Below, piece by piece: positions 1 to 64,000 of a stretch of DNA of 64,000 nt (its first letter is position 1; every line of letters starts with the position of its first letter). The notes under the pieces are model-generated. The model was not told where the DNA came from, made no database searches, and worked only from the letters and a program-made list of their open reading frames with translations. The position numbers and the translations under genes are program-made. The DNA is from Lyngbya sp. HA4199-MV5 (GTDB lineage Bacteria; Cyanobacteriota; Cyanobacteriia; Leptolyngbyales; Leptolyngbyaceae), in contig JAHHHL010000008.1 of NCBI GenBank assembly GCA_019359375.1, positions 62,001-126,000 on the forward strand, read 5' to 3'.

Positions 1-69
1 CTTCCCGTCTCTCCGTGTCCCTATGTCACCGCGCCAGTCTCACCCGTCAAATAAAAATTGACAGACTAC

Positions 70-200
70 TAGGGGCTATCATCAATGACGACTACACATT
101 ACTTTCAGCAAGGGTTCCAGCCCCTTAGCCCCGTGTGTTAGGACGGGCGCGAGAATGCTGATATTAAAGGTTTTGGAGCTGAATTCATGACGCGCTCTAG
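70..200. mobile_element. 131-bp MITE, copy A (inverted, diverged)
   Basis: Bounded by CTAG on both sides. Reverse orientation like copy F, but with more changes, including in the terminal repeats (GGGGCTATCATCAATGA and TTCATGACGCGCTC). It is the oldest-looking copy. Confidence 0.82.
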
Positions 201-364
201 CGCGATCGCCTGAACATTGGCGATGAGCTTCACCTATTCCGGTAGGGGCGAACCCTTAAACCTTCTTAAGTTTTTTCGATCGCACAACGGGGTAGAGTCA
301 AAGACGACTTCTTAAATCACTCCAACGTTTGCAGCGTCCCCTTCCTTGCGAGGCTGCTTGCGCC

Positions 365-370
365 AGGAGG
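365..370 (+). promoter_or_regulatory. Widely spaced RBS of pfkA
   Basis: A perfect AGGAGG lies 16 bases before the pfkA ATG at 387, further than usual. A closer ATG at 374 is out of frame with pfkA, and an in-frame TAA just before 387 excludes an upstream in-frame start. The start at 387 is therefore forced even though the spacing is poor. Confidence 0.5.
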
Positions 371-386
371 GAATGACTAATAACTC

Positions 387-1469
387 ATGGGAACTCAAAA
401 ACGAATTGGCATTTTGACGAGTGGTGGCGATTGTGCGGGTTTGAATGCCGTCATTCGTGCCGTTGTGCATCACGCAGTGAATACCTACGGTTGGGAAGTG
501 TTTGGCATTCGTCAGGCGACGCAGGGGTTAATGGTGCGTCCACCCCTCGCCAGTAGTCTCAGCCCCGATAAAGTAGACCCGTTGCTGACGGCGGGTGGTA
601 CGATGCTGGGCACCACGAATAAGGGCAACCCGTTTGCGTTTCCGATGCCGGATGGGAGTCTTCGCGATCGCTCCGACGAGATCATTGAAGGCTATCATCT
701 GCTCGGTTTAGATGCGCTCATTGGCATTGGCGGTGATGGCAGTCTGGCGATTTTGCACCGACTGGCGCAACAGGGCAACTTGAACCTGGTTGGGATTCCC
801 AAGACCATTGACAATGATGTGGGAGTCACCGAATTGTCGATCGGCTTTGATACGGCAGTTAGCATTGCGACCGAAGCGCTCGATCGCCTGCACTTCACCG
901 CTGCCAGCCACAGTCGCGTCATGATTTTAGAGGTGATGGGACGGGATGCAGGGCATATTGCCATCAGTGCAGGCATTGCGGGCGGAGCCGATATTATTCT
1001 GATTCCCGAAATTCCCTACACCATCGATGGCATTTGTCAGGCGATTAAAAAACGCCAGGAAGCAGGCAAAAACTACTGCCTGGTGATTGTCGCAGAAGCG
1101 GTTCGCACAGAAGCGGGTGAGTCGGTGACGCTGGACTCTGATCTGGAGCAGTGTCGGTTGGGCGGCATTGGTCAATACCTTTCCAAGCAAATTTGTAGCC
1201 GCATTGATGCCGAAACGCGCGTGACGGTTTTGGGACATATCCAGCGGGGTGGTACGCCGTCACCGCTCGATCGCCTCATTGGGGCAACGTTTGGGGTAGC
1301 AGCCGTCGATCTCATCGCGGAAGAAAAGTACGATCGCGTGGTGACATGGCAGAATCGGCACGTCCGGAGTGTCTCCATTCGTGAAGCGATCGTCCATTAC
1401 GCGGCTGTGAATCCTGAAGGCACGCTGGTCAAAACGGCACGAGGGTTGAATATTTATTTAGGAGATTAA
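387..1469 (+). CDS. pfkA: ATP-dependent 6-phosphofructokinase
   Basis: Phosphorylates fructose 6-phosphate to fructose 1,6-bisphosphate in cytosolic glycolysis. The 360-residue protein shows the family landmarks: GGDCAG at residues 13-18 (ATP loop), GGDGS at 115-119, PKTIDND at 138-144 carrying the catalytic Asp, MGRDAGH at 184-190, and GHIQRGGTPSPLDR near the C-terminal third. Gly rather than Asp in GGDG indicates use of ATP and not pyrophosphate. Length fits the group A enzymes of cyanobacteria. The downstream gene converges on it, so it is probably transcribed alone. The same window carries the class II aldolase that uses its product (39.3 kb), but not in the same operon. Confidence 0.96.
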   Translation: MGTQKRIGILTSGGDCAGLNAVIRAVVHHAVNTYGWEVFGIRQATQGLMVRPPLASSLSPDKVDPLLTAGGTMLGTTNKGNPFAFPMPDGSLRDRSDEIIEGYHLLGLDALIGIGGDGSLAILHRLAQQGNLNLVGIPKTIDNDVGVTELSIGFDTAVSIATEALDRLHFTAASHSRVMILEVMGRDAGHIAISAGIAGGADIILIPEIPYTIDGICQAIKKRQEAGKNYCLVIVAEAVRTEAGESVTLDSDLEQCRLGGIGQYLSKQICSRIDAETRVTVLGHIQRGGTPSPLDRLIGATFGVAAVDLIAEEKYDRVVTWQNRHVRSVSIREAIVHYAAVNPEGTLVKTARGLNIYLGD

Positions 1470-1575
1470 AAAAGGAGGACGATCGTGTCAGTGCGGAAGC
1501 AGTACGAATCGCCCCCGCGCTTCACTCTCTAGAGCCTTCGATCGCCCAGAAGCAGAGCTATCGCGCTCCTCACGC

Positions 1576-2190
1576 TTAACGTACTACGACTGTGAGGCTA
1601 TATTCTGCTGCTGTACCTGCATTCTGCTCCTCAGGCACTAACCGCGCGCGCACCCGGTAGTCTCCACTTTGGCGCAGCACCTTTGACCAGTTGCGGCTAC
1701 CGGTGTAAAGGATGCTGCCGTTGGGGGCAAACACTTGTAGCTGTAAAAAGGAACTGGTGCCGACAGTGCTGAGGCTCAGCGTTTGTCCGGCTCTCGCATT
1801 CACCAGGTAGTCACGAGACTGAGCACCTTGCACCTTACCTCCCACCGTCGCGCCTAATGTACCCGGTGCAAACGAGATGCGTTGAGTTGAGGTGCCGCCA
1901 TAGTTGCCTCCCACCCGCAGCAAGTCGCCCCGAACCCAACCGCGTGCGCCAGAATTGGGAAACTCCACAAAGTACCAGCGGTAGCCATCCGGTGCATTGG
2001 TCTGGTTGAGAATCGTCACCCGATCGCCCCCTAACCCATAGTGCTGAATGCTAGAGCTGGTCGAAGGGGCTTCTCGGATATTTACACGACCGCTCCCTTG
2101 AAGGGTACCTGTTTCGGCGAAGGCTGGCAGCACTGTCGCAAACGAAATCACCAGGGCGGTTATGAAGGCTGAACCGTACTTAAGCTTCAT
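1576..2190 (-). CDS. Secreted SH3b-domain protein
   Basis: Small exported protein of 205 residues from the ATG at 2190. The open frame runs 25 codons further upstream, but that would overlap the neighbouring allantoinase gene and displace the signal peptide. Residues 1-25 form a typical signal peptide ending PAFA. Residues about 27-95 form a bacterial SH3 domain (VNIREAPSTSSS, GWVRGDLL), a fold that often binds peptidoglycan peptides. The C-terminal 100 residues are beta-rich and resemble a PPC-like (pre-peptidase C-terminal) domain. Function is inferred to be cell-wall or periplasmic. It may be co-transcribed behind puuE, whose stop is about 70 bases upstream. Confidence 0.8.
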   Translation of the reverse strand: MKLKYGSAFITALVISFATVLPAFAETGTLQGSGRVNIREAPSTSSSIQHYGLGGDRVTILNQTNAPDGYRWYFVEFPNSGARGWVRGDLLRVGGNYGGTSTQRISFAPGTLGATVGGKVQGAQSRDYLVNARAGQTLSLSTVGTSSFLQLQVFAPNGSILYTGSRNWSKVLRQSGDYRVRARLVPEEQNAGTAAEYSLTVVVR

Positions 2191-2261
2191 CACAATAGAC
2201 TCTGTTGAAAATATATGGCTGAGTCTATCTAAGCCCAAAATCTCGCAAACGGTGCAATTTC

Positions 2262-3167
2262 TCAAGGCTGGTGGTGTTCATGCCAGTGGCGAGCAATATC
2301 GATACGACGGCAAAGCCAGACGCGATCGTGCTTTTGCACGTAGTCTAAAAATCTAGCTAGGGAGGCAGCACGACCAGGACGACCCACCAGACGGCAATGC
2401 AGTCCCACACTCATCATTTTTGGAGCGGTGTCACCTTCCGCATACAGCACATCAAACGCATCGCGCAGGTACGCAAAAAACTGGTCGCCAGAATTGAAGC
2501 CCTGAATGCTGGCGAAGCGCATGTCGTTGTTATCCAGCGTGTAGGGAATGACGAGATGGGGTTTGCCGTAGTCATGCACCCAGTAGGGCAGGTCATCGCC
2601 GTAGCTATCAGCATCGTAGAGAAAGTTGCCTTCTTCAACCACTAGGCGGCGCGTGTGAGGACTGGTTCTGCCTGTGTACCAGCCGAGGGGACGATCGCCC
2701 GTGACCTGTGTGTGAAGGGCGATCGCCTTCTGCAAATGCTCTCGTTCTGCCGCTTCCCCAAAATATTTGTAGTCGATCCAGCGATAGCCGTGGCTGGCGA
2801 TTTCCCAATCGGCTTCGAGCATGGCTGCTACGGCTTCGGGGTTCCGCTCTAGCGCCATTGCCACGCCATAAACGGTGACAGGAATGCCGCGATCGCTAAA
2901 CATGCGATGCAGCCGCCAAAAGCCCGATCGACTGCCGTACTCATAGCACGACTCCATATTCATATGACGGATGCCGTGGAGCGGTACAGCTCCCACAATT
3001 TCAGACAGGAAGGTTTCTGAGGCATCATCCCCATGCAAAATGCAGGTCTCACCTCCTTCTTCATAATTGATGACAAACTGCACCGCAACCCGTGCCTGGT
3101 TTTGCCATTTGGGATCGGGCGTATAGCGACCGTAGCCGACCATATCGCGTGGATAGTGTGCTGCCAT
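2262..3167 (-). CDS. puuE: Allantoinase, PuuE polysaccharide-deacetylase type
   Basis: Hydrolyses allantoin to allantoate in urate breakdown. The 301-residue protein has the PuuE N-terminus with GYG, FVINYEEGGE and ILHGD near residues 10-46, RHMNMESCYEYGSR, and the NodB-like fold seen as ASHGYRWIDY and TGRTSPHTRRL. This family is metal-independent, unlike the amidohydrolase-type allantoinase. The OHCU decarboxylase gene uraD, which makes its substrate, lies on the same strand 1.3 kb upstream, but the Uma2 gene sits between them on the other strand. No uricase or HIU hydrolase is in the window. The call rests on family motifs and the uraD neighbour. Confidence 0.9.
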   Translation of the reverse strand: MAAHYPRDMVGYGRYTPDPKWQNQARVAVQFVINYEEGGETCILHGDDASETFLSEIVGAVPLHGIRHMNMESCYEYGSRSGFWRLHRMFSDRGIPVTVYGVAMALERNPEAVAAMLEADWEIASHGYRWIDYKYFGEAAEREHLQKAIALHTQVTGDRPLGWYTGRTSPHTRRLVVEEGNFLYDADSYGDDLPYWVHDYGKPHLVIPYTLDNNDMRFASIQGFNSGDQFFAYLRDAFDVLYAEGDTAPKMMSVGLHCRLVGRPGRAASLARFLDYVQKHDRVWLCRRIDIARHWHEHHQP

Positions 3168-3360
3168 AGCGTTTTAAGAATGGGTTGGCAGTGAGTTTAC
3201 CGCGATCGATCACCTTAAAGCGCATCACCATAAGCATGTTTGCAAGATTAGAGTGAGGAGCGAGGGATAAAGGATGAAGGATAAAGGATAAAAGTTTTGA
3301 GAAACAATCACCCGTGTATGACAGTGGTGCCCCTAAAAGCTGAAACCTGATCACTGAAAA

Positions 3361-3510
3361 TTGCCTTCTGCCCTCTCCCTTCTATCTATCAGTCAGCTTT
3401 TTAGCCTTTATCCTTTAGCCTTCTGCCCTCTGCTTTCTGCCCTTTGCCCTCTGCCTTCATACTTTATCCTTCAGCCTTCAGCCCTCTGCCTTCTGCCTCC
3501 CCACTGTGTC
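3361..3510. repeat. Pyrimidine-rich short tandem repeats
   Basis: Degenerate repeats of CTGCC(C/T)T and CCTTTAGC type fill the spacer before the Uma2 gene. The same kind of array recurs at the ends of many genes in this window. Confidence 0.8.
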
Positions 3511-3545
3511 AAAATTGAACTAACGCACGTCTCTCTGGAGGCACG

Positions 3546-4088
3546 ATGACTCTCACTGTTAAAGACCTGGAGAAGCTACAGGAGCAAATCCCTGATCACC
3601 GTCTGGAGCTAATTGATGGGGAAATTATTGTTATGAGTCCATCAGGCTACGAGTCGGATGAAGTGGCATCTGAGTTTAGCGCCCAGCTACGAAATTGGGT
3701 TAGACCACGCAAATTAGGGCGTGTGACGGGTTCAAGCGCTGGATTTACGTTGCCCAATGCAGATACCCGTGCGCCGGATGTTTCCTTTGTACAGGCAGAA
3801 CGGCTGCGTAAAAGTCCTCGCAGTTTCGCTGCATTGGCTCCTGACTTAATGGTTGAAGTGAAATCTCCGTCCGATAGTTTGACCAAGCTGAGGGAAAAGA
3901 TTGACGCGTTTTTAAGCCTGGGAACGCGGGTGGGGATTCTCATCAATCCAGAGCAGCGGTGGGTAGAAATCCGTCGATCGCTCCAGGAACCCATCACCTT
4001 GTACGACGGCGATACGTTGACCGTTCCCGATTTGCTTCCAGGTTGGGAAGTACAAATTACCGATCTATGGGCACCCGAATTCGATTGA
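3546..4088 (+). CDS. Uma2 family (DUF820) endonuclease-like protein
   Basis: 180-residue member of the Uma2 family, abundant in cyanobacteria and built on the PD-(D/E)XK nuclease fold. Visible motifs are ELIDGEIIVMSP at residues 21-32, APDVSFV with Asp78, and the EVKSPSDS core at 104-111 supplying the catalytic Glu and Lys. All the expected acidic and Lys residues are present, so it may be active on DNA. GGAGG stands just ahead of the ATG. It splits the puuE-uraD region on the opposite strand and is bordered by simple repeats, which suggests it came in as a separate unit. Biological role of the family is not established. Confidence 0.88.
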   Translation: MTLTVKDLEKLQEQIPDHRLELIDGEIIVMSPSGYESDEVASEFSAQLRNWVRPRKLGRVTGSSAGFTLPNADTRAPDVSFVQAERLRKSPRSFAALAPDLMVEVKSPSDSLTKLREKIDAFLSLGTRVGILINPEQRWVEIRRSLQEPITLYDGDTLTVPDLLPGWEVQITDLWAPEFD

Positions 4089-4319
4089 GCCTGGTTGCCG
4101 ATGGTGTTCTGATTGCGAGTGGTGTTTTGATTGCTAATTTGAGTACGATCACCCACACCCTACACCCCACACCCCACACCCCACACCCTATCCCCTTGTT
4201 CTATTATCCAACCGGGTGACGGCACAATCACCTCAAATGGTCGCCCTGGCAGGCGAAGGAACTCAGCACTGCTAGCCAGTATCTTAAGAGCAGATCAGGT
4301 ACTTCAGGTACAAAGGTCT

Positions 4320-4352
4320 AAGACCTGGCAGGGGGCTGTCAGGTCTTTTTTA
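4320..4352 (+). terminator. Rho-independent terminator
   Basis: Arms AAGACCTGGCAG and CTGTCAGGTCTT pair with one mismatch around a four-G loop and run into TTTTTT. Orientation favours plus-strand transcripts such as that of the Uma2 gene 230 bases upstream. Confidence 0.75.
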
Positions 4353-4390
4353 ATCCTTAGGAACGCGGATTTAATCAGGTGTAATTCTTT

Positions 4391-4425
4391 CTGTAGGGAC
4401 GTTACATGTAACGTCCTTACTACAG
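4391..4425. repeat. Palindrome with perfect 20-bp core
   Basis: The core at 4397-4416, GGACGTTACATGTAACGTCC, is exactly self-complementary. CTGTAG and CTACAG extend it as outer arms. It lies between the terminator and uraD and could be an operator or a dispersed palindromic repeat. Confidence 0.55.
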
Positions 4426-4460
4426 ACGGGAAGTGGTTCAGGTTAATTAATCCACGATCC

Positions 4461-4964
4461 TTAGTCGGACGAAACCAGTGCTTCCAGCCGAAATTGAGCA
4501 ATCTGGGTAATTTCGATGATTGCCTGGGTGATTTCTGCCTCAGGAGAATGATGCAAGCGTCGATCGAACGCATCCAAAATGCTGTCTTTGGTGTGCTTCT
4601 TCACCGCAATGATGAAGGGGAAACCAAACCTGGCTTTATAGGCTTCGTTGGCGGTATGGAAGCGATCGTATTCGGCGGGTGTCAGCCGATCGAGTCCTAC
4701 GCCAGCTTGCTCTTGCACCGATGCCTCTGCCATTTTTGCTTTGCTGCCTAAATCAGGATGCGCCCGAATTAAGACCAGTTGCTCGGCTTGTGTCATCTGC
4801 TGGACGATCGCCACCATTGCCTGATGCAAGTCTGTCACTGTTGTAAAGGGACGCTGGTTCCAGGTGGCGTGGGCGATCGCAGGCGTGTCTTCAAAGACAG
4901 CACCCAGAGCCGCGACAAACTCGCCCTGAGCCATCTGATTGAGCTGCGCGATCGAGTAAGGCAT
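4461..4964 (-). CDS. uraD: OHCU decarboxylase
   Basis: Decarboxylates 2-oxo-4-hydroxy-4-carboxy-5-ureidoimidazoline to S-allantoin, the last step of urate oxidation. From ATG 4964 (MPYSIAQLNQM) the protein is 167 residues, normal for the family. The open frame extends seven codons further, but that would overlap the EAL gene. Visible signatures are the HPDLG motif with the active-site His, then NEAYKARFGFPFIIAVK. It lies directly after the EAL gene, with 4 bases between stop and start, so the two may share a transcript. With puuE it gives the OHCU-to-allantoate part of the pathway. Confidence 0.92.
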   Translation of the reverse strand: MPYSIAQLNQMAQGEFVAALGAVFEDTPAIAHATWNQRPFTTVTDLHQAMVAIVQQMTQAEQLVLIRAHPDLGSKAKMAEASVQEQAGVGLDRLTPAEYDRFHTANEAYKARFGFPFIIAVKKHTKDSILDAFDRRLHHSPEAEITQAIIEITQIAQFRLEALVSSD

Positions 4965-4968
4965 GGCG

Positions 4969-6108
4969 TTAAGACGCAGTAGCAAACTTGAACAGGTTTA
5001 GCGGTTGGGTTTGCAGCGCACGTTCGGGTAGGGCTAAGCCAAACCCTTGTCCATAATCCACGCCCAACGTACGGCAAAACTCAATGTCTGCGGATGTTTC
5101 CAGTCCTTCTGCCAGCACCTGGATATTCAACTCGTGAGCCGATCGCAGCAAGCTTTTGAGCAACACTTGCTTCAGTGTTTGCTGCCCACAACCAGAGACC
5201 AGATGGCGATCGAGCTTCATAATATCGGGCTGAAATGCCATGAAGTAGTGGTCAACTCCCACATTGCCGCACAAATCATCCACCGCAAACCGAAAGCCCT
5301 CTGCGCGTAGACGATGAATCAAACCATGCAGATCTGAATTGTGGATTAAGGTTTCGATCTCGGTTAACTCAAACACAATTTGCTGTGGCTGCAACCCCAG
5401 ATCAAGCACTTGCTGTACGCTTTGCTCAAACGCTTTGGTGTCGTGAAGAATTGTGTTTGGCAGTACGTTAATGAAGAAAGACGGTGGCTTTGAGTTGAGC
5501 GCATGGTTTGATGTCGGGCTTAATCCTAGCTGCGCGATCGACTCAATACAAAAAGTACGCGCCGCATCATCAAATTCTCGCAGTAAGTTCAACGACAGTG
5601 CCGCATCAATCAACTGCTGCCCGCTATAGCAGCGCCCTTCTGCACAGCGTGCCCGTGCCAGACACTCATACCCGATGACATGCCCCTGCTGCAAATCAAA
5701 AAGCGGTTGGTATTTGAAGAAGAGGCTGCGTTTAGCCAGCACTTGTAGAAACCAGGCATACCGGGCTGATTCGGTAATGGTATTGAGCGGTTGTGCATCC
5801 AGAAACTCGACCAGCAAGGCTTTAGAATCTAAGGGCGATCGCGTCATGCAGTAGCGCGAATAGAGCTGGCTCGTCTCGGAAAGGGTCTGGCTCATCCACA
5901 CAAACGCCTCGGTCAATTGACGGCGCGACGTGGCTAAATAGACGAGCCGTGGCACTAATGGTAACGGCTGAAAACCAATAAGGCTAAGGTCATGAGCTGT
6001 TTTCAGATCATGGGGTTGTACAACCAGATTAAGCGGATTGGTGAGCGGAGTTTCGGGGTGAATCAAGGGAGGGAACCTCAACGATCGGGCAAGTAGCGGT
6101 AAACGCAA
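4969..6108 (-). CDS. EAL-domain cyclic di-GMP phosphodiesterase
   Basis: Residues about 125-370 form an EAL domain that would hydrolyse c-di-GMP to pGpG. The catalytic set is intact: ECLAR (the ExLxR motif) at 148-152, Asn214, FELTE at 246-250, the Asp pair at 277-278, Lys298, EGLET at 334-338 and GQGF at 353-356. The N-terminal 120 residues are not GGDEF and are not recognised; they may sense a signal. The frame begins at a TTG (6108) with no nearby ATG until residue 72, so the true start is uncertain. uraD follows within a few bases. Confidence 0.85.
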   Translation of the reverse strand: MRLPLLARSLRFPPLIHPETPLTNPLNLVVQPHDLKTAHDLSLIGFQPLPLVPRLVYLATSRRQLTEAFVWMSQTLSETSQLYSRYCMTRSPLDSKALLVEFLDAQPLNTITESARYAWFLQVLAKRSLFFKYQPLFDLQQGHVIGYECLARARCAEGRCYSGQQLIDAALSLNLLREFDDAARTFCIESIAQLGLSPTSNHALNSKPPSFFINVLPNTILHDTKAFEQSVQQVLDLGLQPQQIVFELTEIETLIHNSDLHGLIHRLRAEGFRFAVDDLCGNVGVDHYFMAFQPDIMKLDRHLVSGCGQQTLKQVLLKSLLRSAHELNIQVLAEGLETSADIEFCRTLGVDYGQGFGLALPERALQTQPLNLFKFATAS

Positions 6109-6420
6109 GCCTTACGATTGATCTGTGAGCGTGAACATGGACATAGGTACTATACCGCTTCCAATACCAAAAAATGGCAACAAACGCCACAGCATAATCA
6201 ATAGTTTTGCCAATAATTGCTGATGAATGAGGAGAGAACCTAGCTTGAGAAACGTAAAACATCGTCAGGTGCCAATCTAGAAGTCTGTTTGAAAAGTCTC
6301 GGTTTATACCATTGCCCCTACCCAAAGCTTGTTTTTGGCTGGCAGCGATCGCCCTCATTTCGCTCTGATGTCGTTCCTTGTAAGGTGGGCATAATAGCAA
6401 CGTCAAAATAACCCAGGCTA
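6109..6420. other. Intergenic spacer between divergent genes
   Basis: About 310 bases between the divergent EAL gene and the SPINDLY-like gene, presumably holding both promoters. I see no clear hairpin, repeat or small gene. A minus-strand open frame here has no family features. Confidence 0.5.
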
Positions 6421-9400
6421 ATGGACTATCAACGGTTTATCCAACAGCTACCCACGCTCTATGACCACTGGGGCAACGAAGCAGTACAGCCTAAAGCGCC
6501 ACAGTTTCAAGCCATTTTGCAGCGCATTCAGGGCATGACCACTGCCAACGTGCTGCAATTGTTGAATTTTGCCGTTGGGTGTATGGAACCCGGTGAAGTG
6601 TATTGCGAAGTGGGCTGTTTTCAGGGTTCAACGTTGACGGGGGCTTTGCTCAACCATCCCGATCGTATGGCTTACGCGATCGACAACTTTTCGGAATTTG
6701 ATGTCGCTCACGAAAATCAGCCGAAGCTGATGCAAAATTTGGCGGCTTTTGGGCTGGATGAGCAAGTTTTTTTCTGCGATCAGGATTTTGAAGCGTTCTT
6801 TGCCGATTTGCGATCGCTCAACCCCGTCGATCGTATTGGCGTTTACCTCTATGACGGTGCCCACGACTATCGATCGCAACTGATGGGCTTACTGCTGGCA
6901 AAACCCTTTCTCGCCGATCGTGCCCTCATCATCGTTGATGACAGCAACTGGGATCCCGTACAACAGGCAAATTGGGACTTTATTGCCGCACATCCCCAGT
7001 GCAGTCTGCTGTTAGATTTGCCTACGCCTGGTAACGGTCATCCCACCTTCTGGAATGGGCTGCAAATTTTAAGCTGGGATGCCCAGGCAATGCACCATTA
7101 CGACTGGTCAACGCTGCAAACGGCGAGCAAGCCTGCTTTTATTCACGCCATGTCTCACCTTTCTATTCCCGTGGAGGCAGGGTCACGTCATGCCTCACCA
7201 GAGAAGGCACCGGAGCCTGGTGAAACGCTAAAACGGCTTCAGGTAGAAGCCCTTCGCTTACGAGAATCGGGGCAACTTGTGGAGGCAGTGCAGGCGTTTG
7301 AGGCAATTGTGCATGAAGATGAGCAACAGGCAGATAGTTGGTACAAGCTCGGCGTGACGTATTACTTAATGGCGCGTTTGGAGGATGCGTTGAAGGCGTT
7401 GTCTGAGGCGATCGCCCTCCAGCCCGAAAATGCCTCTTACCACTACAGCCTGGGACTGGTACTGGAGAAAATGGACGACATTGTGGCGGCTGCACAGGCG
7501 TATCAGCAGGCGATCGCGCTGGATGCCACCTTCATTGATGCCTACAACAATCTGGGCAATTTAATTCTCACGCATGGCGACGCGCATCAGGCAGAACGGC
7601 ACTATCGGCAGGCGATCGCGCTTCAGCCCATGCATGTGGGCACCCACCTCAATTTAGGCAATGCGCTACTGGCACAACAGAATTTGGATGGAGCGATCGC
7701 CGTCTATCAAACCGCACTGCATATCAGTTCTGATGATGCCAATGTGCAGGAAAACCTGACCTTTGCCAAGCAACTGCAACAAGATCCAACGCAGGCAGCG
7801 CTCTTTTTTGGCGATCGCTTCTATCAACAGCAAAAGTATGAAGCCGCACTAGAACACTATCAGCGTGTCGCCCAAACTCAATTAGGGGATGCAAATTTCT
7901 ATCAAATCCTGGCAACCTGTTACCGAAAGTTAGAGCGATTGGATGCGGCGATCGAAACCTCATATCAGGGCTTAGCTCACTATCCCAATGAACCCAATCT
8001 CTATCTGGCGCTAACCGTTGATTTACAAAATAGCGGCAAGTTAGAAGACGCGATTCAAGTCATTTCACAGGCGATAGAGCTATTCCCTAATAACGTGGCG
8101 CTGAAGATCGAAAAACAGCGGTTATTGCCCTTAATTTATCAAACGGCTGAAGAGATTTTAGGGTATCGATCGCGCTATGCTCAGGAGCTTGATGCTTTAG
8201 TTAAACAAACCACTCTTGAAACAACTGAACAGTGTGAAACAGCCTTAGAAGGGATTGAACGAGGCACAAACTTTTTGCTGTCGTATCAAGGACAAAATGA
8301 TCTTGATTTACAGCGACAGTATGGTGAATTTGTGCATCAAATCATGGCAGCAAACTATCCTCAATGGAGCCAGCCCTTACCGCTAACGCCACTCCAACCG
8401 GGTGAAAAAATTCGGATTGGCTACGTTTCAGGCTGCCTGTGGGAACACACCGTTGGCAAGCTGATGATTGGCTGGTTGCGCCATCACAATTCAGAAGCGT
8501 TTGAACTCTATACTTACAACGTGCGAGATTGCTATGATCAATTGACTCAAGCATATCGTGCTTACAGCGATCGCTTCTATCAACTACCTCCAGACTTAGA
8601 GACGATTTGCGAACAGATTAGAGCCAACCAATTACATATCCTGGTCTTTTTCGATCTGGGGATGCAAGGGTTAATGACTCAATTAGCAGGCTTACGGCTG
8701 GCACCCATTCAATGCTCTACCTGGGCACATCCCGTTACGTCTGGATTACCTACGGTGGATTATTTTTTAACCAGCGCGTTGATGGAGCCAGAAAACGCTG
8801 AAACTCATTATTCAGAAACTTTAATTCGCTTACCAAAAATCGGGATTTCCTACGCGCAACCTATCATTCCAGCACCTACAAAAACACGCGCTGATTTTGG
8901 CTTGCGGGAGGATGCGATCGTGTACTTAGCCTGTCAGTTATTGTGTAAATTCTTGCCGCAGCATGATTCTTTATTTGCTGCGATCGCCCAACAAGTACTC
9001 AACGCGCAGTTTGTTTTTATTGCTCGTCCTTCCAGTGCCTACGTGCTGGAGCAATTTAACCAGCGGCTGAAACGAGCCTTTGCCAACGTTGGTTTAGAAA
9101 GTGACGACTATTGCATTCTCTTGCCACCGCAAAACCAGGCAGATTATTGGGATTTAAACCAGCGATCGGACATCTTTCTCGATAGTCTGGATTGGTCGGG
9201 GGGACACACTACCCTGGAGGCGATCGCGTGCAATCTGCCGATCGTGACCTGCCCCGGTGAGTTCATGCGGGGTCGTCATTCCTCAGGCATTCTGCAAGCG
9301 CTGGGTGTCACCGAGACGATCGCGCAAACCGAGGCAGAGTATATTAAAATCGCCGTGCGCTTAGGGCAAGAGCCTGATTGGAGACAGCAACTTGTGACAA

Positions 9401-9510
9401 CCATGCGCGATCGTCACGCCCATTTGTACGACGATCGTACCTGCGTTGCAGCACTGGAAGCGTTCTACCAGCAAACCGTGCATGATGCTACTAAGCTTAA
9501 TCACGGCTAA
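6421..9510 (+). CDS. Methyltransferase-TPR-SPINDLY (GT41) fusion protein
   Basis: Large 1029-residue protein in three parts. Residues about 1-225 are a class I SAM-dependent methyltransferase: EVGCFQGST near 62-70 is the SAM loop and YLYDGAHDY follows the fourth strand. Residues about 265-560 hold roughly eight tetratricopeptide repeats. Residues about 640-1020 are a SPINDLY/O-GlcNAc-transferase-like glycosyltransferase (RIGYVSG, CSTWAHPVTSGLPTVDYFL, then SLDWSGGHTTLEAI and FMRGRHSSGIL). GT41 enzymes add sugars to Ser/Thr of proteins; whether the methyltransferase acts on the glycan or on protein is unknown. The gene stands alone between a divergent EAL gene and a ROK kinase. Confidence 0.88.
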   Translation: MDYQRFIQQLPTLYDHWGNEAVQPKAPQFQAILQRIQGMTTANVLQLLNFAVGCMEPGEVYCEVGCFQGSTLTGALLNHPDRMAYAIDNFSEFDVAHENQPKLMQNLAAFGLDEQVFFCDQDFEAFFADLRSLNPVDRIGVYLYDGAHDYRSQLMGLLLAKPFLADRALIIVDDSNWDPVQQANWDFIAAHPQCSLLLDLPTPGNGHPTFWNGLQILSWDAQAMHHYDWSTLQTASKPAFIHAMSHLSIPVEAGSRHASPEKAPEPGETLKRLQVEALRLRESGQLVEAVQAFEAIVHEDEQQADSWYKLGVTYYLMARLEDALKALSEAIALQPENASYHYSLGLVLEKMDDIVAAAQAYQQAIALDATFIDAYNNLGNLILTHGDAHQAERHYRQAIALQPMHVGTHLNLGNALLAQQNLDGAIAVYQTALHISSDDANVQENLTFAKQLQQDPTQAALFFGDRFYQQQKYEAALEHYQRVAQTQLGDANFYQILATCYRKLERLDAAIETSYQGLAHYPNEPNLYLALTVDLQNSGKLEDAIQVISQAIELFPNNVALKIEKQRLLPLIYQTAEEILGYRSRYAQELDALVKQTTLETTEQCETALEGIERGTNFLLSYQGQNDLDLQRQYGEFVHQIMAANYPQWSQPLPLTPLQPGEKIRIGYVSGCLWEHTVGKLMIGWLRHHNSEAFELYTYNVRDCYDQLTQAYRAYSDRFYQLPPDLETICEQIRANQLHILVFFDLGMQGLMTQLAGLRLAPIQCSTWAHPVTSGLPTVDYFLTSALMEPENAETHYSETLIRLPKIGISYAQPIIPAPTKTRADFGLREDAIVYLACQLLCKFLPQHDSLFAAIAQQVLNAQFVFIARPSSAYVLEQFNQRLKRAFANVGLESDDYCILLPPQNQADYWDLNQRSDIFLDSLDWSGGHTTLEAIACNLPIVTCPGEFMRGRHSSGILQALGVTETIAQTEAEYIKIAVRLGQEPDWRQQLVTTMRDRHAHLYDDRTCVAALEAFYQQTVHDATKLNHG

Positions 9511-9708
9511 ACAATGGCTTGCACGGCTTCAATGACACGGTTTCAATGACACACTCACAACGGTTAGACTACAGCAGTTTCCAGTCAGGCGAAGCACAGC
9601 TCCAAATAGGCAGAGGAAAGAAGTAAAAAAGAAGACGGCATTTTTCCTTCTGCCTCCTGCCCTCTGCCTCAAAAAAAACTTGTACCGAACTTAAGTGAAA
9701 ACTGCTCT

Positions 9709-10647
9709 ATGGGTATGGATGCTACTGAAACGAGCCTGCATGGGCAAACGTTAGGACAGGTTCTAGGGCTTGATTTGGGCGGTAGCGCCATCAAATTAGG
9801 ACGCTTTAACCAGGATGGTCGCTGCTTACAGTCGTTAACGGTGCCGACTCCTCAACCCGCCACGCCTGATGCGGTGTTGGTAGCAATGATCAGTGCGATC
9901 GCCCAGGTTGATCCAGAACATCAGGCGATCGCGATCGGCATTGGCACTCCGGGACCCACCGATGCCACTGGACGCATTGCGCGGGTGGCGATCAATCTAT
10001 CGGGTTGGCATGATGTCCCACTGGCAGACTGGCTGGAGGCTAAAACCGATCGTCCTACGGTGCTGGCGAACGATGCCAACTGTGCGGGTTTGGGTGAAGC
10101 GTGGTTGGGTGCCGGACGCTGGTATCGAAACCTGATCTTGCTGACGCTGGGTACTGGCGTTGGGGGTGCCATTATTCTCGATGGCAAGCTGTTTACGGGA
10201 CACCACGGCGCAGCAGGCGAACTCGGTTTGATTACCCTGAACCCAAATGGTCCACCCTGTAACAGCGGCAATCGGGGTTCTCTAGAACAATACGCCTCCG
10301 TGCCAGCTATCCGACGACGCACCGGGATGGAACCAGATCAATTAAGTGCGCTGGCGATCGCGGGTGATGCCAACGCCCTGGCATTTTGGCGAGAATATGG
10401 ACGCGACTTAGGGGCAGGACTGGCGAGTTTGGTGTATGTGCTCACCCCGGAGGCGATCGTCATTGGGGGTGGAGTTTGTGCCAGTGCTGATCTCTTCTTT
10501 CCAGCCATCCAGTCCGAAATGGAACAACGCGTTTTGCCCAGTTCGCGGGCAGGACTGCAACTGCTGCGGGCTGAGCTAGGCAACCAGGCAGGCATGGTCG
10601 GCGCAGCCCGGTTAGCATGGCAAAAGCACCTGGAAGCTACACATTAG
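9709..10647 (+). CDS. ROK family sugar kinase (glucokinase-like)
   Basis: 312-residue cytosolic kinase of the ROK family, probably phosphorylating glucose or a related hexose. The phosphate loop LDLGGSAIKLG lies at residues 21-31, NDAN at 121-124 carries the catalytic Asp122, and GTGVGG at 148-153 and HHGAAGELG at 165-173 bind ATP and sugar. The usual zinc motif with three cysteines is degraded: residues 184-193 read CNSGNRGSLE, keeping only the first Cys, so this member probably lacks structural zinc. Substrate cannot be decided from sequence. Confidence 0.85.
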   Translation: MGMDATETSLHGQTLGQVLGLDLGGSAIKLGRFNQDGRCLQSLTVPTPQPATPDAVLVAMISAIAQVDPEHQAIAIGIGTPGPTDATGRIARVAINLSGWHDVPLADWLEAKTDRPTVLANDANCAGLGEAWLGAGRWYRNLILLTLGTGVGGAIILDGKLFTGHHGAAGELGLITLNPNGPPCNSGNRGSLEQYASVPAIRRRTGMEPDQLSALAIAGDANALAFWREYGRDLGAGLASLVYVLTPEAIVIGGGVCASADLFFPAIQSEMEQRVLPSSRAGLQLLRAELGNQAGMVGAARLAWQKHLEATH

Positions 10648-10753
10648 AAGCGATCAGCCACCAGCATAAGAGTTTTGAGAAAGGGTAAGGAGTAAAGAGA
10701 CAAGGAGTTTAGAGAAACCAACGCTGGAGCAAAAACAGCTCACGGATTGAAAG

Positions 10754-10779
10754 TACTGTATTCCGACCGAATAACAGTA
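10754..10779. promoter_or_regulatory. Imperfect inverted repeat upstream of TTC38-like gene
   Basis: TACTGTATTC and GAATAACAGTA pair with one bulged base around a short loop, 50 bases before the ATG at 10830. It could be an operator or a leader hairpin. No T-run follows. Confidence 0.35.
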
Positions 10780-10829
10780 TTATATGCTAACCTGATCCGG
10801 TGATGGAGTTATGTGCCTAAAAGTTCTCT

Positions 10830-12107
10830 ATGTTCAAAGATGCTCAAAACCTTGTAATCACGAGTGTTTCACCAGTTGCGATCGCTCACCTTAATGACGT
10901 TATTGACCACGCGCTCAGCTACGGGAAAGGTATTGAGGACGCAATCATCAAAGCACTGACTGCTGATCCAACCTGCGCGATCGCCCATGCCTATGCGGCT
11001 GCCTATTTTCTATCTCAAGAGAACGCGGTCGATCGGCGTCAAGCGCTGCGTCACCTTCAGATGGCTCAACAGTATGTGTTGCAAACAACCCAACGAGAGC
11101 AATGGTATATCCAGGCGATCGCCGCTTGGTCAACCGGAGCCATCGATCAAGCGCTTCAATGGCATGAGGCGATCGCCCAGTCCTATCCTCAGGATTTAAT
11201 CTCAGTGCAGCAGGGGCAGTATCACTACTTCTACCGAGGGGACGCGACTAACCTGAAGCGTCTCGCAGAAAGGGTTCTGCCTGCTCACTCAGACAATCAC
11301 TACCTCTACGGGATGCTGGCGTTTGGGCTAGAACAATGCGGTGCTTTGAAACAAGCCGAAGTGATGGGACGAAAAGCGATCGCGATCAATCGGCATGATC
11401 CGTGGGCACAACACGCTGTTGCTCATGTGCTGGAAACTCAAGGGCGTGTGGCTGAAGGCATTGTCTGGATGGAACACCATACAGATACCTGGACAGCCTG
11501 CAATTCGATGCTGTTGACGCACAACTGGTGGCATGTTGCCCTTTACTACTTGAAGCAAGGTGACTGGCAAACAGCGTTGGCACTGTATGACACCTGCGTC
11601 TGGGGACAAGCCCGGAAAGAAACGCCTAAAGATCAGGTGGGCGCGATCGCTTTACTCCTACGGCTGGAGTTGCAAGGCGTTGATGTGGGCGATCGTTGGC
11701 AGGCATTAAGTAGTTATTTGCGGTTCCGACTGCATGAACATGCCCTGCCGTTTCAAGACTTACACGCGGTCTATGCCATGTCACGAGCAGGCAAAATGAC
11801 GTGGGTTGCTGAAATGCTACACAGTATGCAAGCCCATGCTCAAACCGTCGATCAGTCTCAGCATCGGGCATGGCGCGAAGTTGCCGTCCCTACCGCGCAG
11901 GGATTAATCGCTCATGCTCAAGGAGACTGGTTAACGGCTACCACTGTCTTAAAGCCAGTCATGCATCGACTTCACGAAATTGGCGGTAGTCATACCCAAC
12001 GTGCGTTGTTTAAGCAGCTTTACCAGAATGCCCAACGCCATGCAAACGCTTCTGCGGTCTGTACTCACCCTGCGATCGCGCCCAAGCGGTTGCTCTTCGC
12101 CGTATAA
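10830..12107 (+). CDS. TTC38-like tetratricopeptide-repeat protein
   Basis: 425-residue helical repeat protein. Alanine-rich TPR-like helix pairs run through the chain, and the segment around residues 228-250 (THNWWHVALYYLKQGDW, then ALALYD) matches the hallmark of the TTC38 family described in animals and bacteria. No enzyme motif, signal peptide or membrane segment is visible, so it should be a soluble scaffold of unknown role. It is followed by an iron-uptake porin with its own leader of about 180 bases. Function is not known for bacterial members. Confidence 0.75.
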   Translation: MFKDAQNLVITSVSPVAIAHLNDVIDHALSYGKGIEDAIIKALTADPTCAIAHAYAAAYFLSQENAVDRRQALRHLQMAQQYVLQTTQREQWYIQAIAAWSTGAIDQALQWHEAIAQSYPQDLISVQQGQYHYFYRGDATNLKRLAERVLPAHSDNHYLYGMLAFGLEQCGALKQAEVMGRKAIAINRHDPWAQHAVAHVLETQGRVAEGIVWMEHHTDTWTACNSMLLTHNWWHVALYYLKQGDWQTALALYDTCVWGQARKETPKDQVGAIALLLRLELQGVDVGDRWQALSSYLRFRLHEHALPFQDLHAVYAMSRAGKMTWVAEMLHSMQAHAQTVDQSQHRAWREVAVPTAQGLIAHAQGDWLTATTVLKPVMHRLHEIGGSHTQRALFKQLYQNAQRHANASAVCTHPAIAPKRLLFAV

Positions 12108-12290
12108 GCCGCCGACTCGATCGCATCACCTTCTAACAAACAGCCAAAATCAATAGATTAAAATCTATTGGTAGCCTAAAATACATTGATTTGAAATTAT
12201 ACAGATCTGGCAATATATTTCATTTAGAGCAGAAAGTAGCAATAATAACCGTTTTTGTCCGGCAATTTTGAAATGAGAGCGTGAGGAGTC

Positions 12291-14180
12291 ATGGTGAATC
12301 AAAACCAATGGATGTTAAGTGAGTCGAGGGCAGTGAAGCAACTGGGCTTTTTAAGCTTATTGCTGGGGTTGGTGTCGATCGATATGGGTGCCGCGATCGC
12401 TGCTACGCCAGCCGCCAGCAACTTACCCACAACAGTCCAGCAAGCGAGCAGCATTGAGGCACAGCCAGAAACGGTGCCGCCAGAAACGGTGCCGCTACAA
12501 GAGCAGAGCGCGATCGCCACGCCATCAGTCAATGCCGCCGCCTCAGAAACGGAACCGATGGCGCAAGTCACTTCCGTCTCCCAACTATCGGATGTAAAGC
12601 CTACTGATTGGGCGTTTCAGGCATTGCAGTCGTTGGTTGAACGCTACGGCTGCATTGTGGGCTATCCCGACAAGACCTATCGGGGCAACCGTGCCTTGAC
12701 ACGCTATGAATTTGCGGCTGGCTTAAATGCGTGCCTCGATCGCGTCAACGAGCTGATTGCGGCTGGTACTGCCGATTTGGTGAAAAAAGAAGATCTGGTC
12801 GCTCTGCAAAAACTGCAAGAGGAATTTGCCGCGGAACTGGCAACCTTGCGCGGTCGGGTTGGTGCGCTGGAAGCGCGTGCCGCCACGTTAGAAAAGCAGC
12901 AGTTTTCGACCACCACCAAGCTGAGCGGCGAAGTCATTTTCAGTCTGGCAAGTGCCTATGGAGCAGCGCCTGGGTTTAAGGATGCACAGCCTGTTTTCAA
13001 CGATCGCGTCCGGCTAAACCTAAAGACCAGCTTTACAGGTAAGGATTTGCTGATTACAGGGCTACAAGCCTATAACTTCGGGCAAGGTCCCAGTGCTCTG
13101 CTAGGCGGGACGGGTAGTTTGGGCGGCACGCTGGGCTATGGTGATCCGGTTTTTGGTAATGCCAGTCAGGTTTATTTAGGCTATGCTCCCCAATTTCCCG
13201 AAACGAATCCCCAAAATTTATCCGGTGGACGAGGCAACAACCGAGTTGATATCTACAAACTGCTCTACATTTTCCCAATTGCCAATAAAGTAACCGCCTT
13301 CATTGGTACGAATGCAGAAGTGTCCGATGCGTTTCCAGCCATTCTGCCCTGGTCAAGCGAGGGGCAGGGAGCAATTTCCCGCTTTGCCACGCTTCCGGCT
13401 GCTCAACGAGTTTCAGGGGGAACCTCGCAAACCGGTTTAGACTCGGCGGCTGGTGTAATTTTAAGCCTGTCAGAGGCGATCGACTTTCGGGCGCTCTATG
13501 GTGTGACATCGGCTAGCCTACCAGGCAATGCCGGGTTTCCAGGAACACCGCTAGGTGCTGGTATCTTCAACGGTAGCTACACTGCCGCTGCACAGTTGAC
13601 CATCAAGCCTGCCAAAAGCCTGGATATTGCCCTGAATTATGCGCACAGCTATCACCAAATCAACATTTTAGGCACAGGGCTGGCAAAATCAGACATTGGC
13701 TCAGTGTTATTCAACCCCACACCCGTAGAAATTGCGGCTCGTGGTAGAGGGCTGGGTGCCCTGGGCGCGATCGCCAACCAGGGCATTACGTTAGATACAT
13801 TAGGTCTTACCGCTGCCTTCAGGCTGTCACCTCAGTTTTCGTTGGCAGGTTCGTTCTCGTATATCTTTAGCAGCCTGGTTGATATTGATGCGTCAACTAA
13901 CTTCCTGAGCTGGCAAGTGGGTGTGCAGGCGAACGATCTGTTTCGTAAGGGGAATACGGCTGGCATCATCTTTGGGCAGCCCTTGTCGCGGGTTAGCACC
14001 AGTGGACGAGCCTTTGATCCGGGCGATCGGACTCCCTATCAGGTGGAAGGCTTTTTCAACTTCAAGTTGAACGACAATATCAGCGTGACTCCTGGTCTGT
14101 TTGTCATCTTCAACGCCGAAGAGTTGAGCAGCAGTTCTACTGTTTATGTGCCCGTGATTCGCACCACGTTTACGTTTTAA
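12291..14180 (+). CDS. Iron uptake porin, SLH-OprB type
   Basis: 629-residue outer-membrane porin of the cyanobacterial iron-uptake group. A signal peptide runs to about residue 38 (AAIA/ATPA). One SLH domain at 99-145 (TDWAFQALQSLVERYGCIVG, RYEFAAGLN) anchors it to peptidoglycan-linked polymer, a coiled coil follows at about 166-203, and the rest is a beta-barrel ending in RTTFTF with the terminal Phe expected for BAM insertion. A GAGGAG site precedes the ATG. The SLH and coiled-coil part is nearly identical to the porin at 34.4 kb, while the barrels differ strongly. Confidence 0.92.
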   Translation: MVNQNQWMLSESRAVKQLGFLSLLLGLVSIDMGAAIAATPAASNLPTTVQQASSIEAQPETVPPETVPLQEQSAIATPSVNAAASETEPMAQVTSVSQLSDVKPTDWAFQALQSLVERYGCIVGYPDKTYRGNRALTRYEFAAGLNACLDRVNELIAAGTADLVKKEDLVALQKLQEEFAAELATLRGRVGALEARAATLEKQQFSTTTKLSGEVIFSLASAYGAAPGFKDAQPVFNDRVRLNLKTSFTGKDLLITGLQAYNFGQGPSALLGGTGSLGGTLGYGDPVFGNASQVYLGYAPQFPETNPQNLSGGRGNNRVDIYKLLYIFPIANKVTAFIGTNAEVSDAFPAILPWSSEGQGAISRFATLPAAQRVSGGTSQTGLDSAAGVILSLSEAIDFRALYGVTSASLPGNAGFPGTPLGAGIFNGSYTAAAQLTIKPAKSLDIALNYAHSYHQINILGTGLAKSDIGSVLFNPTPVEIAARGRGLGALGAIANQGITLDTLGLTAAFRLSPQFSLAGSFSYIFSSLVDIDASTNFLSWQVGVQANDLFRKGNTAGIIFGQPLSRVSTSGRAFDPGDRTPYQVEGFFNFKLNDNISVTPGLFVIFNAEELSSSSTVYVPVIRTTFTF

Positions 14181-14196
14181 TACCAGCTTGACAGGC

Positions 14197-14327
14197 TTAG
14201 GGCGTGTCATCAATTAGCTCCAAAACCTTGCAATATCAGCAGTGTCACGCCCGTCCTAACACACCAGGCTAGGGGCTGGAACCCTTGCTGCAAGCAATGT
14301 GTAGTATTAATTGATGACAGCCCCTAG
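14197..14327. mobile_element. 131-bp MITE, copy B
   Basis: Non-autonomous element with inverted ends GGGCGTGTCATCAATTA and TAATTGATGACAGCCCC, bounded by TTAG and CTAG. It lies 17 bases after the porin stop. It is the same length as the other five copies in the window and differs from copies C and E at only a few positions. No transposase is encoded. Confidence 0.9.
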
Positions 14328-14395
14328 TGACGTAGAAAGTGGAAAAATGACACCTTTTGACCCTGACAATCAGAGCCAAAAGGTGTCGCCATCAG

Positions 14396-16105
14396 TTAAG
14401 GTCCGACTGCAATGCCCACGGGCACATTGATCACGACCGTATCGCTAATTTTGGCTCCTAGCTGATAACCGCTGCTGGCTTGCAGAGTAGCGGTTACATG
14501 GGTTACGCCTGCTCTAGCTCGCTGAGGGGTATAGGTCATGGGCAAAACCTGGAATCTGGCTTGAGTCTGACCACCTGCAATCACAACACTACGAGGCATC
14601 TGTTGACAATCAGACCCTTCCACCGCAGAACCGCTGATGGTGAAGTTGATGACCATGTTGGTAGGAGCAGCCTGGTTTAGACTGATCAGGAACTCGCCTG
14701 TATCTGAAACGCCTTCTGACGGCTTAGGTTTTCTTGCGGCGTTGTCAGTCGCCATGATCGTCGCAATAGGGAGGGCAGCGGGTGGTGGGGGTGGGGGTGG
14801 CGGAACGTTGTCCTTGATCGTCACAGTCGCTGAAATCGCAGCGCCTAGTCGATAGCCGTTACCGGGTTGTAGCGTCGCCACAACGGTTTCACTACCTTCC
14901 TGGAGCTGATCGGCGATCGGACTCACTGGAATGAGCAGACTGGTTTGCCCTTTGGGGATGACAACGCTGCGCCCGATCGCTTGATAGTCTGCCCCTTCTG
15001 TCGCCGTGCCTGAAACGGTATACCCAATGGTCAGATCCGCAATGGCTGCTTTATCTAACGTGATCTTAAATTGACCGGGATCAAGCCCGATTTCGGATGC
15101 CTCTGGATCACTTGCCACGATCGAGGCAACGGGTGGTGGGTTGTCTACGATCGTCACTACCGCGCTGTTAGGCGTTCCCGTTTTATAGCCATTGCCGTCT
15201 AGCAGCGTCATGATGACAGTTTCGGAGCTTTCGGGAAGTTGGTCAGCGATCGGCGTGACAGGGAGCTTGATGCTGGTCTGACCTTTGGGAAGCACCACAC
15301 TGCGGACGATCGGTTGGTAATCCGCCCCTTCGATTGCAGTACCCGCCACGTTGTACTCCAGCGTCAGATCGGTAAGCGCCGCTTTATTCAAGCTGATGGT
15401 AAATTCGCCCGTATCTAGCCCTAGCTCGTTGGCATTTGGGTCGGTCGCGGCAATGGTTGCAATGGGTTGGGTGAGCAGAATGGACGTATCAATGCGGAAA
15501 TGAGACTCCGTGGTGTGCCGTTCAGCAAAGAACAAGCGCAGGCTGTAATTTGTCCTAACGGTGAGTCCTAAATCGTCTAGCTTCACCGTTCCTGTTTGTT
15601 GGGTATGAATGCCACCTAAATCAATGACCAGTTTGCCATCAATAAAAACCCACAAGTCATCATCACCAATAAAGGTAAAGATCTCACCACCCTGATACGT
15701 AAATTGAGTGCTCACTTCATAGGTGAAATGAAAGTTGTGAGCGTTTCCTTCATTGCCTAACAGATCATTATCGATCGGGAAAAATGCCTGGTTGTCGTAG
15801 CGAAAAACGTCAGGGTTGGAGCTAATTTTAGTAAGCGTGATCGAAAAAGACTTTTGGGCGGTAGCGGGATGATCGTTGGCATACCACTTGTCGAAGGCAG
15901 CTTTACCGTGGGTTGACTTAATGGCACCAGTACCACCGACGTAAACGGGTTTGTTATCAGCACCAAGCACTGGTCCAACAATACCTTTCTCCACATTACG
16001 CTCGTCGAATGTGTCGGTTTCAAAATCTGGATGACTTGTGGGTAAGTTGCTCTTTACAGACGAAAAATCGCGAATGGTTCCAGTCAGTGTAAGAGTATCT
16101 GCCAT
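14396..16105 (-). CDS. Fibro-slime and Calx-beta repeat surface protein
   Basis: 569-residue protein. Residues about 1-215 match the fibro-slime domain ([37 protein letters not shown]), related to PA14-like lectin folds in extracellular matrix proteins. It is followed by Calx-beta repeats at about 222-325 and 330-435, a run of prolines near 440-450, and a third Calx-beta repeat at about 455-560. Calx-beta repeats bind calcium and occur in adhesins. There is no signal peptide, so export would need a leaderless route such as type I secretion; that is inference. The proline run is coded by a G-rich simple repeat that may vary in length. Confidence 0.82.
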
Positions 16106-16488
16106 GATTTTATGCCTCTGCGGGGGTTAGTGACATCAACAGCGCAACCGATCAACATTCCAGAAAGAAAATTGGGTAATCACCCATATTCGGTATCGAT
16201 TCGTGTGGTTCGAGGCACCCCAGTCTCTCTCTTTGTGACCAATGAAAGGCGTTGTCGAGCATCCTACCTTGGAATGAATTAATTTTTCTGTTGGTCAGAA
16301 TTTTTCTTAATCTCCTTTTCTCTGTAAATAGTGTCCGTCTGCATCCAGCCGTGTAAGGCTATGATTTTGAAGATGCAGTTCCAGGTGAGCCAGCACTCCG
16401 TAAACGAAGACACTTATTACGTTTCAAACAGCCATACGTTTCAAACAGCCTCCTAGACTTACACCTTTCGCGATTCTGGAAACCACTT
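16106..16488. other. Divergent intergenic region
   Basis: About 380 bases between the fibro-slime gene and rsmE, expected to hold both promoters. The only structure I see is a 17-bp tandem repeat at 16418-16450. Confidence 0.5.
16418..16450. repeat. Tandem 16-mer upstream of rsmE
   Basis: TACGTTTCAAACAGCC occurs twice with one base between, at 16418-16433 and 16435-16450, about 40 bases before the GTG start of rsmE. It may be a paired regulator site or a simple slippage duplication. Confidence 0.6.
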
Positions 16489-17280
16489 GTGCCCTTACAA
16501 CGGTTGGTTGTTAGCCCCAAACAGATGCAAAACGGGCGCATTCGTCTAGCTCCTCCACAACAGCACTATTTGCAACGAGTGCTGCGTTTGGGGCATGGCG
16601 ATCGCTTCATTGCGATGGATGGACGGGGGCGCGCATGGTTGGTTTCACTGGATGTAATCGAGCCACTGGAGCTTTATGCAGCAATTTTAGAGCCGATCGC
16701 CGCCCATACAGAACTACCCATACGGGTTACATTAGTCGCGGCGCTACCCAAAGGCAACGGGTTTGATGAAGTGGTGCGTCAGGCGACTGAGTTGGGCGTT
16801 GAGCAAATTTTGCCTGTGCTGAGCGATCGCACGCTGCTCCATCCCAGCCCGCAAAAGGTCGAACGCTGGCAGCGCATCGCCAACGAAGCCGCAGAACAAT
16901 CTGAACGCCTGTGTGTGCCGCGTCTTGCTGCACCAATTTCCTTTATGGAACACCTCCAGCAGGAACACCAACCATCGGAAGCACTCGTCAAAAAGTATCT
17001 TTGCGCCGCGCGAGGAATGGCTCCTCATTTATTAGAATGTCTTCAGTCTGAATGTTTTCAGATATCAGATGCTATTCCATCCCTCGCCTCCATCACCCTT
17101 GCGATCGGACCCGAAGGCGGCTGGACAGAGCGCGAAATTGCCGCTGCGATCGCCGCTGGCTACCAACCCGTCTCCCTTGGCTCCCGTATTCTCCGTGCTG
17201 TCACGGCTCCGTTAGTAGCTCTGTCACTGGTTGCAGCCGTGTGGGAGAGGGGGGAAGGCAAGGAAGTTATTGGTTTTTAG
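16489..17280 (+). CDS. rsmE: 16S rRNA m3U1498 methyltransferase RsmE
   Basis: Methylates N3 of U1498 in 16S rRNA using SAM. The 263-residue protein starts at a GTG and has the PUA-like N-terminal region (QQHYLQRVLRL) and a C-terminal SPOUT knot with LAIGPEGGWTEREI near residues 204-217 and LGSRILRAVTAPL near 230-242. In most RsmE proteins the last motif reads RILRxETA; here Glu is replaced by Val (codon GTC), which is unusual and lies at the SAM site. Simple repeats follow the stop. Confidence 0.9.
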   Translation: MPLQRLVVSPKQMQNGRIRLAPPQQHYLQRVLRLGHGDRFIAMDGRGRAWLVSLDVIEPLELYAAILEPIAAHTELPIRVTLVAALPKGNGFDEVVRQATELGVEQILPVLSDRTLLHPSPQKVERWQRIANEAAEQSERLCVPRLAAPISFMEHLQQEHQPSEALVKKYLCAARGMAPHLLECLQSECFQISDAIPSLASITLAIGPEGGWTEREIAAAIAAGYQPVSLGSRILRAVTAPLVALSLVAAVWERGEGKEVIGF

Positions 17281-17392
17281 TTTTTAGTTTTTAGAAAGAA
17301 TCACAAACAGCTCAGGCACTAACAACTAACAACTAACAACTAACAACTAACAACTAGCAACTTTCCCCCACACCCCACACCCCTCCCCTTCC
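17270..17392. repeat. Heptamer repeats (AACTAAC and TTTTTAG types)
   Basis: The spacer between rsmE and the TPR gene consists of TTTTTAG repeats followed by AACTAAC repeats and an ACCCCAC stretch. These are short tandemly repeated repetitive sequences of the kind known from filamentous cyanobacteria. Confidence 0.85.
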
Positions 17393-17393
17393 C

Positions 17394-18491
17394 ATGCTTG
17401 ACGAAATCACCGCTGCTTTTGACCGTCAGGATTATCGATCGGCGGCTCAATTGGTATCTGAACTGTTGGCGCAGTCGCCGCAAAACCCGTGGGCGCAGTT
17501 TTATGCTGGGCGTTTGCAGGAGGTTTCGGGCAAGTTGGAGGCAGCGACAGACATCTATCGTCAACTGCTGCGCGATACGCCAAATCCCAAACTGGTGACA
17601 CAGGTGCGTCAGAGCATTCAACGGGTGGAGGCAACGCAGCGAGAACTCCGGCAACGGGCGATCGCTCAGGCAAGTGCGGAACCGAACAATAATGCACCTG
17701 GATTTTTGGCATTAGAGGCGGTGACGGGGGGCGATCGTGCCACTGTTGTCCAAAATTTTGCGCGGGTGATGAAGCTGGATGCTTACACCACACGACTGCT
17801 CATCCCCAACCGGGGTTGGCGGTTATATCGGGCGGGTTTGGCAGGCGAATTGCAGGTCTTGAGTCAGGAATTGCAGCAGGCTGGTGTGCCAAACGTTTGG
17901 GCATCGCAACCAGACATTCAGGCGATCCAAATTTTTCGCATCAATTCCTTTCAGTCAGCCGTATCAAAAGCAACGGTGGTTTGCCAAAATGTACACGATC
18001 AAATTGGTTCTCTCAGCTTTGCGTGGTCGGAAGTGGCGCAGCGCGTGGAAGGGATGTTGCCCATTTTTGAGCAGGTGTTGGCTTTGGGCTATCGGAACCG
18101 ACTGAAACGCAAAGAAGAAACCCAGGACTACGCCCATTTTTGCGACCTACACTTGCCGGGACGACGCTGCATTCTTCGCCTGCATGACAGTAGTTATCAA
18201 TTTGATCAGGGCGTAGGAGTGACGAATCAACCCACGATCGCCACGCACGATCGCCACACCATTCGCACCAATTGGAATCAATTGATGGCACTGCTCGATC
18301 GTCAAATGCCCTATACTGAAACCTGGTCACAGTTCACTCCCTTTGCCGAAAGTGCTGCGGACTTTACCGTGCCGTTGCTCCGCCTCAAGTCGCATATTCA
18401 TCTCTCACGGCAAACCGATAGCTACTGGGATTCAGCCTTTCACCTTTACAGTAGTCTCGTCTTTCTGCGAGGAACAAAGAGGGGAGTGTGA
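17394..18491 (+). CDS. TPR-containing protein of unknown function
   Basis: 365 residues. The N-terminal 80 residues form two or more tetratricopeptide-like helix pairs (AAQLVSELLAQSPQNPWAQF and following). The remaining 260 residues form a globular region I do not recognise, with conserved-looking aromatic and Cys positions but no known catalytic motif. There is no signal peptide. It lies just after rsmE on the same strand, though repeats separate them. Probably a conserved cyanobacterial protein; function not assigned. Confidence 0.7.
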   Translation: MLDEITAAFDRQDYRSAAQLVSELLAQSPQNPWAQFYAGRLQEVSGKLEAATDIYRQLLRDTPNPKLVTQVRQSIQRVEATQRELRQRAIAQASAEPNNNAPGFLALEAVTGGDRATVVQNFARVMKLDAYTTRLLIPNRGWRLYRAGLAGELQVLSQELQQAGVPNVWASQPDIQAIQIFRINSFQSAVSKATVVCQNVHDQIGSLSFAWSEVAQRVEGMLPIFEQVLALGYRNRLKRKEETQDYAHFCDLHLPGRRCILRLHDSSYQFDQGVGVTNQPTIATHDRHTIRTNWNQLMALLDRQMPYTETWSQFTPFAESAADFTVPLLRLKSHIHLSRQTDSYWDSAFHLYSSLVFLRGTKRGV

Positions 18492-18628
18492 TTGGTATGG
18501 TTTTGTTGTTTAGAATCGTGAATTAAATAACCTGTAAATCTGAGGTTTGGTCAGGACAAGGCAATGCCATGTCCCTACGTTTGCGATGCAAGGCAACAAG
18601 AGAATTGATACTTCCGAAATTGTCAGTC

Positions 18629-19852
18629 TTACAAAGCAGTGCTCTGGCTGTTTGCCTTTTTGCTAAATCGCTTGCCAATTTGAATGAACGGTTTCTCAAT
18701 GCCATAGTAAAGAGCAAAGGAAAGAGCCAGCACACCCAAGGTACCGATCGAACTCAGAACGATGAGCATGGAACCTCGATCGATTCCTGGAGCGATCGTC
18801 ATTGCCACCCACATTACCACCCAAAACACAAAAACATGGGTGACGTAGGTAGAATAGGAAACTTTGCCTAAGTGTTGCAAAATGGGGTGATTTAAAACCC
18901 TGGCAACAGCATTAAAGAGAGAATGCTTGATTTGTAAGGACTGAGCTATTGCGGCACACAGCGCAATTAGCCAGATCTCAGTTGGCAGTGCCATCTCTGC
19001 AATATTTCTTGGAAAGAAGCACAGCAAAAGTATTCCTAAAACTAGCCCAATTGGTAGAACTGGAAAAGCTTTTTGGATGAGCTTTGGGTTTAGTTGAGTA
19101 AACTTATAGGCGTAGTAGGAGAAAATACCAATCAGGAAAAACTCCATTTTTAGAGGCAAAAACGCTCCATAGCCAAAACTAAGATCTGAAACCAGTTTTC
19201 GTACTATAAAAATAGTTCCTAATATCGAAAATGAAGCAATCCACGAGCGACCCATGTACAAAATTAGAAAAGGTGCAATTAGGTAAAACTGCCACTCTAA
19301 TGAAAGGCTCCATACAGGTCCAAGGAAGGCAACACTGCTACTAGGCAGCAATTCATCTGGGAAAATTCCGTGTAGTAGCGTCAGATGGGTGACTACGTGA
19401 AAAATGAAATAGTCGTAGGCGTTTTGGGCTTGCTGTAAAATCGTTGCAGCATACTCAAGATTATTCCATTGCCCATTTTTCAATACGGCTACTCTTAATG
19501 GTAGCAAAGCAATTGCAGCGAAAAATGCAGTTATAAAAAGAGGGTAAATTCTAAAAAAACGTTCAATGATAAATTGCCGATAATTTTTGTTCCGGTTAAC
19601 GTCTAGTAGTAAAAATATAACGAATCCACTAAGAATGATAAAAATATCAACCGCATATCCAGCCGATATAACTTTTGAAAATAATCGAGGTAGATTTTGA
19701 GGCTTAAAGCCGCAAGCCTGTAGCATATGTGCTAACACTACCCACCAGGCAAGAATGGAACGTAAGCCTTCAAATTCAGTAATGCGGTGCATGGTGAATG
19801 TCTTCACCGGAGCTGTAGCTGCGGTGAGCATTTTCAAAGGAGTAAGATTCAT
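18629..19852 (-). CDS. Acyltransferase family 3 membrane protein
   Basis: 407-residue multi-pass inner-membrane protein of the OafA/YrhL group that O-acylates exopolysaccharide or LPS sugars. Near residues 25-43, ITEFEGLRSILAWWVVLAHM carries the conserved Arg and His of the family. About ten hydrophobic segments follow, and the C-terminal tail is basic. An internal ATG at residue 21 is an alternative start. It is the first of three minus-strand genes with the FrhB-like protein and the flippase, which supports a role in decorating the same polysaccharide. Confidence 0.87.
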   Translation of the reverse strand: MNLTPLKMLTAATAPVKTFTMHRITEFEGLRSILAWWVVLAHMLQACGFKPQNLPRLFSKVISAGYAVDIFIILSGFVIFLLLDVNRNKNYRQFIIERFFRIYPLFITAFFAAIALLPLRVAVLKNGQWNNLEYAATILQQAQNAYDYFIFHVVTHLTLLHGIFPDELLPSSSVAFLGPVWSLSLEWQFYLIAPFLILYMGRSWIASFSILGTIFIVRKLVSDLSFGYGAFLPLKMEFFLIGIFSYYAYKFTQLNPKLIQKAFPVLPIGLVLGILLLCFFPRNIAEMALPTEIWLIALCAAIAQSLQIKHSLFNAVARVLNHPILQHLGKVSYSTYVTHVFVFWVVMWVAMTIAPGIDRGSMLIVLSSIGTLGVLALSFALYYGIEKPFIQIGKRFSKKANSQSTAL

Positions 19853-19889
19853 GGCTATTTAGTGAATAAGTTGAGTGACTTTAGACGCA

Positions 19890-21338
19890 CTAAGCCGTTT
19901 CTTTGCGGAACTGCGATACAAGCTGTTGCACTTTGCCTTTCACCTTTCCTGCCAACCGTTTCCAGCGAGAACCTTGAGAAACCACACGATAGCGCTGGAC
20001 GATCGCATCCATCTTTTCGACAAAAACCGAAAACGTTCCAGTAGCGATCGCTGCTTTAAATGCCAGATGACTTTCAGTTGCCATTTCCACCCGCAAGACA
20101 TGGCGTTTTTGCAGGTTACGGCTGAGATGCTTGGCGCTTGCCTGCACCCGTTTCAATGGTCGCCACTGCTTTTGACGATCGACCAGGTAAAGGCGATAGG
20201 CTAACCCCTCGCGTCGATGGGCAAAACCAGAAGACTGCGACTTAGCCACCTCATCGGCATCAATGCGATCGAGCTGCAATCGATCGGCAGCCATCCCCAA
20301 CTCCACCAGATCTTGAATCACAGGGTGACGCACCACCAGCACATTTGTGCCCTGGCTATCTTGCACATACTGAGGCAACCAGGCATCCCCCACCACCACA
20401 TCCGCCGTTTCAGCCACGACATCATCACAGTAATCGCACGCCTTGTATTTAAAGAAGCCTAAGCCCCAATCCCTGCCATATAGCTCTGGTACAGGGCGAA
20501 CATGGGTGACAACCTGTCCATCCTGCACACCAACAATTTCAACCCCGTACTGATTTGCATTCAAACCAGGTAGCTTCTTGCGAAAGTCGATCGCACGCAG
20601 GTTATCAGGGGTAATGCCGCACTGCCATGCAAACATGGCGGCAAACTGGGTGCTTTTGAGGTGCCCACATACCAACCCAACGCAAAACACAATGCGTTCA
20701 GCCAAAAGCGGCTCTTGTCGCATCAATAACCGCACCGCTTTGATGAAGCAGGGAATACCCACAATGGCATACCGTCCGGGACGATCGCGCACAAGTTGCA
20801 TCACCCCAGAGAGTTCGATCGGGTAGTAGCGAGACTTTGCCCCCGATCGCACCTGCTCCAATGTAGTAGACAACTGGTAGTGAAACAGCCTGGAATCATC
20901 AGCATCAGGTTGACGTTGATGCACATGGATCACACCATCCACCAACCCCTGTTGCATCAATTCACTCACAATCCAGGTACCCATACCCCCCGAACTGCCC
21001 CGATCGCGAAAGCCATCTTCTGAGACAAAGCCTGCATAGGTAGACAGATGATAGCCAATGCGATCGTGGCGCTGGCAGTTATGGCTAAACAGTTCTTGAC
21101 CAAGCTGGTCTTCGTTGAGTGAATGATTGGAAAAGGGACACACCGCTTGAACAGAGCTATCGAGCAGTTGTTGACTGGCAGAAGGCGCGATCGTGGCTGT
21201 AAATTTCCCGTAACCATCCAGCTTCATTTGAATGGGCGACTCTTTTACCGCCGCACAAGCACCACAGCCAATGCAATAGTCACCATCAACGACGGTTTCA
21301 AACAGCTTTTGGATATCTGTATGGTTTTCGCGCTCCAT
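19890..21338 (-). CDS. FrhB-like iron-sulfur oxidoreductase
   Basis: 482 residues from the ATG at 21338; a GTG one codon earlier is possible. The N-terminus has a ferredoxin-type cluster site CIGCGACAAV with a later CP, and the central and C-terminal parts match the F420 hydrogenase/dehydrogenase beta-subunit domains (GSSGGMGTWIVSELM, VGIPCFIKAVRLL, FKYKACDYCDD, DVVVGDAW). Homologues lie in exopolysaccharide clusters, where they are presumed to reduce or modify a sugar or its pyruvyl group using flavin. Its position between an acyltransferase and a flippase gene supports that. Substrate is unknown. Confidence 0.82.
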   Translation of the reverse strand: MERENHTDIQKLFETVVDGDYCIGCGACAAVKESPIQMKLDGYGKFTATIAPSASQQLLDSSVQAVCPFSNHSLNEDQLGQELFSHNCQRHDRIGYHLSTYAGFVSEDGFRDRGSSGGMGTWIVSELMQQGLVDGVIHVHQRQPDADDSRLFHYQLSTTLEQVRSGAKSRYYPIELSGVMQLVRDRPGRYAIVGIPCFIKAVRLLMRQEPLLAERIVFCVGLVCGHLKSTQFAAMFAWQCGITPDNLRAIDFRKKLPGLNANQYGVEIVGVQDGQVVTHVRPVPELYGRDWGLGFFKYKACDYCDDVVAETADVVVGDAWLPQYVQDSQGTNVLVVRHPVIQDLVELGMAADRLQLDRIDADEVAKSQSSGFAHRREGLAYRLYLVDRQKQWRPLKRVQASAKHLSRNLQKRHVLRVEMATESHLAFKAAIATGTFSVFVEKMDAIVQRYRVVSQGSRWKRLAGKVKGKVQQLVSQFRKETA

Positions 21339-21441
21339 CACTCATCAAGCCTCGCCGATAATTTACTCTCAAATCTTGCTGCGTGTCTGCTGCAAACAGG
21401 GTGGTTATTGCCAGTTTTACAGTGCTCACATTGAGCGCCAT

Positions 21442-22905
21442 CTACGCACTCTTTTTATGTTTTGCTGGCACAACTGAAAGCACCAACGCTCTGATTTCTT
21501 GAAGTACACTGGGCGCAACGACAAACACCGTTGCCACATATCCACCCAGACCAATCACTAAATAAAGACCAAATAGCGCCCTTGGGTCGATCGTCCCTTG
21601 CAAGATCGCTTTAGCCGCCAGAATAGAAGCCGTCATCACCAACGATGCAAGAATTGGGGTTGCATACTGGCGCAAATAATCTGCCACCTTAAAGTGCAGC
21701 GCCTTACGAATGAGCCACACATTGACAGGCGACGTTGCATAACTGCGAATCACGTAAGAAGCCGCAACCGCAACAATGCCCCACCGTACCGCAATCAAAA
21801 AACACGTCACATTGCAAACTGCTTGAAACAGGTTGTAGCGCAAATTCCAGTGAGGTTTGCCCAGCGCCATCAACATTGGTCCGTTATAGAAAAAGCCCGC
21901 CTGAAGAAAGCCCACCAATCCGAGAATCTGCATGACAGGAATGCTGGCTTGCCATTGAGAGCCAAACAACAGAGTAATGAGTTCAGGCGCAAGCACAGAG
22001 AGACAGACAAACGCAGGATAGGCAACCAGATTGGTGAGCTGAATTGACTTAAAAAAGGCTCGTCGTAAACGCTCTGTATCATCCTGAATTTTGGAAAAAA
22101 CAGGCATAGAAATACGCTGCATCGTACTAATTAAAAGCTGCGTTGTGATCAGCAACAGCCGATACGCCACAGTGTAGTAGCCCAAAGCAACCGGACCAAG
22201 AAAGTACCCAATTAAGAAATCATCTGCACGCCGATTGAAAAAATTCAGAATATTGGTGGCAACAATATTGATGCCATAGGTAAACAACTCGTTAAAATGC
22301 CTGACGGAGAAGCGAAACCCCGGTCGCCATTTTGTACTGCTCCAGAGAACAGCAACACTCACAACCCCATTAGTAATGGTTTGAGCCACCAAACTCCAAA
22401 CGCCATAGCCTTGAAATGCCATTGTCACACTCACTACGCCAGAAGCTACTGTTGCAATGAGCGATCGTGTTGCCAGCGTTTTGAAGGCAAGTTCACGGCT
22501 CAAAATCGTAGATTGAATGCTGTCCAGCCCTGTAAATAAAAAGGACAGCGAGAGCCAGCGAATAATGGGAACGAGCAGGGGTTGCTTAAAAAAAGCAGCT
22601 ACCAGGTCTGCACTCGCGCAGGTTAATCCCATTAAAAAAACGCTCATTCCCATACTCGTCCAAAAGGCAGTATCCAGATGTTCTGGTTCAAGATCTCGCC
22701 GTTGAATAATGGCTTGCCCGAACCCTTGATCTAGAAAGACCTGTAAAAAGGAAAGAAACACACTGGTCAAGGCAATTAAACCAAAGGCTTCTGGTCCTAG
22801 CAGACGAGCAAGAATAGGAAAGACAGCAAAGGAAACAATCTGATTTCCCCAATTCTGGATCGCAATCCAAATAATTCCTTTGATTGTCTTTTGTTTGAGG
22901 CTCAT
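21442..22905 (-). CDS. Wzx/RfbX-type polysaccharide flippase
   Basis: 487-residue integral membrane protein of the MOP superfamily (WzxC-like) that flips undecaprenyl-linked repeat units across the inner membrane. The N-terminus KGIIWIAIQNWGNQIVSFAV and LARLLGPEAFGLIAL are characteristic, and 12-14 hydrophobic segments are spread over the chain. It is the first gene of the minus-strand set and is divergent from the Wza-Wzc genes, so the two sets probably form one Wzx/Wzy-type export locus. No Wzy polymerase was found in this window. Confidence 0.9.
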   Translation of the reverse strand: MSLKQKTIKGIIWIAIQNWGNQIVSFAVFPILARLLGPEAFGLIALTSVFLSFLQVFLDQGFGQAIIQRRDLEPEHLDTAFWTSMGMSVFLMGLTCASADLVAAFFKQPLLVPIIRWLSLSFLFTGLDSIQSTILSRELAFKTLATRSLIATVASGVVSVTMAFQGYGVWSLVAQTITNGVVSVAVLWSSTKWRPGFRFSVRHFNELFTYGINIVATNILNFFNRRADDFLIGYFLGPVALGYYTVAYRLLLITTQLLISTMQRISMPVFSKIQDDTERLRRAFFKSIQLTNLVAYPAFVCLSVLAPELITLLFGSQWQASIPVMQILGLVGFLQAGFFYNGPMLMALGKPHWNLRYNLFQAVCNVTCFLIAVRWGIVAVAASYVIRSYATSPVNVWLIRKALHFKVADYLRQYATPILASLVMTASILAAKAILQGTIDPRALFGLYLVIGLGGYVATVFVVAPSVLQEIRALVLSVVPAKHKKSA

Positions 22906-23320
22906 GCAGTGAGTAGCTCCATTAATTGCCGTTACCTGGGGCTTTTTGAGAGACCATAACCCGATGACCCATCACTGTGTCGTCAGCACTCTATCAACCA
23001 GGTATTGATCATGCTCAAAGCCATTTCTTCTACTCAACGAAATGTTTTCAGCACCTGAGCTTGTTGCGCCACCGCTCCTGCCTGTTCTGACACATACATT
23101 CATACAATTGCCAGCGATACCGGAAAGTTTGGGCAGGCAATTGGCGGAGTCTTGCTGCACATTGGCATAGAAAGCGGCTGCATACTCCGCGTTTATGGTC
23201 TTCAGGCAATTTCACAATGGGTACATTTCTACAACTGTTTGATTGCGACTCCATAAATTTTCAGTATTTTGTCCGGATGCGATCGCGCAGCATTGAATAT
23301 TGCATAGCTAGGGGTTTGCA

Positions 23321-23402
23321 GCAACTTTCAAGCAGGTGAAGTCCAGATCTATGCAGGGAGTCAAGGGAGTAAGGTGTACCTCAGAAAATTGGAAAACGCT
23401 GT
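23321..23402. repeat. Inverted copy of the 81-bp dispersed repeat
   Basis: This stretch is the reverse complement, with some changes, of the unit duplicated at 57307-57470. It shares the stretch ATGCAGGGAGTCAAGG and the following GGAGTAAGGTGTACCTCAG. It carries one TTGACTCC unit where the 57-kb copies have two. Confidence 0.75.
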
Positions 23403-23539
23403 ATCTGGATCAATCGATTTCAAGCGCGATCGAAGCTGGAGGATCGCGATCGCTCAACGAGCCACCCTGTCCACTGTTGCTACGCCGAACAACACGGATC
23501 AATCTTGAGCATTCTGTAAAACAAACGAATGTTTCCGGT

Positions 23540-23571
23540 CGTAAAGCGTTTTACGAGTAGATCGTTTTACG
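23540..23571. promoter_or_regulatory. Repeated CGTTTTACG boxes upstream of the export genes
   Basis: CGTTTTACG occurs at 23547-23555 and 23563-23571. An inverted partner CGTAAAGCG at 23540-23548 overlaps the first box, making an imperfect palindrome. The spacing of 16 bases is about one and a half helical turns. It lies about 140 bases before the exporter start and may be a regulator site. Confidence 0.4.
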
Positions 23572-23707
23572 GGGCTATAAACGTTCACGATGCTGCTAGT
23601 AAAGACTTGACGTTTTTTGAAACATCTCAATCATTCGCCCGTCACGTTGAATGTCGCCCTGTTGCTTTACTAATGTCTGGCTTTTCTACGTTCTGGGAGT
23701 GTATGAC

Positions 23708-25234
23708 GTGATTTCTACCCACATTCGCTTAACCCCATCGGCAACCAGATTGGCACTGCTGGCATGGGTGTTAACCGCGAGTCCGGCTTATAGCGTGACG
23801 CAAGGGGTACTTTCCCAGTCGCCTTCTCGGTTGCCCTCTCAGTTACCCTCCCAGCTACCTCCTCCGGGAGGAATGCCCAACCTTACCAGTCCGGCTCCGT
23901 TTGAAGAAAGTTCTTACACCCTGGGTGCCGGCGATCGCATCCAAATCGATATCTTTGATGTACCCGAATATAGCGGCGAGAATGGCAAACGGCAAGTGCT
24001 GGTGGATGGCACCATTAACCTACCGCTTTTAGGCTCTGTTTCAGTGCGGGGGATGAGCATTAAGCAAACCGAAGCCGAGCTTTCTAAGCGATATGCCAAA
24101 TTTTTCAAGCGTCCGTTTGTCACCGTTAGTTTACTTTCCCCCCGTCCGCTTACCATTGGCGTGCTAGGAGAAGTCAGCCGTCCTGGTACGTATACCATCC
24201 CACTGGCGAGTCAGGATGGCGGGACGCAGTTTCCGACTCTAACCAAAGCGCTGCAAACGGCAGGTGGCATTACCCAGGCAGCGGATGTGCGGCAGGTGCA
24301 AATTCGTCGCCCGCAGCGGGTGGGTGCGCCCCAGGTGATCACCGTTGATTTGTGGAGCTATGTGCAAAACGGCAGCTTGCAGCAGGATGTGACCCTACGC
24401 GATGGCGATTCCGTTTCAGTAGTAGCCGCCGCCACTCCAAACACAGCCGAGTCCTTGCAGTTGGCAGACACCACCTTTGCGGGTGAAAAAGGCAGACCCG
24501 TGAATGTGGCGATCGTGGGTGAAGTCTTCCGCCCTGGTTCGTATCTGGTGACGGGCACTAACCCGCGTGCAACCGCTGCTGGGGCACAAGGAACGACGGG
24601 TGGCAACACCAACAATCTCGAAAAACCCCCCACCATTACCCAGGCGATTCAGGTGGCAGGCGGCATCAAACCTCTAGCGGATATTCGGCGGATTCAAATT
24701 CGTCGCCCCACGCGATCGGGAGCCGAGCAAACGATCGACATCAATTTGTTGCAGCTTGTGCAAGCGGGCGATCTCAAACAGGATGTGATTTTGCAATCGG
24801 GCGACACCATTTCCATTCCCACCGCCACAAATATTACGCCTGCCGAAGCCGCTCAGATTGCCAGCGCCAGTTTTTCGCCCGATACCATCCGCGTCAACAT
24901 TGTGGGCGAAGTGCGTCAACCGGGTGTGGTGCAGGTGCCGCCCAATACACCCATGAACCAGGCATTGCTGGCAGCCGGAGGGTTTGATAATCGACGCGCC
25001 CGCAAGAGTCGGGTGGAACTTATTCGCCTGAACCCGGATGGCACGGTGCTACGGCGCGATATCTCGGTTGATTTTGCCCAGGGCATTAACGACCAAACCA
25101 ATCCCTCCATGCGAAACAACGACATCATCGTGGTGGGTCGATCGGGCTTAACCAGCGTCACCGATACCCTTGGCACCATTCTCAGTCCCCTGTTTTCACT
25201 CTCCAGCTTCTTGAGGATTTTTGGTCTTCCGTAG
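23708..25234 (+). CDS. Wza-like polysaccharide export protein with SLBB domains
   Basis: Outer-membrane export channel subunit for exopolysaccharide. I place the start at GTG 23708 because GGGAG lies 8 bases ahead and a good signal peptide follows (RLALLAWVLTASPAYS). The open frame begins 19 codons earlier at 23651. The Poly_export domain starts at YTLGAGDRIQIDIFDVPEYSG, and three SLBB-type beta-grasp repeats follow, seen as VNVAIVGEVFRPGSY and VNIVGEVRQPGVV, with an earlier GVLGEVSRPGTY. The co-polymerase genes follow on the same strand after an 84-base gap. Confidence 0.9.
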   Translation: MISTHIRLTPSATRLALLAWVLTASPAYSVTQGVLSQSPSRLPSQLPSQLPPPGGMPNLTSPAPFEESSYTLGAGDRIQIDIFDVPEYSGENGKRQVLVDGTINLPLLGSVSVRGMSIKQTEAELSKRYAKFFKRPFVTVSLLSPRPLTIGVLGEVSRPGTYTIPLASQDGGTQFPTLTKALQTAGGITQAADVRQVQIRRPQRVGAPQVITVDLWSYVQNGSLQQDVTLRDGDSVSVVAAATPNTAESLQLADTTFAGEKGRPVNVAIVGEVFRPGSYLVTGTNPRATAAGAQGTTGGNTNNLEKPPTITQAIQVAGGIKPLADIRRIQIRRPTRSGAEQTIDINLLQLVQAGDLKQDVILQSGDTISIPTATNITPAEAAQIASASFSPDTIRVNIVGEVRQPGVVQVPPNTPMNQALLAAGGFDNRRARKSRVELIRLNPDGTVLRRDISVDFAQGINDQTNPSMRNNDIIVVGRSGLTSVTDTLGTILSPLFSLSSFLRIFGLP

Positions 25235-25318
25235 TGGCTTGGTCTACGTGAATGCTGGCAGTTTCATCCACCGTCGATCGCGGCTCCTAACGTCACGCAA
25301 GAATGCATACCGTGCCCT

Positions 25319-27646
25319 ATGAAACCTAATCACACGTCTGCCCTCTCTACCAATGGTTCAAAGCCGTCTGCTGCCTTTGCGACCCAAAGCCTGGAGACCG
25401 ATGAAGCCACCTTTGACCTCAATCAACCATTAAGTATTGTCCGTCGGCGGCTGGGCATTGTGTTGGGGGTGGCGATCGCGGTGGCAACGGTCTCCATTCC
25501 CCTCTCCATCTGGGCAGCCAATCGCAAGCCGCCTCAGTATGCTGGCTCGTTTCAGCTTCTGGTCGAGCCTGTCACCGCTGAAGAACAATTCAAACGCCTG
25601 TTGCTCAACCCAGAGCAAAGTCCGGGTGAATCGCTGCAAACGGCACCGACCGCGCTCGATTACCCCACCCAAATCCAGGTCTTGCAAAGCCCCAAACTGC
25701 TGGAACCGATCGTGAAAGAGGCACAAACTAAGTTTCCAGGCATGACGTACGATCGGGTTGCCAACAGCATTACCATTGGGCGCTTGCTGCCCAAAAATGC
25801 GAAAAAAGGCGCAGAAGGCACCAAAATTCTCCAGGTCAGCTACCAGGATAATGATCCCGCTGTGGCTGAGTACATGCTGAAGCTGCTTTCTACCGCGTAC
25901 TTAAACTACAGTCGAGATGAGCGGCAAACCAATATTGGGCAGGGCGTTAAATTTATCAACGAACAATTGCCCAAGCTTCGGCAGCGGGTGAATACGCTTC
26001 AGCAGCAGTTGCAAGATTTTCGGCAGCGGTATGTGATTGTCAACCCCGATACGCAGGGTCAGCAGGCAGTGGGGCAATCGGGCAATCTAGAGCAGCAGCA
26101 GATGGATACGGCAACCAAGCTGGCAGAAAGCCGCTCCCGGCTCAGCGCACTGTCGCGCAATGTCAATAATGCCGATGTAGCTTCTGCCCTCGCTGAAGCG
26201 CCCCAATATCAAGCGCTGTTAGGTAAATATCAAGAGGTGACGAGCCAGATTGCGCTGGAAACCGCTCGATCGCGCGAAACCAACCCGACCCTCCAGGCAT
26301 TGCGCGATCGTCAGGCAAACCTGAAACGCCTACTGGAACAAGAATCTCAACGCGTACTGGGTAAAGTGAATGATGAACTTGCCCTTCTGCAAGCACGGGA
26401 TCAGGCAATCAGTCGCTCGAAGGGCGAAGTGGATGCCCGCATTCGGCAATATCCCGCTCTGGCACGTCAGTTTACCGACATTGAACGCGAGCTAACCGTT
26501 GCCACAAATAGTTTGAACGAATTTCTAGCGAAACAAGAGGCATTGCAGATTGATGCCGCGCAGAAAGAAGTCCCCTGGGAACTGCTGTCTCCACCGACGC
26601 TGGCAAGAGACGCAACGGGGGAACCGCTCAACGTTGCCTCCAGCGCCCTGCTGAATTACATCGGCGTGTCTATCTTTTTAAGTCTATTCTTAGGCATCAT
26701 CGCGGGCTTTCTGGCTGATACCAGCAGCAACGCCTATCACACGGCAAAAGATATTCGTCAGGCAACCCGCTTGCCCCTGTTGGGGGTGATTCCGCTGGAC
26801 CCCGATCGCGCCACCCCTCAAGCCGCCTGGTATACCAAACTGCCCTTGCTGAAACGTAAGCGCCACCAGCCAACCCACGAAACGGCTCCGGTGCTTGCCG
26901 ATCCCTCCACGCTAGAACTGCCAGAGATTCGCGCCATGTTTAGTGCGAACAGACAGACCGCATCCAGCGTTGCCGCCACACCGTTTGTCGAAGCGTTTCG
27001 CTCGCTCTACAAAAACATTTGCTTGCAGCGTCCTGATACTTCGGTGCGATCGCTCACCATCAGTTCTCCGGAACCGGGCGATGGCAAAACGACGATCGCG
27101 GTGAATCTGGCACTCGCCGCTGCTGCAATGGGGCAACGGGTGCTTCTCGTTGATGCTGATTTGCGCCATCCTCAGGTGCATCATCAAATGGGCTTGCCCA
27201 ACCAGCTAGGGTTGAGCGACATAATGACCACCAACACCAACGTGAGAGCGGCACTCCAGCAGTCTCCCATACGCGACAACTTAATGGTGCTAACGGCAGG
27301 GCAAACAGCGGTTGATCCCACAGAAACGCTCACCTCAGGCAAAATGCGCCTGCTGATGGAACGCTTTCGGATGGTGTTTGACCTCGTGATTTATGACACG
27401 CCTCCGCTGGTCGGTTTAGCCGATAGCAGCCTGGTTGCCTCTCAAACCGATGGGCTAACGCTCGTTGTGCGGCTGGGCAAAACCAAGCGTCCCACCCTCA
27501 ACCAGGCGCTAGAAGAATTGAAAATCTCTTCCACGATGGTCTTGGGGATGGTAGCAAACGGTGGTCAAGAGGCACTGGTGCCCTATGCGTATCACTATCA
27601 GGCGAGAGAAGCTTCACAAAATGGTGCCGCCCCGGTTGAAGTGTGA
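25319..27646 (+). CDS. Wzc-like polysaccharide co-polymerase with BY-kinase
   Basis: 775-residue inner-membrane protein combining a Wzz chain-length domain with a bacterial tyrosine kinase. A first membrane segment lies near residues 42-63, a long periplasmic coiled-coil region extends to about 445, and a second membrane segment is near 450-470. The cytoplasmic kinase has Walker A GDGKT at 587-591, Walker A' DADLRHP from 612 and Walker B YDTPP at 692-696. The C-terminal tail holds only a few tyrosines (YAYHYQ), fewer than in E. coli Wzc, so the autophosphorylation cluster is small. It acts with the exporter upstream and the second co-polymerase downstream. Confidence 0.92.
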   Translation: MKPNHTSALSTNGSKPSAAFATQSLETDEATFDLNQPLSIVRRRLGIVLGVAIAVATVSIPLSIWAANRKPPQYAGSFQLLVEPVTAEEQFKRLLLNPEQSPGESLQTAPTALDYPTQIQVLQSPKLLEPIVKEAQTKFPGMTYDRVANSITIGRLLPKNAKKGAEGTKILQVSYQDNDPAVAEYMLKLLSTAYLNYSRDERQTNIGQGVKFINEQLPKLRQRVNTLQQQLQDFRQRYVIVNPDTQGQQAVGQSGNLEQQQMDTATKLAESRSRLSALSRNVNNADVASALAEAPQYQALLGKYQEVTSQIALETARSRETNPTLQALRDRQANLKRLLEQESQRVLGKVNDELALLQARDQAISRSKGEVDARIRQYPALARQFTDIERELTVATNSLNEFLAKQEALQIDAAQKEVPWELLSPPTLARDATGEPLNVASSALLNYIGVSIFLSLFLGIIAGFLADTSSNAYHTAKDIRQATRLPLLGVIPLDPDRATPQAAWYTKLPLLKRKRHQPTHETAPVLADPSTLELPEIRAMFSANRQTASSVAATPFVEAFRSLYKNICLQRPDTSVRSLTISSPEPGDGKTTIAVNLALAAAAMGQRVLLVDADLRHPQVHHQMGLPNQLGLSDIMTTNTNVRAALQQSPIRDNLMVLTAGQTAVDPTETLTSGKMRLLMERFRMVFDLVIYDTPPLVGLADSSLVASQTDGLTLVVRLGKTKRPTLNQALEELKISSTMVLGMVANGGQEALVPYAYHYQAREASQNGAAPVEV

Positions 27647-27705
27647 CGATCGACTGTTGCTTGAACAATTCTCTTAGGACTTACACAGTTGAAGCTTGAA
27701 GTTTC

Positions 27706-27794
27706 GATCCCCCTACCCCCCCTTAAAAAGGGGGGAACCTCTAAAGCCCCCTTTTTTCTAGCGAAGCGGTTCGCTAGCACGGGGTTGGGGGATC
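27706..27794. repeat. Nested palindromic repeat between co-polymerase genes
   Basis: Outer arms GATCCCCC (27706-27713) and GGGGGATC (27787-27794) enclose a C7/G6 hairpin at 27715-27735 and a perfect hairpin CTAGCGAA-GCGG-TTCGCTAG at 27758-27777. It looks like a dispersed palindromic element inserted in the spacer. It could also attenuate transcription into the next gene. Confidence 0.65.
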
Positions 27795-27867
27795 TCTTCT
27801 GTATAACTCTCTGTTGAACAATCTCTCTGGTTAATTGCCCCTTTGGTTGAACTGCCCTTTGGTTGAA

Positions 27868-29652
27868 ATGATCATGTCAGCGTCTCAAACTCTTTCGGTT
27901 TCCCCAGCGACGGCTGATCTGTTTGCACTGTCGTTACTGGATCTGCCGTTAACAGATCACACCAGCGTGCCCCAACCATCTCAGAAAGCCTCTCCGATCG
28001 ACTGGGGCGAGGCAACCATTGCTCCCCCGATCGCGCCACCCCCGATTGCCCCTCCGAAACTGCCCAACCTTTTCAATCGTCGCACCGGAGCGTTGGCTGG
28101 AGCCGCGATCGCCACTGTCGCTGGGACGAGCCTGATCTGTCTGGCTGACCAACCCGACACCTACGAGGGCAAATTTCAGCTCCTGGTTGAGCCAACTGGT
28201 AGCCCAGCATCAGCGACGCACCCTCAAACGACAGGGCAAACGGCAGGGCAAACGGCGGCGAATCCAGCCACGCAAGCAACTGCCAGCCTGGATTATGCCA
28301 CCCAAATGGAGGTGCTGTGGAGTCCAAAGCTGCTCTCGCCTGTGGTGCAGCAACTCCAGACCCAGTACGCCGATCTGAGCTATGAAACGCTCTCGCAAAA
28401 GCTGGATATTGCTCACCGCGATGGCGATCGCACGCTGGAGATCACCTATCAGGATGCTGACCCGCAAAAAGTACAGACCGTTCTGCAAACGGTGTCCCAA
28501 GCCTACCTGCAATACAGCCAGGAGTGCCGCACCAGCCTTTGCCGTGAGCTGACCTTTGTGGAGCGACGGCTGCCTCATTTAAGAGAACAGGTCACGATCG
28601 CCCAGCAAAACCTGCAACAGTTCCAGCAGCAGCACGCTATCACTGAGCCAGCGGCACTGGGGCAGCAGTTGGCACAGCGCAGTCACGTCATCATCCAACA
28701 GCGGCAAGATCTCCAGATTCGTTTGACGGAAGCCCGCACCCAGCTTGCCATCTTAGAAAAGCGGGCGAGTGAGCAAGTCGGGCAGTCCCAAACGGGCGTG
28801 ATGGAGCAGGCACTACAACAGAACGATCGCTATCAGGCGTTGTTAGCTCAATTTCGGTCGATCGCCGATCAGATCACGGTGGAGCTGACCCGTCCGCAGC
28901 CCAACGCCATGCAACTCCAAAGCCTGAAGCAGCGCTATCAGCAAGTCGCAGGACAGATGACCGAAGCCGTGCAGCAGCCCCTCATCGCCCGTCGCAATCA
29001 GGCGATCGCCGACTTTCAAGCTAACCAGACAACCGATTACACGCAAGTCACTCATCAGCAAATGCTGCTGGAATGGGCAACCGCTGCTCATCAGGTGCAG
29101 GTGTTAGAAGTGAGCCAGCAGGCGATCGGGCAAACGGAGGCGCAAATCACCCAGCAAATCAAGCAGTGGGCAACCCTGTCACGACAATATGAGGCACTTA
29201 ATCTGGAGTTAAGGTTTGCCACAGATAATCTAAACCTGTACGCAACCAAACAGGCTGAACTCCGACAGGTGGTGCAGCCAAAAGCAGGTTGGCAGCTTGC
29301 TGAAGCTCCAGCCGTGTCACAGGTGTCGCGTGGGTTCTCGCTGTCTGATCCAGAGCACCGCTTGAGTTTGGGGCTGCTCCTGTCATTCCTGCTAGTCGTG
29401 TTTATCATGTCCATTGCAGAACAGACCAAACCATTGCAACGACTGCGGCGACAGCCCGCCATACAGCCAGAATCCTGGGATCTGCCACCCTGGCAAGTAT
29501 CCGCTGCCTCCTTAGCGCTGGCAACCGTGCCGACCTTAGCCCCTCCCGCGATCGCCCTCCCGCTCCGATACCAGCAGACCCGGTTGTTTTTGCTAACCGC
29601 TGTTGCCCGTGTTGAGGCAGGCGAGCGAGCCACATTGGTTAAGTCCCGGTAA
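27868..29652 (+). CDS. Wzz-like co-polymerase without kinase domain
   Basis: 595 residues from the ATG at 27868; the open frame starts at a TTG 11 codons earlier, and a second ATG lies at 27874. One membrane segment is near residues 75-95 (GALAGAAIATVAGTSLICLA). A Gln-rich coiled-coil periplasmic region extends to about 480, and a second segment (LSLGLLLSFLLVVFIMSI) follows. The C-terminal 90 residues have no Walker motifs, so this paralogue of the preceding protein lacks the BY-kinase. It probably helps set chain length of the same polymer. The N-terminus is rich in Pro and Ser. Confidence 0.8.
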   Translation: MIMSASQTLSVSPATADLFALSLLDLPLTDHTSVPQPSQKASPIDWGEATIAPPIAPPPIAPPKLPNLFNRRTGALAGAAIATVAGTSLICLADQPDTYEGKFQLLVEPTGSPASATHPQTTGQTAGQTAANPATQATASLDYATQMEVLWSPKLLSPVVQQLQTQYADLSYETLSQKLDIAHRDGDRTLEITYQDADPQKVQTVLQTVSQAYLQYSQECRTSLCRELTFVERRLPHLREQVTIAQQNLQQFQQQHAITEPAALGQQLAQRSHVIIQQRQDLQIRLTEARTQLAILEKRASEQVGQSQTGVMEQALQQNDRYQALLAQFRSIADQITVELTRPQPNAMQLQSLKQRYQQVAGQMTEAVQQPLIARRNQAIADFQANQTTDYTQVTHQQMLLEWATAAHQVQVLEVSQQAIGQTEAQITQQIKQWATLSRQYEALNLELRFATDNLNLYATKQAELRQVVQPKAGWQLAEAPAVSQVSRGFSLSDPEHRLSLGLLLSFLLVVFIMSIAEQTKPLQRLRRQPAIQPESWDLPPWQVSAASLALATVPTLAPPAIALPLRYQQTRLFLLTAVARVEAGERATLVKSR

Positions 29653-29669
29653 ACCCTTCTATGCTGGAG

Positions 29670-29740
29670 TAAGGGCGTGGCATTTGGGCGAAAATCATCG
29701 GCGCTACGGCAGTACCTTTCTGCCAAATGCCGCGCCCCTA
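29670..29740. mobile_element. 71-bp palindromic MITE-like element
   Basis: Ends TAAGGGCGTGGCATTTGG (29670-29687) and CCAAATGCCGCGCCCCTA (29723-29740) are inverted repeats with two mismatches, bounded by TA on both sides. It starts 18 bases after the co-polymerase stop. No open frame is inside. The GGGCG ends and TA edges resemble those of the 131-bp MITE. Confidence 0.65.
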
Positions 29741-29840
29741 CCGCCAAATTACCGCTTTTATTTCTTCTCGATCCTAAGGCGCTCTGCCATAAATGGTTTA
29801 CAGCTAGTTTTTTCAGCCAATTTCATTCACCGTCCCAATA

Positions 29841-29880
29841 CCCTACACCCGACACCCCACACCCGACACCCCACACCCGT
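29841..29880. repeat. ACCCGAC/ACCCCAC heptamer array
   Basis: Alternating units CCCTACA, CCCGACA and CCCCACA form a 40-base array just before the metallophosphoesterase gene. Confidence 0.8.
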
Positions 29881-29909
29881 ATTAAATCAACCGCCGCCAT
29901 AAACGCCCT

Positions 29910-30734
29910 ATGCACAAACTGTTGACAGGCTCTCTGACGGTAGAACGATTGCAACTGACGATCGCCGATCTACCGCCAACCCTTCAGGGCGTAACGCTGA
30001 CCCAGTTTTCTGATTTTCACTTCGACGGCATTCGGCTTTCTGAACGCATGTTGGCAGAGGCGATCGAGACGAGTAACGCGCTGGAACCGGATCTGGTGGT
30101 GCTGACAGGCGATTTTGTCACCACCGATCCCGCCGCAATTCACAATTTAGTGCCCTGGCTGAAGGGATTGCAAAGTCGATCGGGCATCTACGCCGTGTTG
30201 GGCAATCACGATATCTGCTACCGACGATCGCGTCCTGAAGTGACCAAAGCCCTCACTAATATTGGCATTCAGGTGTTGTGGAATGAGGTTGCGTATCCGT
30301 TAGGAACGGGACTGGCGCTTGTGGGGCTGGCGGATTTTTGGTCAGCGTCATTTAACCCGGTGCCTGTAATGGGCGCGATCGACCCCACCATTCCCCGCAT
30401 CGTCCTCGCCCATAATCCCGATACGGCGGTTCGCTTACAGCCGTGGCGCGTCGATTTGCAGCTTTCTGGACACACCCACGGCGGGCAGGTTGTGCTTCCT
30501 GGCATTGGCAACGTCTCGCAGCTTCTTTCCCAAACCTATCGGAAGCTCCCAAGGCAAAGCAGACGCTTTGTGCCGTGGATGAAAGAATGCGATCGGGTCT
30601 CGAAGCACTGGGAATGGGCACAGGGCTTGCATACCGTGGGCAACAATCGCCTTTATGTTAATCGCGGTCTGGGCACCTACCTGCCTGGTCGCTTGTGTTG
30701 CCCCCCTGAAGTAACCGCTATCACTCTGGTCTAG
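29910..30734 (+). CDS. Calcineurin-like metallophosphoesterase
   Basis: 274-residue hydrolase with the complete metal-binding set in order: SDFHFDG near residue 34, LTGDFV near 67, LGNHD near 98, LAHNPD near 171 and SGHTHGGQ near 191. This is the YkuE-like or UDP-2,3-diacylglucosamine-hydrolase-like type. There is no signal peptide or membrane segment at the N-terminus, unlike YkuE. The substrate cannot be told from sequence. It stands alone, with MITE copy C downstream. Confidence 0.87.
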   Translation: MHKLLTGSLTVERLQLTIADLPPTLQGVTLTQFSDFHFDGIRLSERMLAEAIETSNALEPDLVVLTGDFVTTDPAAIHNLVPWLKGLQSRSGIYAVLGNHDICYRRSRPEVTKALTNIGIQVLWNEVAYPLGTGLALVGLADFWSASFNPVPVMGAIDPTIPRIVLAHNPDTAVRLQPWRVDLQLSGHTHGGQVVLPGIGNVSQLLSQTYRKLPRQSRRFVPWMKECDRVSKHWEWAQGLHTVGNNRLYVNRGLGTYLPGRLCCPPEVTAITLV

Positions 30735-30810
30735 GCAACGGCATGGAACGTTAGAGTAAAGATGGAACGTGTATCGCAGTCCTTGAGCACTTATGAAGTC
30801 TCTCTATGGG

Positions 30811-31161
30811 CTGATCAACTGACAAAAGTCTTGAAAGGCTAGGGCGTGTCATCAATTAGCTCCAAAACCTTGCAATATCAGCAGTGTCACGCCCGTCCCA
30901 CCACACCAGGCTAGGGGCTGAAACCCTTGCTGCAAGAAATGTGTAGTATTAATTGATGACAGCCCCTAGTCGCTTCGTTGCTTACCCGCCCGTGATTAAA
31001 ATCCGGGCTAATGGTGCAAAACCCGTTCAAACGGGTTGTCAGGCGCTTTTAGTCCTCTACCTTTCGAGAAGGCAAGACCTAGAGAGGACTTCCTGCCATC
31101 AGCCCGCACTTTCGGTGCAGGGCGGGGTCAAGTACTCGCTAAAAGATTTGTCAATCAACCA
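30811..31161 (+). repeat. Multi-hairpin structured repeat, copy 1 (interrupted by MITE C)
   Basis: About 220 bases that match 31997-32219, split by the 131-bp MITE at 30839-30969. Hairpins in order on the plus strand are GCCCG...CGGGC, AACCCGTTCAAACGGGTT, AGTCCTCT...AGAGGACT with an inner CCTT/AAGG stem, and GCAC-TTTCG-GTGC. CCCGCCC near the left and GGGCGGG near the right could close the whole fold. Stems are kept between copies by G-U or compensatory changes. It may be a transposon-end RNA of the IscB/TnpB (HEARO or omega RNA) kind or another ncRNA; identity is not established. Confidence 0.6.
30839..30969. mobile_element. 131-bp MITE, copy C
   Basis: Ends match the other copies and are bounded by CTAG on both sides. 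It lies inside copy 1 of the structured repeat. Copy 2 of that repeat at 31997 lacks it and has a single TA at the matching place (32029-32030). Confidence 0.9.
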
Positions 31162-31185
31162 ACTGCATGAGTGTGGGCAATGATC

Positions 31186-31222
31186 GTTTAGTTCTCAGCA
31201 GTCAGCCTACTGAGAACTAAAC
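31186..31222. other. Perfect 13-bp-stem hairpin
   Basis: GTTTAGTTCTCAG and CTGAGAACTAAAC pair exactly around an 11-base loop. No T-run follows on either strand, so it is not a classic terminator. It lies 140 bases before the receiver gene. Confidence 0.5.
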
Positions 31223-31361
31223 GCTAGAAAATTAAGAAAAGCGGAAGAAGCTGCACTCAAACGTTGAAATACTTCTCTGGCTAGACCTCGCTGTATCAAA
31301 GCAGCGGTTAGATAGTAATGAATAAGTAAAAAATCTTTAAGCATTAAGGGCTGTTGCCACC

Positions 31362-31835
31362 ATGTCTACACCTAAATCAACTGAGTCATATCGGCTGCTT
31401 GCGGTTGACGACATCCCAGACAATTTGTTTCTCTTGCAAACCATCTTAGAAGCCGAGGGGTTTGCCGTGGATGTTGCCACCAGTGGAAGCGTTGCCTTAA
31501 GCAAAATCAAGGCATCCCCCCCAGATTTGATCTTGCTGGATGTCATGATGCCGGATATGACTGGATACGAAGTCACACAGCGCATTCGGCAAGATGAGAG
31601 TCTGCCAGCGATGCCGATCTTGCTGATTACGGCTCACGATAAAGCGAGCGCTCTGCAAGGGCTTGAATTAGGGGCAAATGATTTCATTAGCAAGCCGATC
31701 GACTTTAATGAATTGCTTACCCGCGTTCGTACCTATTTACAGTTAGAGCACAGCGCAGAAGCAGAACCTGGTGTGGAAGCAGGAAACTCGGTGAAAGCAA
31801 CGAGGCAAGCTTGGCGAACCACGCAGAATCGATGA
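31362..31835 (+). CDS. Stand-alone response-regulator receiver protein
   Basis: 157-residue CheY-like receiver with no output domain. All key residues are present: Asp16-Asp17, phosphoacceptor Asp60 in LILLDVMMPDMTG, Thr90 and Lys111 in FISKPID. The C-terminal 28 residues are low-complexity and probably disordered. Such single-domain regulators take part in phosphorelays or chemotaxis-like systems in cyanobacteria. No histidine kinase is adjacent, so the partner is unknown. MITE D starts 12 bases after the stop. Confidence 0.9.
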   Translation: MSTPKSTESYRLLAVDDIPDNLFLLQTILEAEGFAVDVATSGSVALSKIKASPPDLILLDVMMPDMTGYEVTQRIRQDESLPAMPILLITAHDKASALQGLELGANDFISKPIDFNELLTRVRTYLQLEHSAEAEPGVEAGNSVKATRQAWRTTQNR

Positions 31836-31846
31836 TCTGGTGCTTG

Positions 31847-31977
31847 CTAGGGCGCGTCATCAATTCAGCTCGAAACCTTGCAGTGTCAGCATTATCGCGC
31901 CCGTCCCAAAACACAAAGCTAGGGGCTGGAACCCTTGCTGCAAAGTATATATAGTCGTAATTGATGACAGCCTCTAA
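31847..31977. mobile_element. 131-bp MITE, copy D
   Basis: This copy is bounded by CTAG and CTAA and starts 12 bases after the receiver stop. It is somewhat more diverged than B, C and E. It sits 20 bases left of copy 2 of the structured repeat. Confidence 0.88.
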
Positions 31978-31996
31978 GATTCAGCGGTTTTTAAGG

Positions 31997-32219
31997 CTGA
32001 TTGGCTGACAAAAGGCTTGAAAGATTGGTAGCTTCGTTGCTCACCCGCCTGTGATTAAAATCCGGGCTAATGGTACGAAACCTGTTAAAACGGGTTGTCA
32101 GGCTCTCCTAGTCCTCTACCCTTCGGGAAGGCAAAGCCTAGAGAGGACTTCCTGCCATCAGCCCGCACTTGAGTGCAGGGCGGGTTCAAGTACTCGCTCA
32201 AAGATTTGTCAGTTAACCA
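31997..32219 (+). repeat. Multi-hairpin structured repeat, copy 2 (uninterrupted)
   Basis: Uninterrupted copy of the repeat at 30811-31161. Relative to copy 1 the first stem reads GCCTG...CGGGC (G-U pair), the second AACCTGTTAAAACGGGTT (G-U pair), the third has a CCTTC-GG-GAAGG tip, and the last GCACT-TG-AGTGC. Pairing is therefore conserved while sequence changed. It ends 13 bases before the stop codon of the ABC transporter on the opposite strand. Orientation is taken from the hairpin order and is not proven. Confidence 0.6.
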
Positions 32220-32232
32220 GGCTTCTGAGGGG

Positions 32233-34014
32233 TTAAGCTTCTGCAACACCAAGCTGAAGTGCATATAAATTGGCATAAACACCCTGCTGTGCAACCAATT
32301 CGTCGTGGGTGCCTTGTTCCACAATTTTCCCTTGCTGGATGACCAGAACCTGATCGGCTTGCGTTACGGTACTGAGACGGTGAGCAATGACAAAACTGGT
32401 ACGACCTTTCAGCAAACGGGCGATCGCGTCCTGCACCAGTGCCTCTGTCCGTGTATCAATGCTGCTGGTTGCCTCATCCAAAATGAGAATCCGGGGATCA
32501 ATCAAAACCGCACGCGCAATGCTCACCAGTTGGCGCTGTCCCTGGCTCAGCGGCGCACCTCGTTCACCTAGCTGGGTCGCATAGCCCTGAGGCAGAGACG
32601 TGATGAATTCATGCACATTTGCCAGTTGGGCAGCGGTTTCAATCTCGGCATGGGTGGCATGGGGTTTACCAAAGGCAATGTTTTCTGCGACCGTACCGCT
32701 AAACAGAATGTTGTCTTGCAGCACAATGCCAATCTGACGGCGCAAGCTAGCCTGCGTCACACTGCGGACATCAATGCCATCAATTTTCACCGCACCGCCC
32801 GAAACATCGTAAAACCGCAAAAGGAGGTTGATAAACGTGCTTTTACCAGCACCCGTTGGTCCTACCAGGGCAATCATTTGACCGGGATTCACCGTCAGGT
32901 TAACCCCATTGAGAACGAGCTTGGTCGGCGTATAGCCAAAGGAGACGTTCTCAAACGTGACTTTACCTTGAATCGGCGGCATCTGGGTTGCATCGGGTGC
33001 ATCGTTCAACGAGGATGGCTCATCCAGCAGGGAGAAGATACGCTCCAACCCCGCAAACGCCGATTGCGCCTGGGTATAAAACTGGCTGAGAATTTGAATC
33101 GGGCGAAAGAACTGCTGGACGTAGAGTAAAAAGGCGGTTACAACTCCGATCGTCGCCGCTCCCGTCACCGCAAGATAGCCTCCATAGGCAAGCACCCCCG
33201 CCGTAGCCAGCGTGTTGAGAAAATCGATCGATGGCAAAAACGCCGCCGTAATCGCAACTGCCTGCACGTTGGCATCGCGGTTTGCCGCATTCAGCAGGTC
33301 AAACTCCCGAATGTTCATCTGCACCCGATTGAATGCCTGAGCCTCTCGCACACTACCGATGTCTTCTTCCAGTCGGGCAGAAAGTTCGCCGATCGTCTGA
33401 CGAGTCACACGAAACCGGGCGCGTGCCCACCGCGCAAACAGCCCTGTGGTGAAAATCATCAGCGGCACAACCAGATTGCTCAACAAGCCCAGTTGCAGGT
33501 TAATCGTCAGCATGGCTACAACGATCCCAATCAAGCTGAACGTATTGCCCAGCATTTGCGCGATCGTCTGCCCAAACGCCTGATTTACCGTGTTGACATC
33601 ATTCAACAGGCGACTCATCAAGTCTCCGGCTTCACTGCGATCGAAAAAACCCAGCGGCAAACTCTGGATTTTAGTAAAAATATCCTGCCGCAGGTGCGCC
33701 AAAAGCCGCTGCATAATCGAGCCAACCCGCCAGATCTGCCCCCGAATCGCCCAAACGCCCAGAATATAGATCAGCCCCAGCAGAGCCAACAGCAGCAGCA
33801 AGCCCGATAAATTGCCTTGTTCAATCAAATGGTCGATCGACCAACCCAGCAGAAACGGCCCGATGACCTGCGTTGCCGCACCAATCATGACCAGCGCGAT
33901 CGCGATCGGCATTTCCTTTTGATAGGGGCGCAGGTATTGCAAAAAGCGTCGTAGCGTCGAAAGCTGCTGCGTTGCCTGTTGCTCTGATGCCACGATCGGA
34001 CCTGTACCTCTCAT
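32233..34014 (-). CDS. ABC exporter, fused permease and ATPase
   Basis: 593 residues from ATG 34014. The open frame reaches 34170, but the extra 52 codons lie in repeat-like DNA and do not look like protein. Six transmembrane helices fill residues about 20-310 (type IV exporter fold, ABC_membrane), followed by a nucleotide-binding domain with Walker A GPTGAGKST, a Q-loop (IGIVLQDN), signature LSQGQRQ, Walker B ILILDEATSS and the H-loop AHRLST. It should act as a homodimer or heterodimer exporting lipid, drug or peptide; substrate unknown. The stop lies beside structured repeat copy 2. Confidence 0.92.
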   Translation of the reverse strand: MRGTGPIVASEQQATQQLSTLRRFLQYLRPYQKEMPIAIALVMIGAATQVIGPFLLGWSIDHLIEQGNLSGLLLLLALLGLIYILGVWAIRGQIWRVGSIMQRLLAHLRQDIFTKIQSLPLGFFDRSEAGDLMSRLLNDVNTVNQAFGQTIAQMLGNTFSLIGIVVAMLTINLQLGLLSNLVVPLMIFTTGLFARWARARFRVTRQTIGELSARLEEDIGSVREAQAFNRVQMNIREFDLLNAANRDANVQAVAITAAFLPSIDFLNTLATAGVLAYGGYLAVTGAATIGVVTAFLLYVQQFFRPIQILSQFYTQAQSAFAGLERIFSLLDEPSSLNDAPDATQMPPIQGKVTFENVSFGYTPTKLVLNGVNLTVNPGQMIALVGPTGAGKSTFINLLLRFYDVSGGAVKIDGIDVRSVTQASLRRQIGIVLQDNILFSGTVAENIAFGKPHATHAEIETAAQLANVHEFITSLPQGYATQLGERGAPLSQGQRQLVSIARAVLIDPRILILDEATSSIDTRTEALVQDAIARLLKGRTSFVIAHRLSTVTQADQVLVIQQGKIVEQGTHDELVAQQGVYANLYALQLGVAEA

Positions 34015-34093
34015 GCGATTCCTTTGCGACGGCTTGCATTCCAAACTTTCCTTAGCGTACAGCGACTCAGGAGGGATGTGGCAAGGGTTTTGT

Positions 34094-34345
34094 TTGGGTG
34101 AGGAGTGAGGGGTGAGGAGTGAGTTGAACCAGTTGTTAGTTGTTAGTTGTATAGCCCTTCGGGCATTCAAGAAAGGTTGTTAGCTGTAAAGCCTTGCGGA
34201 AGATTAGAAAGGGCAGACCAGAAAGGTTGTTAGTGCATTAGCCTTTCTTGACTTCTTCTAAAAACTAAAAACTAAAAACTACTCTTTAGCCTTCATCCCT
34301 CATCCCTCATCCCTCATCCTTCAGCCCCACTCCCGACTTCCGACT
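34094..34345. repeat. Short tandem repeats upstream of ABC transporter
   Basis: TTGTTAG, CTAAAAA and CATCCCT-type repeats fill most of the spacer between the ABC transporter and the second porin. No gene is supported in this 340-base gap. Confidence 0.8.
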
Positions 34346-34357
34346 CCCCATTCCCCT

Positions 34358-36073
34358 TTAAAAGACAAACGTCGTCCGAATCACCCCAATGAGAATGCCA
34401 TCGTTGTTGCTGTTGTGGTCGGGTGCTGTGAGCCAGATCAGTCCTGGCGTGATGGCAATGTTGTCGGTGAGCTGGAACTGGTAAAAGCCCTCAACGTGCA
34501 GTGACGTATCGCGGTCTTCTAAGAAGTTCAAGCGGCTGCTTGCGTTGGTAACTTTTGGTTCCATGCCCACAATAATGCCTGCAATGCTCCCCTTCCGAAA
34601 GAGATCGGGAAAGGCTAGACCAACCGCCCAGTTCCAGATATCCACGCTGCCTCTGGTGCCGCTGAGTACATTCGCGTTCGTGTAGCCCACCGAACCGTTG
34701 ATGACAATCTTGGGATTTAACTGAAAGGAGGCAGCTAAGCCAAACGAATCGCTATTGAACGCCTCACCCAGGTTGCCGAGATTAGCGTTATTACTGCCGC
34801 CACTCCCATTTGCCGTGAAGTCGTTGTTGTAAGCGCGAATGTAGGTTAGCCCGATCGCCAGCGGTTCAAAGGGTCTGAAGGTGAGTTGGGCGATCGCGCC
34901 AAAAGGTCCGTTAAAGAGTCCACTATCGCTACCTGGTGTTGCCGCATCATTTGCCAGATAGCCTAAACTCAGCGCTAGCTTGTCGCTAAATTCGTGCTTG
35001 ATGCCAATTCCGGCACCATTGACCAGGTAATAAATTGAGTTGCGGGTGCCAAAGTGAGACAGTGCCCCGCTGCCACCATCCCCATCCAGAAAGGGGTTGA
35101 TGGTATCTGTGAAGTCGTCGATCGCGCCTGCATTCGCTTCCAGCACAATGGTGGTCTTTTCGCCCAGCTTAAACTGGTACAGCAGGGCATCAATGCCAAT
35201 CGTGTTTGTACCGTCAGGAGAAGCCGCAAACCGCAGATCGCCTTCGGGGGTAAAGGTCGCATTGGAGGAGAAGGGCTGGAGGTTGAGCGCTTGTAGCCGC
35301 ACCCGCAACAAGTCTTCACCGTTAAAGCTAGTATCAAAGTTAAGCCGGATGCGATCGCCCAGAACGGTATTCTTTTGCACCGCATTGCCATTGACCGTAT
35401 CGCCTGTCGCCACTCCAGCAATAGCAAAAACGGCTTCAGCATTGAGCTTTGTGGTGGTTGAAAACTGCTGCTTTTCTAACTTAGCGGTGCGGGCTTCCAA
35501 CCCGTCAATGCGACCGCGCAAAGTAGCGAGTTCGGCAGCAAAATCCTCCTGTAGCTTCTGCAACACAGCCAGGTCTTCTTTTTTCACCAGGTCAGCCGTT
35601 CCTGCTGCAATCAGTTCGTTGATGCGATCCATGCAGGCATTCAAACCCGCCGCAAATTCGTAGCGAGACAGCGCCCGGTTGCCCCGGTAGGTTTTGTCAG
35701 GATAGCCGACGATGCAGCCATAGCGTTCTACCAGTGATTGCAATGCCTGGAACGCCCAATCAGTCGGTCTCACATCCGTCAACTGCGATACCGATGTCAC
35801 CTGATCCAATGCCACCTGATCCACAGTATCGCTGGCATGAACTGGAATCGGTGCAGCAGCCTGAGCCATTTTTACGGCTTCAGGGCGTATTACCGCAGGC
35901 ATTTTACCTGCCACGATCGTCCCATCGGGTTGCGTAGCCATTGACTGAGCCGTTGGTAAGGCAGCTTGTGAAAAGGTGCGATCGGGGTGATCCGTCTGTG
36001 CCGAAGCCGCCAGAACCGCCGCGCTCAAAAGGAGAGGGCTAACCAGAAGGGAACGAACAAAGCATTTGAACAT
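34358..36073 (-). CDS. Iron uptake porin, SLH-OprB type (second copy)
   Basis: 571-residue outer-membrane porin. The signal peptide ends near AASA (residue about 25). The SLH domain lies near residues 92-145 (VTSVSQLTDVRPTDWAFQAL), a coiled coil follows to about 200, and the barrel ends in RTTFVF. The SLH and coiled-coil block matches the porin at 12.3 kb almost residue for residue, while the barrel is different, so the pair may have different substrate ranges. A Fur-box-like palindrome lies about 120 bases upstream of the start, consistent with iron-controlled expression. Confidence 0.92.
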   Translation of the reverse strand: MFKCFVRSLLVSPLLLSAAVLAASAQTDHPDRTFSQAALPTAQSMATQPDGTIVAGKMPAVIRPEAVKMAQAAAPIPVHASDTVDQVALDQVTSVSQLTDVRPTDWAFQALQSLVERYGCIVGYPDKTYRGNRALSRYEFAAGLNACMDRINELIAAGTADLVKKEDLAVLQKLQEDFAAELATLRGRIDGLEARTAKLEKQQFSTTTKLNAEAVFAIAGVATGDTVNGNAVQKNTVLGDRIRLNFDTSFNGEDLLRVRLQALNLQPFSSNATFTPEGDLRFAASPDGTNTIGIDALLYQFKLGEKTTIVLEANAGAIDDFTDTINPFLDGDGGSGALSHFGTRNSIYYLVNGAGIGIKHEFSDKLALSLGYLANDAATPGSDSGLFNGPFGAIAQLTFRPFEPLAIGLTYIRAYNNDFTANGSGGSNNANLGNLGEAFNSDSFGLAASFQLNPKIVINGSVGYTNANVLSGTRGSVDIWNWAVGLAFPDLFRKGSIAGIIVGMEPKVTNASSRLNFLEDRDTSLHVEGFYQFQLTDNIAITPGLIWLTAPDHNSNNDGILIGVIRTTFVF

Positions 36074-36192
36074 GAATAAAATTCCTCACACAATACCAAA
36101 CAAACGGACAGCCTCAACGGTACAAGCTGAATGGCACAGACGGTATGAATCAGCCCGCAGTAAACAAGATGATTGGATTATCGCCCCGAACG

Positions 36193-36209
36193 AGAACGAT
36201 AATCATTCT
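36193..36209 (-). promoter_or_regulatory. Fur-box-like operator of the porin gene
   Basis: AGAACGATAATCATTCT is an inverted repeat (AGAACGA against AGAATGA) and agrees closely with the classical Fur box core GATAATCATT. It lies 120-136 bases ahead of the iron-uptake porin start, a fitting target for Fur. Confidence 0.65.
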
Positions 36210-36559
36210 ACTTTCTGCTGAAAACGACTCCGAAAATAGACTAGAGCTTATGTTTCTGACTGGCTATCCCCCTCCCCCGCTTGGAGTGCAGGTTGTTGTC
36301 GTCAGAAAACGCAGCTTCGTTTACGTCCTAGCCCAGAAGTAGCACCACACGAGGCTAATTAGAAGTTTTAGCAATATGCTTTTTTAGCGTTCAAGCGATC
36401 GCCTTGTCAAGCTCTTCTTGATATTAGTTTTCAATAAGCTGTGCTGGTGTTCTCTGACAATAGCATTGCAAGGCGTGTCTTTCTTCCAGCTCAAACCCGG
36501 CTAAAATGGCAAAGGTTGGTCGCGTAGTCTGCGATCGTGAGGCTCATTAGGGCTAACGC

Positions 36560-36627
36560 AAACCTCGGAGGTTTTCACCAGGCATTAAGCATTACAACCC
36601 ATGTTATGGCTTAAACCTCCGAGGTTT
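36560..36627. repeat. Pair of AAACCTC-N-GAGGTTT palindromes
   Basis: AAACCTCGGAGGTTT at 36560-36574 and AAACCTCCGAGGTTT at 36613-36627 are near-identical 15-bp palindromes with 53 bases between starts. They could be paired operator sites or a dispersed palindromic repeat. Confidence 0.6.
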
Positions 36628-36841
36628 TAGTCAACACGCGAGTCCTGCCGCATACGCGAGGGTGCTACTGAGCATAGCTCTCAACTAATGACCTTCAGAG
36701 TTTAACTCAGTGCGGTGTTTGCAGGCTTGCATACTAAACTAGGGGGGCAGATTATCGAAACACGCGCTGACACTTGAGATAAAGGCGCACTACGTTGCAA
36801 CATGCCAGGGTGCCTACAATGAAACTGGTCAACACCACAGG

Positions 36842-37714
36842 ATGCCTACGTCATTGAGCGCCAAACAACTTCTCCACCTGCGATCGGACTCAGTGCCCGG
36901 TCAACCGTCCCATACGGCAGCGTATCTAGAGCAAAGCACTGGAGAGCAAGGCACTGGAGAGCAGGGCACTGGAACGCCGTTACTTATGCTGCATGGCTTT
37001 TTGGGGGATGCCACTAATTGGGAACCCTTGATGGGACAGCTAGATTCGCACATTCGCTGCATTGGTCTTGACCTGCTGGGCTTTGGTGATTCTGCCAAAC
37101 CACCGATCCGCTACGACATTGCTCAAGAAGTGGCATTCGTGCATCAGGTACTCGCCGCGCTCAATATTGAGTCGTGCTACCTTTTGGGGCATTCCTTCGG
37201 CGGTTGGGTAGGGGCTGCCTATGCGCTGGCGTATCCCGATGCCGTGAAAGGGCTGTTGCTGGCGGCTCCGGCAGGCATTCGAGACGATAGCTTCTGTGGG
37301 CGCTACGATCACTTGCGTCCCCTACTGTGGCGCACGCCTGCGATCGATTGGGCACTTACACTAGCAAAACCGATCGCCTCCCTGATCGGTCAACGTCCCG
37401 CCGTGGATCAAATTGCCTGGTTTCGACAAGAACTGATGGCACAACCCGCTGCCTGTTCCTTTTTGCTCGATCGCCTGCGTCCCGAAGATGCGATCGATAC
37501 CGTTGAAAAAGACATCCATCGCCTGAAGGTGCCGACGCTTGTCATGACGGGCGATCGGGACGAAACCATTCCCCTCTGGCACTCCGAAACCTACGCCAAC
37601 GAAATCCCTCACGCCAAACTGGCAATTATCCCGGATGCCGATCATGCGCTGCCGCAAAAATATGCCGCTGAATTGGCGGCTTTAATCGTGCCGTTTTTAA
37701 GGGCTAACGCTTGA
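36842..37714 (+). CDS. Alpha/beta hydrolase
   Basis: 290-residue alpha/beta-hydrolase fold enzyme with the oxyanion motif LLMLHGFLG near residue 50, nucleophile elbow GHSFGG near 119-124 (Ser), an Asp in MTGDRDETIP near 238 and the terminal His in DADHALP near 271. Residues about 32-44 read GEQGTGEQGTG and come from a short in-frame tandem repeat in the DNA; homologous proteins would be expected to lack this loop. Substrate is not predictable. Signal peptide absent. Confidence 0.85.
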   Translation: MPTSLSAKQLLHLRSDSVPGQPSHTAAYLEQSTGEQGTGEQGTGTPLLMLHGFLGDATNWEPLMGQLDSHIRCIGLDLLGFGDSAKPPIRYDIAQEVAFVHQVLAALNIESCYLLGHSFGGWVGAAYALAYPDAVKGLLLAAPAGIRDDSFCGRYDHLRPLLWRTPAIDWALTLAKPIASLIGQRPAVDQIAWFRQELMAQPAACSFLLDRLRPEDAIDTVEKDIHRLKVPTLVMTGDRDETIPLWHSETYANEIPHAKLAIIPDADHALPQKYAAELAALIVPFLRANA

Positions 37715-37777
37715 CATTGATACTTTCATGAGGGGGCAAAGCCTACAGCACATTTAAATAACACGCCAACCAAACTA

Positions 37778-38419
37778 TCAAACCTCCCACTGGACGATCG
37801 CGGTCAAAACTTGTAAGAGTTGAGTTGCTCGATCGTCTTCTAAAAAGCTTAGTAGCGGCATTATTTGGTAGGTATTAGGTTCCCCTCGGCTAATGTAAAA
37901 GAATTGATAAGTCGAGCCATTTGTGACTAATCCCCAAACAGTTTCTTGCTGTTCTAAGCTAGAAAACGCATACGTCAATAATTGTGCAATGCCCGCAGAC
38001 TCAGACGCATCGCTATTCTTACTTTCAACAACTAAAATCCATAAGTTCGTCCGGTTTGCCGTTTGCTGCTCTTGGCTGACAGCGAGAATATCTAAGCGTC
38101 CAGTGATAAACGTATCTTCATCTTCAATGTAAAGACGTGCAATTTCCTCCTCAATGACTAAGCGAATGGGAGGTCGATTAAAGCCAGCTAAGCGCAATAA
38201 TGGCGCAACCGCTAAAAAGCGAATTTGACCTTCTGAAATTTTACCTTCAGCCCAATAGGTTCTAAACTCGTGCTGAATTTGTCGCAGCTCTTGCCGTACT
38301 GTCTCTGCAAGCGGTTGCAGGGTTAACAACGGTGTGAATGCCCCATTGTAAAGCGGCTGAAATTTGAGCAAGCGGTGAACATCGCCTCTGGATAAGTTAC
38401 GTGCATTGAGTGTCACCAT
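37778..38419 (-). CDS. PD-(D/E)XK-like protein (HsdR_N-like)
   Basis: 213-residue protein of a cyanobacterial family usually annotated as restriction endonuclease subunit R-like. The core ITGRLDILAV followed by LWILVVESKN gives the Asp and Glu-x-Lys-like residues of the PD-(D/E)XK fold near residues 107 and 129-131. No methylase or specificity subunit is adjacent, so it is not a complete restriction system. It may be a solitary nuclease or a decayed one. The small gene upstream on the same strand could be co-transcribed. Confidence 0.75.
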   Translation of the reverse strand: MVTLNARNLSRGDVHRLLKFQPLYNGAFTPLLTLQPLAETVRQELRQIQHEFRTYWAEGKISEGQIRFLAVAPLLRLAGFNRPPIRLVIEEEIARLYIEDEDTFITGRLDILAVSQEQQTANRTNLWILVVESKNSDASESAGIAQLLTYAFSSLEQQETVWGLVTNGSTYQFFYISRGEPNTYQIMPLLSFLEDDRATQLLQVLTAIVQWEV

Positions 38420-38482
38420 AGCTAAAAATCGCGCTGGTTTCTTTCATCATAGACAACAAAAGGCAGAGGGCAGAAGGCAAGA

Positions 38483-38866
38483 TCAGTCACTGACGAATCG
38501 TAAGCCTTGATCAGCGGCGATCGCGTCCTCGCACACGGCAATTAACTCGTCAAATTTAAGCATCCATCGGTCATTTTGCTTCAAGCGTGCCAGAATTTGC
38601 TCTCTTACAGCGGAATCTGTAGCGCGAACATTCTTTTCCTTGATGATCTGTTCAAAATAAGCCTCTCGAAGCTGGTGGATTTCACTCAACCAGGTTGGCG
38701 CATCCACGTAGGGATTTTCATAAAACCGCTCGTAAATGATCTTAAACTGAGATGCTTTGATGCCGAAGGTTTGGATCATTTCAAAGAGAGCCATATCTTC
38801 GTCTGCGATCGCACTTTGCTTTGTAGGTCCAATAATATCGAGCGCCATACGTGAACTCAGAGTCAT
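38483..38866 (-). CDS. Hypothetical protein
   Basis: 127 residues, no recognised family. It is mainly helical and charged, with no signal peptide, membrane segment or known motif. ATG 38866 starts the frame and an alternative ATG lies at 38848. It precedes the nuclease-like gene on the same strand by 64 bases, so the two may be expressed together. Confidence 0.55.
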   Translation of the reverse strand: MTLSSRMALDIIGPTKQSAIADEDMALFEMIQTFGIKASQFKIIYERFYENPYVDAPTWLSEIHQLREAYFEQIIKEKNVRATDSAVREQILARLKQNDRWMLKFDELIAVCEDAIAADQGLRFVSD

Positions 38867-39255
38867 TTCATTTTAAGCATCAAGTCTTGTGGCAACAGAT
38901 TTGATAGCGGATGAAGCGGATAAGCGATCGACAAACGTTTGGAAAATCATCCGTTTCATCCGTTCTCATCCGCTGCTCATCTATCTATTCAACAGAGTGA
39001 AATAGCCCTGTACGAAAAATGCTGTTTTCTAATTTTAATTTTTCGTCAAAGTGCAAGCAAAAGGGTGCAGAGGCATTGAAGTGTTGATATCGAAAAAGCC
39101 AGACAGCAATAAAGCTATCCGGCTTTTTCATTTTAGAGATGTAAATAATCTCCTCAAACTGGAGGAAGCCATTAGCGGCTGATTTTTAGCGATGAGATGG
39201 ATTCCTGATCGAACAACCAACCACTAAAAACCAACCACTAACCACTAAAAACTCT
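38867..39255. other. Intergenic region with fba terminator
   Basis: About 390 bases without a gene. It holds the terminator at 39092-39129 and, near 39221-39255, a short CCACTAA-type repeat array. Direct repeats of GCGGATGA- and CCGTT-like words near 38910-38975 are not clearly meaningful. Confidence 0.5.
39092..39129 (-). terminator. Rho-independent terminator after fba
   Basis: GAAAAAGCC and GGCTTTTTC arms pair in a hairpin with a run of T on either strand, so it can act in both directions. It is 127 bases past the fba stop on the minus strand. Confidence 0.7.
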
Positions 39256-40335
39256 CTACACGCCTACAGCCTTCTTAGTCACAGCGGCAAGGTCGCCTTT
39301 GGCATACTTCGCGGCGTACTCATCCAGACCAATTTGCTTGATCTTGCTGGCGTTGCCTGCGGTGCCAAACTGCTGATAGCGATCGGCACAGACTTTTTGC
39401 ATGTACTTGATCGAAGGCTTCAGGAAGTGACGGGGGTCAAATTCCTTGGGATCTTTCGCCAGAGCCTCGCGCACAGCAGCGGTAATTGCCAAACGGTTGT
39501 CGGTGTCAATGTTGACCTTACGCACACCGCTCTTGATGCCCTTTTGAATTTCTTCAACAGGTACACCGTAGGTTTCAGGAATCGCACCACCGTACTGGTT
39601 GATGATGGCGATCAGATCTTCGGGAACCGAAGAAGAGCCGTGCATGACCAGGTGGGTGTTGGGCAGGCGACGGTGAATTTCTTCAATGCGGCTGATAGCA
39701 AGAATTTCGCCTGTGGGTTTGCGGGTGAACTTGTAAGCGCCGTGGCTGGTGCCGATCGCCACTGCCAGCGCATCCACCTGGGTTTGCTCCACAAAATCAA
39801 CCGCCTCATCGGGATCGGTCAGCAGTTGATCGTGAGACAGCGCACCTTCAAAGCCGTGCCCATCTTCTGCTTCACCTTTGCCCGTTTCCAGGGAACCCAG
39901 GCAACCCAATTCACCTTCAACGCTGACCCCGATCGCATGGGCGACTTTTACCACTTCTCTGGTGGTCTCAACGTTATACTCAAAGCTGGCAGGAGTCTTG
40001 GCATCTGCCTGGAGGGAGCCATCCATCATGACGCTGCTGAAGCCGTTCTTCATAGCAGAGTAGCAGGTGGAAGGCGCATTGCCGTGATCCTGGTGCATCA
40101 CGATGGGAATATGAGGGTAGGTCTCGATCGCAGCCAGAATCAGGTGTCGGAGGAAGTTTTCGCCAGCGTAGTTGCGGGCACCACGGGACGCTTGCAAAAT
40201 TACAGGGCTATCGGTTTCTTCAGCAGCATGCAGGATTGCCCGGATCTGCTCCAAGTTATTGACATTATAGGCAGGGATGCCGTAGCCATTCTCTGCCGCG
40301 TGATCGAGCAGCAGCCTCAGTGGTACGAGCGCCAT
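39256..40335 (-). CDS. fba: Class II fructose-bisphosphate aldolase
   Basis: Zinc-dependent aldolase of the Calvin cycle and glycolysis, cleaving fructose 1,6-bisphosphate; in cyanobacteria this type also acts on sedoheptulose bisphosphate. The 359 residues include [10 protein letters not shown], the zinc site [10 protein letters not shown] near 79-88, EGELGCLGS near 140-148, [10 protein letters not shown] and [16 protein letters not shown] stands 6-12 bases ahead of the ATG, a strong ribosome binding site as expected for a highly expressed gene. A plus-strand open frame of 349 codons across it is only a shadow. Confidence 0.96.
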
Positions 40336-40584
40336 AGACAGTCCTCCTGGGTATTGGTGATTAGCTTTTGTCGTTCAGCTTAATTCTTACGATAATCTTA
40401 AGATACTTTTTGAGCTACTTTGATCAAGATCTCATAGTTTATGCTCCCTAATAAGTAAAAATTACTATTTAATTTACTTATGTTTTTAGACTTTGCTGCT
40501 TGATTAAAACGAATCACTGTCGCCAGTTTTCTCTGTATTTTACCTGCTACACGTCACGCTACTAAGCTCTGAATCAACCGAACG

Positions 40585-42651
40585 ATGGATCAAATCAGCT
40601 CTGAGACTCTTACTGCATCACCCCCGATCGCCGATCGCCAGCCGCATACCCTCTCCCTGCATGGAGACGATCGCGTCGATCCGTATTTCTGGCTGCGCTA
40701 CCGCGATGACCCGAAGACGATCGCCTATCTGGATGCGGAGAATGACTATACCGAAGCCATGATGGCGCATACCGAAGGGCTGCAAACTACCCTGTATGAC
40801 GAAATGCTGGCTCGCATCCAAGAAACCGATTTGTCCGTGCCGTATCGTAAAGGCGATTATTACTACTATTCACGCACAGAGACCGGAAAGGCTTATCCCA
40901 TCTATTGCCGCAAAGCAGGCAGCTTAGACGCACCAGAAGAATTGCTCCTGGATCAAAATGCGCTGGCAGAAGGATACGATTTCTTTGATGTGGGGCTGCT
41001 GGCGGTGAGCCCCAATCACCAGATTCTGGCGTACTCAGTCGATACCAGCGGCTCCGAACGCTACACGCTGCTGTTTCTGAACCTCGTGACAGGACAGATC
41101 TATCCTGAGCAAATTCTCGAAACGGGCTATGGCTTTGCCTGGGGAAATGACAACCAAACCGTATTTTATACGCTGGTAGATGAGGCGAATCGTCCCTTCA
41201 AGCTTCTGCGGCATCAGTTGGGACATGCGGTGAGCGATGACGAACTGGTCTACCACGAAGCGGATGATTTTTACTACCTGGGCGTAGGCAAAACCCGCAG
41301 CGACGCTTACATTCTGCTGGAACTCCACAGCAAAATCACGTCCGAAGTTCACTATCTGGACGCAAATCAGCCAGAGGGAAAGTTCCAGGTCATTCAGCCC
41401 CGATCGCCCGGTGTGGAGTATCAGGTTGAGCATCACAGCGATTCGTTCTACATCGTCACGAACGATGAGGCGCTGAACTTTAAGCTGATGCAGACCCCCG
41501 TAACGGCTCCCTCAAAGGCAAACTGGCGATCGGTGATTCCCCATCGTCCCGATGTGTTGCTGGAGAGTGTGAGTGCCTTTGCAAAGCATCTGGTGATTTA
41601 CGAGCGCGAAGCAGGGCTACCTACCATTCGCGTGCGGCAGCTTGCCAGCGGGAAAGAACATTACATCCAGTTCCCCGACCCTACCTATGGGGTGGATGAA
41701 GGCAGCAACCCAGAGTTTGATACAGACACCTTACGCTTCCATTACAGCTCTCTCGTCACGCCCCGATCGGTCTTCGACTACAACCTGGAAACCCAGGAAC
41801 GGGAGCTGAAAAAAGAAACGCCTGTACTTGGTGGGTACGATCGCACCCAGTATGCCAGCGAGCGTCTGATGGCAACGGCGACGGATGGCACCCAGATCCC
41901 GACCTCGATCGTGTACAAAAAGGGCTTGGCAAAAGACGGCAAAAATCCCCTCCTGCTTACAGGGTACGGTTCCTATGGCTTTAGCTACCCAGCCACCTTT
42001 GCGTCTACACGCCTGACGCTGCTGGAACGGGGAGTGGTGGTGGCGATCGCTCACATTCGTGGCGGGTCAGAAATGGGTCGCCAATGGTACGAAGACGGCA
42101 AATTTCTGAAAAAGAAAAATACCTTTACCGACTTTATTGCCTGTGGCGAGCATCTCATCGCCCAGGGCTGGACAGCGGCAGACCAGTTGGCAATCATGGG
42201 CGGCAGTGCAGGCGGACTGCTCATGGGTGCCGTCATCAACGCGCGTCCTGACCTCTGCAAAGCCGTGGTTGCCCATGTGCCTTTCGTCGATGTCGTGACA
42301 ACGATTCTGGATGACCACCTGCCGCTTTCTGTCATGGAGCGGGAAGAATGGGGCGATCCCAACGACAAGACCTTCTACGATTACATGAAGTCATATTCGC
42401 CCTACGATAACGTAGAAGCAAAAGCCTACCCCAATCTCTTGATCACGGCAGGCTTAAACGATTCACGCGTGGCGTATTGGGAACCTGCCAAGTGGACAGC
42501 AAAGCTGCGATCGCTCAAAACCGACGACAACCGCTTGCTGCTCAAAACCAATATGGGTGCCGGACATGGCGGCGCATCCGGACGCTACGATAGCCTCAAA
42601 GAAACGGCGTTTGAATATGCCTTTTTGTTTGACCAGTGGGGTTTGGGGTGA
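40585..42651 (+). CDS. ptrB: Oligopeptidase B (S9 family serine peptidase)
   Basis: 688-residue cytosolic peptidase that cleaves short peptides after basic residues. The N-terminal two-thirds form a beta-propeller (first blade HGDDRVDPYFWLRYRDDP). The C-terminal alpha/beta hydrolase domain carries the triad Ser541 in GGSAGG, Asp626 in LNDSRV and His661 in GAGHGG. Length is normal. It is convergent with hfq, the two stops being only 3 bases apart. Confidence 0.93.
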   Translation: MDQISSETLTASPPIADRQPHTLSLHGDDRVDPYFWLRYRDDPKTIAYLDAENDYTEAMMAHTEGLQTTLYDEMLARIQETDLSVPYRKGDYYYYSRTETGKAYPIYCRKAGSLDAPEELLLDQNALAEGYDFFDVGLLAVSPNHQILAYSVDTSGSERYTLLFLNLVTGQIYPEQILETGYGFAWGNDNQTVFYTLVDEANRPFKLLRHQLGHAVSDDELVYHEADDFYYLGVGKTRSDAYILLELHSKITSEVHYLDANQPEGKFQVIQPRSPGVEYQVEHHSDSFYIVTNDEALNFKLMQTPVTAPSKANWRSVIPHRPDVLLESVSAFAKHLVIYEREAGLPTIRVRQLASGKEHYIQFPDPTYGVDEGSNPEFDTDTLRFHYSSLVTPRSVFDYNLETQERELKKETPVLGGYDRTQYASERLMATATDGTQIPTSIVYKKGLAKDGKNPLLLTGYGSYGFSYPATFASTRLTLLERGVVVAIAHIRGGSEMGRQWYEDGKFLKKKNTFTDFIACGEHLIAQGWTAADQLAIMGGSAGGLLMGAVINARPDLCKAVVAHVPFVDVVTTILDDHLPLSVMEREEWGDPNDKTFYDYMKSYSPYDNVEAKAYPNLLITAGLNDSRVAYWEPAKWTAKLRSLKTDDNRLLLKTNMGAGHGGASGRYDSLKETAFEYAFLFDQWGLG

Positions 42652-42654
42652 TGG

Positions 42655-42870
42655 TTAAATTCTGGGCTTCAAATAGACGATCGCCTGCCGCCAGACGATC
42701 GTATTCTGGTCGTATTGGTCAACCAGCGCCAGACAATCACTATCCTGCCAGCGAATTTTGCCCGCCAACAGATCCCCTGTCACCAGCTTTAACTCAACTT
42801 CGGTCGTTTCCCGAATCAAATTTTGAATTTGACGCACGCTCGGTGATCCAGTTTCCAATTCTGTCGCCAT
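42655..42870 (-). CDS. hfq: Cyanobacterial Hfq-related RNA-binding protein
   Basis: 71-residue Sm-fold protein of the divergent cyanobacterial Hfq type. PSVRQIQNLIRE, EVELKLVTGDLLAGKIRWQD and the end IVWRQAIVYLKPRI match the Sm1 and Sm2 regions of Synechocystis-type Hfq. In that lineage Hfq lacks the classical sRNA-binding surface and instead works with type IV pili. dapF lies divergently upstream, the usual cyanobacterial neighbour. Confidence 0.9.
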   Translation of the reverse strand: MATELETGSPSVRQIQNLIRETTEVELKLVTGDLLAGKIRWQDSDCLALVDQYDQNTIVWRQAIVYLKPRI

Positions 42871-42892
42871 GACGTTTGTTGCTCCTAAAGGC

Positions 42893-43060
42893 AGAAGGCA
42901 GAAGGCGATAGAGTTGTTGGTTTTTAGTTTTTAGTTTTTAGAATGAGTCAGGAACGGCTCAGGCACTACCAGCCAGCAACTTCTCTTAAATGCCCTTCCC
43001 TAGATGACTGAAAGGCTTTACAACTGGCTTTAACTCAAAACTCAAAACTCAAAACTCACC
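42893..43060. repeat. Short tandem repeats between hfq and dapF
   Basis: Includes AGGCAGA, TTTTTAG and three to four CTCAAAA units. This is the only content of the 270-base gap apart from the divergent promoters it must carry. Confidence 0.8.
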
Positions 43061-43138
43061 CTTCATCCCCCATCATTTTTCTTCCCCCTCTATCATTCCT
43101 CACCTGTGTCCTTTTCACACCATCTATTAAGAGAATCT

Positions 43139-43975
43139 ATGGCGATCGCATTCACGAAATACCACGGTCTAGGCAATGATTTCATTCTGATTGACAACCG
43201 TGCCGCAACCGAACCACGCCTGACTCCTGAAGACGCGGTGCAATGGTGCGATCGACACTTTGGCATTGGTGCCGATGGCGTGATTTTTGCCCTCCCAGGA
43301 CAAAACGGCACCGATTACACCATGCGTATCTTCAACAACGATGGGTCAGAACCCGAAATGTGCGGTAATGGCATTCGCTGTCTGGCTAAATTTATTGCCG
43401 AGTTGGAGGGCATCACAGAACCCCATGCTTACAAAATCCATACCTTGGGCGGACTGATTACCCCCAAACTGGAAGCCGATGGCTTAATCACCGTTGATAT
43501 GGGCGAACCGCGTCTGCTGGCGGCAGACATTCCCACCACGCTGACGGCTCCAACCGAAAAAGTCGTCAATCAATCGCTAGAAGTCGCCGGAACAACCTGG
43601 CAGGTGACCTGTGTGAATATGGGCAATCCCCATTGCATCACCTTTGTCGATGATGTTGCCGCGATTCCCCTGGAGACGATCGGATCTCAGTTTGAATGCC
43701 ATCCCGTGTTTCCCAAGAAGATCAATACCGAATTTATCCAGGTGGTGCGATCGGACTATCTCAAGATGCGGGTATGGGAGCGGGGCGCTGGGATTACCCT
43801 GGCATGTGGTACAGGTGCCTGTGCGTCGATGGTGGCAGGCGTGCTGAACGGGAAGTGTGGCAGACATGTGACGGTTGAACTCCCCGGTGGTTTGCTGCAA
43901 ATCGAATGGTCTGAAGCTGATAACCGCCTCTATATGACAGGTCCCGCAGAAAAGGCGTTTACTGGAACACGATAA
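43139..43975 (+). CDS. dapF: Diaminopimelate epimerase
   Basis: Converts LL- to meso-diaminopimelate for lysine and peptidoglycan synthesis. From ATG 43139 ([20 protein letters not shown]) the protein has 279 residues; an upstream GTG at 43106 in the same frame is less likely. The two catalytic cysteines are Cys75 in MCGNGIRC and Cys223 in ACGTGACAS. The tail [17 protein letters not shown] is typical. It is complete. Confidence 0.95.
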
Positions 43976-44088
43976 GGATCGTGGATTGAATCAGATCGAA
44001 CATCGAGTCTTCTGGAGGGGCGAACGGCCGTAAGCCCGTACAAGACAGTAGCGAAGTGATTTAATTCTCATTCCTAAAGCATCGTCGG

Positions 44089-44940
44089 TCACGTTTGCTG
44101 ACGACCAGACGTTTCAACTACAACACGAAAATCGTTTTCCCGGTTTGGGCAAAGTTTAGCTTGAGCGCTGCCACCATTGACGGCAATCTCAACCCAACCA
44201 TGACTCCCAACCAGAGCTAGTAAATCTCCGGGCGGACGATCGCCATATGTCTTTCTGCCCGGAACCGTCTCTCCATTAACCGACAGCGACCAGTCCGTAT
44301 GCCATACATGCGCTCCGGAAATGTTGGTGATGAGGTTGCCGAAGTGGTCGATCGCCTGAACACAACCCGTAATTTTGTAACGTGGCTGATCAGTCGCACT
44401 CACGTCTTCCATCAAGCACTGGGGAACATCCAGGCTGACGAGTGTTTCTGGTTGGATGGGTTGACCAACCTGCAACAACGGCACCCCACTTGCTAGATGA
44501 GCGCCAACCGGGGCAAAAATATCACGTCCATGAAACGTAGCGCTGGGTGTGGACGATCGCCAATACTGAGTCTTCGTCAACTCAACCGCTGCAATCACAG
44601 GATGAGTTGTAAAAATCCCGCTAAACAATCCATTATCGGGACCAACCAAAAAGCCGCTGGGTTGGGTAGCATTTTCGCCAATTGCAAGGGCGATCGCTCG
44701 TCGAGTGCCTCCTACACCAGGATCAACCACCGCTACATGAACGGTGCCTGCTGGAAAGTAGGGATAAGCCGTCATCAGAGCAAAGCGAGCCAAAGCGATG
44801 TTCTGTGGGGGAATCTGATGCGTTAAATCAATCACAGTCAATGAAGGGTTGACCTGGGCGATCGCGCCTTTCATCACGCCAACATAGCAATCGCTCAACC
44901 CAAAATCACTTAAAAGAGTTAGGACACGAGGCTGCTCCAT
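44089..44940 (-). CDS. SAM hydroxide adenosyltransferase (DUF62)
   Basis: 284 residues from ATG 44940; the frame extends 16 codons upstream into the preceding gene region without protein-like content. Motifs LLSDFGLSDCYVGVMKG, VAVVDPGVGG and VGPDNGLFS place it in the family of fluorinase/chlorinase relatives, which in ordinary bacteria use water to make adenosine and methionine from SAM. Nothing suggests a halogenase. The small gene ending 48 bases upstream is probably co-transcribed. Confidence 0.88.
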   Translation of the reverse strand: MEQPRVLTLLSDFGLSDCYVGVMKGAIAQVNPSLTVIDLTHQIPPQNIALARFALMTAYPYFPAGTVHVAVVDPGVGGTRRAIALAIGENATQPSGFLVGPDNGLFSGIFTTHPVIAAVELTKTQYWRSSTPSATFHGRDIFAPVGAHLASGVPLLQVGQPIQPETLVSLDVPQCLMEDVSATDQPRYKITGCVQAIDHFGNLITNISGAHVWHTDWSLSVNGETVPGRKTYGDRPPGDLLALVGSHGWVEIAVNGGSAQAKLCPNRENDFRVVVETSGRQQT

Positions 44941-44988
44941 TGGATGTATCGGGCTTCCAGTTAACGCACACCGCGATCGACATTGCAC

Positions 44989-45315
44989 TTAACCACGCGT
45001 CGAAGAATGTCTGGCAGGCAGCGCAGACCAATGCTGCTCCATCGATTCCAATTCGACGGTTGCTTCAATTGATTGATAAACGGCGTGCAGCGCCTCTTCT
45101 AAAGGTTGGTCAGGCGCAACGAAATAGCCATAGCGTACAGCACGACTGCGATCGCGATCGGCTGGATGATACCAGTGCAGCCACATTCCTTTATCAGTGC
45201 GCTCTCTAAAAACTCGGCTTAAAAAGATTTGCCAACCCATATAGACATGAATCGGCTGAGAGCTATTCGCGGCAAGCACGCGATCGGTTTGAAAAGCTAA
45301 AGAGGACGTTTGCAT
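44989..45315 (-). CDS. Hypothetical protein
   Basis: 108 residues, not recognised. The composition is globular with several aromatic residues (VYMGWQIF, MWLHWYHPADRDRSRAVRYGYF) and no signal peptide. ATG 45315 starts the frame. It ends 48 bases before the SAM hydroxide adenosyltransferase start on the same strand, so they may be an operon. Confidence 0.6.
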   Translation of the reverse strand: MQTSSLAFQTDRVLAANSSQPIHVYMGWQIFLSRVFRERTDKGMWLHWYHPADRDRSRAVRYGYFVAPDQPLEEALHAVYQSIEATVELESMEQHWSALPARHSSTRG

Positions 45316-45407
45316 CTTTCGTAATTACCGTCATGACATGGAACACGTTGTGATTCAACCTTTTGTCATCGATCGATGCACCTTCTCAAGCGTGACTAAC
45401 GCAAGCT

Positions 45408-45584
45408 ATGTTCTTAGAATGCAATGAACAAAGCTGTTTTGCCTCTATCAGTAGTTCGATTTCACACCGCTACACATCTTTTCCGGATGAACTGCAAGAC
45501 TTTTTAGCGGCTCAGCGCTTTTCGATGCAGCGTCTTTCCAGCCACTTACGCAAGCAATGGCATCGCTTTTACAAAACGCAATAA
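45408..45584 (+). CDS. Small hypothetical protein, 58 residues
   Basis: An ATG-to-TAA frame of 58 codons starting MFLECNEQSC and ending KQWHRFYKTQ. Composition looks like real protein, with SFPDELQDFLAAQRFSMQRL suggesting a helical stretch and a basic C-terminus. No family recognised and no clear ribosome binding site seen. It is in tandem with the next small gene. Confidence 0.45.
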   Translation: MFLECNEQSCFASISSSISHRYTSFPDELQDFLAAQRFSMQRLSSHLRKQWHRFYKTQ

Positions 45585-45718
45585 ACGGTAATCTGTGCGA
45601 CTCGATCGCCGTTGAGCACCAATCATTAAATTCCGTATCATAAACTACCGTTGAATGCAGGAGGTGTTAGCATTAATTTGACATCGGTACCACACTTGAA
45701 TTTGAACGAACGTTTACT

Positions 45719-45880
45719 ATGAACAAAAACCGTCAAGGAACTTTGACACAAGCGCAAGCAACTCAAACCCATCGCGCTAATATGCAAAAAAACTTGCAGC
45801 GTCGGTTAGAAGCTGCACGAGCAAACGGGGATGAAGCACTCATTCGTCTTTTGGAAGCAGAAGCAAGCTACATTGGCTGA
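45719..45880 (+). CDS. Small hypothetical protein, 53 residues
   Basis: 53-codon frame starting MNKNRQGTLT and ending LEAEASYIG. It is highly charged and should be mostly one or two helices (NLQRRLEAARANGDEALIRL). A perfect terminator 62 bases downstream supports a real transcript. No known function. Confidence 0.6.
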   Translation: MNKNRQGTLTQAQATQTHRANMQKNLQRRLEAARANGDEALIRLLEAEASYIG

Positions 45881-45941
45881 CGTGCGAGTACAGGCACCTC
45901 TGTACTATTTGGACGTGACACAATGTTTAGACATGAAAAGC

Positions 45942-45975
45942 AGAGGATTGACCACGATCAATCCTCTACTTTTTT
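45942..45975 (+). terminator. Rho-independent terminator
   Basis: Perfect 10-bp arms AGAGGATTGA and TCAATCCTCT around a 6-base loop, followed by ACTTTTTT. It closes the transcript of the small gene ending at 45880. Confidence 0.9.
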
Positions 45976-46026
45976 ATGCCGTTCAAGCGAGAAGTATTGG
46001 GAATTCACCGTCTTAGCCGACGTGCA

Positions 46027-46881
46027 TTAAAGCTTCAAAACGTCGCCGACTTTCATCAGTTTGAGCTGACTTTTAACCCCCTGCTGCTGCAATGCCTGAG
46101 AAAATGCCTGCGGCGTGCCTGGTAGATTGAAAACACCATAGTGCATGGGTACGACTACCGTTGGATTGACGAGTTTTACCGCTTCGGCAGCCCGTTGCGG
46201 TCCCATCGTAAACTGGTCACCAATGCAGGCAAGCATCAAGCTCACTTTTCTAAATTTAGGAATGAGCGCCATATCCGAGAACAAATCGGTATCACCCGTG
46301 TGGTAAATGACAGGTCCATCTTTGACGCTGATGAGAAACCCACCCGGATTGCCAGCAAAGGTGGCAGGGCTACCGTCAGAAGCCACCGAAGAACTGTGCA
46401 CGGCTGGAATAAATGCCACCTTGACCTCGCCGTTGAGCAAGTTGAGTTCACCGCCAAAATTTCCCTGCGTCTCAAACGCGACGAGATCCTTGGGATACCC
46501 GGCGAAGGTTGCGATCGCCTGCCCCAGGTCGTAGGTGCTCACAAGCTTGGCGTTCGTTTTCTTGGCAATTTCCGGTGCATTCCCAAGATGGTCAAAGTGA
46601 CCATGAGTGACCAGAATCAAATCGACCTGCTTCAGGTTCGCCAGATCAGCTTTGCCATTGGGATTGAGCGGGTTTTCGAGCCAGGGGTCAATGAGCAGCA
46701 CCTTGCCAGACGGAGTTGTGAGCTTAAAGGCAGACTGCCCGTACCATAAAAGCTGTGTCTTACCTGTCTGAGCGTTGCTACTGGCGCTATAAAACCCAGC
46801 CAACCCAACGGTCAGAATGAGCGTCACCAGCGCAATACCCAGTTTTGGTGCCTGTTGCCGCACCCAATGCCATACGTTCAT
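46027..46881 (-). CDS. UPF0173-type metal-dependent hydrolase
   Basis: 284 residues. A hydrophobic N-terminal segment near 13-35 is a signal anchor or signal peptide. A metallo-beta-lactamase fold follows, with VTHGHFDHLG near 90-99, a His in AVHSS, YHTGDTDLF and VPMHYG as metal ligands. It belongs with the UlaG/UPF0173 hydrolases, whose substrates are mostly unknown. The exported form is less common than the cytosolic form of the family. Confidence 0.85.
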   Translation of the reverse strand: MNVWHWVRQQAPKLGIALVTLILTVGLAGFYSASSNAQTGKTQLLWYGQSAFKLTTPSGKVLLIDPWLENPLNPNGKADLANLKQVDLILVTHGHFDHLGNAPEIAKKTNAKLVSTYDLGQAIATFAGYPKDLVAFETQGNFGGELNLLNGEVKVAFIPAVHSSSVASDGSPATFAGNPGGFLISVKDGPVIYHTGDTDLFSDMALIPKFRKVSLMLACIGDQFTMGPQRAAEAVKLVNPTVVVPMHYGVFNLPGTPQAFSQALQQQGVKSQLKLMKVGDVLKL

Positions 46882-47059
46882 AGTGATGTCCTTTACGTCA
46901 GCGATCGCAGCATTCGCCTCGCCGCTATTTGCCGCAGCAAGACGTTACTCCAGAGCAATGTACAGCAGTTTTCACCTAGATGCAGTATGAAGTTTTTAGT
47001 TTGCGACAGTGCTTTACTTGACTAGAGATTGCTATATCACTTTAAAGAGACTTGTGCGG

Positions 47060-47974
47060 CTAGTTCAGGGGAATCGTATCCACCCAGTGTTGATACTGAG
47101 GGTCACGCTTTTCGGTGATGGCTATCAGCTTGCTTCGTAGCTGGTTGGTGATAGGGCGATCGTCTGGCAAGGTGTAGTTTTCGACGCGTTTGATCGGTGC
47201 CACTTTTGCCGCTGTCCCCGTCAAGAACGCTTCCTCAGCGATATAGAGTTCTGACTTATCAACCGGACGTTCGATCGTGGGGATGCCCATATCTCTGGCA
47301 AGGGTCAGCACACTATCCCGCGTAATGCCTTCTAGAATGTCTTGATCAAACCCAGGCGTAATGAGTTGCCCATTCCGCACCAGAAAAAGGTTCATCCCAG
47401 AGGCTTCGCTGACTTTGCCCTGGGCATTGAGCATAAGAGCCTCATCAAACCCTGACTCAGCCGCCTCTGTTTTGGCGAGAGCGGAAGCAATATACGCCGC
47501 AGTAATCTTCCCCCGTAACGGCATACTGTTATCTGCCTGACGTTGCCAGGAGCTAATGCGACAACTCACCCCAGCGGGCGACAGGTAATCATTCATTGCC
47601 AACCCGTAGACCAGTAGGCTCTTCTCGACTTGATGGAGTCTGGGTGCAACACCAAGCCCAGAGGTGTAAACCAGTGGACGAATGTAAAACGGCTCCGTCG
47701 GGCGATTTTTTTGAATCAATTCAACAATGACTTGCTTGATCGTCGTGCTGGGCAACTCGTAATGGAGAAACCGGGCACTCTGGCTCAACCGCTGGCAGTG
47801 ACGCTCTAACCGAAAGAGCAACATTTGATCAGGGTTCTGCGGATCAGGGATGCCTCGCAACCCACCGATCGCGCCCGTACCATAGTGCAACGCATGGGTG
47901 GCGATCGAAATCTTTGCCTCGGCAAACGGTAGAAATTGATTGTGAACGTAAGCGATCGGTAAAAAATTGTCCAT
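47060..47974 (-). CDS. ilvE: Branched-chain amino acid aminotransferase
   Basis: PLP enzyme that transaminates leucine, isoleucine and valine with 2-oxoglutarate. From ATG 47974 (MDNFLPIAYV) it has 304 residues; the frame extends 10 codons to a TTG that is less likely. Visible family features are ALHYGTGAIGGLRG near 28-41, a Lys in RGKITAAYIASALAK for the Schiff base, and SEASGMNLFLVRNG. It stands on the same strand as the phosphatase-like pseudogene upstream. Confidence 0.92.
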   Translation of the reverse strand: MDNFLPIAYVHNQFLPFAEAKISIATHALHYGTGAIGGLRGIPDPQNPDQMLLFRLERHCQRLSQSARFLHYELPSTTIKQVIVELIQKNRPTEPFYIRPLVYTSGLGVAPRLHQVEKSLLVYGLAMNDYLSPAGVSCRISSWQRQADNSMPLRGKITAAYIASALAKTEAAESGFDEALMLNAQGKVSEASGMNLFLVRNGQLITPGFDQDILEGITRDSVLTLARDMGIPTIERPVDKSELYIAEEAFLTGTAAKVAPIKRVENYTLPDDRPITNQLRSKLIAITEKRDPQYQHWVDTIPLN

Positions 47975-48016
47975 AAGTTCGTGCTGTGATGTAAAAAAAG
48001 CCAATCGGGGAAAAAG

Positions 48017-48494
48017 CTAATGCTGTTGATAGTACTGCACGACCTGCGCTATGAATGCCTGCCAGCGATCGTTGGGTATCCAGATCGTCTGCAAAGCTCG
48101 TTGGGCGATCGTCTCCTCAACACCTTCGCACAACCGACGATAGAGATACATAAACGCCGAAACGCGCATATTCTTCGCGCAGTGGACAAACACTGGCTGT
48201 TCCGCATGGGTTTGGCATCGCGCTAAAAAACTGCTGCACATCCACCAGCGTTGGCTCTTCCCACACGACAGGAATGTGAATATAGGTCATGCCCTGCGCT
48301 TCGACCAACGCCTGCTCATTGGGTAAGGCATCAGTCGAACTGGGCAACGCAAGATTAATTACAACGCTGTAGCCTGCTGCTTGAATCGCCGCAATCTGCG
48401 CCTCCGTCGGCTGTCCTGCGGTTGCAACTGACTCTGAGAGCTGGAGAAAATTGGGGATGCTGGCGATCGAAGTCTCAACCATCTTTAAAGGCAA
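48017..48494 (-). pseudogene. Tyrosine-phosphatase-like protein, frameshifted
   Basis: Two overlapping frames together make one protein of the beta-lactamase-hydrolase-like/dual-specificity phosphatase group. The first (from 48494, or ATG 48482) covers MVETSIASIPNFLQLSE, TAGQPTEAQIAAIQ and ends after VQQFFSAM. The second gives QTHAEQPVFVHCAKNMRVSA with the active-site Cys and Arg and continues to the true C-terminus. Removing one T from the T6 run at 48224-48229 (minus strand) restores a single frame of about 158 residues reading QQFLARCQTHAEQPVF. This is either a sequencing error, a real pseudogene, or slippage. The rest of the protein is well preserved. Confidence 0.75.
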
Positions 48495-48670
48495 ATCCTA
48501 AAGGGCGAATCATAGCGCTGGTCTTTCTAGTACACCATAATCTTCCTCTGGTGAAGCATGGGATTGCACGTTAGGATGCTCAGACGCAAGGTTAAAGCTC
48601 ATAGAATTTTCGAGAATCAGCAGTACACAGCGAGTGCCTACCCCTCTCTAGCGGTCAGCGTAGGAGTCAT

Positions 48671-48775
48671 TGGTTGTTAGTTGTTAGTTGTTAGTGCATG
48701 AACCGTTCCTGTCTCCTTCTAAAAACTAAAAACTAACAACCAACAACCTCCCTGCCCTCTGCCTCCTCCCATCAG
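48671..48775. repeat. TTGTTAG and CTAAAAA repeats
   Basis: Heptamer-type repeats fill the gap between the phosphatase-like gene and the small gene at 48.9 kb. No other feature is seen in this 410-base gap. Confidence 0.8.
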
Positions 48776-48908
48776 AACGGTTCCGCCAGCCTCTACATAG
48801 ACTTCTCGTTCAGATCAAGATTCTGCAAAACCTGTTGACTTTACAGTCTGAATGGGTAAATTAGGTGGGAGATTATCTCTTCCTTTATGTTGCGTTTGGC
48901 ATCCATCT

Positions 48909-49151
48909 ATGGGTAGAAAAAAGAACCGATCTGTTTTGACGTTGATTTTCGTGTGTGGTGCAGCCGGGGTCATTTTAGGTGGTACTGCAAGCTGGGCAGA
49001 GAGTAATAGCTGCCTGCAAGAAGTGGCTCCCTCCACTCAATGCCTTAAAAAAAGCCCCGTCACGAGAACGATCGAGGGCATGAGCGTAGGGCTAGTCGCA
49101 GGGATGGGTGCGGCAATGGGCGCAGTTTGGCAGGCAAAGCGAGCCAGCTAG
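48909..49151 (+). CDS. Small exported hypothetical protein
   Basis: 80 residues from ATG 48909; the frame begins 19 codons earlier. A signal peptide is likely (SVLTLIFVCGAAGVILGG, then TASWA). The mature part has two cysteines (SNSCLQ, TQCLKK) that could form a disulfide and a Gly/Ala-rich hydrophobic stretch (MSVGLVAGMGAAMGAVW) near the end. Function unknown. Confidence 0.5.
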   Translation: MGRKKNRSVLTLIFVCGAAGVILGGTASWAESNSCLQEVAPSTQCLKKSPVTRTIEGMSVGLVAGMGAAMGAVWQAKRAS

Positions 49152-49210
49152 GTTACAAATACGCACTGCAAGAACCGCCGAACATTTCTACAATTTTGGC
49201 TACGGACGTT

Positions 49211-49341
49211 CTAGGGCGTGTCATCAATTAGCTCCGAAACCTTGCAATATCAGCAGTGTCACGCCCGTCCCACCACACAAAGCTAGGGGCTGGAACCCTT
49301 GCTGCAAGCAATGTGTAGTATTAATTGATGACAGCCCCTAG
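49211..49341. mobile_element. 131-bp MITE, copy E
   Basis: Bounded by CTAG on both sides and near-identical to copies B and C. It ends 8 bases before the stop codon of the minus-strand DivIVA-like gene, so it lies directly in that gene's 3' untranslated region. Confidence 0.9.
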
Positions 49342-49349
49342 AGCGGTCT

Positions 49350-50099
49350 CTAGCTTTTGGCACGATCGCTCTTTGAGGTGGACGATCGCGCCGATGGGCT
49401 ATTAGAAGCGGTCTCTCTAGAGGTTGTCTCTCTGGAACGAAGAGCAGGTGCTTCTGGCTGGAGTTGCTGTCGTCCATTGCGAACGACCCGCATCATTTCG
49501 CTCAACTGTCGCTCCATTTCTTGCAGGACGCGATCGGCATATTCATCGGCACCTGCCTGAATTTCCTCGCATTCGGCGATCGCCAATCGTTGCATTTCTT
49601 CCAATTCTTGCTGTGCTTGACGACGTAGCCGTTCCATTTCGGCGATCGTCTGGGCTTCTGCGGCTTCACACTCTTGTTGCACCTGCTGGCGCATCTGCTG
49701 TGCTTCAATCTCTGCCTGCCGCAAAATCCCCATTTCGTTTAAGATTTGGGCAGCCCGCCGTTCAGCGTTTTCTACCACTTCCTGAGCGTACTGCTCTGCC
49801 TGTAGAAAGAGTTCCTCTTTTTGACGGACGATCGCGTCTGCTTCATGAAACGCTTCGGGCAAACTCAGCCGCACCAAATCAAGCTGCTCTAACAACTGCT
49901 CTTCATCCACCCACGTCCAGCGAGTCATGGGCACCCGTGGGCTGTCAAGAATAATTTCCTCCAGCCGATTCAGTTCTCGCTGAATGTCTACGTTTCCCGA
50001 TCGGGCAGACTCTCTGTGAGCAACTCCGTTTTGGGACGGTCCGGCGCTGGCGTTAAATTCGTGGTCTGGGCTGATGCTGGAGGGATCTTGGCGAAGCAT
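49350..50099 (-). CDS. DivIVA/Cdv3-like coiled-coil protein
   Basis: 249-residue cytosolic protein. After a disordered 40-residue N-terminus come [20 protein letters not shown] and [16 protein letters not shown], then a long Glu/Gln/Arg-rich coiled coil from about 85 to 200 and a Ser-rich tail. The pattern and the coaD neighbour agree with the cyanobacterial cell-division protein Cdv3, a DivIVA relative. The start codon lies inside the 3' end of coaD, giving a 112-base overlap in a different frame. Identification is by pattern only. Confidence 0.7.
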
Positions 50100-50572
50100 T
50101 GGTAAATATCTACGGCGACATGTTTTGGAACAAGGTGATCGATCGCACCGCCAAACCTGGCGATCTCCTTCACGAGGCTGCTGCTCAAAAAACTATACTC
50201 GTTCGACGTTGCCAAAAAGACGGTTTCAATCTGAGCAGAAAGTGTTTTATTAGTATGAGCCATTTGCAGCTCCATCTCAAAGTCAGAAAGAACTCGTAAG
50301 CCACGGAGCAGAGCGCTTGCATGGCGCATTTTGGCGTAGTTGATCGTCAATCCATCAAAACTGTCTACTTCAAGATTAGACAGGTGAGGTGTTGAGCGAC
50401 GGATTTGCTCGATGCGTTCTGGCACTGTAAACAATGGGGTTTTGTTAGGATTACGCAACACAGCCACGATCACCTGATCAAAGAGTTTACAACCCCGCTC
50501 AATGATGTCGAGGTGCCCAAGAGTAATGGGATCAAAGCTACCAGGGTAAATCGCAAGCACGGACGTGACCAA
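49988..50572 (-). CDS. coaD: Phosphopantetheine adenylyltransferase
   Basis: Fourth step of coenzyme A synthesis, joining AMP to 4'-phosphopantetheine. The nucleotidyltransferase motif [19 protein letters not shown] lies at residues 9-27 and the second motif [14 protein letters not shown] near 129-142. The frame starts at TTG 50572; GTG 50560 would give the usual short N-terminus and is at least as likely. About 30 extra residues after the core (from about 165) overlap the next gene. It is a hexamer in known bacteria. Confidence 0.93.
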
Positions 50573-50998
50573 CGCTACTGAGGCGATTATAAAAGCAAAT
50601 GCCGTAGCCGAAACGCGAAACCGCCACCCTATCCTACCAGACTAATATAATCTCAGTAAGAAATATCAACGCTAACCTGGAGGGCGATCGCAGGGGTTGA
50701 AGTACCTTAAACATTTTCCAGCGTTTGAATGGGAGTAGGGAGTAGAGGGAGGAGGGAGGAGAGGGAGGAGAGGGAGGAGAGGGAGGAGAGGGAGGAGAGG
50801 GAGGAGAGGGAGTAGGGAGTAGGGGGTGGGGAGGGAGGAGAGGGAGGAGAGGGAGGAGAGGGAGGAGAGGGAGGAGAGGGAGGAGAGGGAGGAGAGGGAG
50901 TAGGGAGTAGGGGGTGGGGAGTAGGGAATCAGGGGTAAAGATGGTGTGGTTAGTGAAAGTGGTTATAAACGATTGTTGCAAGCCTTGAGGGGCAGACT
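50573..50998. other. Intergenic region with long GGGAGGAGA array
   Basis: No gene is supported. The middle of the region is the purine simple repeat listed separately. A minus-strand frame through it would code only Pro, Ser and Leu repeats. Confidence 0.6.
50731..50930. repeat. GGGAGGAGA purine minisatellite
   Basis: A 9-base unit, GGGAGGAGA, is repeated in two blocks of several units each. GGGAGTAGGGAGTAG and a GGGGGTGGGGA stretch separate the blocks and recur at the right end. The whole tract is homopurine on the plus strand, capable of triplex or G-quadruplex formation, and prone to length change. Confidence 0.9.
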
Positions 50999-51811
50999 AT
51001 GATTACCAGGGAAGTTTTAACGGGCACCTATCCTTCTAACCCAGCGCAGGTTGAGGCGGCGATGGCGGCGATCGCAGACTTTGAACAGTCCAGTGCGCCT
51101 AGCGCGTGGGCATTCCTGGATAAAGCAACCGTCATTGCTGACATGCGGGCACGGGTGCAAGATCCATTTCAGGTCAACCAGGGAGGACAACCGTTTTGCG
51201 GACCAGCGGCAGTGCTCGTCACTCTGCTCCAAAAACAGCCACTCCGCTACGTCGAAATGTGTCGCAGCCTCTTTCTAGTCGGTGGATTTCAGGGCAGCAA
51301 CCACTACATCGCGTCCTCCGACGAACTCCGACATGCCAGCCGTGGCGATCTAAAGATGGGACAGGCAGACTGGATGGTGCTGGCAACCCTGCGCGATGCG
51401 GAAGATGTCATTTTTCCGGTAGAACCCAACGCACCGGATACAATTCGCAACCTGGCTGGGATGACCAAATCGTGGGAGATGAAAGGCTGGGTCAAGGAAA
51501 TTCTTGGCTATAGCCATGTGGACTATGACCATGCCTACCTGATGAATGATATCAGCGCAATGCAAGATGCTGCTGCCGCCTTGCAAGCGGGTGGCGTTGC
51601 GTTTGCGTTGATTACGGCTGAGGGGATGTTGGGCAATAGTCCGCCCCTTATACCGCTGCCCAATCATTGGATTGCGCTGTTAGGCAATGTGTCGGTGCAG
51701 GGTGATTCAGTGACGTTTGATATCTACACCTGGTCAAAGCAGCTACGCCTGACAATGGATGCCGGGTCGTTTAAAAAATATTTCTGGGCAACCGTGACAG
51801 GAACGCCGTAA
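50999..51811 (+). CDS. Papain-like cysteine peptidase-type protein
   Basis: 270 residues, no named family. The sequence GGQPFCGPAAVL places Cys67 at the start of a helix, as in C39 and papain-like peptidases, with Gln64 nearby as a possible oxyanion residue. PNHWIALLG supplies His223 and FDIYTW has Asp241, so a Cys-His-Asp arrangement in the right order is present. There is no signal peptide or prodomain. It could be a peptidase, transglutaminase-like enzyme or toxin domain; evidence is motif-level only. Confidence 0.6.
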   Translation: MITREVLTGTYPSNPAQVEAAMAAIADFEQSSAPSAWAFLDKATVIADMRARVQDPFQVNQGGQPFCGPAAVLVTLLQKQPLRYVEMCRSLFLVGGFQGSNHYIASSDELRHASRGDLKMGQADWMVLATLRDAEDVIFPVEPNAPDTIRNLAGMTKSWEMKGWVKEILGYSHVDYDHAYLMNDISAMQDAAAALQAGGVAFALITAEGMLGNSPPLIPLPNHWIALLGNVSVQGDSVTFDIYTWSKQLRLTMDAGSFKKYFWATVTGTP

Positions 51812-51819
51812 TCAAAACT

Positions 51820-52593
51820 TTAAACACGGCACTTTTGACTGGCGATTTGCTGCTTTACGTCTGCCAGAGGTCGTTGTAGAGTCTTGCGCTCTTGCTCAAG
51901 TGTGATGGGATAAGTGCCTAAGAAAAAATACTCGCGGAGGAGCAGCATGGCACGTTGAGCGCTTGTCATTTCGCTAGCAAGGGAACTTGCAGAAGGAATG
52001 ACCTGGAATCCCGCTTGCTCGAAGATGAGGAGCGATCGCCACAGGTGAGGTGCATCTGTCACCAAAAGAATTTGCTTGACTCCTTGCGGTTGCAGCAGCG
52101 CTTTTGTAAACACGGCATTTTCCCAGGTGGTGCGCGAACAGCTTTCACCGCTGATTGCCTGAGCCGGGATTGACTGAGTTCGCAGCGTCGTTACCAACTC
52201 AGGTGCATCAACAATCCCGCTGGCAAAAAGTATGGGTGCCCGCTGGTTTTGCCAGAGTTGGGCAACCACTTTCACCCGCTCTGGACTCTGTTCACGTCCA
52301 CGCCCCAAAATGACGATCGCATCTACTTTCGTACCGGGGTCAGGGGGTAGTGGACTGACAATGCCCGCCATGGCTAACGCTACAACTGGCGGCGAGATGA
52401 GAAGCAAGTAGCCGATGAGCAGGGCGATCGCAGACCGTTGCACTCGACGCAGCCACCGTCTGGAGCGAAAAAACCAGAGCAGACTGATAACGCCAACTAA
52501 CGTCAGCACAACTCGTACAGGGTCGCCTAGCCACTCAACCCCCAACCACGACAGGCGAAGCTGCTCTGAGAATGATAACCAGCCTACAAACAT
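51820..52593 (-). CDS. YdcF/ElyC family (DUF218) membrane protein
   Basis: 257 residues from ATG 52593; a TTG 6 codons earlier opens the frame. Two N-terminal membrane segments lie near residues 25-45 and 57-80. The periplasmic DUF218 domain has VDAIVILGRGREQSPERV, then LFASGIVDAPE, SCSRTTWENAVFTK and LLVTDAPHLWRSLLIFE. ElyC and SanA relatives act in envelope polysaccharide or peptidoglycan balance. Exact role unknown. Confidence 0.83.
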   Translation of the reverse strand: MFVGWLSFSEQLRLSWLGVEWLGDPVRVVLTLVGVISLLWFFRSRRWLRRVQRSAIALLIGYLLLISPPVVALAMAGIVSPLPPDPGTKVDAIVILGRGREQSPERVKVVAQLWQNQRAPILFASGIVDAPELVTTLRTQSIPAQAISGESCSRTTWENAVFTKALLQPQGVKQILLVTDAPHLWRSLLIFEQAGFQVIPSASSLASEMTSAQRAMLLLREYFFLGTYPITLEQERKTLQRPLADVKQQIASQKCRV

Positions 52594-52712
52594 ACTTATT
52601 GAAAAAATCAAAATAGCATCGTGTAGCCGCGCACATTCTAGCCCAGAGCTAAATGATGCCCCAGCATGGTTGCCAGGGCATCGTCTAGATACTCAATGCA
52701 GAGAAGCAGCCG

Positions 52713-53423
52713 TTACGTATTCGCCTCAGCCTCAGCGGTTTGTTCAGACTTCCGCTTGCGCCATGCACCAATGCCGAGACCAATAAGCCCTGGCAGTAAG
52801 GCAGGCGTTGGCACCGCAACCGCAAGATTGTCTACAAAGAAGTTGTCCGTTCTTGAGTTGTTGGCTACAGGTAGCGTGAACGTAATCTCGGTGAACTTCT
52901 TCTCACCAATGAGTCCAAAGCCACCGTTAGGTCCGCCGAGTGCATTTCGGAGGTTGATCGTTTGCGGTCCCGTACCATCAAAGTTGCCTGTGATGAGAAG
53001 CGCGTTAATCGATCGCCAATCGGCAAAGAATCCTTTGACCGGGTCAGTAAACGTCCAGGTAATTTTCTCAAAGAACCCAGCAGGAGCACCATTCGTTACG
53101 CCGGGTCGCTTGAGTCCACCTTTGTATTCACCCGAATTTTGTACCCCGTTGAACTTTGTACCATTCCCTCCGGTGCCTGTGCTGACAATGCCACTATCAA
53201 AGGTGATCGATGGTGCATCAGCAATAGGGGTACTGAACGTATCGTCGCTAATGGTATAGCCACTGCCGATCGCAGTTTGCCAAGCGGCACGATTTGTAAA
53301 AACTGTAAAAGCTCCAGCGGGTGCCACTGTGCTACCGACAGCCAGTGCTGTCATACCGACAGCCGCCGTAAAGCCCAAAAGAGACTTGGCGTTTGGTTTG
53401 AAGGTTGAAAGAGTTTGATTCAT
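52713..53423 (-). CDS. PTPA-CTERM exported protein
   Basis: 236 residues from ATG 53423 (MNQTLSTFKPNAKS). A signal peptide spans about 1-40 (LLGFTAAVGMTALAVGSTVA, then PAGA). The C-terminus has the PTPA-CTERM sorting signal: VPTPALLPGLIGLGIGAW followed by RKRK. That tripartite signal is recognised by an exosortase-like system linked to exopolysaccharide. The middle is a beta-rich domain with no Cys. The sorting enzyme is not in the window. Confidence 0.87.
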   Translation of the reverse strand: MNQTLSTFKPNAKSLLGFTAAVGMTALAVGSTVAPAGAFTVFTNRAAWQTAIGSGYTISDDTFSTPIADAPSITFDSGIVSTGTGGNGTKFNGVQNSGEYKGGLKRPGVTNGAPAGFFEKITWTFTDPVKGFFADWRSINALLITGNFDGTGPQTINLRNALGGPNGGFGLIGEKKFTEITFTLPVANNSRTDNFFVDNLAVAVPTPALLPGLIGLGIGAWRKRKSEQTAEAEANT

Positions 53424-53955
53424 GGGTTTTCCAGACACGAATTGAGGAATTGAAATGAGCAGCCACACAATGTTTGATTGACAATGGTGCCGTCATTTGA
53501 AATGGGCAGAGTCTCGTTTGTGAGCGATTGGGCAACGCGCAGCCCATGTAGCCAGTAGCTATGGAGCGTGTGCTTTATAGCTCAGAGACTTGGTAGATTC
53601 CCTTCATTCGGTTTAATGGTCGGTTAACCAGGCGCGATCGCCCGACAACGATGCCCCTTGCCACGCTAGTTTAACGTAGCAAACGATACCGCTCAGCAAT
53701 TCACAGTATCTTTACCAGAGCTTAACCTGGAGTGTTTTTATAGTCACTTGGTGCTCTTTAGGGAAACAATGCTTGTCCACAAGCTGTCTATACTTAGGGG
53801 CTGTCATCAATTACTACTACACATTGCTTGCAGCCAGGGTTCCAGCCCCTAGCCTGGTGTTTTGAGACGGGCGTGACACTGCTGATATTACAAGGTTTCG
53901 GAGCTAATTGATGACACGCCCTAGTGTTTACAAAACTGTTTTTGCTTCAAGGCTG
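53424..53955. other. Intergenic region holding MITE copy F
   Basis: 530 bases, no gene seen. The MITE occupies 53794-53924. Upstream of the PTPA-CTERM gene nothing clearly regulatory was found. Confidence 0.5.
53794..53924. mobile_element. 131-bp MITE, copy F (inverted)
   Basis: Reverse orientation relative to copies B to E; bounded by TTAG and CTAG. It lies 31 bases past the stop of the minus-strand acetyltransferase gene. Confidence 0.9.
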
Positions 53956-54447
53956 TTACATAGTGCGATCGAGCCACTTGTAATAGACCCGATCGCACCG
54001 CTCTGTCTCTACACCTGTAGCAGGTTGATAGCCACTGCTTTCGTAGAGTTTGACGGCTTCGGCTAGCACGCTGGCGGTTTCAATCCAGATTTGCTCAAAA
54101 TGACGGGTCGCGATCGCGGTTTCTAAGGTCTGAAGCAAAAAGCGTCCTACCCCCTGACCTCTGGCTTCTGGCAGTAGATACATCTTGCGAATTTCGACGG
54201 CATTCTGTCCACGCTGGATCGGGTAATAGGCTCCCGTGCCAACGAAATTGCCCTGCTGCTCAATCACCCAAAATTCGCCACCTGCTTTTTGATAGCAGGC
54301 TTCAACGTCTAGCACATCGCGATCGGCTCCTTCTGGTTCCCAACCCAACCCGTATTCTGCCAGTACAGAGCGAATGATGTCGGCAGCAGGGGCGCGATCG
54401 ACCGTCATCCAGTCCCGAATCAAAAAGTCTTTGTAGAGTGCTTGCAT
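53956..54447 (-). CDS. GNAT family N-acetyltransferase
   Basis: 163 residues from ATG 54447 (MQALYKDFLIRDW). The frame extends to 54516, but that would overlap the preceding GIY-YIG gene. The acetyl-CoA pyrophosphate loop is RKMYLLPEARGQGVGRFLL, with EIWIETAS-like strand and YESSGYQP motif after it, as in the GNAT fold. Substrate not known. It follows the GIY-YIG gene by 25 bases and is probably in the same operon. Confidence 0.85.
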   Translation of the reverse strand: MQALYKDFLIRDWMTVDRAPAADIIRSVLAEYGLGWEPEGADRDVLDVEACYQKAGGEFWVIEQQGNFVGTGAYYPIQRGQNAVEIRKMYLLPEARGQGVGRFLLQTLETAIATRHFEQIWIETASVLAEAVKLYESSGYQPATGVETERCDRVYYKWLDRTM

Positions 54448-54472
54448 ACACGAGGGGCTGATAGGAAAGCCG

Positions 54473-55114
54473 TCAAGTCTGTTGGGTTTGCTCTCGAATA
54501 ACTGCACTCCAGTCATCGTTTTCTATGGCTGCTTTTAGCGTTGAGGGGGAGCCAGCATGGTTCTGAGTCTCGTTTTCACGGCTCAGATCTGCGTCTGACA
54601 TTGCTTTTCGCAACTTGAGCTTCTTTTCTTCATATGCCTGTCGTTCAGCGGCGGACATCACGGCGATCGCAGCTTCACCCACTGTACTTGCCCACAGCTC
54701 ACTTGCTTCCGCATTACCCGATGGCAGGTAGTCTAGCTGAGCCAGCCATGCCTGTCGCTGGGCTTCCATCGTTTCTCGTCGAGCGACCTTGGAGGGTTCT
54801 ACCTGCACCAACGCACAAACATCACTGCCAAGCTGAGCAAGATGCCCCTTAAGTGAGAGTGCCACATTGCGAGAATAGCCAATGTACTGAAGGCGGCGAT
54901 CGCAACCCAGCACAGCATACACACCCGCAACTTTGGCATTACCCGCCAGAGCGCACCAGGCTTCTAAAGGCATGACTTGAGCGGCTGTATCCAAGTGAGA
55001 ACTATCGGTTGCCGTAACCATGTGCTCATCGTCAGAACTGTAGAGAAAGCCGTGTAGCCCCTGATGTGCTTGAGGAACGTTTTGATGCTCGATTGCCGTG
55101 TTTTCTGGTTCCAA
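54473..55114 (-). CDS. GIY-YIG nuclease family protein
   Basis: 213 residues starting at TTG 55114, supported by AGGAG 8 bases ahead. Residues 64-66 (GVY) and 76-79 (QYIG) are the two halves of the GIY-YIG core, followed by SRNVALSLKGHLAQL. The rest is a cyanobacterial extension with helices and no zinc finger. It could be a structure-specific nuclease; no UvrC or homing-intron features are present. The GNAT gene follows. Confidence 0.82.
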   Translation of the reverse strand: MEPENTAIEHQNVPQAHQGLHGFLYSSDDEHMVTATDSSHLDTAAQVMPLEAWCALAGNAKVAGVYAVLGCDRRLQYIGYSRNVALSLKGHLAQLGSDVCALVQVEPSKVARRETMEAQRQAWLAQLDYLPSGNAEASELWASTVGEAAIAVMSAAERQAYEEKKLKLRKAMSDADLSRENETQNHAGSPSTLKAAIENDDWSAVIREQTQQT

Positions 55115-55411
55115 TTGCTTTGCTCCTGAGTGAATAGTTCGTGATCAATGGTCAGTGTAGAAGTTTTGAGTGAGGAGGAAAGGATAAAGGATGAAGTATA
55201 AAAAATTTAGCCTTTCGCCTTTCGCACCACAATGAGGGCAACTGATAACAGGAATATTCTCGCTTACTAAAGATTCTCACCCTTGCTGTAGCTTTTTGTG
55301 GCGTTGCGAATTTTGGCTCCGTGCCCACAACACCCCCTGCAAGAGAAGGTCTGCTTTTCACCGACGTTGAAGCGGCATCAAGAGGCAGGAGACATCTGAG
55401 TAGCCGCTGCG

Positions 55412-55639
55412 TTAGAGGGATTCAAATTGAGCCGTAAAGCCTTCTAACGTCATGCATTCATCTTGAAAAGCTTCAGCATCGCCGACATCATCTAGCTCGA
55501 ACGTCATAATACGCCGCTCATCGTCTTTCATTTTTTTGGTAGAAAGCGGTTTAACCGCATATTTCGCGACGATCGCGTTAAACGCAGTTGCCGCCTTACG
55601 CCAGCTTTCGGCAGAGCAATACACGGTTACAAGCCACAT
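55412..55639 (-). CDS. Hypothetical protein, 75 residues
   Basis: Small acidic protein starting MWLVTVYCSAESW. It may be an alpha/beta fold, given the balanced helices and strands and no membrane segment. No family recognised. It is one of several short minus-strand genes in this region. Confidence 0.6.
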   Translation of the reverse strand: MWLVTVYCSAESWRKAATAFNAIVAKYAVKPLSTKKMKDDERRIMTFELDDVGDAEAFQDECMTLEGFTAQFESL

Positions 55640-55715
55640 GATGAGTCAGTCTCTTCGGTACATTCGTCATCGTAGGCGAATCAGGTTACCACTTGACAGC
55701 GGTTTTCCTTCTGCC

Positions 55716-55850
55716 TCCTGACTCCTGCCTTCTTCTAACAACTAAAAACCAAAAACCAAAAACTCCCTTTTCCTTCTGACTCCTGCCTTCTTCTAACAAC
55801 TAAAAACCAAAAACCAAAAACTTCCTTTGCCCTCTGCCTCAGTAGTAGTC
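55716..55850. repeat. Short tandem repeats with a 60-bp duplication
   Basis: The text CCTTCTTCTAACAACTAAAA, then ACCAAAAACC repeats, occurs twice in tandem, with CTGACTCCTGCC in between. Confidence 0.8.
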
Positions 55851-55854
55851 ACGT

Positions 55855-56295
55855 TTATGGTAACGGGTGCAAATCAGGTTCAACCCAATCTGTGCGGGCT
55901 TCCCACGACATCAAGCGATCGCGGCTGTAATACCTGAACGGCAGTTGTGGATCACTACATTGCTGAAGGAATTGATTCACCCCATCCAGTGCAAAGGCAG
56001 ACATGCGCCGTTCTGCGAGATACCACTGCCCGATCCACAGCCAGAAGAGGGTGATGGTTTCGTGATAGCCACTTTCATGATAGCCACCATGGTTGGTTTG
56101 CTGGATGCCCATCGCAGCGTTGTACCGTTGAATGCCTTCGCGCATACAGTCGATCGCCTGTGACGGCTTGTAATGCACCAGATACCACAAAGCAAGGGTA
56201 AGATGCGCGGCATGAGTCCAGCGCGATCGGGGCAACGTACAGCCCTCAAATGCTTTCACTAACGCTTCTATTTCATCCGTCGATTGGTAAGTCAT
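55855..56295 (-). CDS. Conserved hypothetical protein
   Basis: 146 residues from ATG 56295 (MTYQSTDEIEAL); an ATG eight codons earlier also exists. The pattern WTHAAHLTLALWYL followed by NHGGYHESGYHETITLFWLW matches a widespread bacterial family with several conserved His, possibly metal-binding. No function is known to me. It is downstream of the attenuator-like unit at 56.8 kb. Confidence 0.7.
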   Translation of the reverse strand: MTYQSTDEIEALVKAFEGCTLPRSRWTHAAHLTLALWYLVHYKPSQAIDCMREGIQRYNAAMGIQQTNHGGYHESGYHETITLFWLWIGQWYLAERRMSAFALDGVNQFLQQCSDPQLPFRYYSRDRLMSWEARTDWVEPDLHPLP

Positions 56296-56374
56296 CACGC
56301 CTGGTCTTTGCAACGTCAATCGAGAATCAACGCGTGGGCGATCGGCAGCAAGGACTGCTCAGATCGCCCACGGT

Positions 56375-56776
56375 CTAACGTCCGTCGCCAACAGCAAAGG
56401 ATGACGCACGCACTTGAGTTCGTTGCCAGAGCTTGTAGACAAAAAACTCAGCGCGATCGGAGAAGGCTGTGAGAAACATCCCTTCATGCGCGTCGATGCC
56501 CTCTGCCAGCCAGCTTCCTTGCATGCTCACTTCTACAAAGTCGTCATCCACAGGAGTCACGGCAATGGTTTGGATGCGATCGCGCTTCAGCGTCAGCTCC
56601 AGGTGGCTTAGCCCAAAGGCATCCACAGGAAGCAAAAAGGCAGCACGGCTCGGCTCAACGTACAGTTTTTGTCCAGCGCGCAATGCCAGCAGTACGCGCT
56701 GTGCAATCAGCACTTCCAGGGGAGCCGTCATGCGCTCCAGGTGTAACCCGTCCTCGATATAGGTCAGCTTTAACAT
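56375..56776 (-). CDS. Conserved hypothetical protein downstream of attenuator-like terminator
   Basis: 133 residues, start ATG 56776 with AGGAGG at 56785-56790. It begins MLKLTYIEDGLHLE and appears beta-rich, without signal peptide or membrane segment. Its RBS lies on the minus strand directly after the terminator T-run (56791-56797), leaving no room for a normal promoter in between. Expression must therefore come through the terminator or from a promoter inside the leader. Function unknown. Confidence 0.7.
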   Translation of the reverse strand: MLKLTYIEDGLHLERMTAPLEVLIAQRVLLALRAGQKLYVEPSRAAFLLPVDAFGLSHLELTLKRDRIQTIAVTPVDDDFVEVSMQGSWLAEGIDAHEGMFLTAFSDRAEFFVYKLWQRTQVRASSFAVGDGR

Positions 56777-56790
56777 CCTGCTTGCCTCCT

Positions 56791-56831
56791 AAAAAAACAA
56801 CCCCCGCTTCTGATCTCCAGGAGCGGGGGTT
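56791..56831 (-). terminator. Rho-independent terminator or attenuator
   Basis: AACCCCCGCT and AGCGGGGGTT form a perfect 10-bp, GC-rich stem followed on the minus strand by GTTTTTTT. The next gene's RBS starts immediately afterwards, which makes an attenuator role likely. It is strong by any standard. Confidence 0.88.
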
Positions 56832-56857
56832 AACAGCGTCAGTCTTTGACTGTTGCT

Positions 56858-57088
56858 TTATGTTGGTGCAAGACTTCGCCTGCACCACCCGCTTTGAGTT
56901 GGTTTATCGTTCATCAGTGGCTCCACGAGGGAACGAATGATGCCTGTGACAAGAACTCCCGTAATCTCGTTTCTTCTAAAGCGTGCAGACACGCCTTTAC
57001 CCCCAAACAGCACCACGGCTGCTGCGAACCCACTGGAGGGTCGCTGCCACTGCGCGCTATGTGAGGTAAGTAAAGGTGTGCTGATCAT
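56858..57088 (-). CDS. Putative 76-residue leader ORF
   Basis: Frame from ATG 57088 between the BlaI-like operator and the terminator. The sequence MISTPLLTSHSAQWQ, then GFAAAVVLFGGKGVSARF, looks plausible as protein up to about residue 60. The last 15 residues look less so. A second frame reads INQLKAGGAGEVLHQ near the end, so a frameshift is possible. No family is recognised. It may be a leader peptide or a small regulated protein. Confidence 0.4.
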   Translation of the reverse strand: MISTPLLTSHSAQWQRPSSGFAAAVVLFGGKGVSARFRRNEITGVLVTGIIRSLVEPLMNDKPTQSGWCRRSLAPT

Positions 57089-57139
57089 GGGACGGCTCTG
57101 AGGAATGGCTCTGGAGAAATAGCTCTAAGAAAAACTCGC

Positions 57140-57169
57140 TTTGTACATACTACACATGTAGTATGTCAA
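57140..57169 (-). promoter_or_regulatory. Promoter with BlaI/MecI/CopY-like operator
   Basis: A palindrome at 57145-57166, ACATACTACA and TGTAGTATGT around CA, contains TACACATGTA, matching the TACA-NN-TGTA core of BlaI, MecI and CopY operators. On the minus strand TTGACA (57169-57164) could be a -35 box, with TACAAA about 18 bases further as a weak -10, so the operator would lie between them. It would drive the leader ORF and the genes below. Confidence 0.6.
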
Positions 57170-57306
57170 TGTCTACTCTTTTGGATGAAAATCTTTCAGA
57201 CAATATCGATCGAAAGCTGGATACATCGTGAAGGGATGCTATTTCGGAAAGATTGGAAAAATTTTTAGGGAGTGGGGAGTAGGGAGTGGGGAGTGGAGTT
57301 ACAGCG

Positions 57307-57470
57307 TTTTTCAATTTGCTGAGGTACACCTTACTCCCTTGACTCCTTGACTCCCTGCATGGATCTGTACGTCACTTGCTTGAAAATTTTTTCAATTTGC
57401 TGAGATACACCTTACTCCCTTGACTCCTTGACTCCCTGCATGGATCTGTACGTCACTTGCTTGAAAATTG
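57307..57470. repeat. Tandem duplication of an 81-bp unit
   Basis: Two nearly identical 81-base copies in tandem, each with TTGACTCCTTGACTCCCTGC and ending in CTTGCTTGAAAATT. A third inverted copy is at 23321-23402. It has no coding content. Confidence 0.85.
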
Positions 57471-57702
57471 CTGTAAATTCAAAAATCAAAAACTCAAAAC
57501 TTTCACTCCTCTCCCTTCACTACTCTCTTCCAATTGATCAAAACCTGTCAGTAGTGAGTTCACTGTATAGAACCCCAGCGGCTGCAATGACCTTGATGCT
57601 TGACTGCAAGCGATAAAACACAGTATCAACAACTAAGAGAGGTGGACGGGCAAAGCCCTCTCCCTGGTGATGAATTTCTTATTTTAGAAAGGATTTAAGT
57701 TT

Positions 57703-59124
57703 GTGGATTTCACCATTCAGAGTGCGTCAATTCCCGCTGAGCAAGGGTATAAGACGGTTGATGTGCAGATCGTGGAGGGGCGCATTGCGGCGATCGCACC
57801 CAACTTGAATGTCGTAGGCACTGCTGTAGATGGGCGCGATAAGCTGCTGCTGCCCGGTTTTGTGAATGCCCATACCCATTCGCCAGAGATGTGGCAGCGG
57901 GGCATCATTCCACCAGTGCCGCTAGAGCTGTGGATTGCCGAACTGTATGAGTTTGAACCACTCGATCCAGAGCAACTTTACCTGAGTGCGTTGGGCACGG
58001 CGGTTGAAACGTTGCTAACAGGTGGTACCAGCGTTGTCGATCATCTTGTCATGATTCCGGGTCGTGAACTGGAGTCGATCGCGGCGGCGGTGCATGCCTA
58101 CCGCGAAGTGGGTATCCGTGCGTTTATCGGACCGTTGATGCAGGATGAACCGCTCACCGCTGGCATTCCATCGGGTGGAGTTGAGCGTGAGCATGTCCCG
58201 TATCAACGATCGACCAAAGAATCGATCGCGGTACTCCACGAAGCCATTCTCCAGTTTCACAAGCCCGATGAAGGAATCACCATTCTGCCAGCGCCAACAG
58301 GGTTGCAGTTAAGCTCTGATGCCCTGTTTGAAGGGTTTATTGAGTTGAGCGATCGCTACACATTGCCACTCCATACCCATTTACTAGAAACTAGAGCGCA
58401 GCAGATGTTGGCGCACGAAAAATACGGCTGTAGCGCCGTTGCCCATCTCAAGGAACTCGGCTTTTTGAGCGATCGCACCTCGCTGGCGCACTGCGTTTGG
58501 CTAGACGATGCAGACATTGCCATCCTCGCCGAAACGCAGGCAACGGTTGTGCATAATCCACTCAGCAATTTGCGTTTGGGTAGTGGCATTGCGCCAGTGC
58601 TCAAGTATCTACGGGCAGGTGTAAATGTGGCGTTTGGCTGTGACGGCTCTGCGAGTAATGATGGGCAAGATTTGCTGGAAGCGATTAAGATCGGCTCCAT
58701 TTTGCATAACGTCACCGATTTGGATTATCGCCACTGGATGACACCCCGCGAAGCCGTGGAAGTCGCTGCGATCGGGGGTGCTACAGGGCTGGGCATGGCA
58801 GATGTATTTGGGTCGCTTTCAGTAGGTAAGCAAGCCGATCTGGTGCTGTACGACTTAAAAAATCTTTCGCTGTTGCCGCGCACCGATCCAATTGGTCTCC
58901 TGGTGCTGGGTCGCCCTACGCAAGCCGTGGATAGCGTTTGGGTAAGGGGCGATCGCATCATTGCAAATGGCAACGTTACCACCATCAATGTCGATGACCT
59001 GCGGCAAACCTTATTCGATCGCAGTCAGTGGATTACCAATCGCCAATCAACCAAAATTGCTGAAGTAGAAGCGCATTATCGATCGGTGATGAACTTGCCA
59101 GCGCAGATACAGGGATATTCGTGA
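57703..59124 (+). CDS. Amidohydrolase, TRZ/ATZ or deaminase type
   Basis: 473-residue metal-dependent hydrolase starting at GTG 57703, with AAAGGA ahead of it. The metal site is built from NAHTHS near residue 55-60, HTHLLETRA near 225, HCVWLDDAD near 264 and CDGSASNDGQDLLEAIK near 314-330. This is the branch that includes cytosine, guanine and 8-oxoguanine deaminases and chlorohydrolases. Substrate is undecided; a purine deaminase would suit the urate genes at 2-5 kb, but this is inference. Complete, stands alone. Confidence 0.82.
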   Translation: MDFTIQSASIPAEQGYKTVDVQIVEGRIAAIAPNLNVVGTAVDGRDKLLLPGFVNAHTHSPEMWQRGIIPPVPLELWIAELYEFEPLDPEQLYLSALGTAVETLLTGGTSVVDHLVMIPGRELESIAAAVHAYREVGIRAFIGPLMQDEPLTAGIPSGGVEREHVPYQRSTKESIAVLHEAILQFHKPDEGITILPAPTGLQLSSDALFEGFIELSDRYTLPLHTHLLETRAQQMLAHEKYGCSAVAHLKELGFLSDRTSLAHCVWLDDADIAILAETQATVVHNPLSNLRLGSGIAPVLKYLRAGVNVAFGCDGSASNDGQDLLEAIKIGSILHNVTDLDYRHWMTPREAVEVAAIGGATGLGMADVFGSLSVGKQADLVLYDLKNLSLLPRTDPIGLLVLGRPTQAVDSVWVRGDRIIANGNVTTINVDDLRQTLFDRSQWITNRQSTKIAEVEAHYRSVMNLPAQIQGYS

Positions 59125-59125
59125 T

Positions 59126-59385
59126 GAGGGCAGAAGGCAGGAGGCAGAAGGCAGAAGCAGGGGGAGCAGAGGGGAAGGGGGAGCAGAGGGAGAAGGGAGA
59201 AGAGTTATGAGTTTTTGATTTTTGAGTGAATTGAGCGGTCAGCGATCAGCTTTTTAGCCTTTAGCCTTTTCTGACTCCTGACCGCTAGATTTTGAGTTTT
59301 GAACTGAGCTTCCTCTGCTTCCCCTACTCCCCCTGCCTCCCCTGCTTTCCCCACTCCCCACTCCCTACTCCCCACTCCCCACCCC
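59126..59385. repeat. AGGCAGA and related purine and pyrimidine repeats
   Basis: Short repeats (GGCAGAAGGCAG, GGGGAGCAGAGG, then CCCCACTCCC) fill the spacer between the two hydrolase genes. Confidence 0.8.
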
Positions 59386-60246
59386 ATGCGAGCCAAGATA
59401 CGCGATACCGAAATCTACTTTGATATTGAAGGTGCAGGGCTGGTACCAGATGGCAAGCGGATGCGGGAAAAGCCTGTGGCGTTTCTCATTCACGGAGGCC
59501 CGGGAGCCGATCACACCTCGTTTAAGCCCACGTTGTCGCCGCTGAGCCGGAAGATGCAGTTGGTTTACTTTGATCATCGCGGTCAGGGTAGATCGGCACG
59601 GGGTGCAAAAGAAACCTACACGCTGGACAATAACGTTGAGGATATGGAAGCCCTTCGTCAGCACCTTGGCTTGGATCAAATTGTGGTGATTGGGGCATCC
59701 TATGGCGGTATGGTGGCGTTGACGTATGCCAGTCGCTATCCTCAGAACGTGTCCCATCTTATTGCGATCGTCACTGTACCCGACTACCGCTTTCTCGATC
59801 GGGCAAAAGAAATTCTGGCAGAGCGGGGAACAGAGGAACAAAAGGCGATCGCTCAACGCTTGTGGGACGGCAACTTTGAGAACGAAGAGCAATTGCGCGA
59901 GTACTTCATGGTCACGCGATCGCTCTATTCCATCACCTACGATCCAGACTCGCCCCCCAAAGCCTGGGAGCGTGCCATTCTTTCACCCGATGCCATCAAT
60001 ATCGCCTTTGGCGGTTTTCTGCGCACATACGACGTTCGGGACGAGTTGCATAAAATTACCGCACCCACACTGGTGATCGGCGCACGGCACGATTGGATCT
60101 GTCCGCCCGAATTTTCAGAAGCAATCGCCAAAGCCATCCCCAACGCTGACTTGCGAATTTTTGAAAATAGCGGTCATGCCATTCGTGCCGATGAGCCAGA
60201 AGCCTTGCTGGACGCGATCTCAGGCTTCATCGTCTACAAACGGTAG
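59386..60246 (+). CDS. Alpha/beta hydrolase of the S33 peptidase type
   Basis: 286 residues. FLIHGGPGADH near residue 32-42 is the HGGPG motif of proline iminopeptidases, GASYGGM near 103-109 holds the nucleophile Ser, and later Asp and His occur in GARHDWICPPE and NSGHAIRADEP. It probably removes N-terminal residues from peptides or hydrolyses amides. No signal peptide. The simple repeats just before its ATG are unlikely to carry a strong promoter. Confidence 0.87.
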   Translation: MRAKIRDTEIYFDIEGAGLVPDGKRMREKPVAFLIHGGPGADHTSFKPTLSPLSRKMQLVYFDHRGQGRSARGAKETYTLDNNVEDMEALRQHLGLDQIVVIGASYGGMVALTYASRYPQNVSHLIAIVTVPDYRFLDRAKEILAERGTEEQKAIAQRLWDGNFENEEQLREYFMVTRSLYSITYDPDSPPKAWERAILSPDAINIAFGGFLRTYDVRDELHKITAPTLVIGARHDWICPPEFSEAIAKAIPNADLRIFENSGHAIRADEPEALLDAISGFIVYKR

Positions 60247-60258
60247 CCAACCGCAAAC

Positions 60259-60675
60259 CTACTGAAGGCGCTGCGTAATCCAGATTGGTTCGCCATCGTC
60301 ATCGGTTGACAATCGTGCCAACCGCCAGGTTTTGCCCTCTTTTTGTCGCTGTAAATAGACATCAAACGGGTTTTGCTGTTCTGTCACCTGACGTGTTGGT
60401 AGCTTGATGGTGGCGTTGTAGGTGCCTTGTATCCGGTACGCGCCTAATCCCTCGATCGTCAATGGCGTTTGGGCTTGAATCAACACTCGCTTGATGGTGA
60501 GATCAGTCGGTTGCACGGTCAAACGGAGTTGCTGATTGAGTGCAGCCTGGGTTTCATGCAATTGTTGCACGATCGCTTGTTCCACCAAATGACGACTGGG
60601 TGCTCCGATCGACCCACATCCCGTCAGAAAAATCACCAACACGATCGCCCATAGCCCGTTCCAGACCCTGTGCAT
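60259..60675 (-). CDS. Small lipoprotein
   Basis: 138 residues from ATG 60675 (MHRVWNGLWAIVLVIFL). The lipobox LTGC puts Cys at about residue 20, after a short hydrophobic segment, so it should be lipid-anchored. The frame opens 44 codons earlier in repeat-like DNA. The mature part is a beta-rich domain with no recognised family. It converges on the hydrolase gene, with 12 bases between stops. Confidence 0.75.
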   Translation of the reverse strand: MHRVWNGLWAIVLVIFLTGCGSIGAPSRHLVEQAIVQQLHETQAALNQQLRLTVQPTDLTIKRVLIQAQTPLTIEGLGAYRIQGTYNATIKLPTRQVTEQQNPFDVYLQRQKEGKTWRLARLSTDDDGEPIWITQRLQ

Positions 60676-60971
60676 CCTAACGCCCTCTACAAACTGCTTC
60701 CCAGCGCTAGTATACGATCGGACGGTAGATGGGAGAAAGGCAGAGGGCAGAAGGTGGGGAAGTGGAGGAGGCAGGGGAAGCGGAAAAACGAAAAGCACAT
60801 GCTGCATTTAACTCAAAACGCTTACTTCTCACCCCTCACTCCTCACCCCCTTACCCAGTTTCTCGACTCCATCGCTCAATTTATTCCCTGCGTAAGATGC
60901 CTTGCTGCATTCGCTCATCAGAAGATGCTGCCATATTATTTTTTGGCTTGGTGCCATCTTAAAGGGACATT

Positions 60972-62633
60972 ATGGCAAGTGCTATTGAGTTTAGTTTGTT
61001 TGCACCTTATAACAAAGAAGTGGCTCTGACTGGCTCGTTTTCAGATTGGGAAGCGTTGCCTATGAAAAAGGGTAAGGATGGGTTTTTTCGAGTCAGCGTT
61101 GACTTAGAAGATGGCGTTTATCACTATAAGTTTCGGGTGCGATCGAAAAGCTGGTTTTTTGAACCGGATCAATGGGTTGATGTCACCGATCCCTATGCAA
61201 CGGATGTCGATGGAAATAGCAGTGAAGAAAATGGCATCGTTCGCATTAAAGGGGGAAAACGGATTGTTGATACGTATGTCTGGCAGCATGATGATAAGCC
61301 CCTACCTGCCGATCATGAACTGGTGATCTATGAGCTGCATGTGGCTGATTTTTCGGGTGGAGAAGACGATAAAAAGGCGCGAGGACAGTACAAACACGTC
61401 GTTGAGAAATTAGATTATTTATGCGATTTGGGCATTAATGCGATCGAACTCATGCCCATCAAAGAATATCCAGGTAGCTATAGCTGGGGCTACAATCCTC
61501 GTCATTTCTTTGCCGCTGAAACAAGCTATGGCTCAAGTAGAGATTTAAAGAAACTCATTGATGCGTGTCATGCCAGAGGCATTCGCGTGCTCATGGATGG
61601 CATTTATAACCATTCTGAATCGTCCTGTCCACTCACCCAAATTGATCACGACTATTGGTACCACCACGAACCCCGTGATCCCGATAACAACTGGGGACCA
61701 GAATTTAACTACGAGCATTACGACGAGAACCTGGAAACTTATCCTGCTCGACGGTTCTCTGGTGATGCAGTGCGGTATTGGACTGAGGAATACCACATTG
61801 ATGGCATTCGCTTTGATGCAGCACGACAAATCGCCAACTATGACTTCATGCATTGGGTGGTTGAGGAAGCGAAACAGGCAGCAGGTGCCAAACCGTTCTA
61901 TACCGTCGCGGAACACATCCCTGAAACGCCCAGCATTACGAATGTGGATGGTCCGATGGACGGGTGCTGGCACGACAGCTTCTACCACTGCATTCTGGAA
62001 CACATTTGCGGAGACACCTTTGATTTAGAACGGCTGAAAGACGTGCTCGATGCCAAACGACAAGGCTTTATGGGCGCAACGAATATCGTGAATTATCTGA
62101 CCAACCACGACCACAACCATGTGATGGCAGAACTGGGCGATCGCGAGATCTTAGGTGAAGAAGCGTTCCGTCGTGTGAAACTCGGTGTCGCTTTACTGAT
62201 GACCGCAATGGGTGTCCCGCTGCTCTGGATGGGAGAAGAGTTTGGTGAATATAAGTACAAGACGATCGACCAGGCAAAAATCGACTGGACACTGTTGGGC
62301 GGTGACTTAAACCAGGCACTATTGGGGTATTACAAGGGGTTGATTAACCTGCGGAAAGAAAATCACGCCCTCTACACCGAAAACATCGAGTTTTTCCACG
62401 AGAATCCCGACGCTAAAGTGATTGCCTACACCCGCTGGAATGACGAAGGCTCTCGTGTAGTGGTGGTCGCTAACTTCTCTGACCAGTTCCTCGGCGGCTA
62501 TGAAGTGCCTGATTTTCCTGAAAATGGCACCTGGCATGAGTGGACAGGCAACTACGATGTTGAGTCTGGCGATCGCAGCTTGGCGATCGATGTCGGACCG
62601 TTTGAAGCGAAGGTGTTGGTGTGGCAAGGGTGA
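60972..62633 (+). CDS. GH13 alpha-amylase family glycosidase
   Basis: 553 residues. The first 95 residues are an E-set/CBM48-like domain (FSLFAPYNKEVALTGSFSDW). The TIM barrel has ELMPIKEY, nucleophile Asp282 in GIRFDAARQ, acid Glu314 in YTVAEH and Asp380 in TNHDHNHV. The pattern is close to glycogen-branching or maltooligosyl-trehalose-type enzymes, but the precise reaction is not decided. In a cyanobacterium it would act on glycogen or malto-oligosaccharides in the cytosol. Confidence 0.88.
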   Translation: MASAIEFSLFAPYNKEVALTGSFSDWEALPMKKGKDGFFRVSVDLEDGVYHYKFRVRSKSWFFEPDQWVDVTDPYATDVDGNSSEENGIVRIKGGKRIVDTYVWQHDDKPLPADHELVIYELHVADFSGGEDDKKARGQYKHVVEKLDYLCDLGINAIELMPIKEYPGSYSWGYNPRHFFAAETSYGSSRDLKKLIDACHARGIRVLMDGIYNHSESSCPLTQIDHDYWYHHEPRDPDNNWGPEFNYEHYDENLETYPARRFSGDAVRYWTEEYHIDGIRFDAARQIANYDFMHWVVEEAKQAAGAKPFYTVAEHIPETPSITNVDGPMDGCWHDSFYHCILEHICGDTFDLERLKDVLDAKRQGFMGATNIVNYLTNHDHNHVMAELGDREILGEEAFRRVKLGVALLMTAMGVPLLWMGEEFGEYKYKTIDQAKIDWTLLGGDLNQALLGYYKGLINLRKENHALYTENIEFFHENPDAKVIAYTRWNDEGSRVVVVANFSDQFLGGYEVPDFPENGTWHEWTGNYDVESGDRSLAIDVGPFEAKVLVWQG

Positions 62634-62830
62634 GGGATGAAGGCGGGAGGCAGACGGCAGAAGGATGAAGGCTAAAGGCTAAAAAGTTGTTAGTTGTTGG
62701 TTGTTGGTTTTTAGAATAAGTCTGGACAGTTGACGGCTGATGGCTGATGGCTGACTGCTAATAGCTGGTAGCTGCCTCTCTTGTCCCCCTGCTTCCTCCG
62801 CTTCCCCTGCTTCCCCTGCCGCCTGCTCCC
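62634..62830. repeat. Short repeats upstream of rpsO
   Basis: AGGCAGA, TTGTTGG and CTTCCCC repeats occupy most of the 290-base gap. Bases 62850-62924 hold the rpsO leader without a clear special structure. Confidence 0.75.
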
Positions 62831-62924
62831 GTTCAAGTGCCTCAACAAACTTGCCAGATCACCCGTTTCGCTGTGGTAAGATAATAGACTGCGACTCTAT
62901 ATCAACCAGGAAGACTTACGAGAC

Positions 62925-63194
62925 ATGCCTCTGCTGCAACAGCGCAAACAAGAACTCATTTCTGACTACCAGGTTCACGAAACGGATACTGGTTCTGCGG
63001 ACGTTCAGGTCGCCATGCTGACCGAGCGTATCAACCGCTTGAGCGAACACCTCAAGACCAACAAAAAAGACCACGCCTCCCGTAAAGGGTTGCTGCGGAT
63101 GATTGGCTTGAGAAAGCGGCTCTTGTCCTATATTCAAAAGCAAGACAACGCTCGCTATCGGGCACTCATCACGCGGTTGGGTATTCGTGGCTAA
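62925..63194 (+). CDS. rpsO: Ribosomal protein S15
   Basis: 89 residues, standard length. It binds helices 20-22 of 16S rRNA early in 30S assembly. HETDTGSADVQVAMLTERI and LKTNKKDHASRKGLLRMIG are diagnostic. The PAM68 gene follows after 30 bases. Confidence 0.97.
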   Translation: MPLLQQRKQELISDYQVHETDTGSADVQVAMLTERINRLSEHLKTNKKDHASRKGLLRMIGLRKRLLSYIQKQDNARYRALITRLGIRG

Positions 63195-63224
63195 ATACTG
63201 CGGCTAAACGAAGGATGGCTGTCT

Positions 63225-63752
63225 ATGACTGCGAAAAAGAAAAAAGCTCAGGGTGATGCCGCTCCTACGTCAAAGGAAGCGGCTACATCTCACGCGTTAC
63301 CCTTTGAGCCTGTCCGTCAAAAGCAACCAAAGCCGACGGCTGCTCCAACTAGCCCAACTCCGGTAAGGCAATCTACCGTAACTAAGGGCAAGCAGTCACT
63401 TCAGGGTATGCCAAGCGCTTCTAGTATTCCAGAGGTGATCAACCGCCGGATGGTCAGCCGAGCGGTCTTCTTTTGTGGCATTCCGACCGCGTGTGCCATC
63501 CTGACCTTTGTGGGTAGCTACTTTGCGATCGCCAACGACCTGTTCAAGCCACCAAATGCGGCTGTTCTACTGGTCAGTTTAGGCTTCTTTGGGCTGGGTG
63601 TGCTGGGATTAAGCTATGGTCCCCTCTCTGCCTGCTGGGATGAGGAGCGCGTGGGGAACGCTTTAGGCTTTGACGAATTTAAATTGAATTTTGGGCGGCT
63701 TCGAGACTCCTGGCGTGCTGCGCAAGCGACGAAGGACGCTTCATCCGATTGA
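63225..63752 (+). CDS. PAM68-family photosystem II assembly protein
   Basis: 175-residue thylakoid or inner-membrane protein of DUF3464. A disordered, basic N-terminal 75 residues precede two membrane segments at about 83-105 and 115-137, then the conserved end LSACWDEERVGNALGFDEF. PAM68 proteins aid assembly of early photosystem II intermediates. It probably shares a transcript with rpsO, a linkage I believe is frequent in cyanobacteria. Confidence 0.9.
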   Translation: MTAKKKKAQGDAAPTSKEAATSHALPFEPVRQKQPKPTAAPTSPTPVRQSTVTKGKQSLQGMPSASSIPEVINRRMVSRAVFFCGIPTACAILTFVGSYFAIANDLFKPPNAAVLLVSLGFFGLGVLGLSYGPLSACWDEERVGNALGFDEFKLNFGRLRDSWRAAQATKDASSD

Positions 63753-63789
63753 TCGCTCGTTGATCTACGCATAGTAGGGACGTATCACC

Positions 63790-64000
63790 ATGATTGTGGT
63801 CATGAAAATTGGCTCTCCAGAAGCCGAAATTACTCGCCTCACCGACGAATTTTCTAGCTGGAATTTGAATCCAGAGAAGATCGTGGGCAAACACAAAGTC
63901 GTGATTGGCTTGGTTGGCGATACCGTGGACATGGATCCCCTCCAAATTCAGGAGACTAGCCCCTGGATTGAGCAGGTGCTGCGCGTTGAGAAACCATACA
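63790..64000 (+). CDS. aroF: DAHP synthase, N-terminal part (cut by window edge)
   Basis: 70 codons from ATG 63790 (MIVVMKIGSPEAEITRL) run off the window. The fragment is the N-terminal ferredoxin-like domain common to the type Ibeta DAHP synthases, with GLVGDTVDMDPLQIQ. The full enzyme would make 3-deoxy-7-phosphoheptulonate for aromatic amino acids. Confidence 0.85.
   Translation, partial: MIVVMKIGSPEAEITRLTDEFSSWNLNPEKIVGKHKVVIGLVGDTVDMDPLQIQETSPWIEQVLRVEKPY

Follow-up and report, generated by a model that had tools for sequence, protein, structure and literature searches.

Features of the locus

The window, i.e. the whole 64,000-nucleotide stretch of DNA that was analysed, lies on contig C85 of a 6.9-Mb cyanobacterial genome and contains a structured repeat that is present twice, as the initial annotation stated, with 90-91% identity in the shared stretch (Table 1). 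These repeats are MITEs of ~224 bp, a known kind of element, and are referred to here as type A. The limits set by the initial annotation, 30811 and 32219, mark where copy 1 begins on the left and copy 2 ends on the right, with a receiver-domain gene between them. The sequences flanking copy 1, CTCTATGGG and CTGCATGAG, are decayed and match at six of nine positions.

Table 1. Coordinates of the type-A MITE copies, their substructures and adjacent features in the window
Feature	Position	Strand	Remarks
Type-A MITE, copy 1	30811-31162	+	~221 bp plus nested 131-bp element
Left terminal inverted repeat, copy 1	30811-30826	+	CTGATCAACTGACAAA
Second MITE (M2) inside copy 1	30839-30969	+	CTAG at both borders
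Structured module, copy 1	30972-31138	+	Model R2, 121.1 bits
P1 closing arms, copy 1	30984-31126	+	ACCCGCCC (30984-30991) with GGGCGGG (31120-31126)
Hairpin P2, copy 1	30988-31008	+	GCCCGTGATTAAAATCCGGGC
Hairpin P3a, copy 1	31020-31037	+	AACCCGTTCAAACGGGTT
Hairpin P3b, copy 1	31051-31090	+	AGTCCTCT...AGAGAGGACT; 22-bp tip insert at ~31059-31080
Hairpin P4, copy 1	31102-31123	+	GCCCGCACTTTCGGTGCAGGGC
Right terminal inverted repeat, copy 1	31147-31162	+	TTTGTCAATCAACCAA
Response-regulator receiver gene	31362-31835	+	157 aa; between the copies, outside the element
M2, second copy	31846-31976	+	Beside, not inside, MITE copy 2
Type-A MITE, copy 2	31997-32220	+	Uninterrupted, 224 bp; without intact target duplication
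Structured module, copy 2	32031-32196	+	Model R2, 116.2 bits
22-bp insert	32118-32139	+	ACCCTTCGGGAAGGCAAAGCCT; tip of copy 2 hairpin P3b; resembles a cyanobacterial small dispersed repeat

Both copies contain the four hairpins and the CCCGCCC/GGGCGGG closing arms that had been described. The base differences quoted between them are also correct, but the changes from GCCCG to GCCTG and from AACCCGTT to AACCTGTT are one-sided C-to-T transitions that leave a G-U pair; since any C-to-T transition on that side has this outcome, two copies alone prove nothing. There is indeed no nuclease gene near the window copies, whose neighbours encode a phosphoesterase, a receiver-domain protein, and an ABC transporter (the last judged from its ORF translation).

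Two further features were observed in this region. The receiver gene is bracketed by direct repeats of type A and M2, giving a composite-like arrangement, and downstream of copy 1, outside the MITE, a 17-bp inverted repeat with 94% complementarity and a 5-nt loop is present at 31185-31223 (CGTTTAGTTCTCAGCAG/CTACTGAGAACTAAACG).

Type-A MITEs in the genome

The genome-wide search for more copies that the initial annotation had proposed gave 44 matches, corresponding to ~40 copies. Alignment of 40 loci with their flanks showed that the element is sharply delimited, by CTGATTGACTGACAAA on its left side and by TTTGTCAGTCAACCAG on its right, and distinguished a long form of 224 bp from a short form of 202 bp. 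Insert-bearing copies apart, the length ranges from 199 to 226 bp, and no transposase gene is carried. These 16-bp terminal inverted repeats (TIRs) are found in nearly all full copies, and ~33 of the 37 distinct complete copies are flanked by 9-bp direct repeats (at least eight of nine bases), as scored with the boundary allowed to shift by one or two bases. In the control, eight of 2,862 mismatched flank pairs reached at least seven bases. Both window copies belong to the few without a 9-bp duplication. The type-A elements thus have TIRs and 9-bp target duplications instead of the palindromic IS200/IS605 ends that had initially been suggested.

The type-A end motif is also found in pairs around small elements of 139-184 bp that have a quite different interior (GTAGGTTGGGTT...). 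Such MITEs with type-A ends and an unrelated interior were observed at loci L042-L057 (GTAGGTTGGGTTAGCG...AACCCAAC). Their interior is itself a recurrent cyanobacterial repeat and is also present in L079, from another family.

A candidate insertion sequence for type-A mobility

Paired type-A ends flank, in a single case, a 1287-bp element (L041:994-2280) that encodes an intact 389-aa transposase. This protein matches both Pfam DDE_Tnp_1 (PF01609; E = 3.6e-8) and NCBIfam IS4_2 (E = 1.9e-39, with a score of 135.7 that is below the curated cut-off of 152), and inspection by eye suggests an IS4-type Y(2)R(3)E(6)K motif, YAERFQVEEALLDEK. A 9-bp target duplication fits the IS4 family. This IS4-type element is the likely mover of the type-A MITE, because its ends are shared with the MITE; the 16-bp ends are all that the two have in common, and the hairpin module is absent from the insertion sequence. 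The element is present as a single copy and itself has no matching target duplication. An intact relative with 89% identity was identified outside the family, in a genome that likewise contains a type-A MITE.

Structure and distribution of the hairpin module

The interior of the MITE consists of a palindromic module of ~150 bp, in which two nested arm pairs, P1 and P3, enclose the hairpins P2, P3a, P3b, and P4. The right half, once reverse-complemented, resembles the left half. The module is therefore a palindrome of palindromes and gives matches on both strands. In most copies, GTCCTCTAcc...ggTAGAGAGGAC forms a simple hairpin of 16 bp, and its long version has an additional 22-bp insert at the tip.

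Two covariance models were used to determine the range of the module. Model R1, built from 40 copies of this genome, its genus, and one other family (alignment A1), detected the module in 28 of the family's 42 genomes. For model R2, 43 diverse copies were aligned with MAFFT without regard to structure (A3). Across the class, this model detected the module in 88 of 242 genomes, representing 53 of 121 genera, with at most 12 candidates scored per genome; none of the small genomes listed in this class-wide search had the module. The complete genome G011 gave at least 150 matches counting both strands. An exact-motif scan of named genomes, with a motif too specific to show the range, returned five records only, all from Leptolyngbya-like cyanobacteria, and no match was obtained in the plasmid records searched.

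Scanning the window and 11 related loci against Rfam gave nothing at the gathering score, and at E values up to 10 only two chance-level matches to other families appeared, neither resembling HEARO. Together with the lack of an IscB or TnpB gene adjacent to the window copies, this result argues against the omega/HEARO assignment suggested at the outset. The structure is nevertheless conserved far beyond chance, linked to transposons, and without a match to any Rfam family, as that annotation had anticipated.

The same module under unrelated transposon ends

The module is not restricted to type-A elements. Flanking 3-bp repeats accompany 13 of 19 elements with type-B ends (GAGGATGTTTGAAAAG), and flanking 4-bp repeats accompany 15 of 21 elements with type-D ends (CTSAGATCTTGCACC). 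Each of the 17 full-length type-D loci and 10 type-B loci tested with R2 contained the module, and three shorter type-D elements either lacked it or retained a 53-base remnant. Among the other end types, E, K, and H were seen more than once at both ends and C, G, I, and J once; types B, D, and E occur together in one genome, G009. When modules were compared across types, the best pairs reached 75-83% identity, compared with 52% (maximum, 55%) for shuffled sequences.

The ends of types A, B, and D are unlike in sequence and are cut with different staggers (9, 3, and 4 bp, respectively), indicating that they depend on different transposase families. The occurrence of homologous modules under unrelated ends with unlike duplication lengths indicates that MITEs of different transposase families have the module in common. 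It is present in at least three unrelated transposon types (A, B, and D) and probably in several more, and this recurrence suggests reuse and conservation of the cassette itself. We infer that modules move between end types. The idea that ends A, B, and D represent one diverged end type was rejected on account of the differing duplication lengths. Autonomous partners were sought by end pairs for type B in genome G033, where the only pairs were ~110 or 200-215 bp apart, and for type D in G009, where none was found.

No recognised end pair was found at 41 of 87 sampled loci (a few of them duplicates), including the four loci of family f23 that were read. Such loci may reflect decay, unlisted end types, or free modules, and because they make up about half of the sample, carriage by MITEs may not be universal. 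At the f23 loci (L166, L169, L173, and L178), no TIRs are visible and the modules end in hairpins (AGCCCTGCACTCAAGTGCGGGCT), with a partial tandem repetition of the module at L166.

Covariation and sequence variation in the hairpins

In alignment A3, the nested six-helix structure shows changes on both sides in 27 of 47 pairs. Double-change cells number 252, compared with 100 ± 12 in shuffles (0 of 500), and the covariation score is 0.328, compared with 0.166 ± 0.007 in shuffles (0 of 500) and at most 0.096 in slid versions. It should be noted that the cells do not represent independent events and that the structure was drawn in knowledge of these sequences. In the four hairpins alone, 93.9% of the cells are paired. 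Among aligned copies from this genome and a few close relatives, changes on both sides occur in 2 of 39 pairs only, and many changes break pairs. Of these alignments, only the cross-genus one shows strong covariation.

The variation among 33 copies of this genome was divided into private changes and inherited (shared) variants. Private changes number 20 in 61 stem columns and 22 in 84 other columns, whereas three inherited variants fall in stems and 30 elsewhere (Fisher's test, P = 0.0003; P = 0.003 for the stem-versus-rest contrast with automatically chosen stems). Departures from the commonest pair in the stems comprise 8 GT, 1 WC, 9 AC, and 7 other combinations, pairing being lost about as readily as it is kept. 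With automatic folds under a span limit, G011 shows the same direction with small numbers (two singletons and no shared variants in 64 stem columns), whereas G009, an uninformative mix of subfamilies, does not, and the pooled stem-versus-rest test is not significant (P = 0.25). Since private changes hit stems freely and inherited variants avoid them, multiplication in this genome appears to be limited to copies whose hairpins are intact. Most simply, this can be read as free decay of inserted copies, with new lineages founded only by those that keep their hairpins. Arm-copying via template switching is an alternative explanation of this stem pattern.

Strand tests

An RNA made from one strand tolerates G-U pairs but not A-C pairs. 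In the module, the ratio of G-T to A-C is 60:48 for the nested structure and 31:24 for the hairpins, whereas RNase P RNA from the same family, used as a control with a poor alignment of 28 pairs, gave 95:26. Both strands of the module fold far better than dinucleotide shuffles, with mean z-scores of -8.6 and -8.4 (30 modules from 27 genomes). Of 72 modules, 69 are intergenic; where the two neighbouring genes are co-directional, the module has their orientation in 24 cases and the opposite one in 19, and 17 convergent gaps contain a module, compared with 7 divergent gaps.

The nearly equal occurrence of G-U and A-C, the equal folding of the two strands, the apparently random orientation, and the lack of an Rfam match make a one-strand ncRNA unlikely. 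The initial annotation had read the conserved pairing as selection on structure, with an ncRNA among the candidates; for an ncRNA, this lack of strand preference is unfavourable, as are the stem-breaking substitutions in the copies of this genome and the clear match to a non-RNA element, the MITE. A DNA structure, or RNA of both strands, remains; the near-equal ratio of G-U to A-C would also fit RNA made from both strands. Strong covariation alone is accordingly no proof of RNA, and without strand tests this family of modules would pass for a new ncRNA.

Nature of the module

The module is probably a DNA-level hairpin cassette carried in MITEs of several transposon families, of which type A is probably moved in trans by an IS4-type transposase. 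A DDE transposase of this type would recognise CTGATTGACTGACAAA and TTTGTCAGTCAACCAG and move the type-A MITE in trans, and the module would act as DNA in either orientation. Its hairpins could help the element multiply, e.g. by hairpin exposure or cruciform extrusion at the replication fork, and its palindromes might let the module swap between MITE ends by template switching. From the contrast between private and inherited variants, we infer that the hairpins matter for multiplication. MITEs are normally seen as deletion relics with filler interiors, whereas here the interior is conserved and the ends vary across much of a bacterial class. The family therefore offers a testable case of selection on a MITE interior and of the exchange of interiors between transposon families.

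A possible, if unlikely, alternative is that the palindromes are passive, i.e. functionless hairpins that are kept by quasipalindrome correction through template switching, in MITE interiors that spread by copying alone. Several observations are in line with this idea. Covarying pairs occur nearly without intermediates (columns 53-69, for example, hold G-C in 23 sequences, A-U in 20, and no other combination), and the stem-hitting changes listed above for the copies of this genome do not preserve pairing. At L036 (G000:C88:70550-71400), the P3b hairpin of a type-A element has grown into a near-perfect extended palindrome in which each arm copies the other, apparently through template switching, and a paired double change is present in L197 within an otherwise near-identical subfamily. 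Passive maintenance nevertheless leaves unexplained both the class-wide retention of the four-hairpin layout with its conserved arm motifs and the tendency of inherited variants in this genome to avoid stems and to fall in loops and the linker.

It is also conceivable, although we advance this view with considerable reserve, that the module is a semi-independent parasitic cassette that has repeatedly gained unrelated transposon ends across Cyanobacteria and whose DNA hairpins are required in cis for its multiplication, whichever transposase moves it. If so, it would be a mobility helper common to different transposase families, a parasite of parasites.

Action of the hairpins in RNA of either strand, where folded readthrough transcripts would lead to 3'-end protection, RNase processing, or attenuation, seems improbable. 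To our knowledge, Cyanobacteria lack Rho, and a hairpin family as abundant as this one (with roughly 75 or more copies in a single complete genome) occurs in such Rho-less organisms. The almost exclusively intergenic location, the excess of convergent over divergent gaps, and the strong folding of both strands would suit such a role, and transcripts of stem-loop MITEs are known to modulate mRNA (PMC10969869, PMC3733652). On the other hand, reading by eye revealed no T-runs after the hairpins, as intrinsic termination needs, and this genome shows no visible selection against private mutations that break stems. In the 3'-end map of Synechococcus elongatus, moreover, stabilising structures are largely absent at ends without U-tracts (PMC13289151).

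A true ncRNA family carried by MITEs, such as an omega/HEARO-like guide or another trans-acting RNA, is very improbable: the strong cross-genus covariation over six helices and the absence of the family from Rfam would be expected of a new RNA, but the Rfam results for the window and 11 related loci, the missing wobble asymmetry, the equal folding of the strands, the random orientation, the dozens of decaying copies per genome, and the lack of a nuclease gene beside the window copies all oppose it. A REP/REPIN-type element, with a Y1 (RAYT) transposase acting on the hairpins, seems extremely improbable. The paired inverted hairpins, intergenic location, high copy number, and f23 copies that appear to end in hairpins without TIRs are in its favour, whereas types A, B, and D have DDE-style TIRs and target duplications of 9, 3, and 4 bp, respectively. 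REP superfamilies are defined by a GTAG/CGTC end tag (PMC3733652), and none was seen by eye at the hairpins.

Relation to known elements and associated repeats

Bacterial MITEs that are moved by related insertion sequences, including Nezha in cyanobacteria, the MITEs of Anabaena sp. 90, Correia/NEMIS, and QMITE, are likewise short and non-coding and have TIRs, target duplications, intergenic locations, and strong stem-loop folding. The group-1 MITEs of Anabaena 90 have been drawn with three sets of inverted repeats (PMC3542288). What sets the present elements apart from known bacterial MITEs is that one folded interior is combined with several unrelated end types in much of a class. No paper found in the literature search describes one folded interior under several unrelated end types or prints the hairpin strings, and as far as these searches go, a structured conserved interior common to different transposon families has not been described. 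The module shares with REP/REPIN elements the inverted pairs of short hairpins, high copy number, and intergenic location, but differs from them in its length (~150 bp), its four hairpins in nested arms, its DDE-type ends, and the lack of a visible GTAG/CGTC tag. HEARO/omega RNAs and IS200/IS605 ends are similarly multi-hairpin and linked to mobile DNA; the module differs in having no model match, no nuclease, and no strand preference, and in having TIRs and a target duplication. Repetitive regions of Planktothrix (PMC4766695), GTAG repeats (PMC3733652), and the G/C-rich triplex motifs abundant in Microcystis (PMC4666352), all set beside the module by description only, may overlap with parts of it.

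The M2 element, a MITE of 131 bp, has the ends CTAGGGCGYGTCATCAATT and is bordered by CTAG on either side, a target that may point to an IS701-like mover. In this genome, at least 40 copies were listed and 347 candidates appeared at first look. Nesting occurs both ways: M2 lies inside type-A copy 1, and type-A copies lie inside M2 at L005 and L012.

The 22-bp insert ACCCTTCGGGAAGGCAAAGCCT is dispersed, hairpin-like, and found alone elsewhere, and in these respects, by description only, it is similar to the small dispersed repeats (SDRs) of cyanobacteria, reportedly described by Elhai et al. in 2008. It is a passenger at the tips of MITE hairpins and not the module itself. In the long form it occupies the tip of P3b, in L035 and L133 it is found reversed at the tip of P3a, and L108 has a different short repeat at the tip of P2; short repeats thus seem to insert at hairpin tips. 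The same insert stands alone, near position 1501, in tRNA-array spacers of other genera at L080, L081, and L082, with 17, 9, and 7 tRNA genes within 3 kb, respectively.
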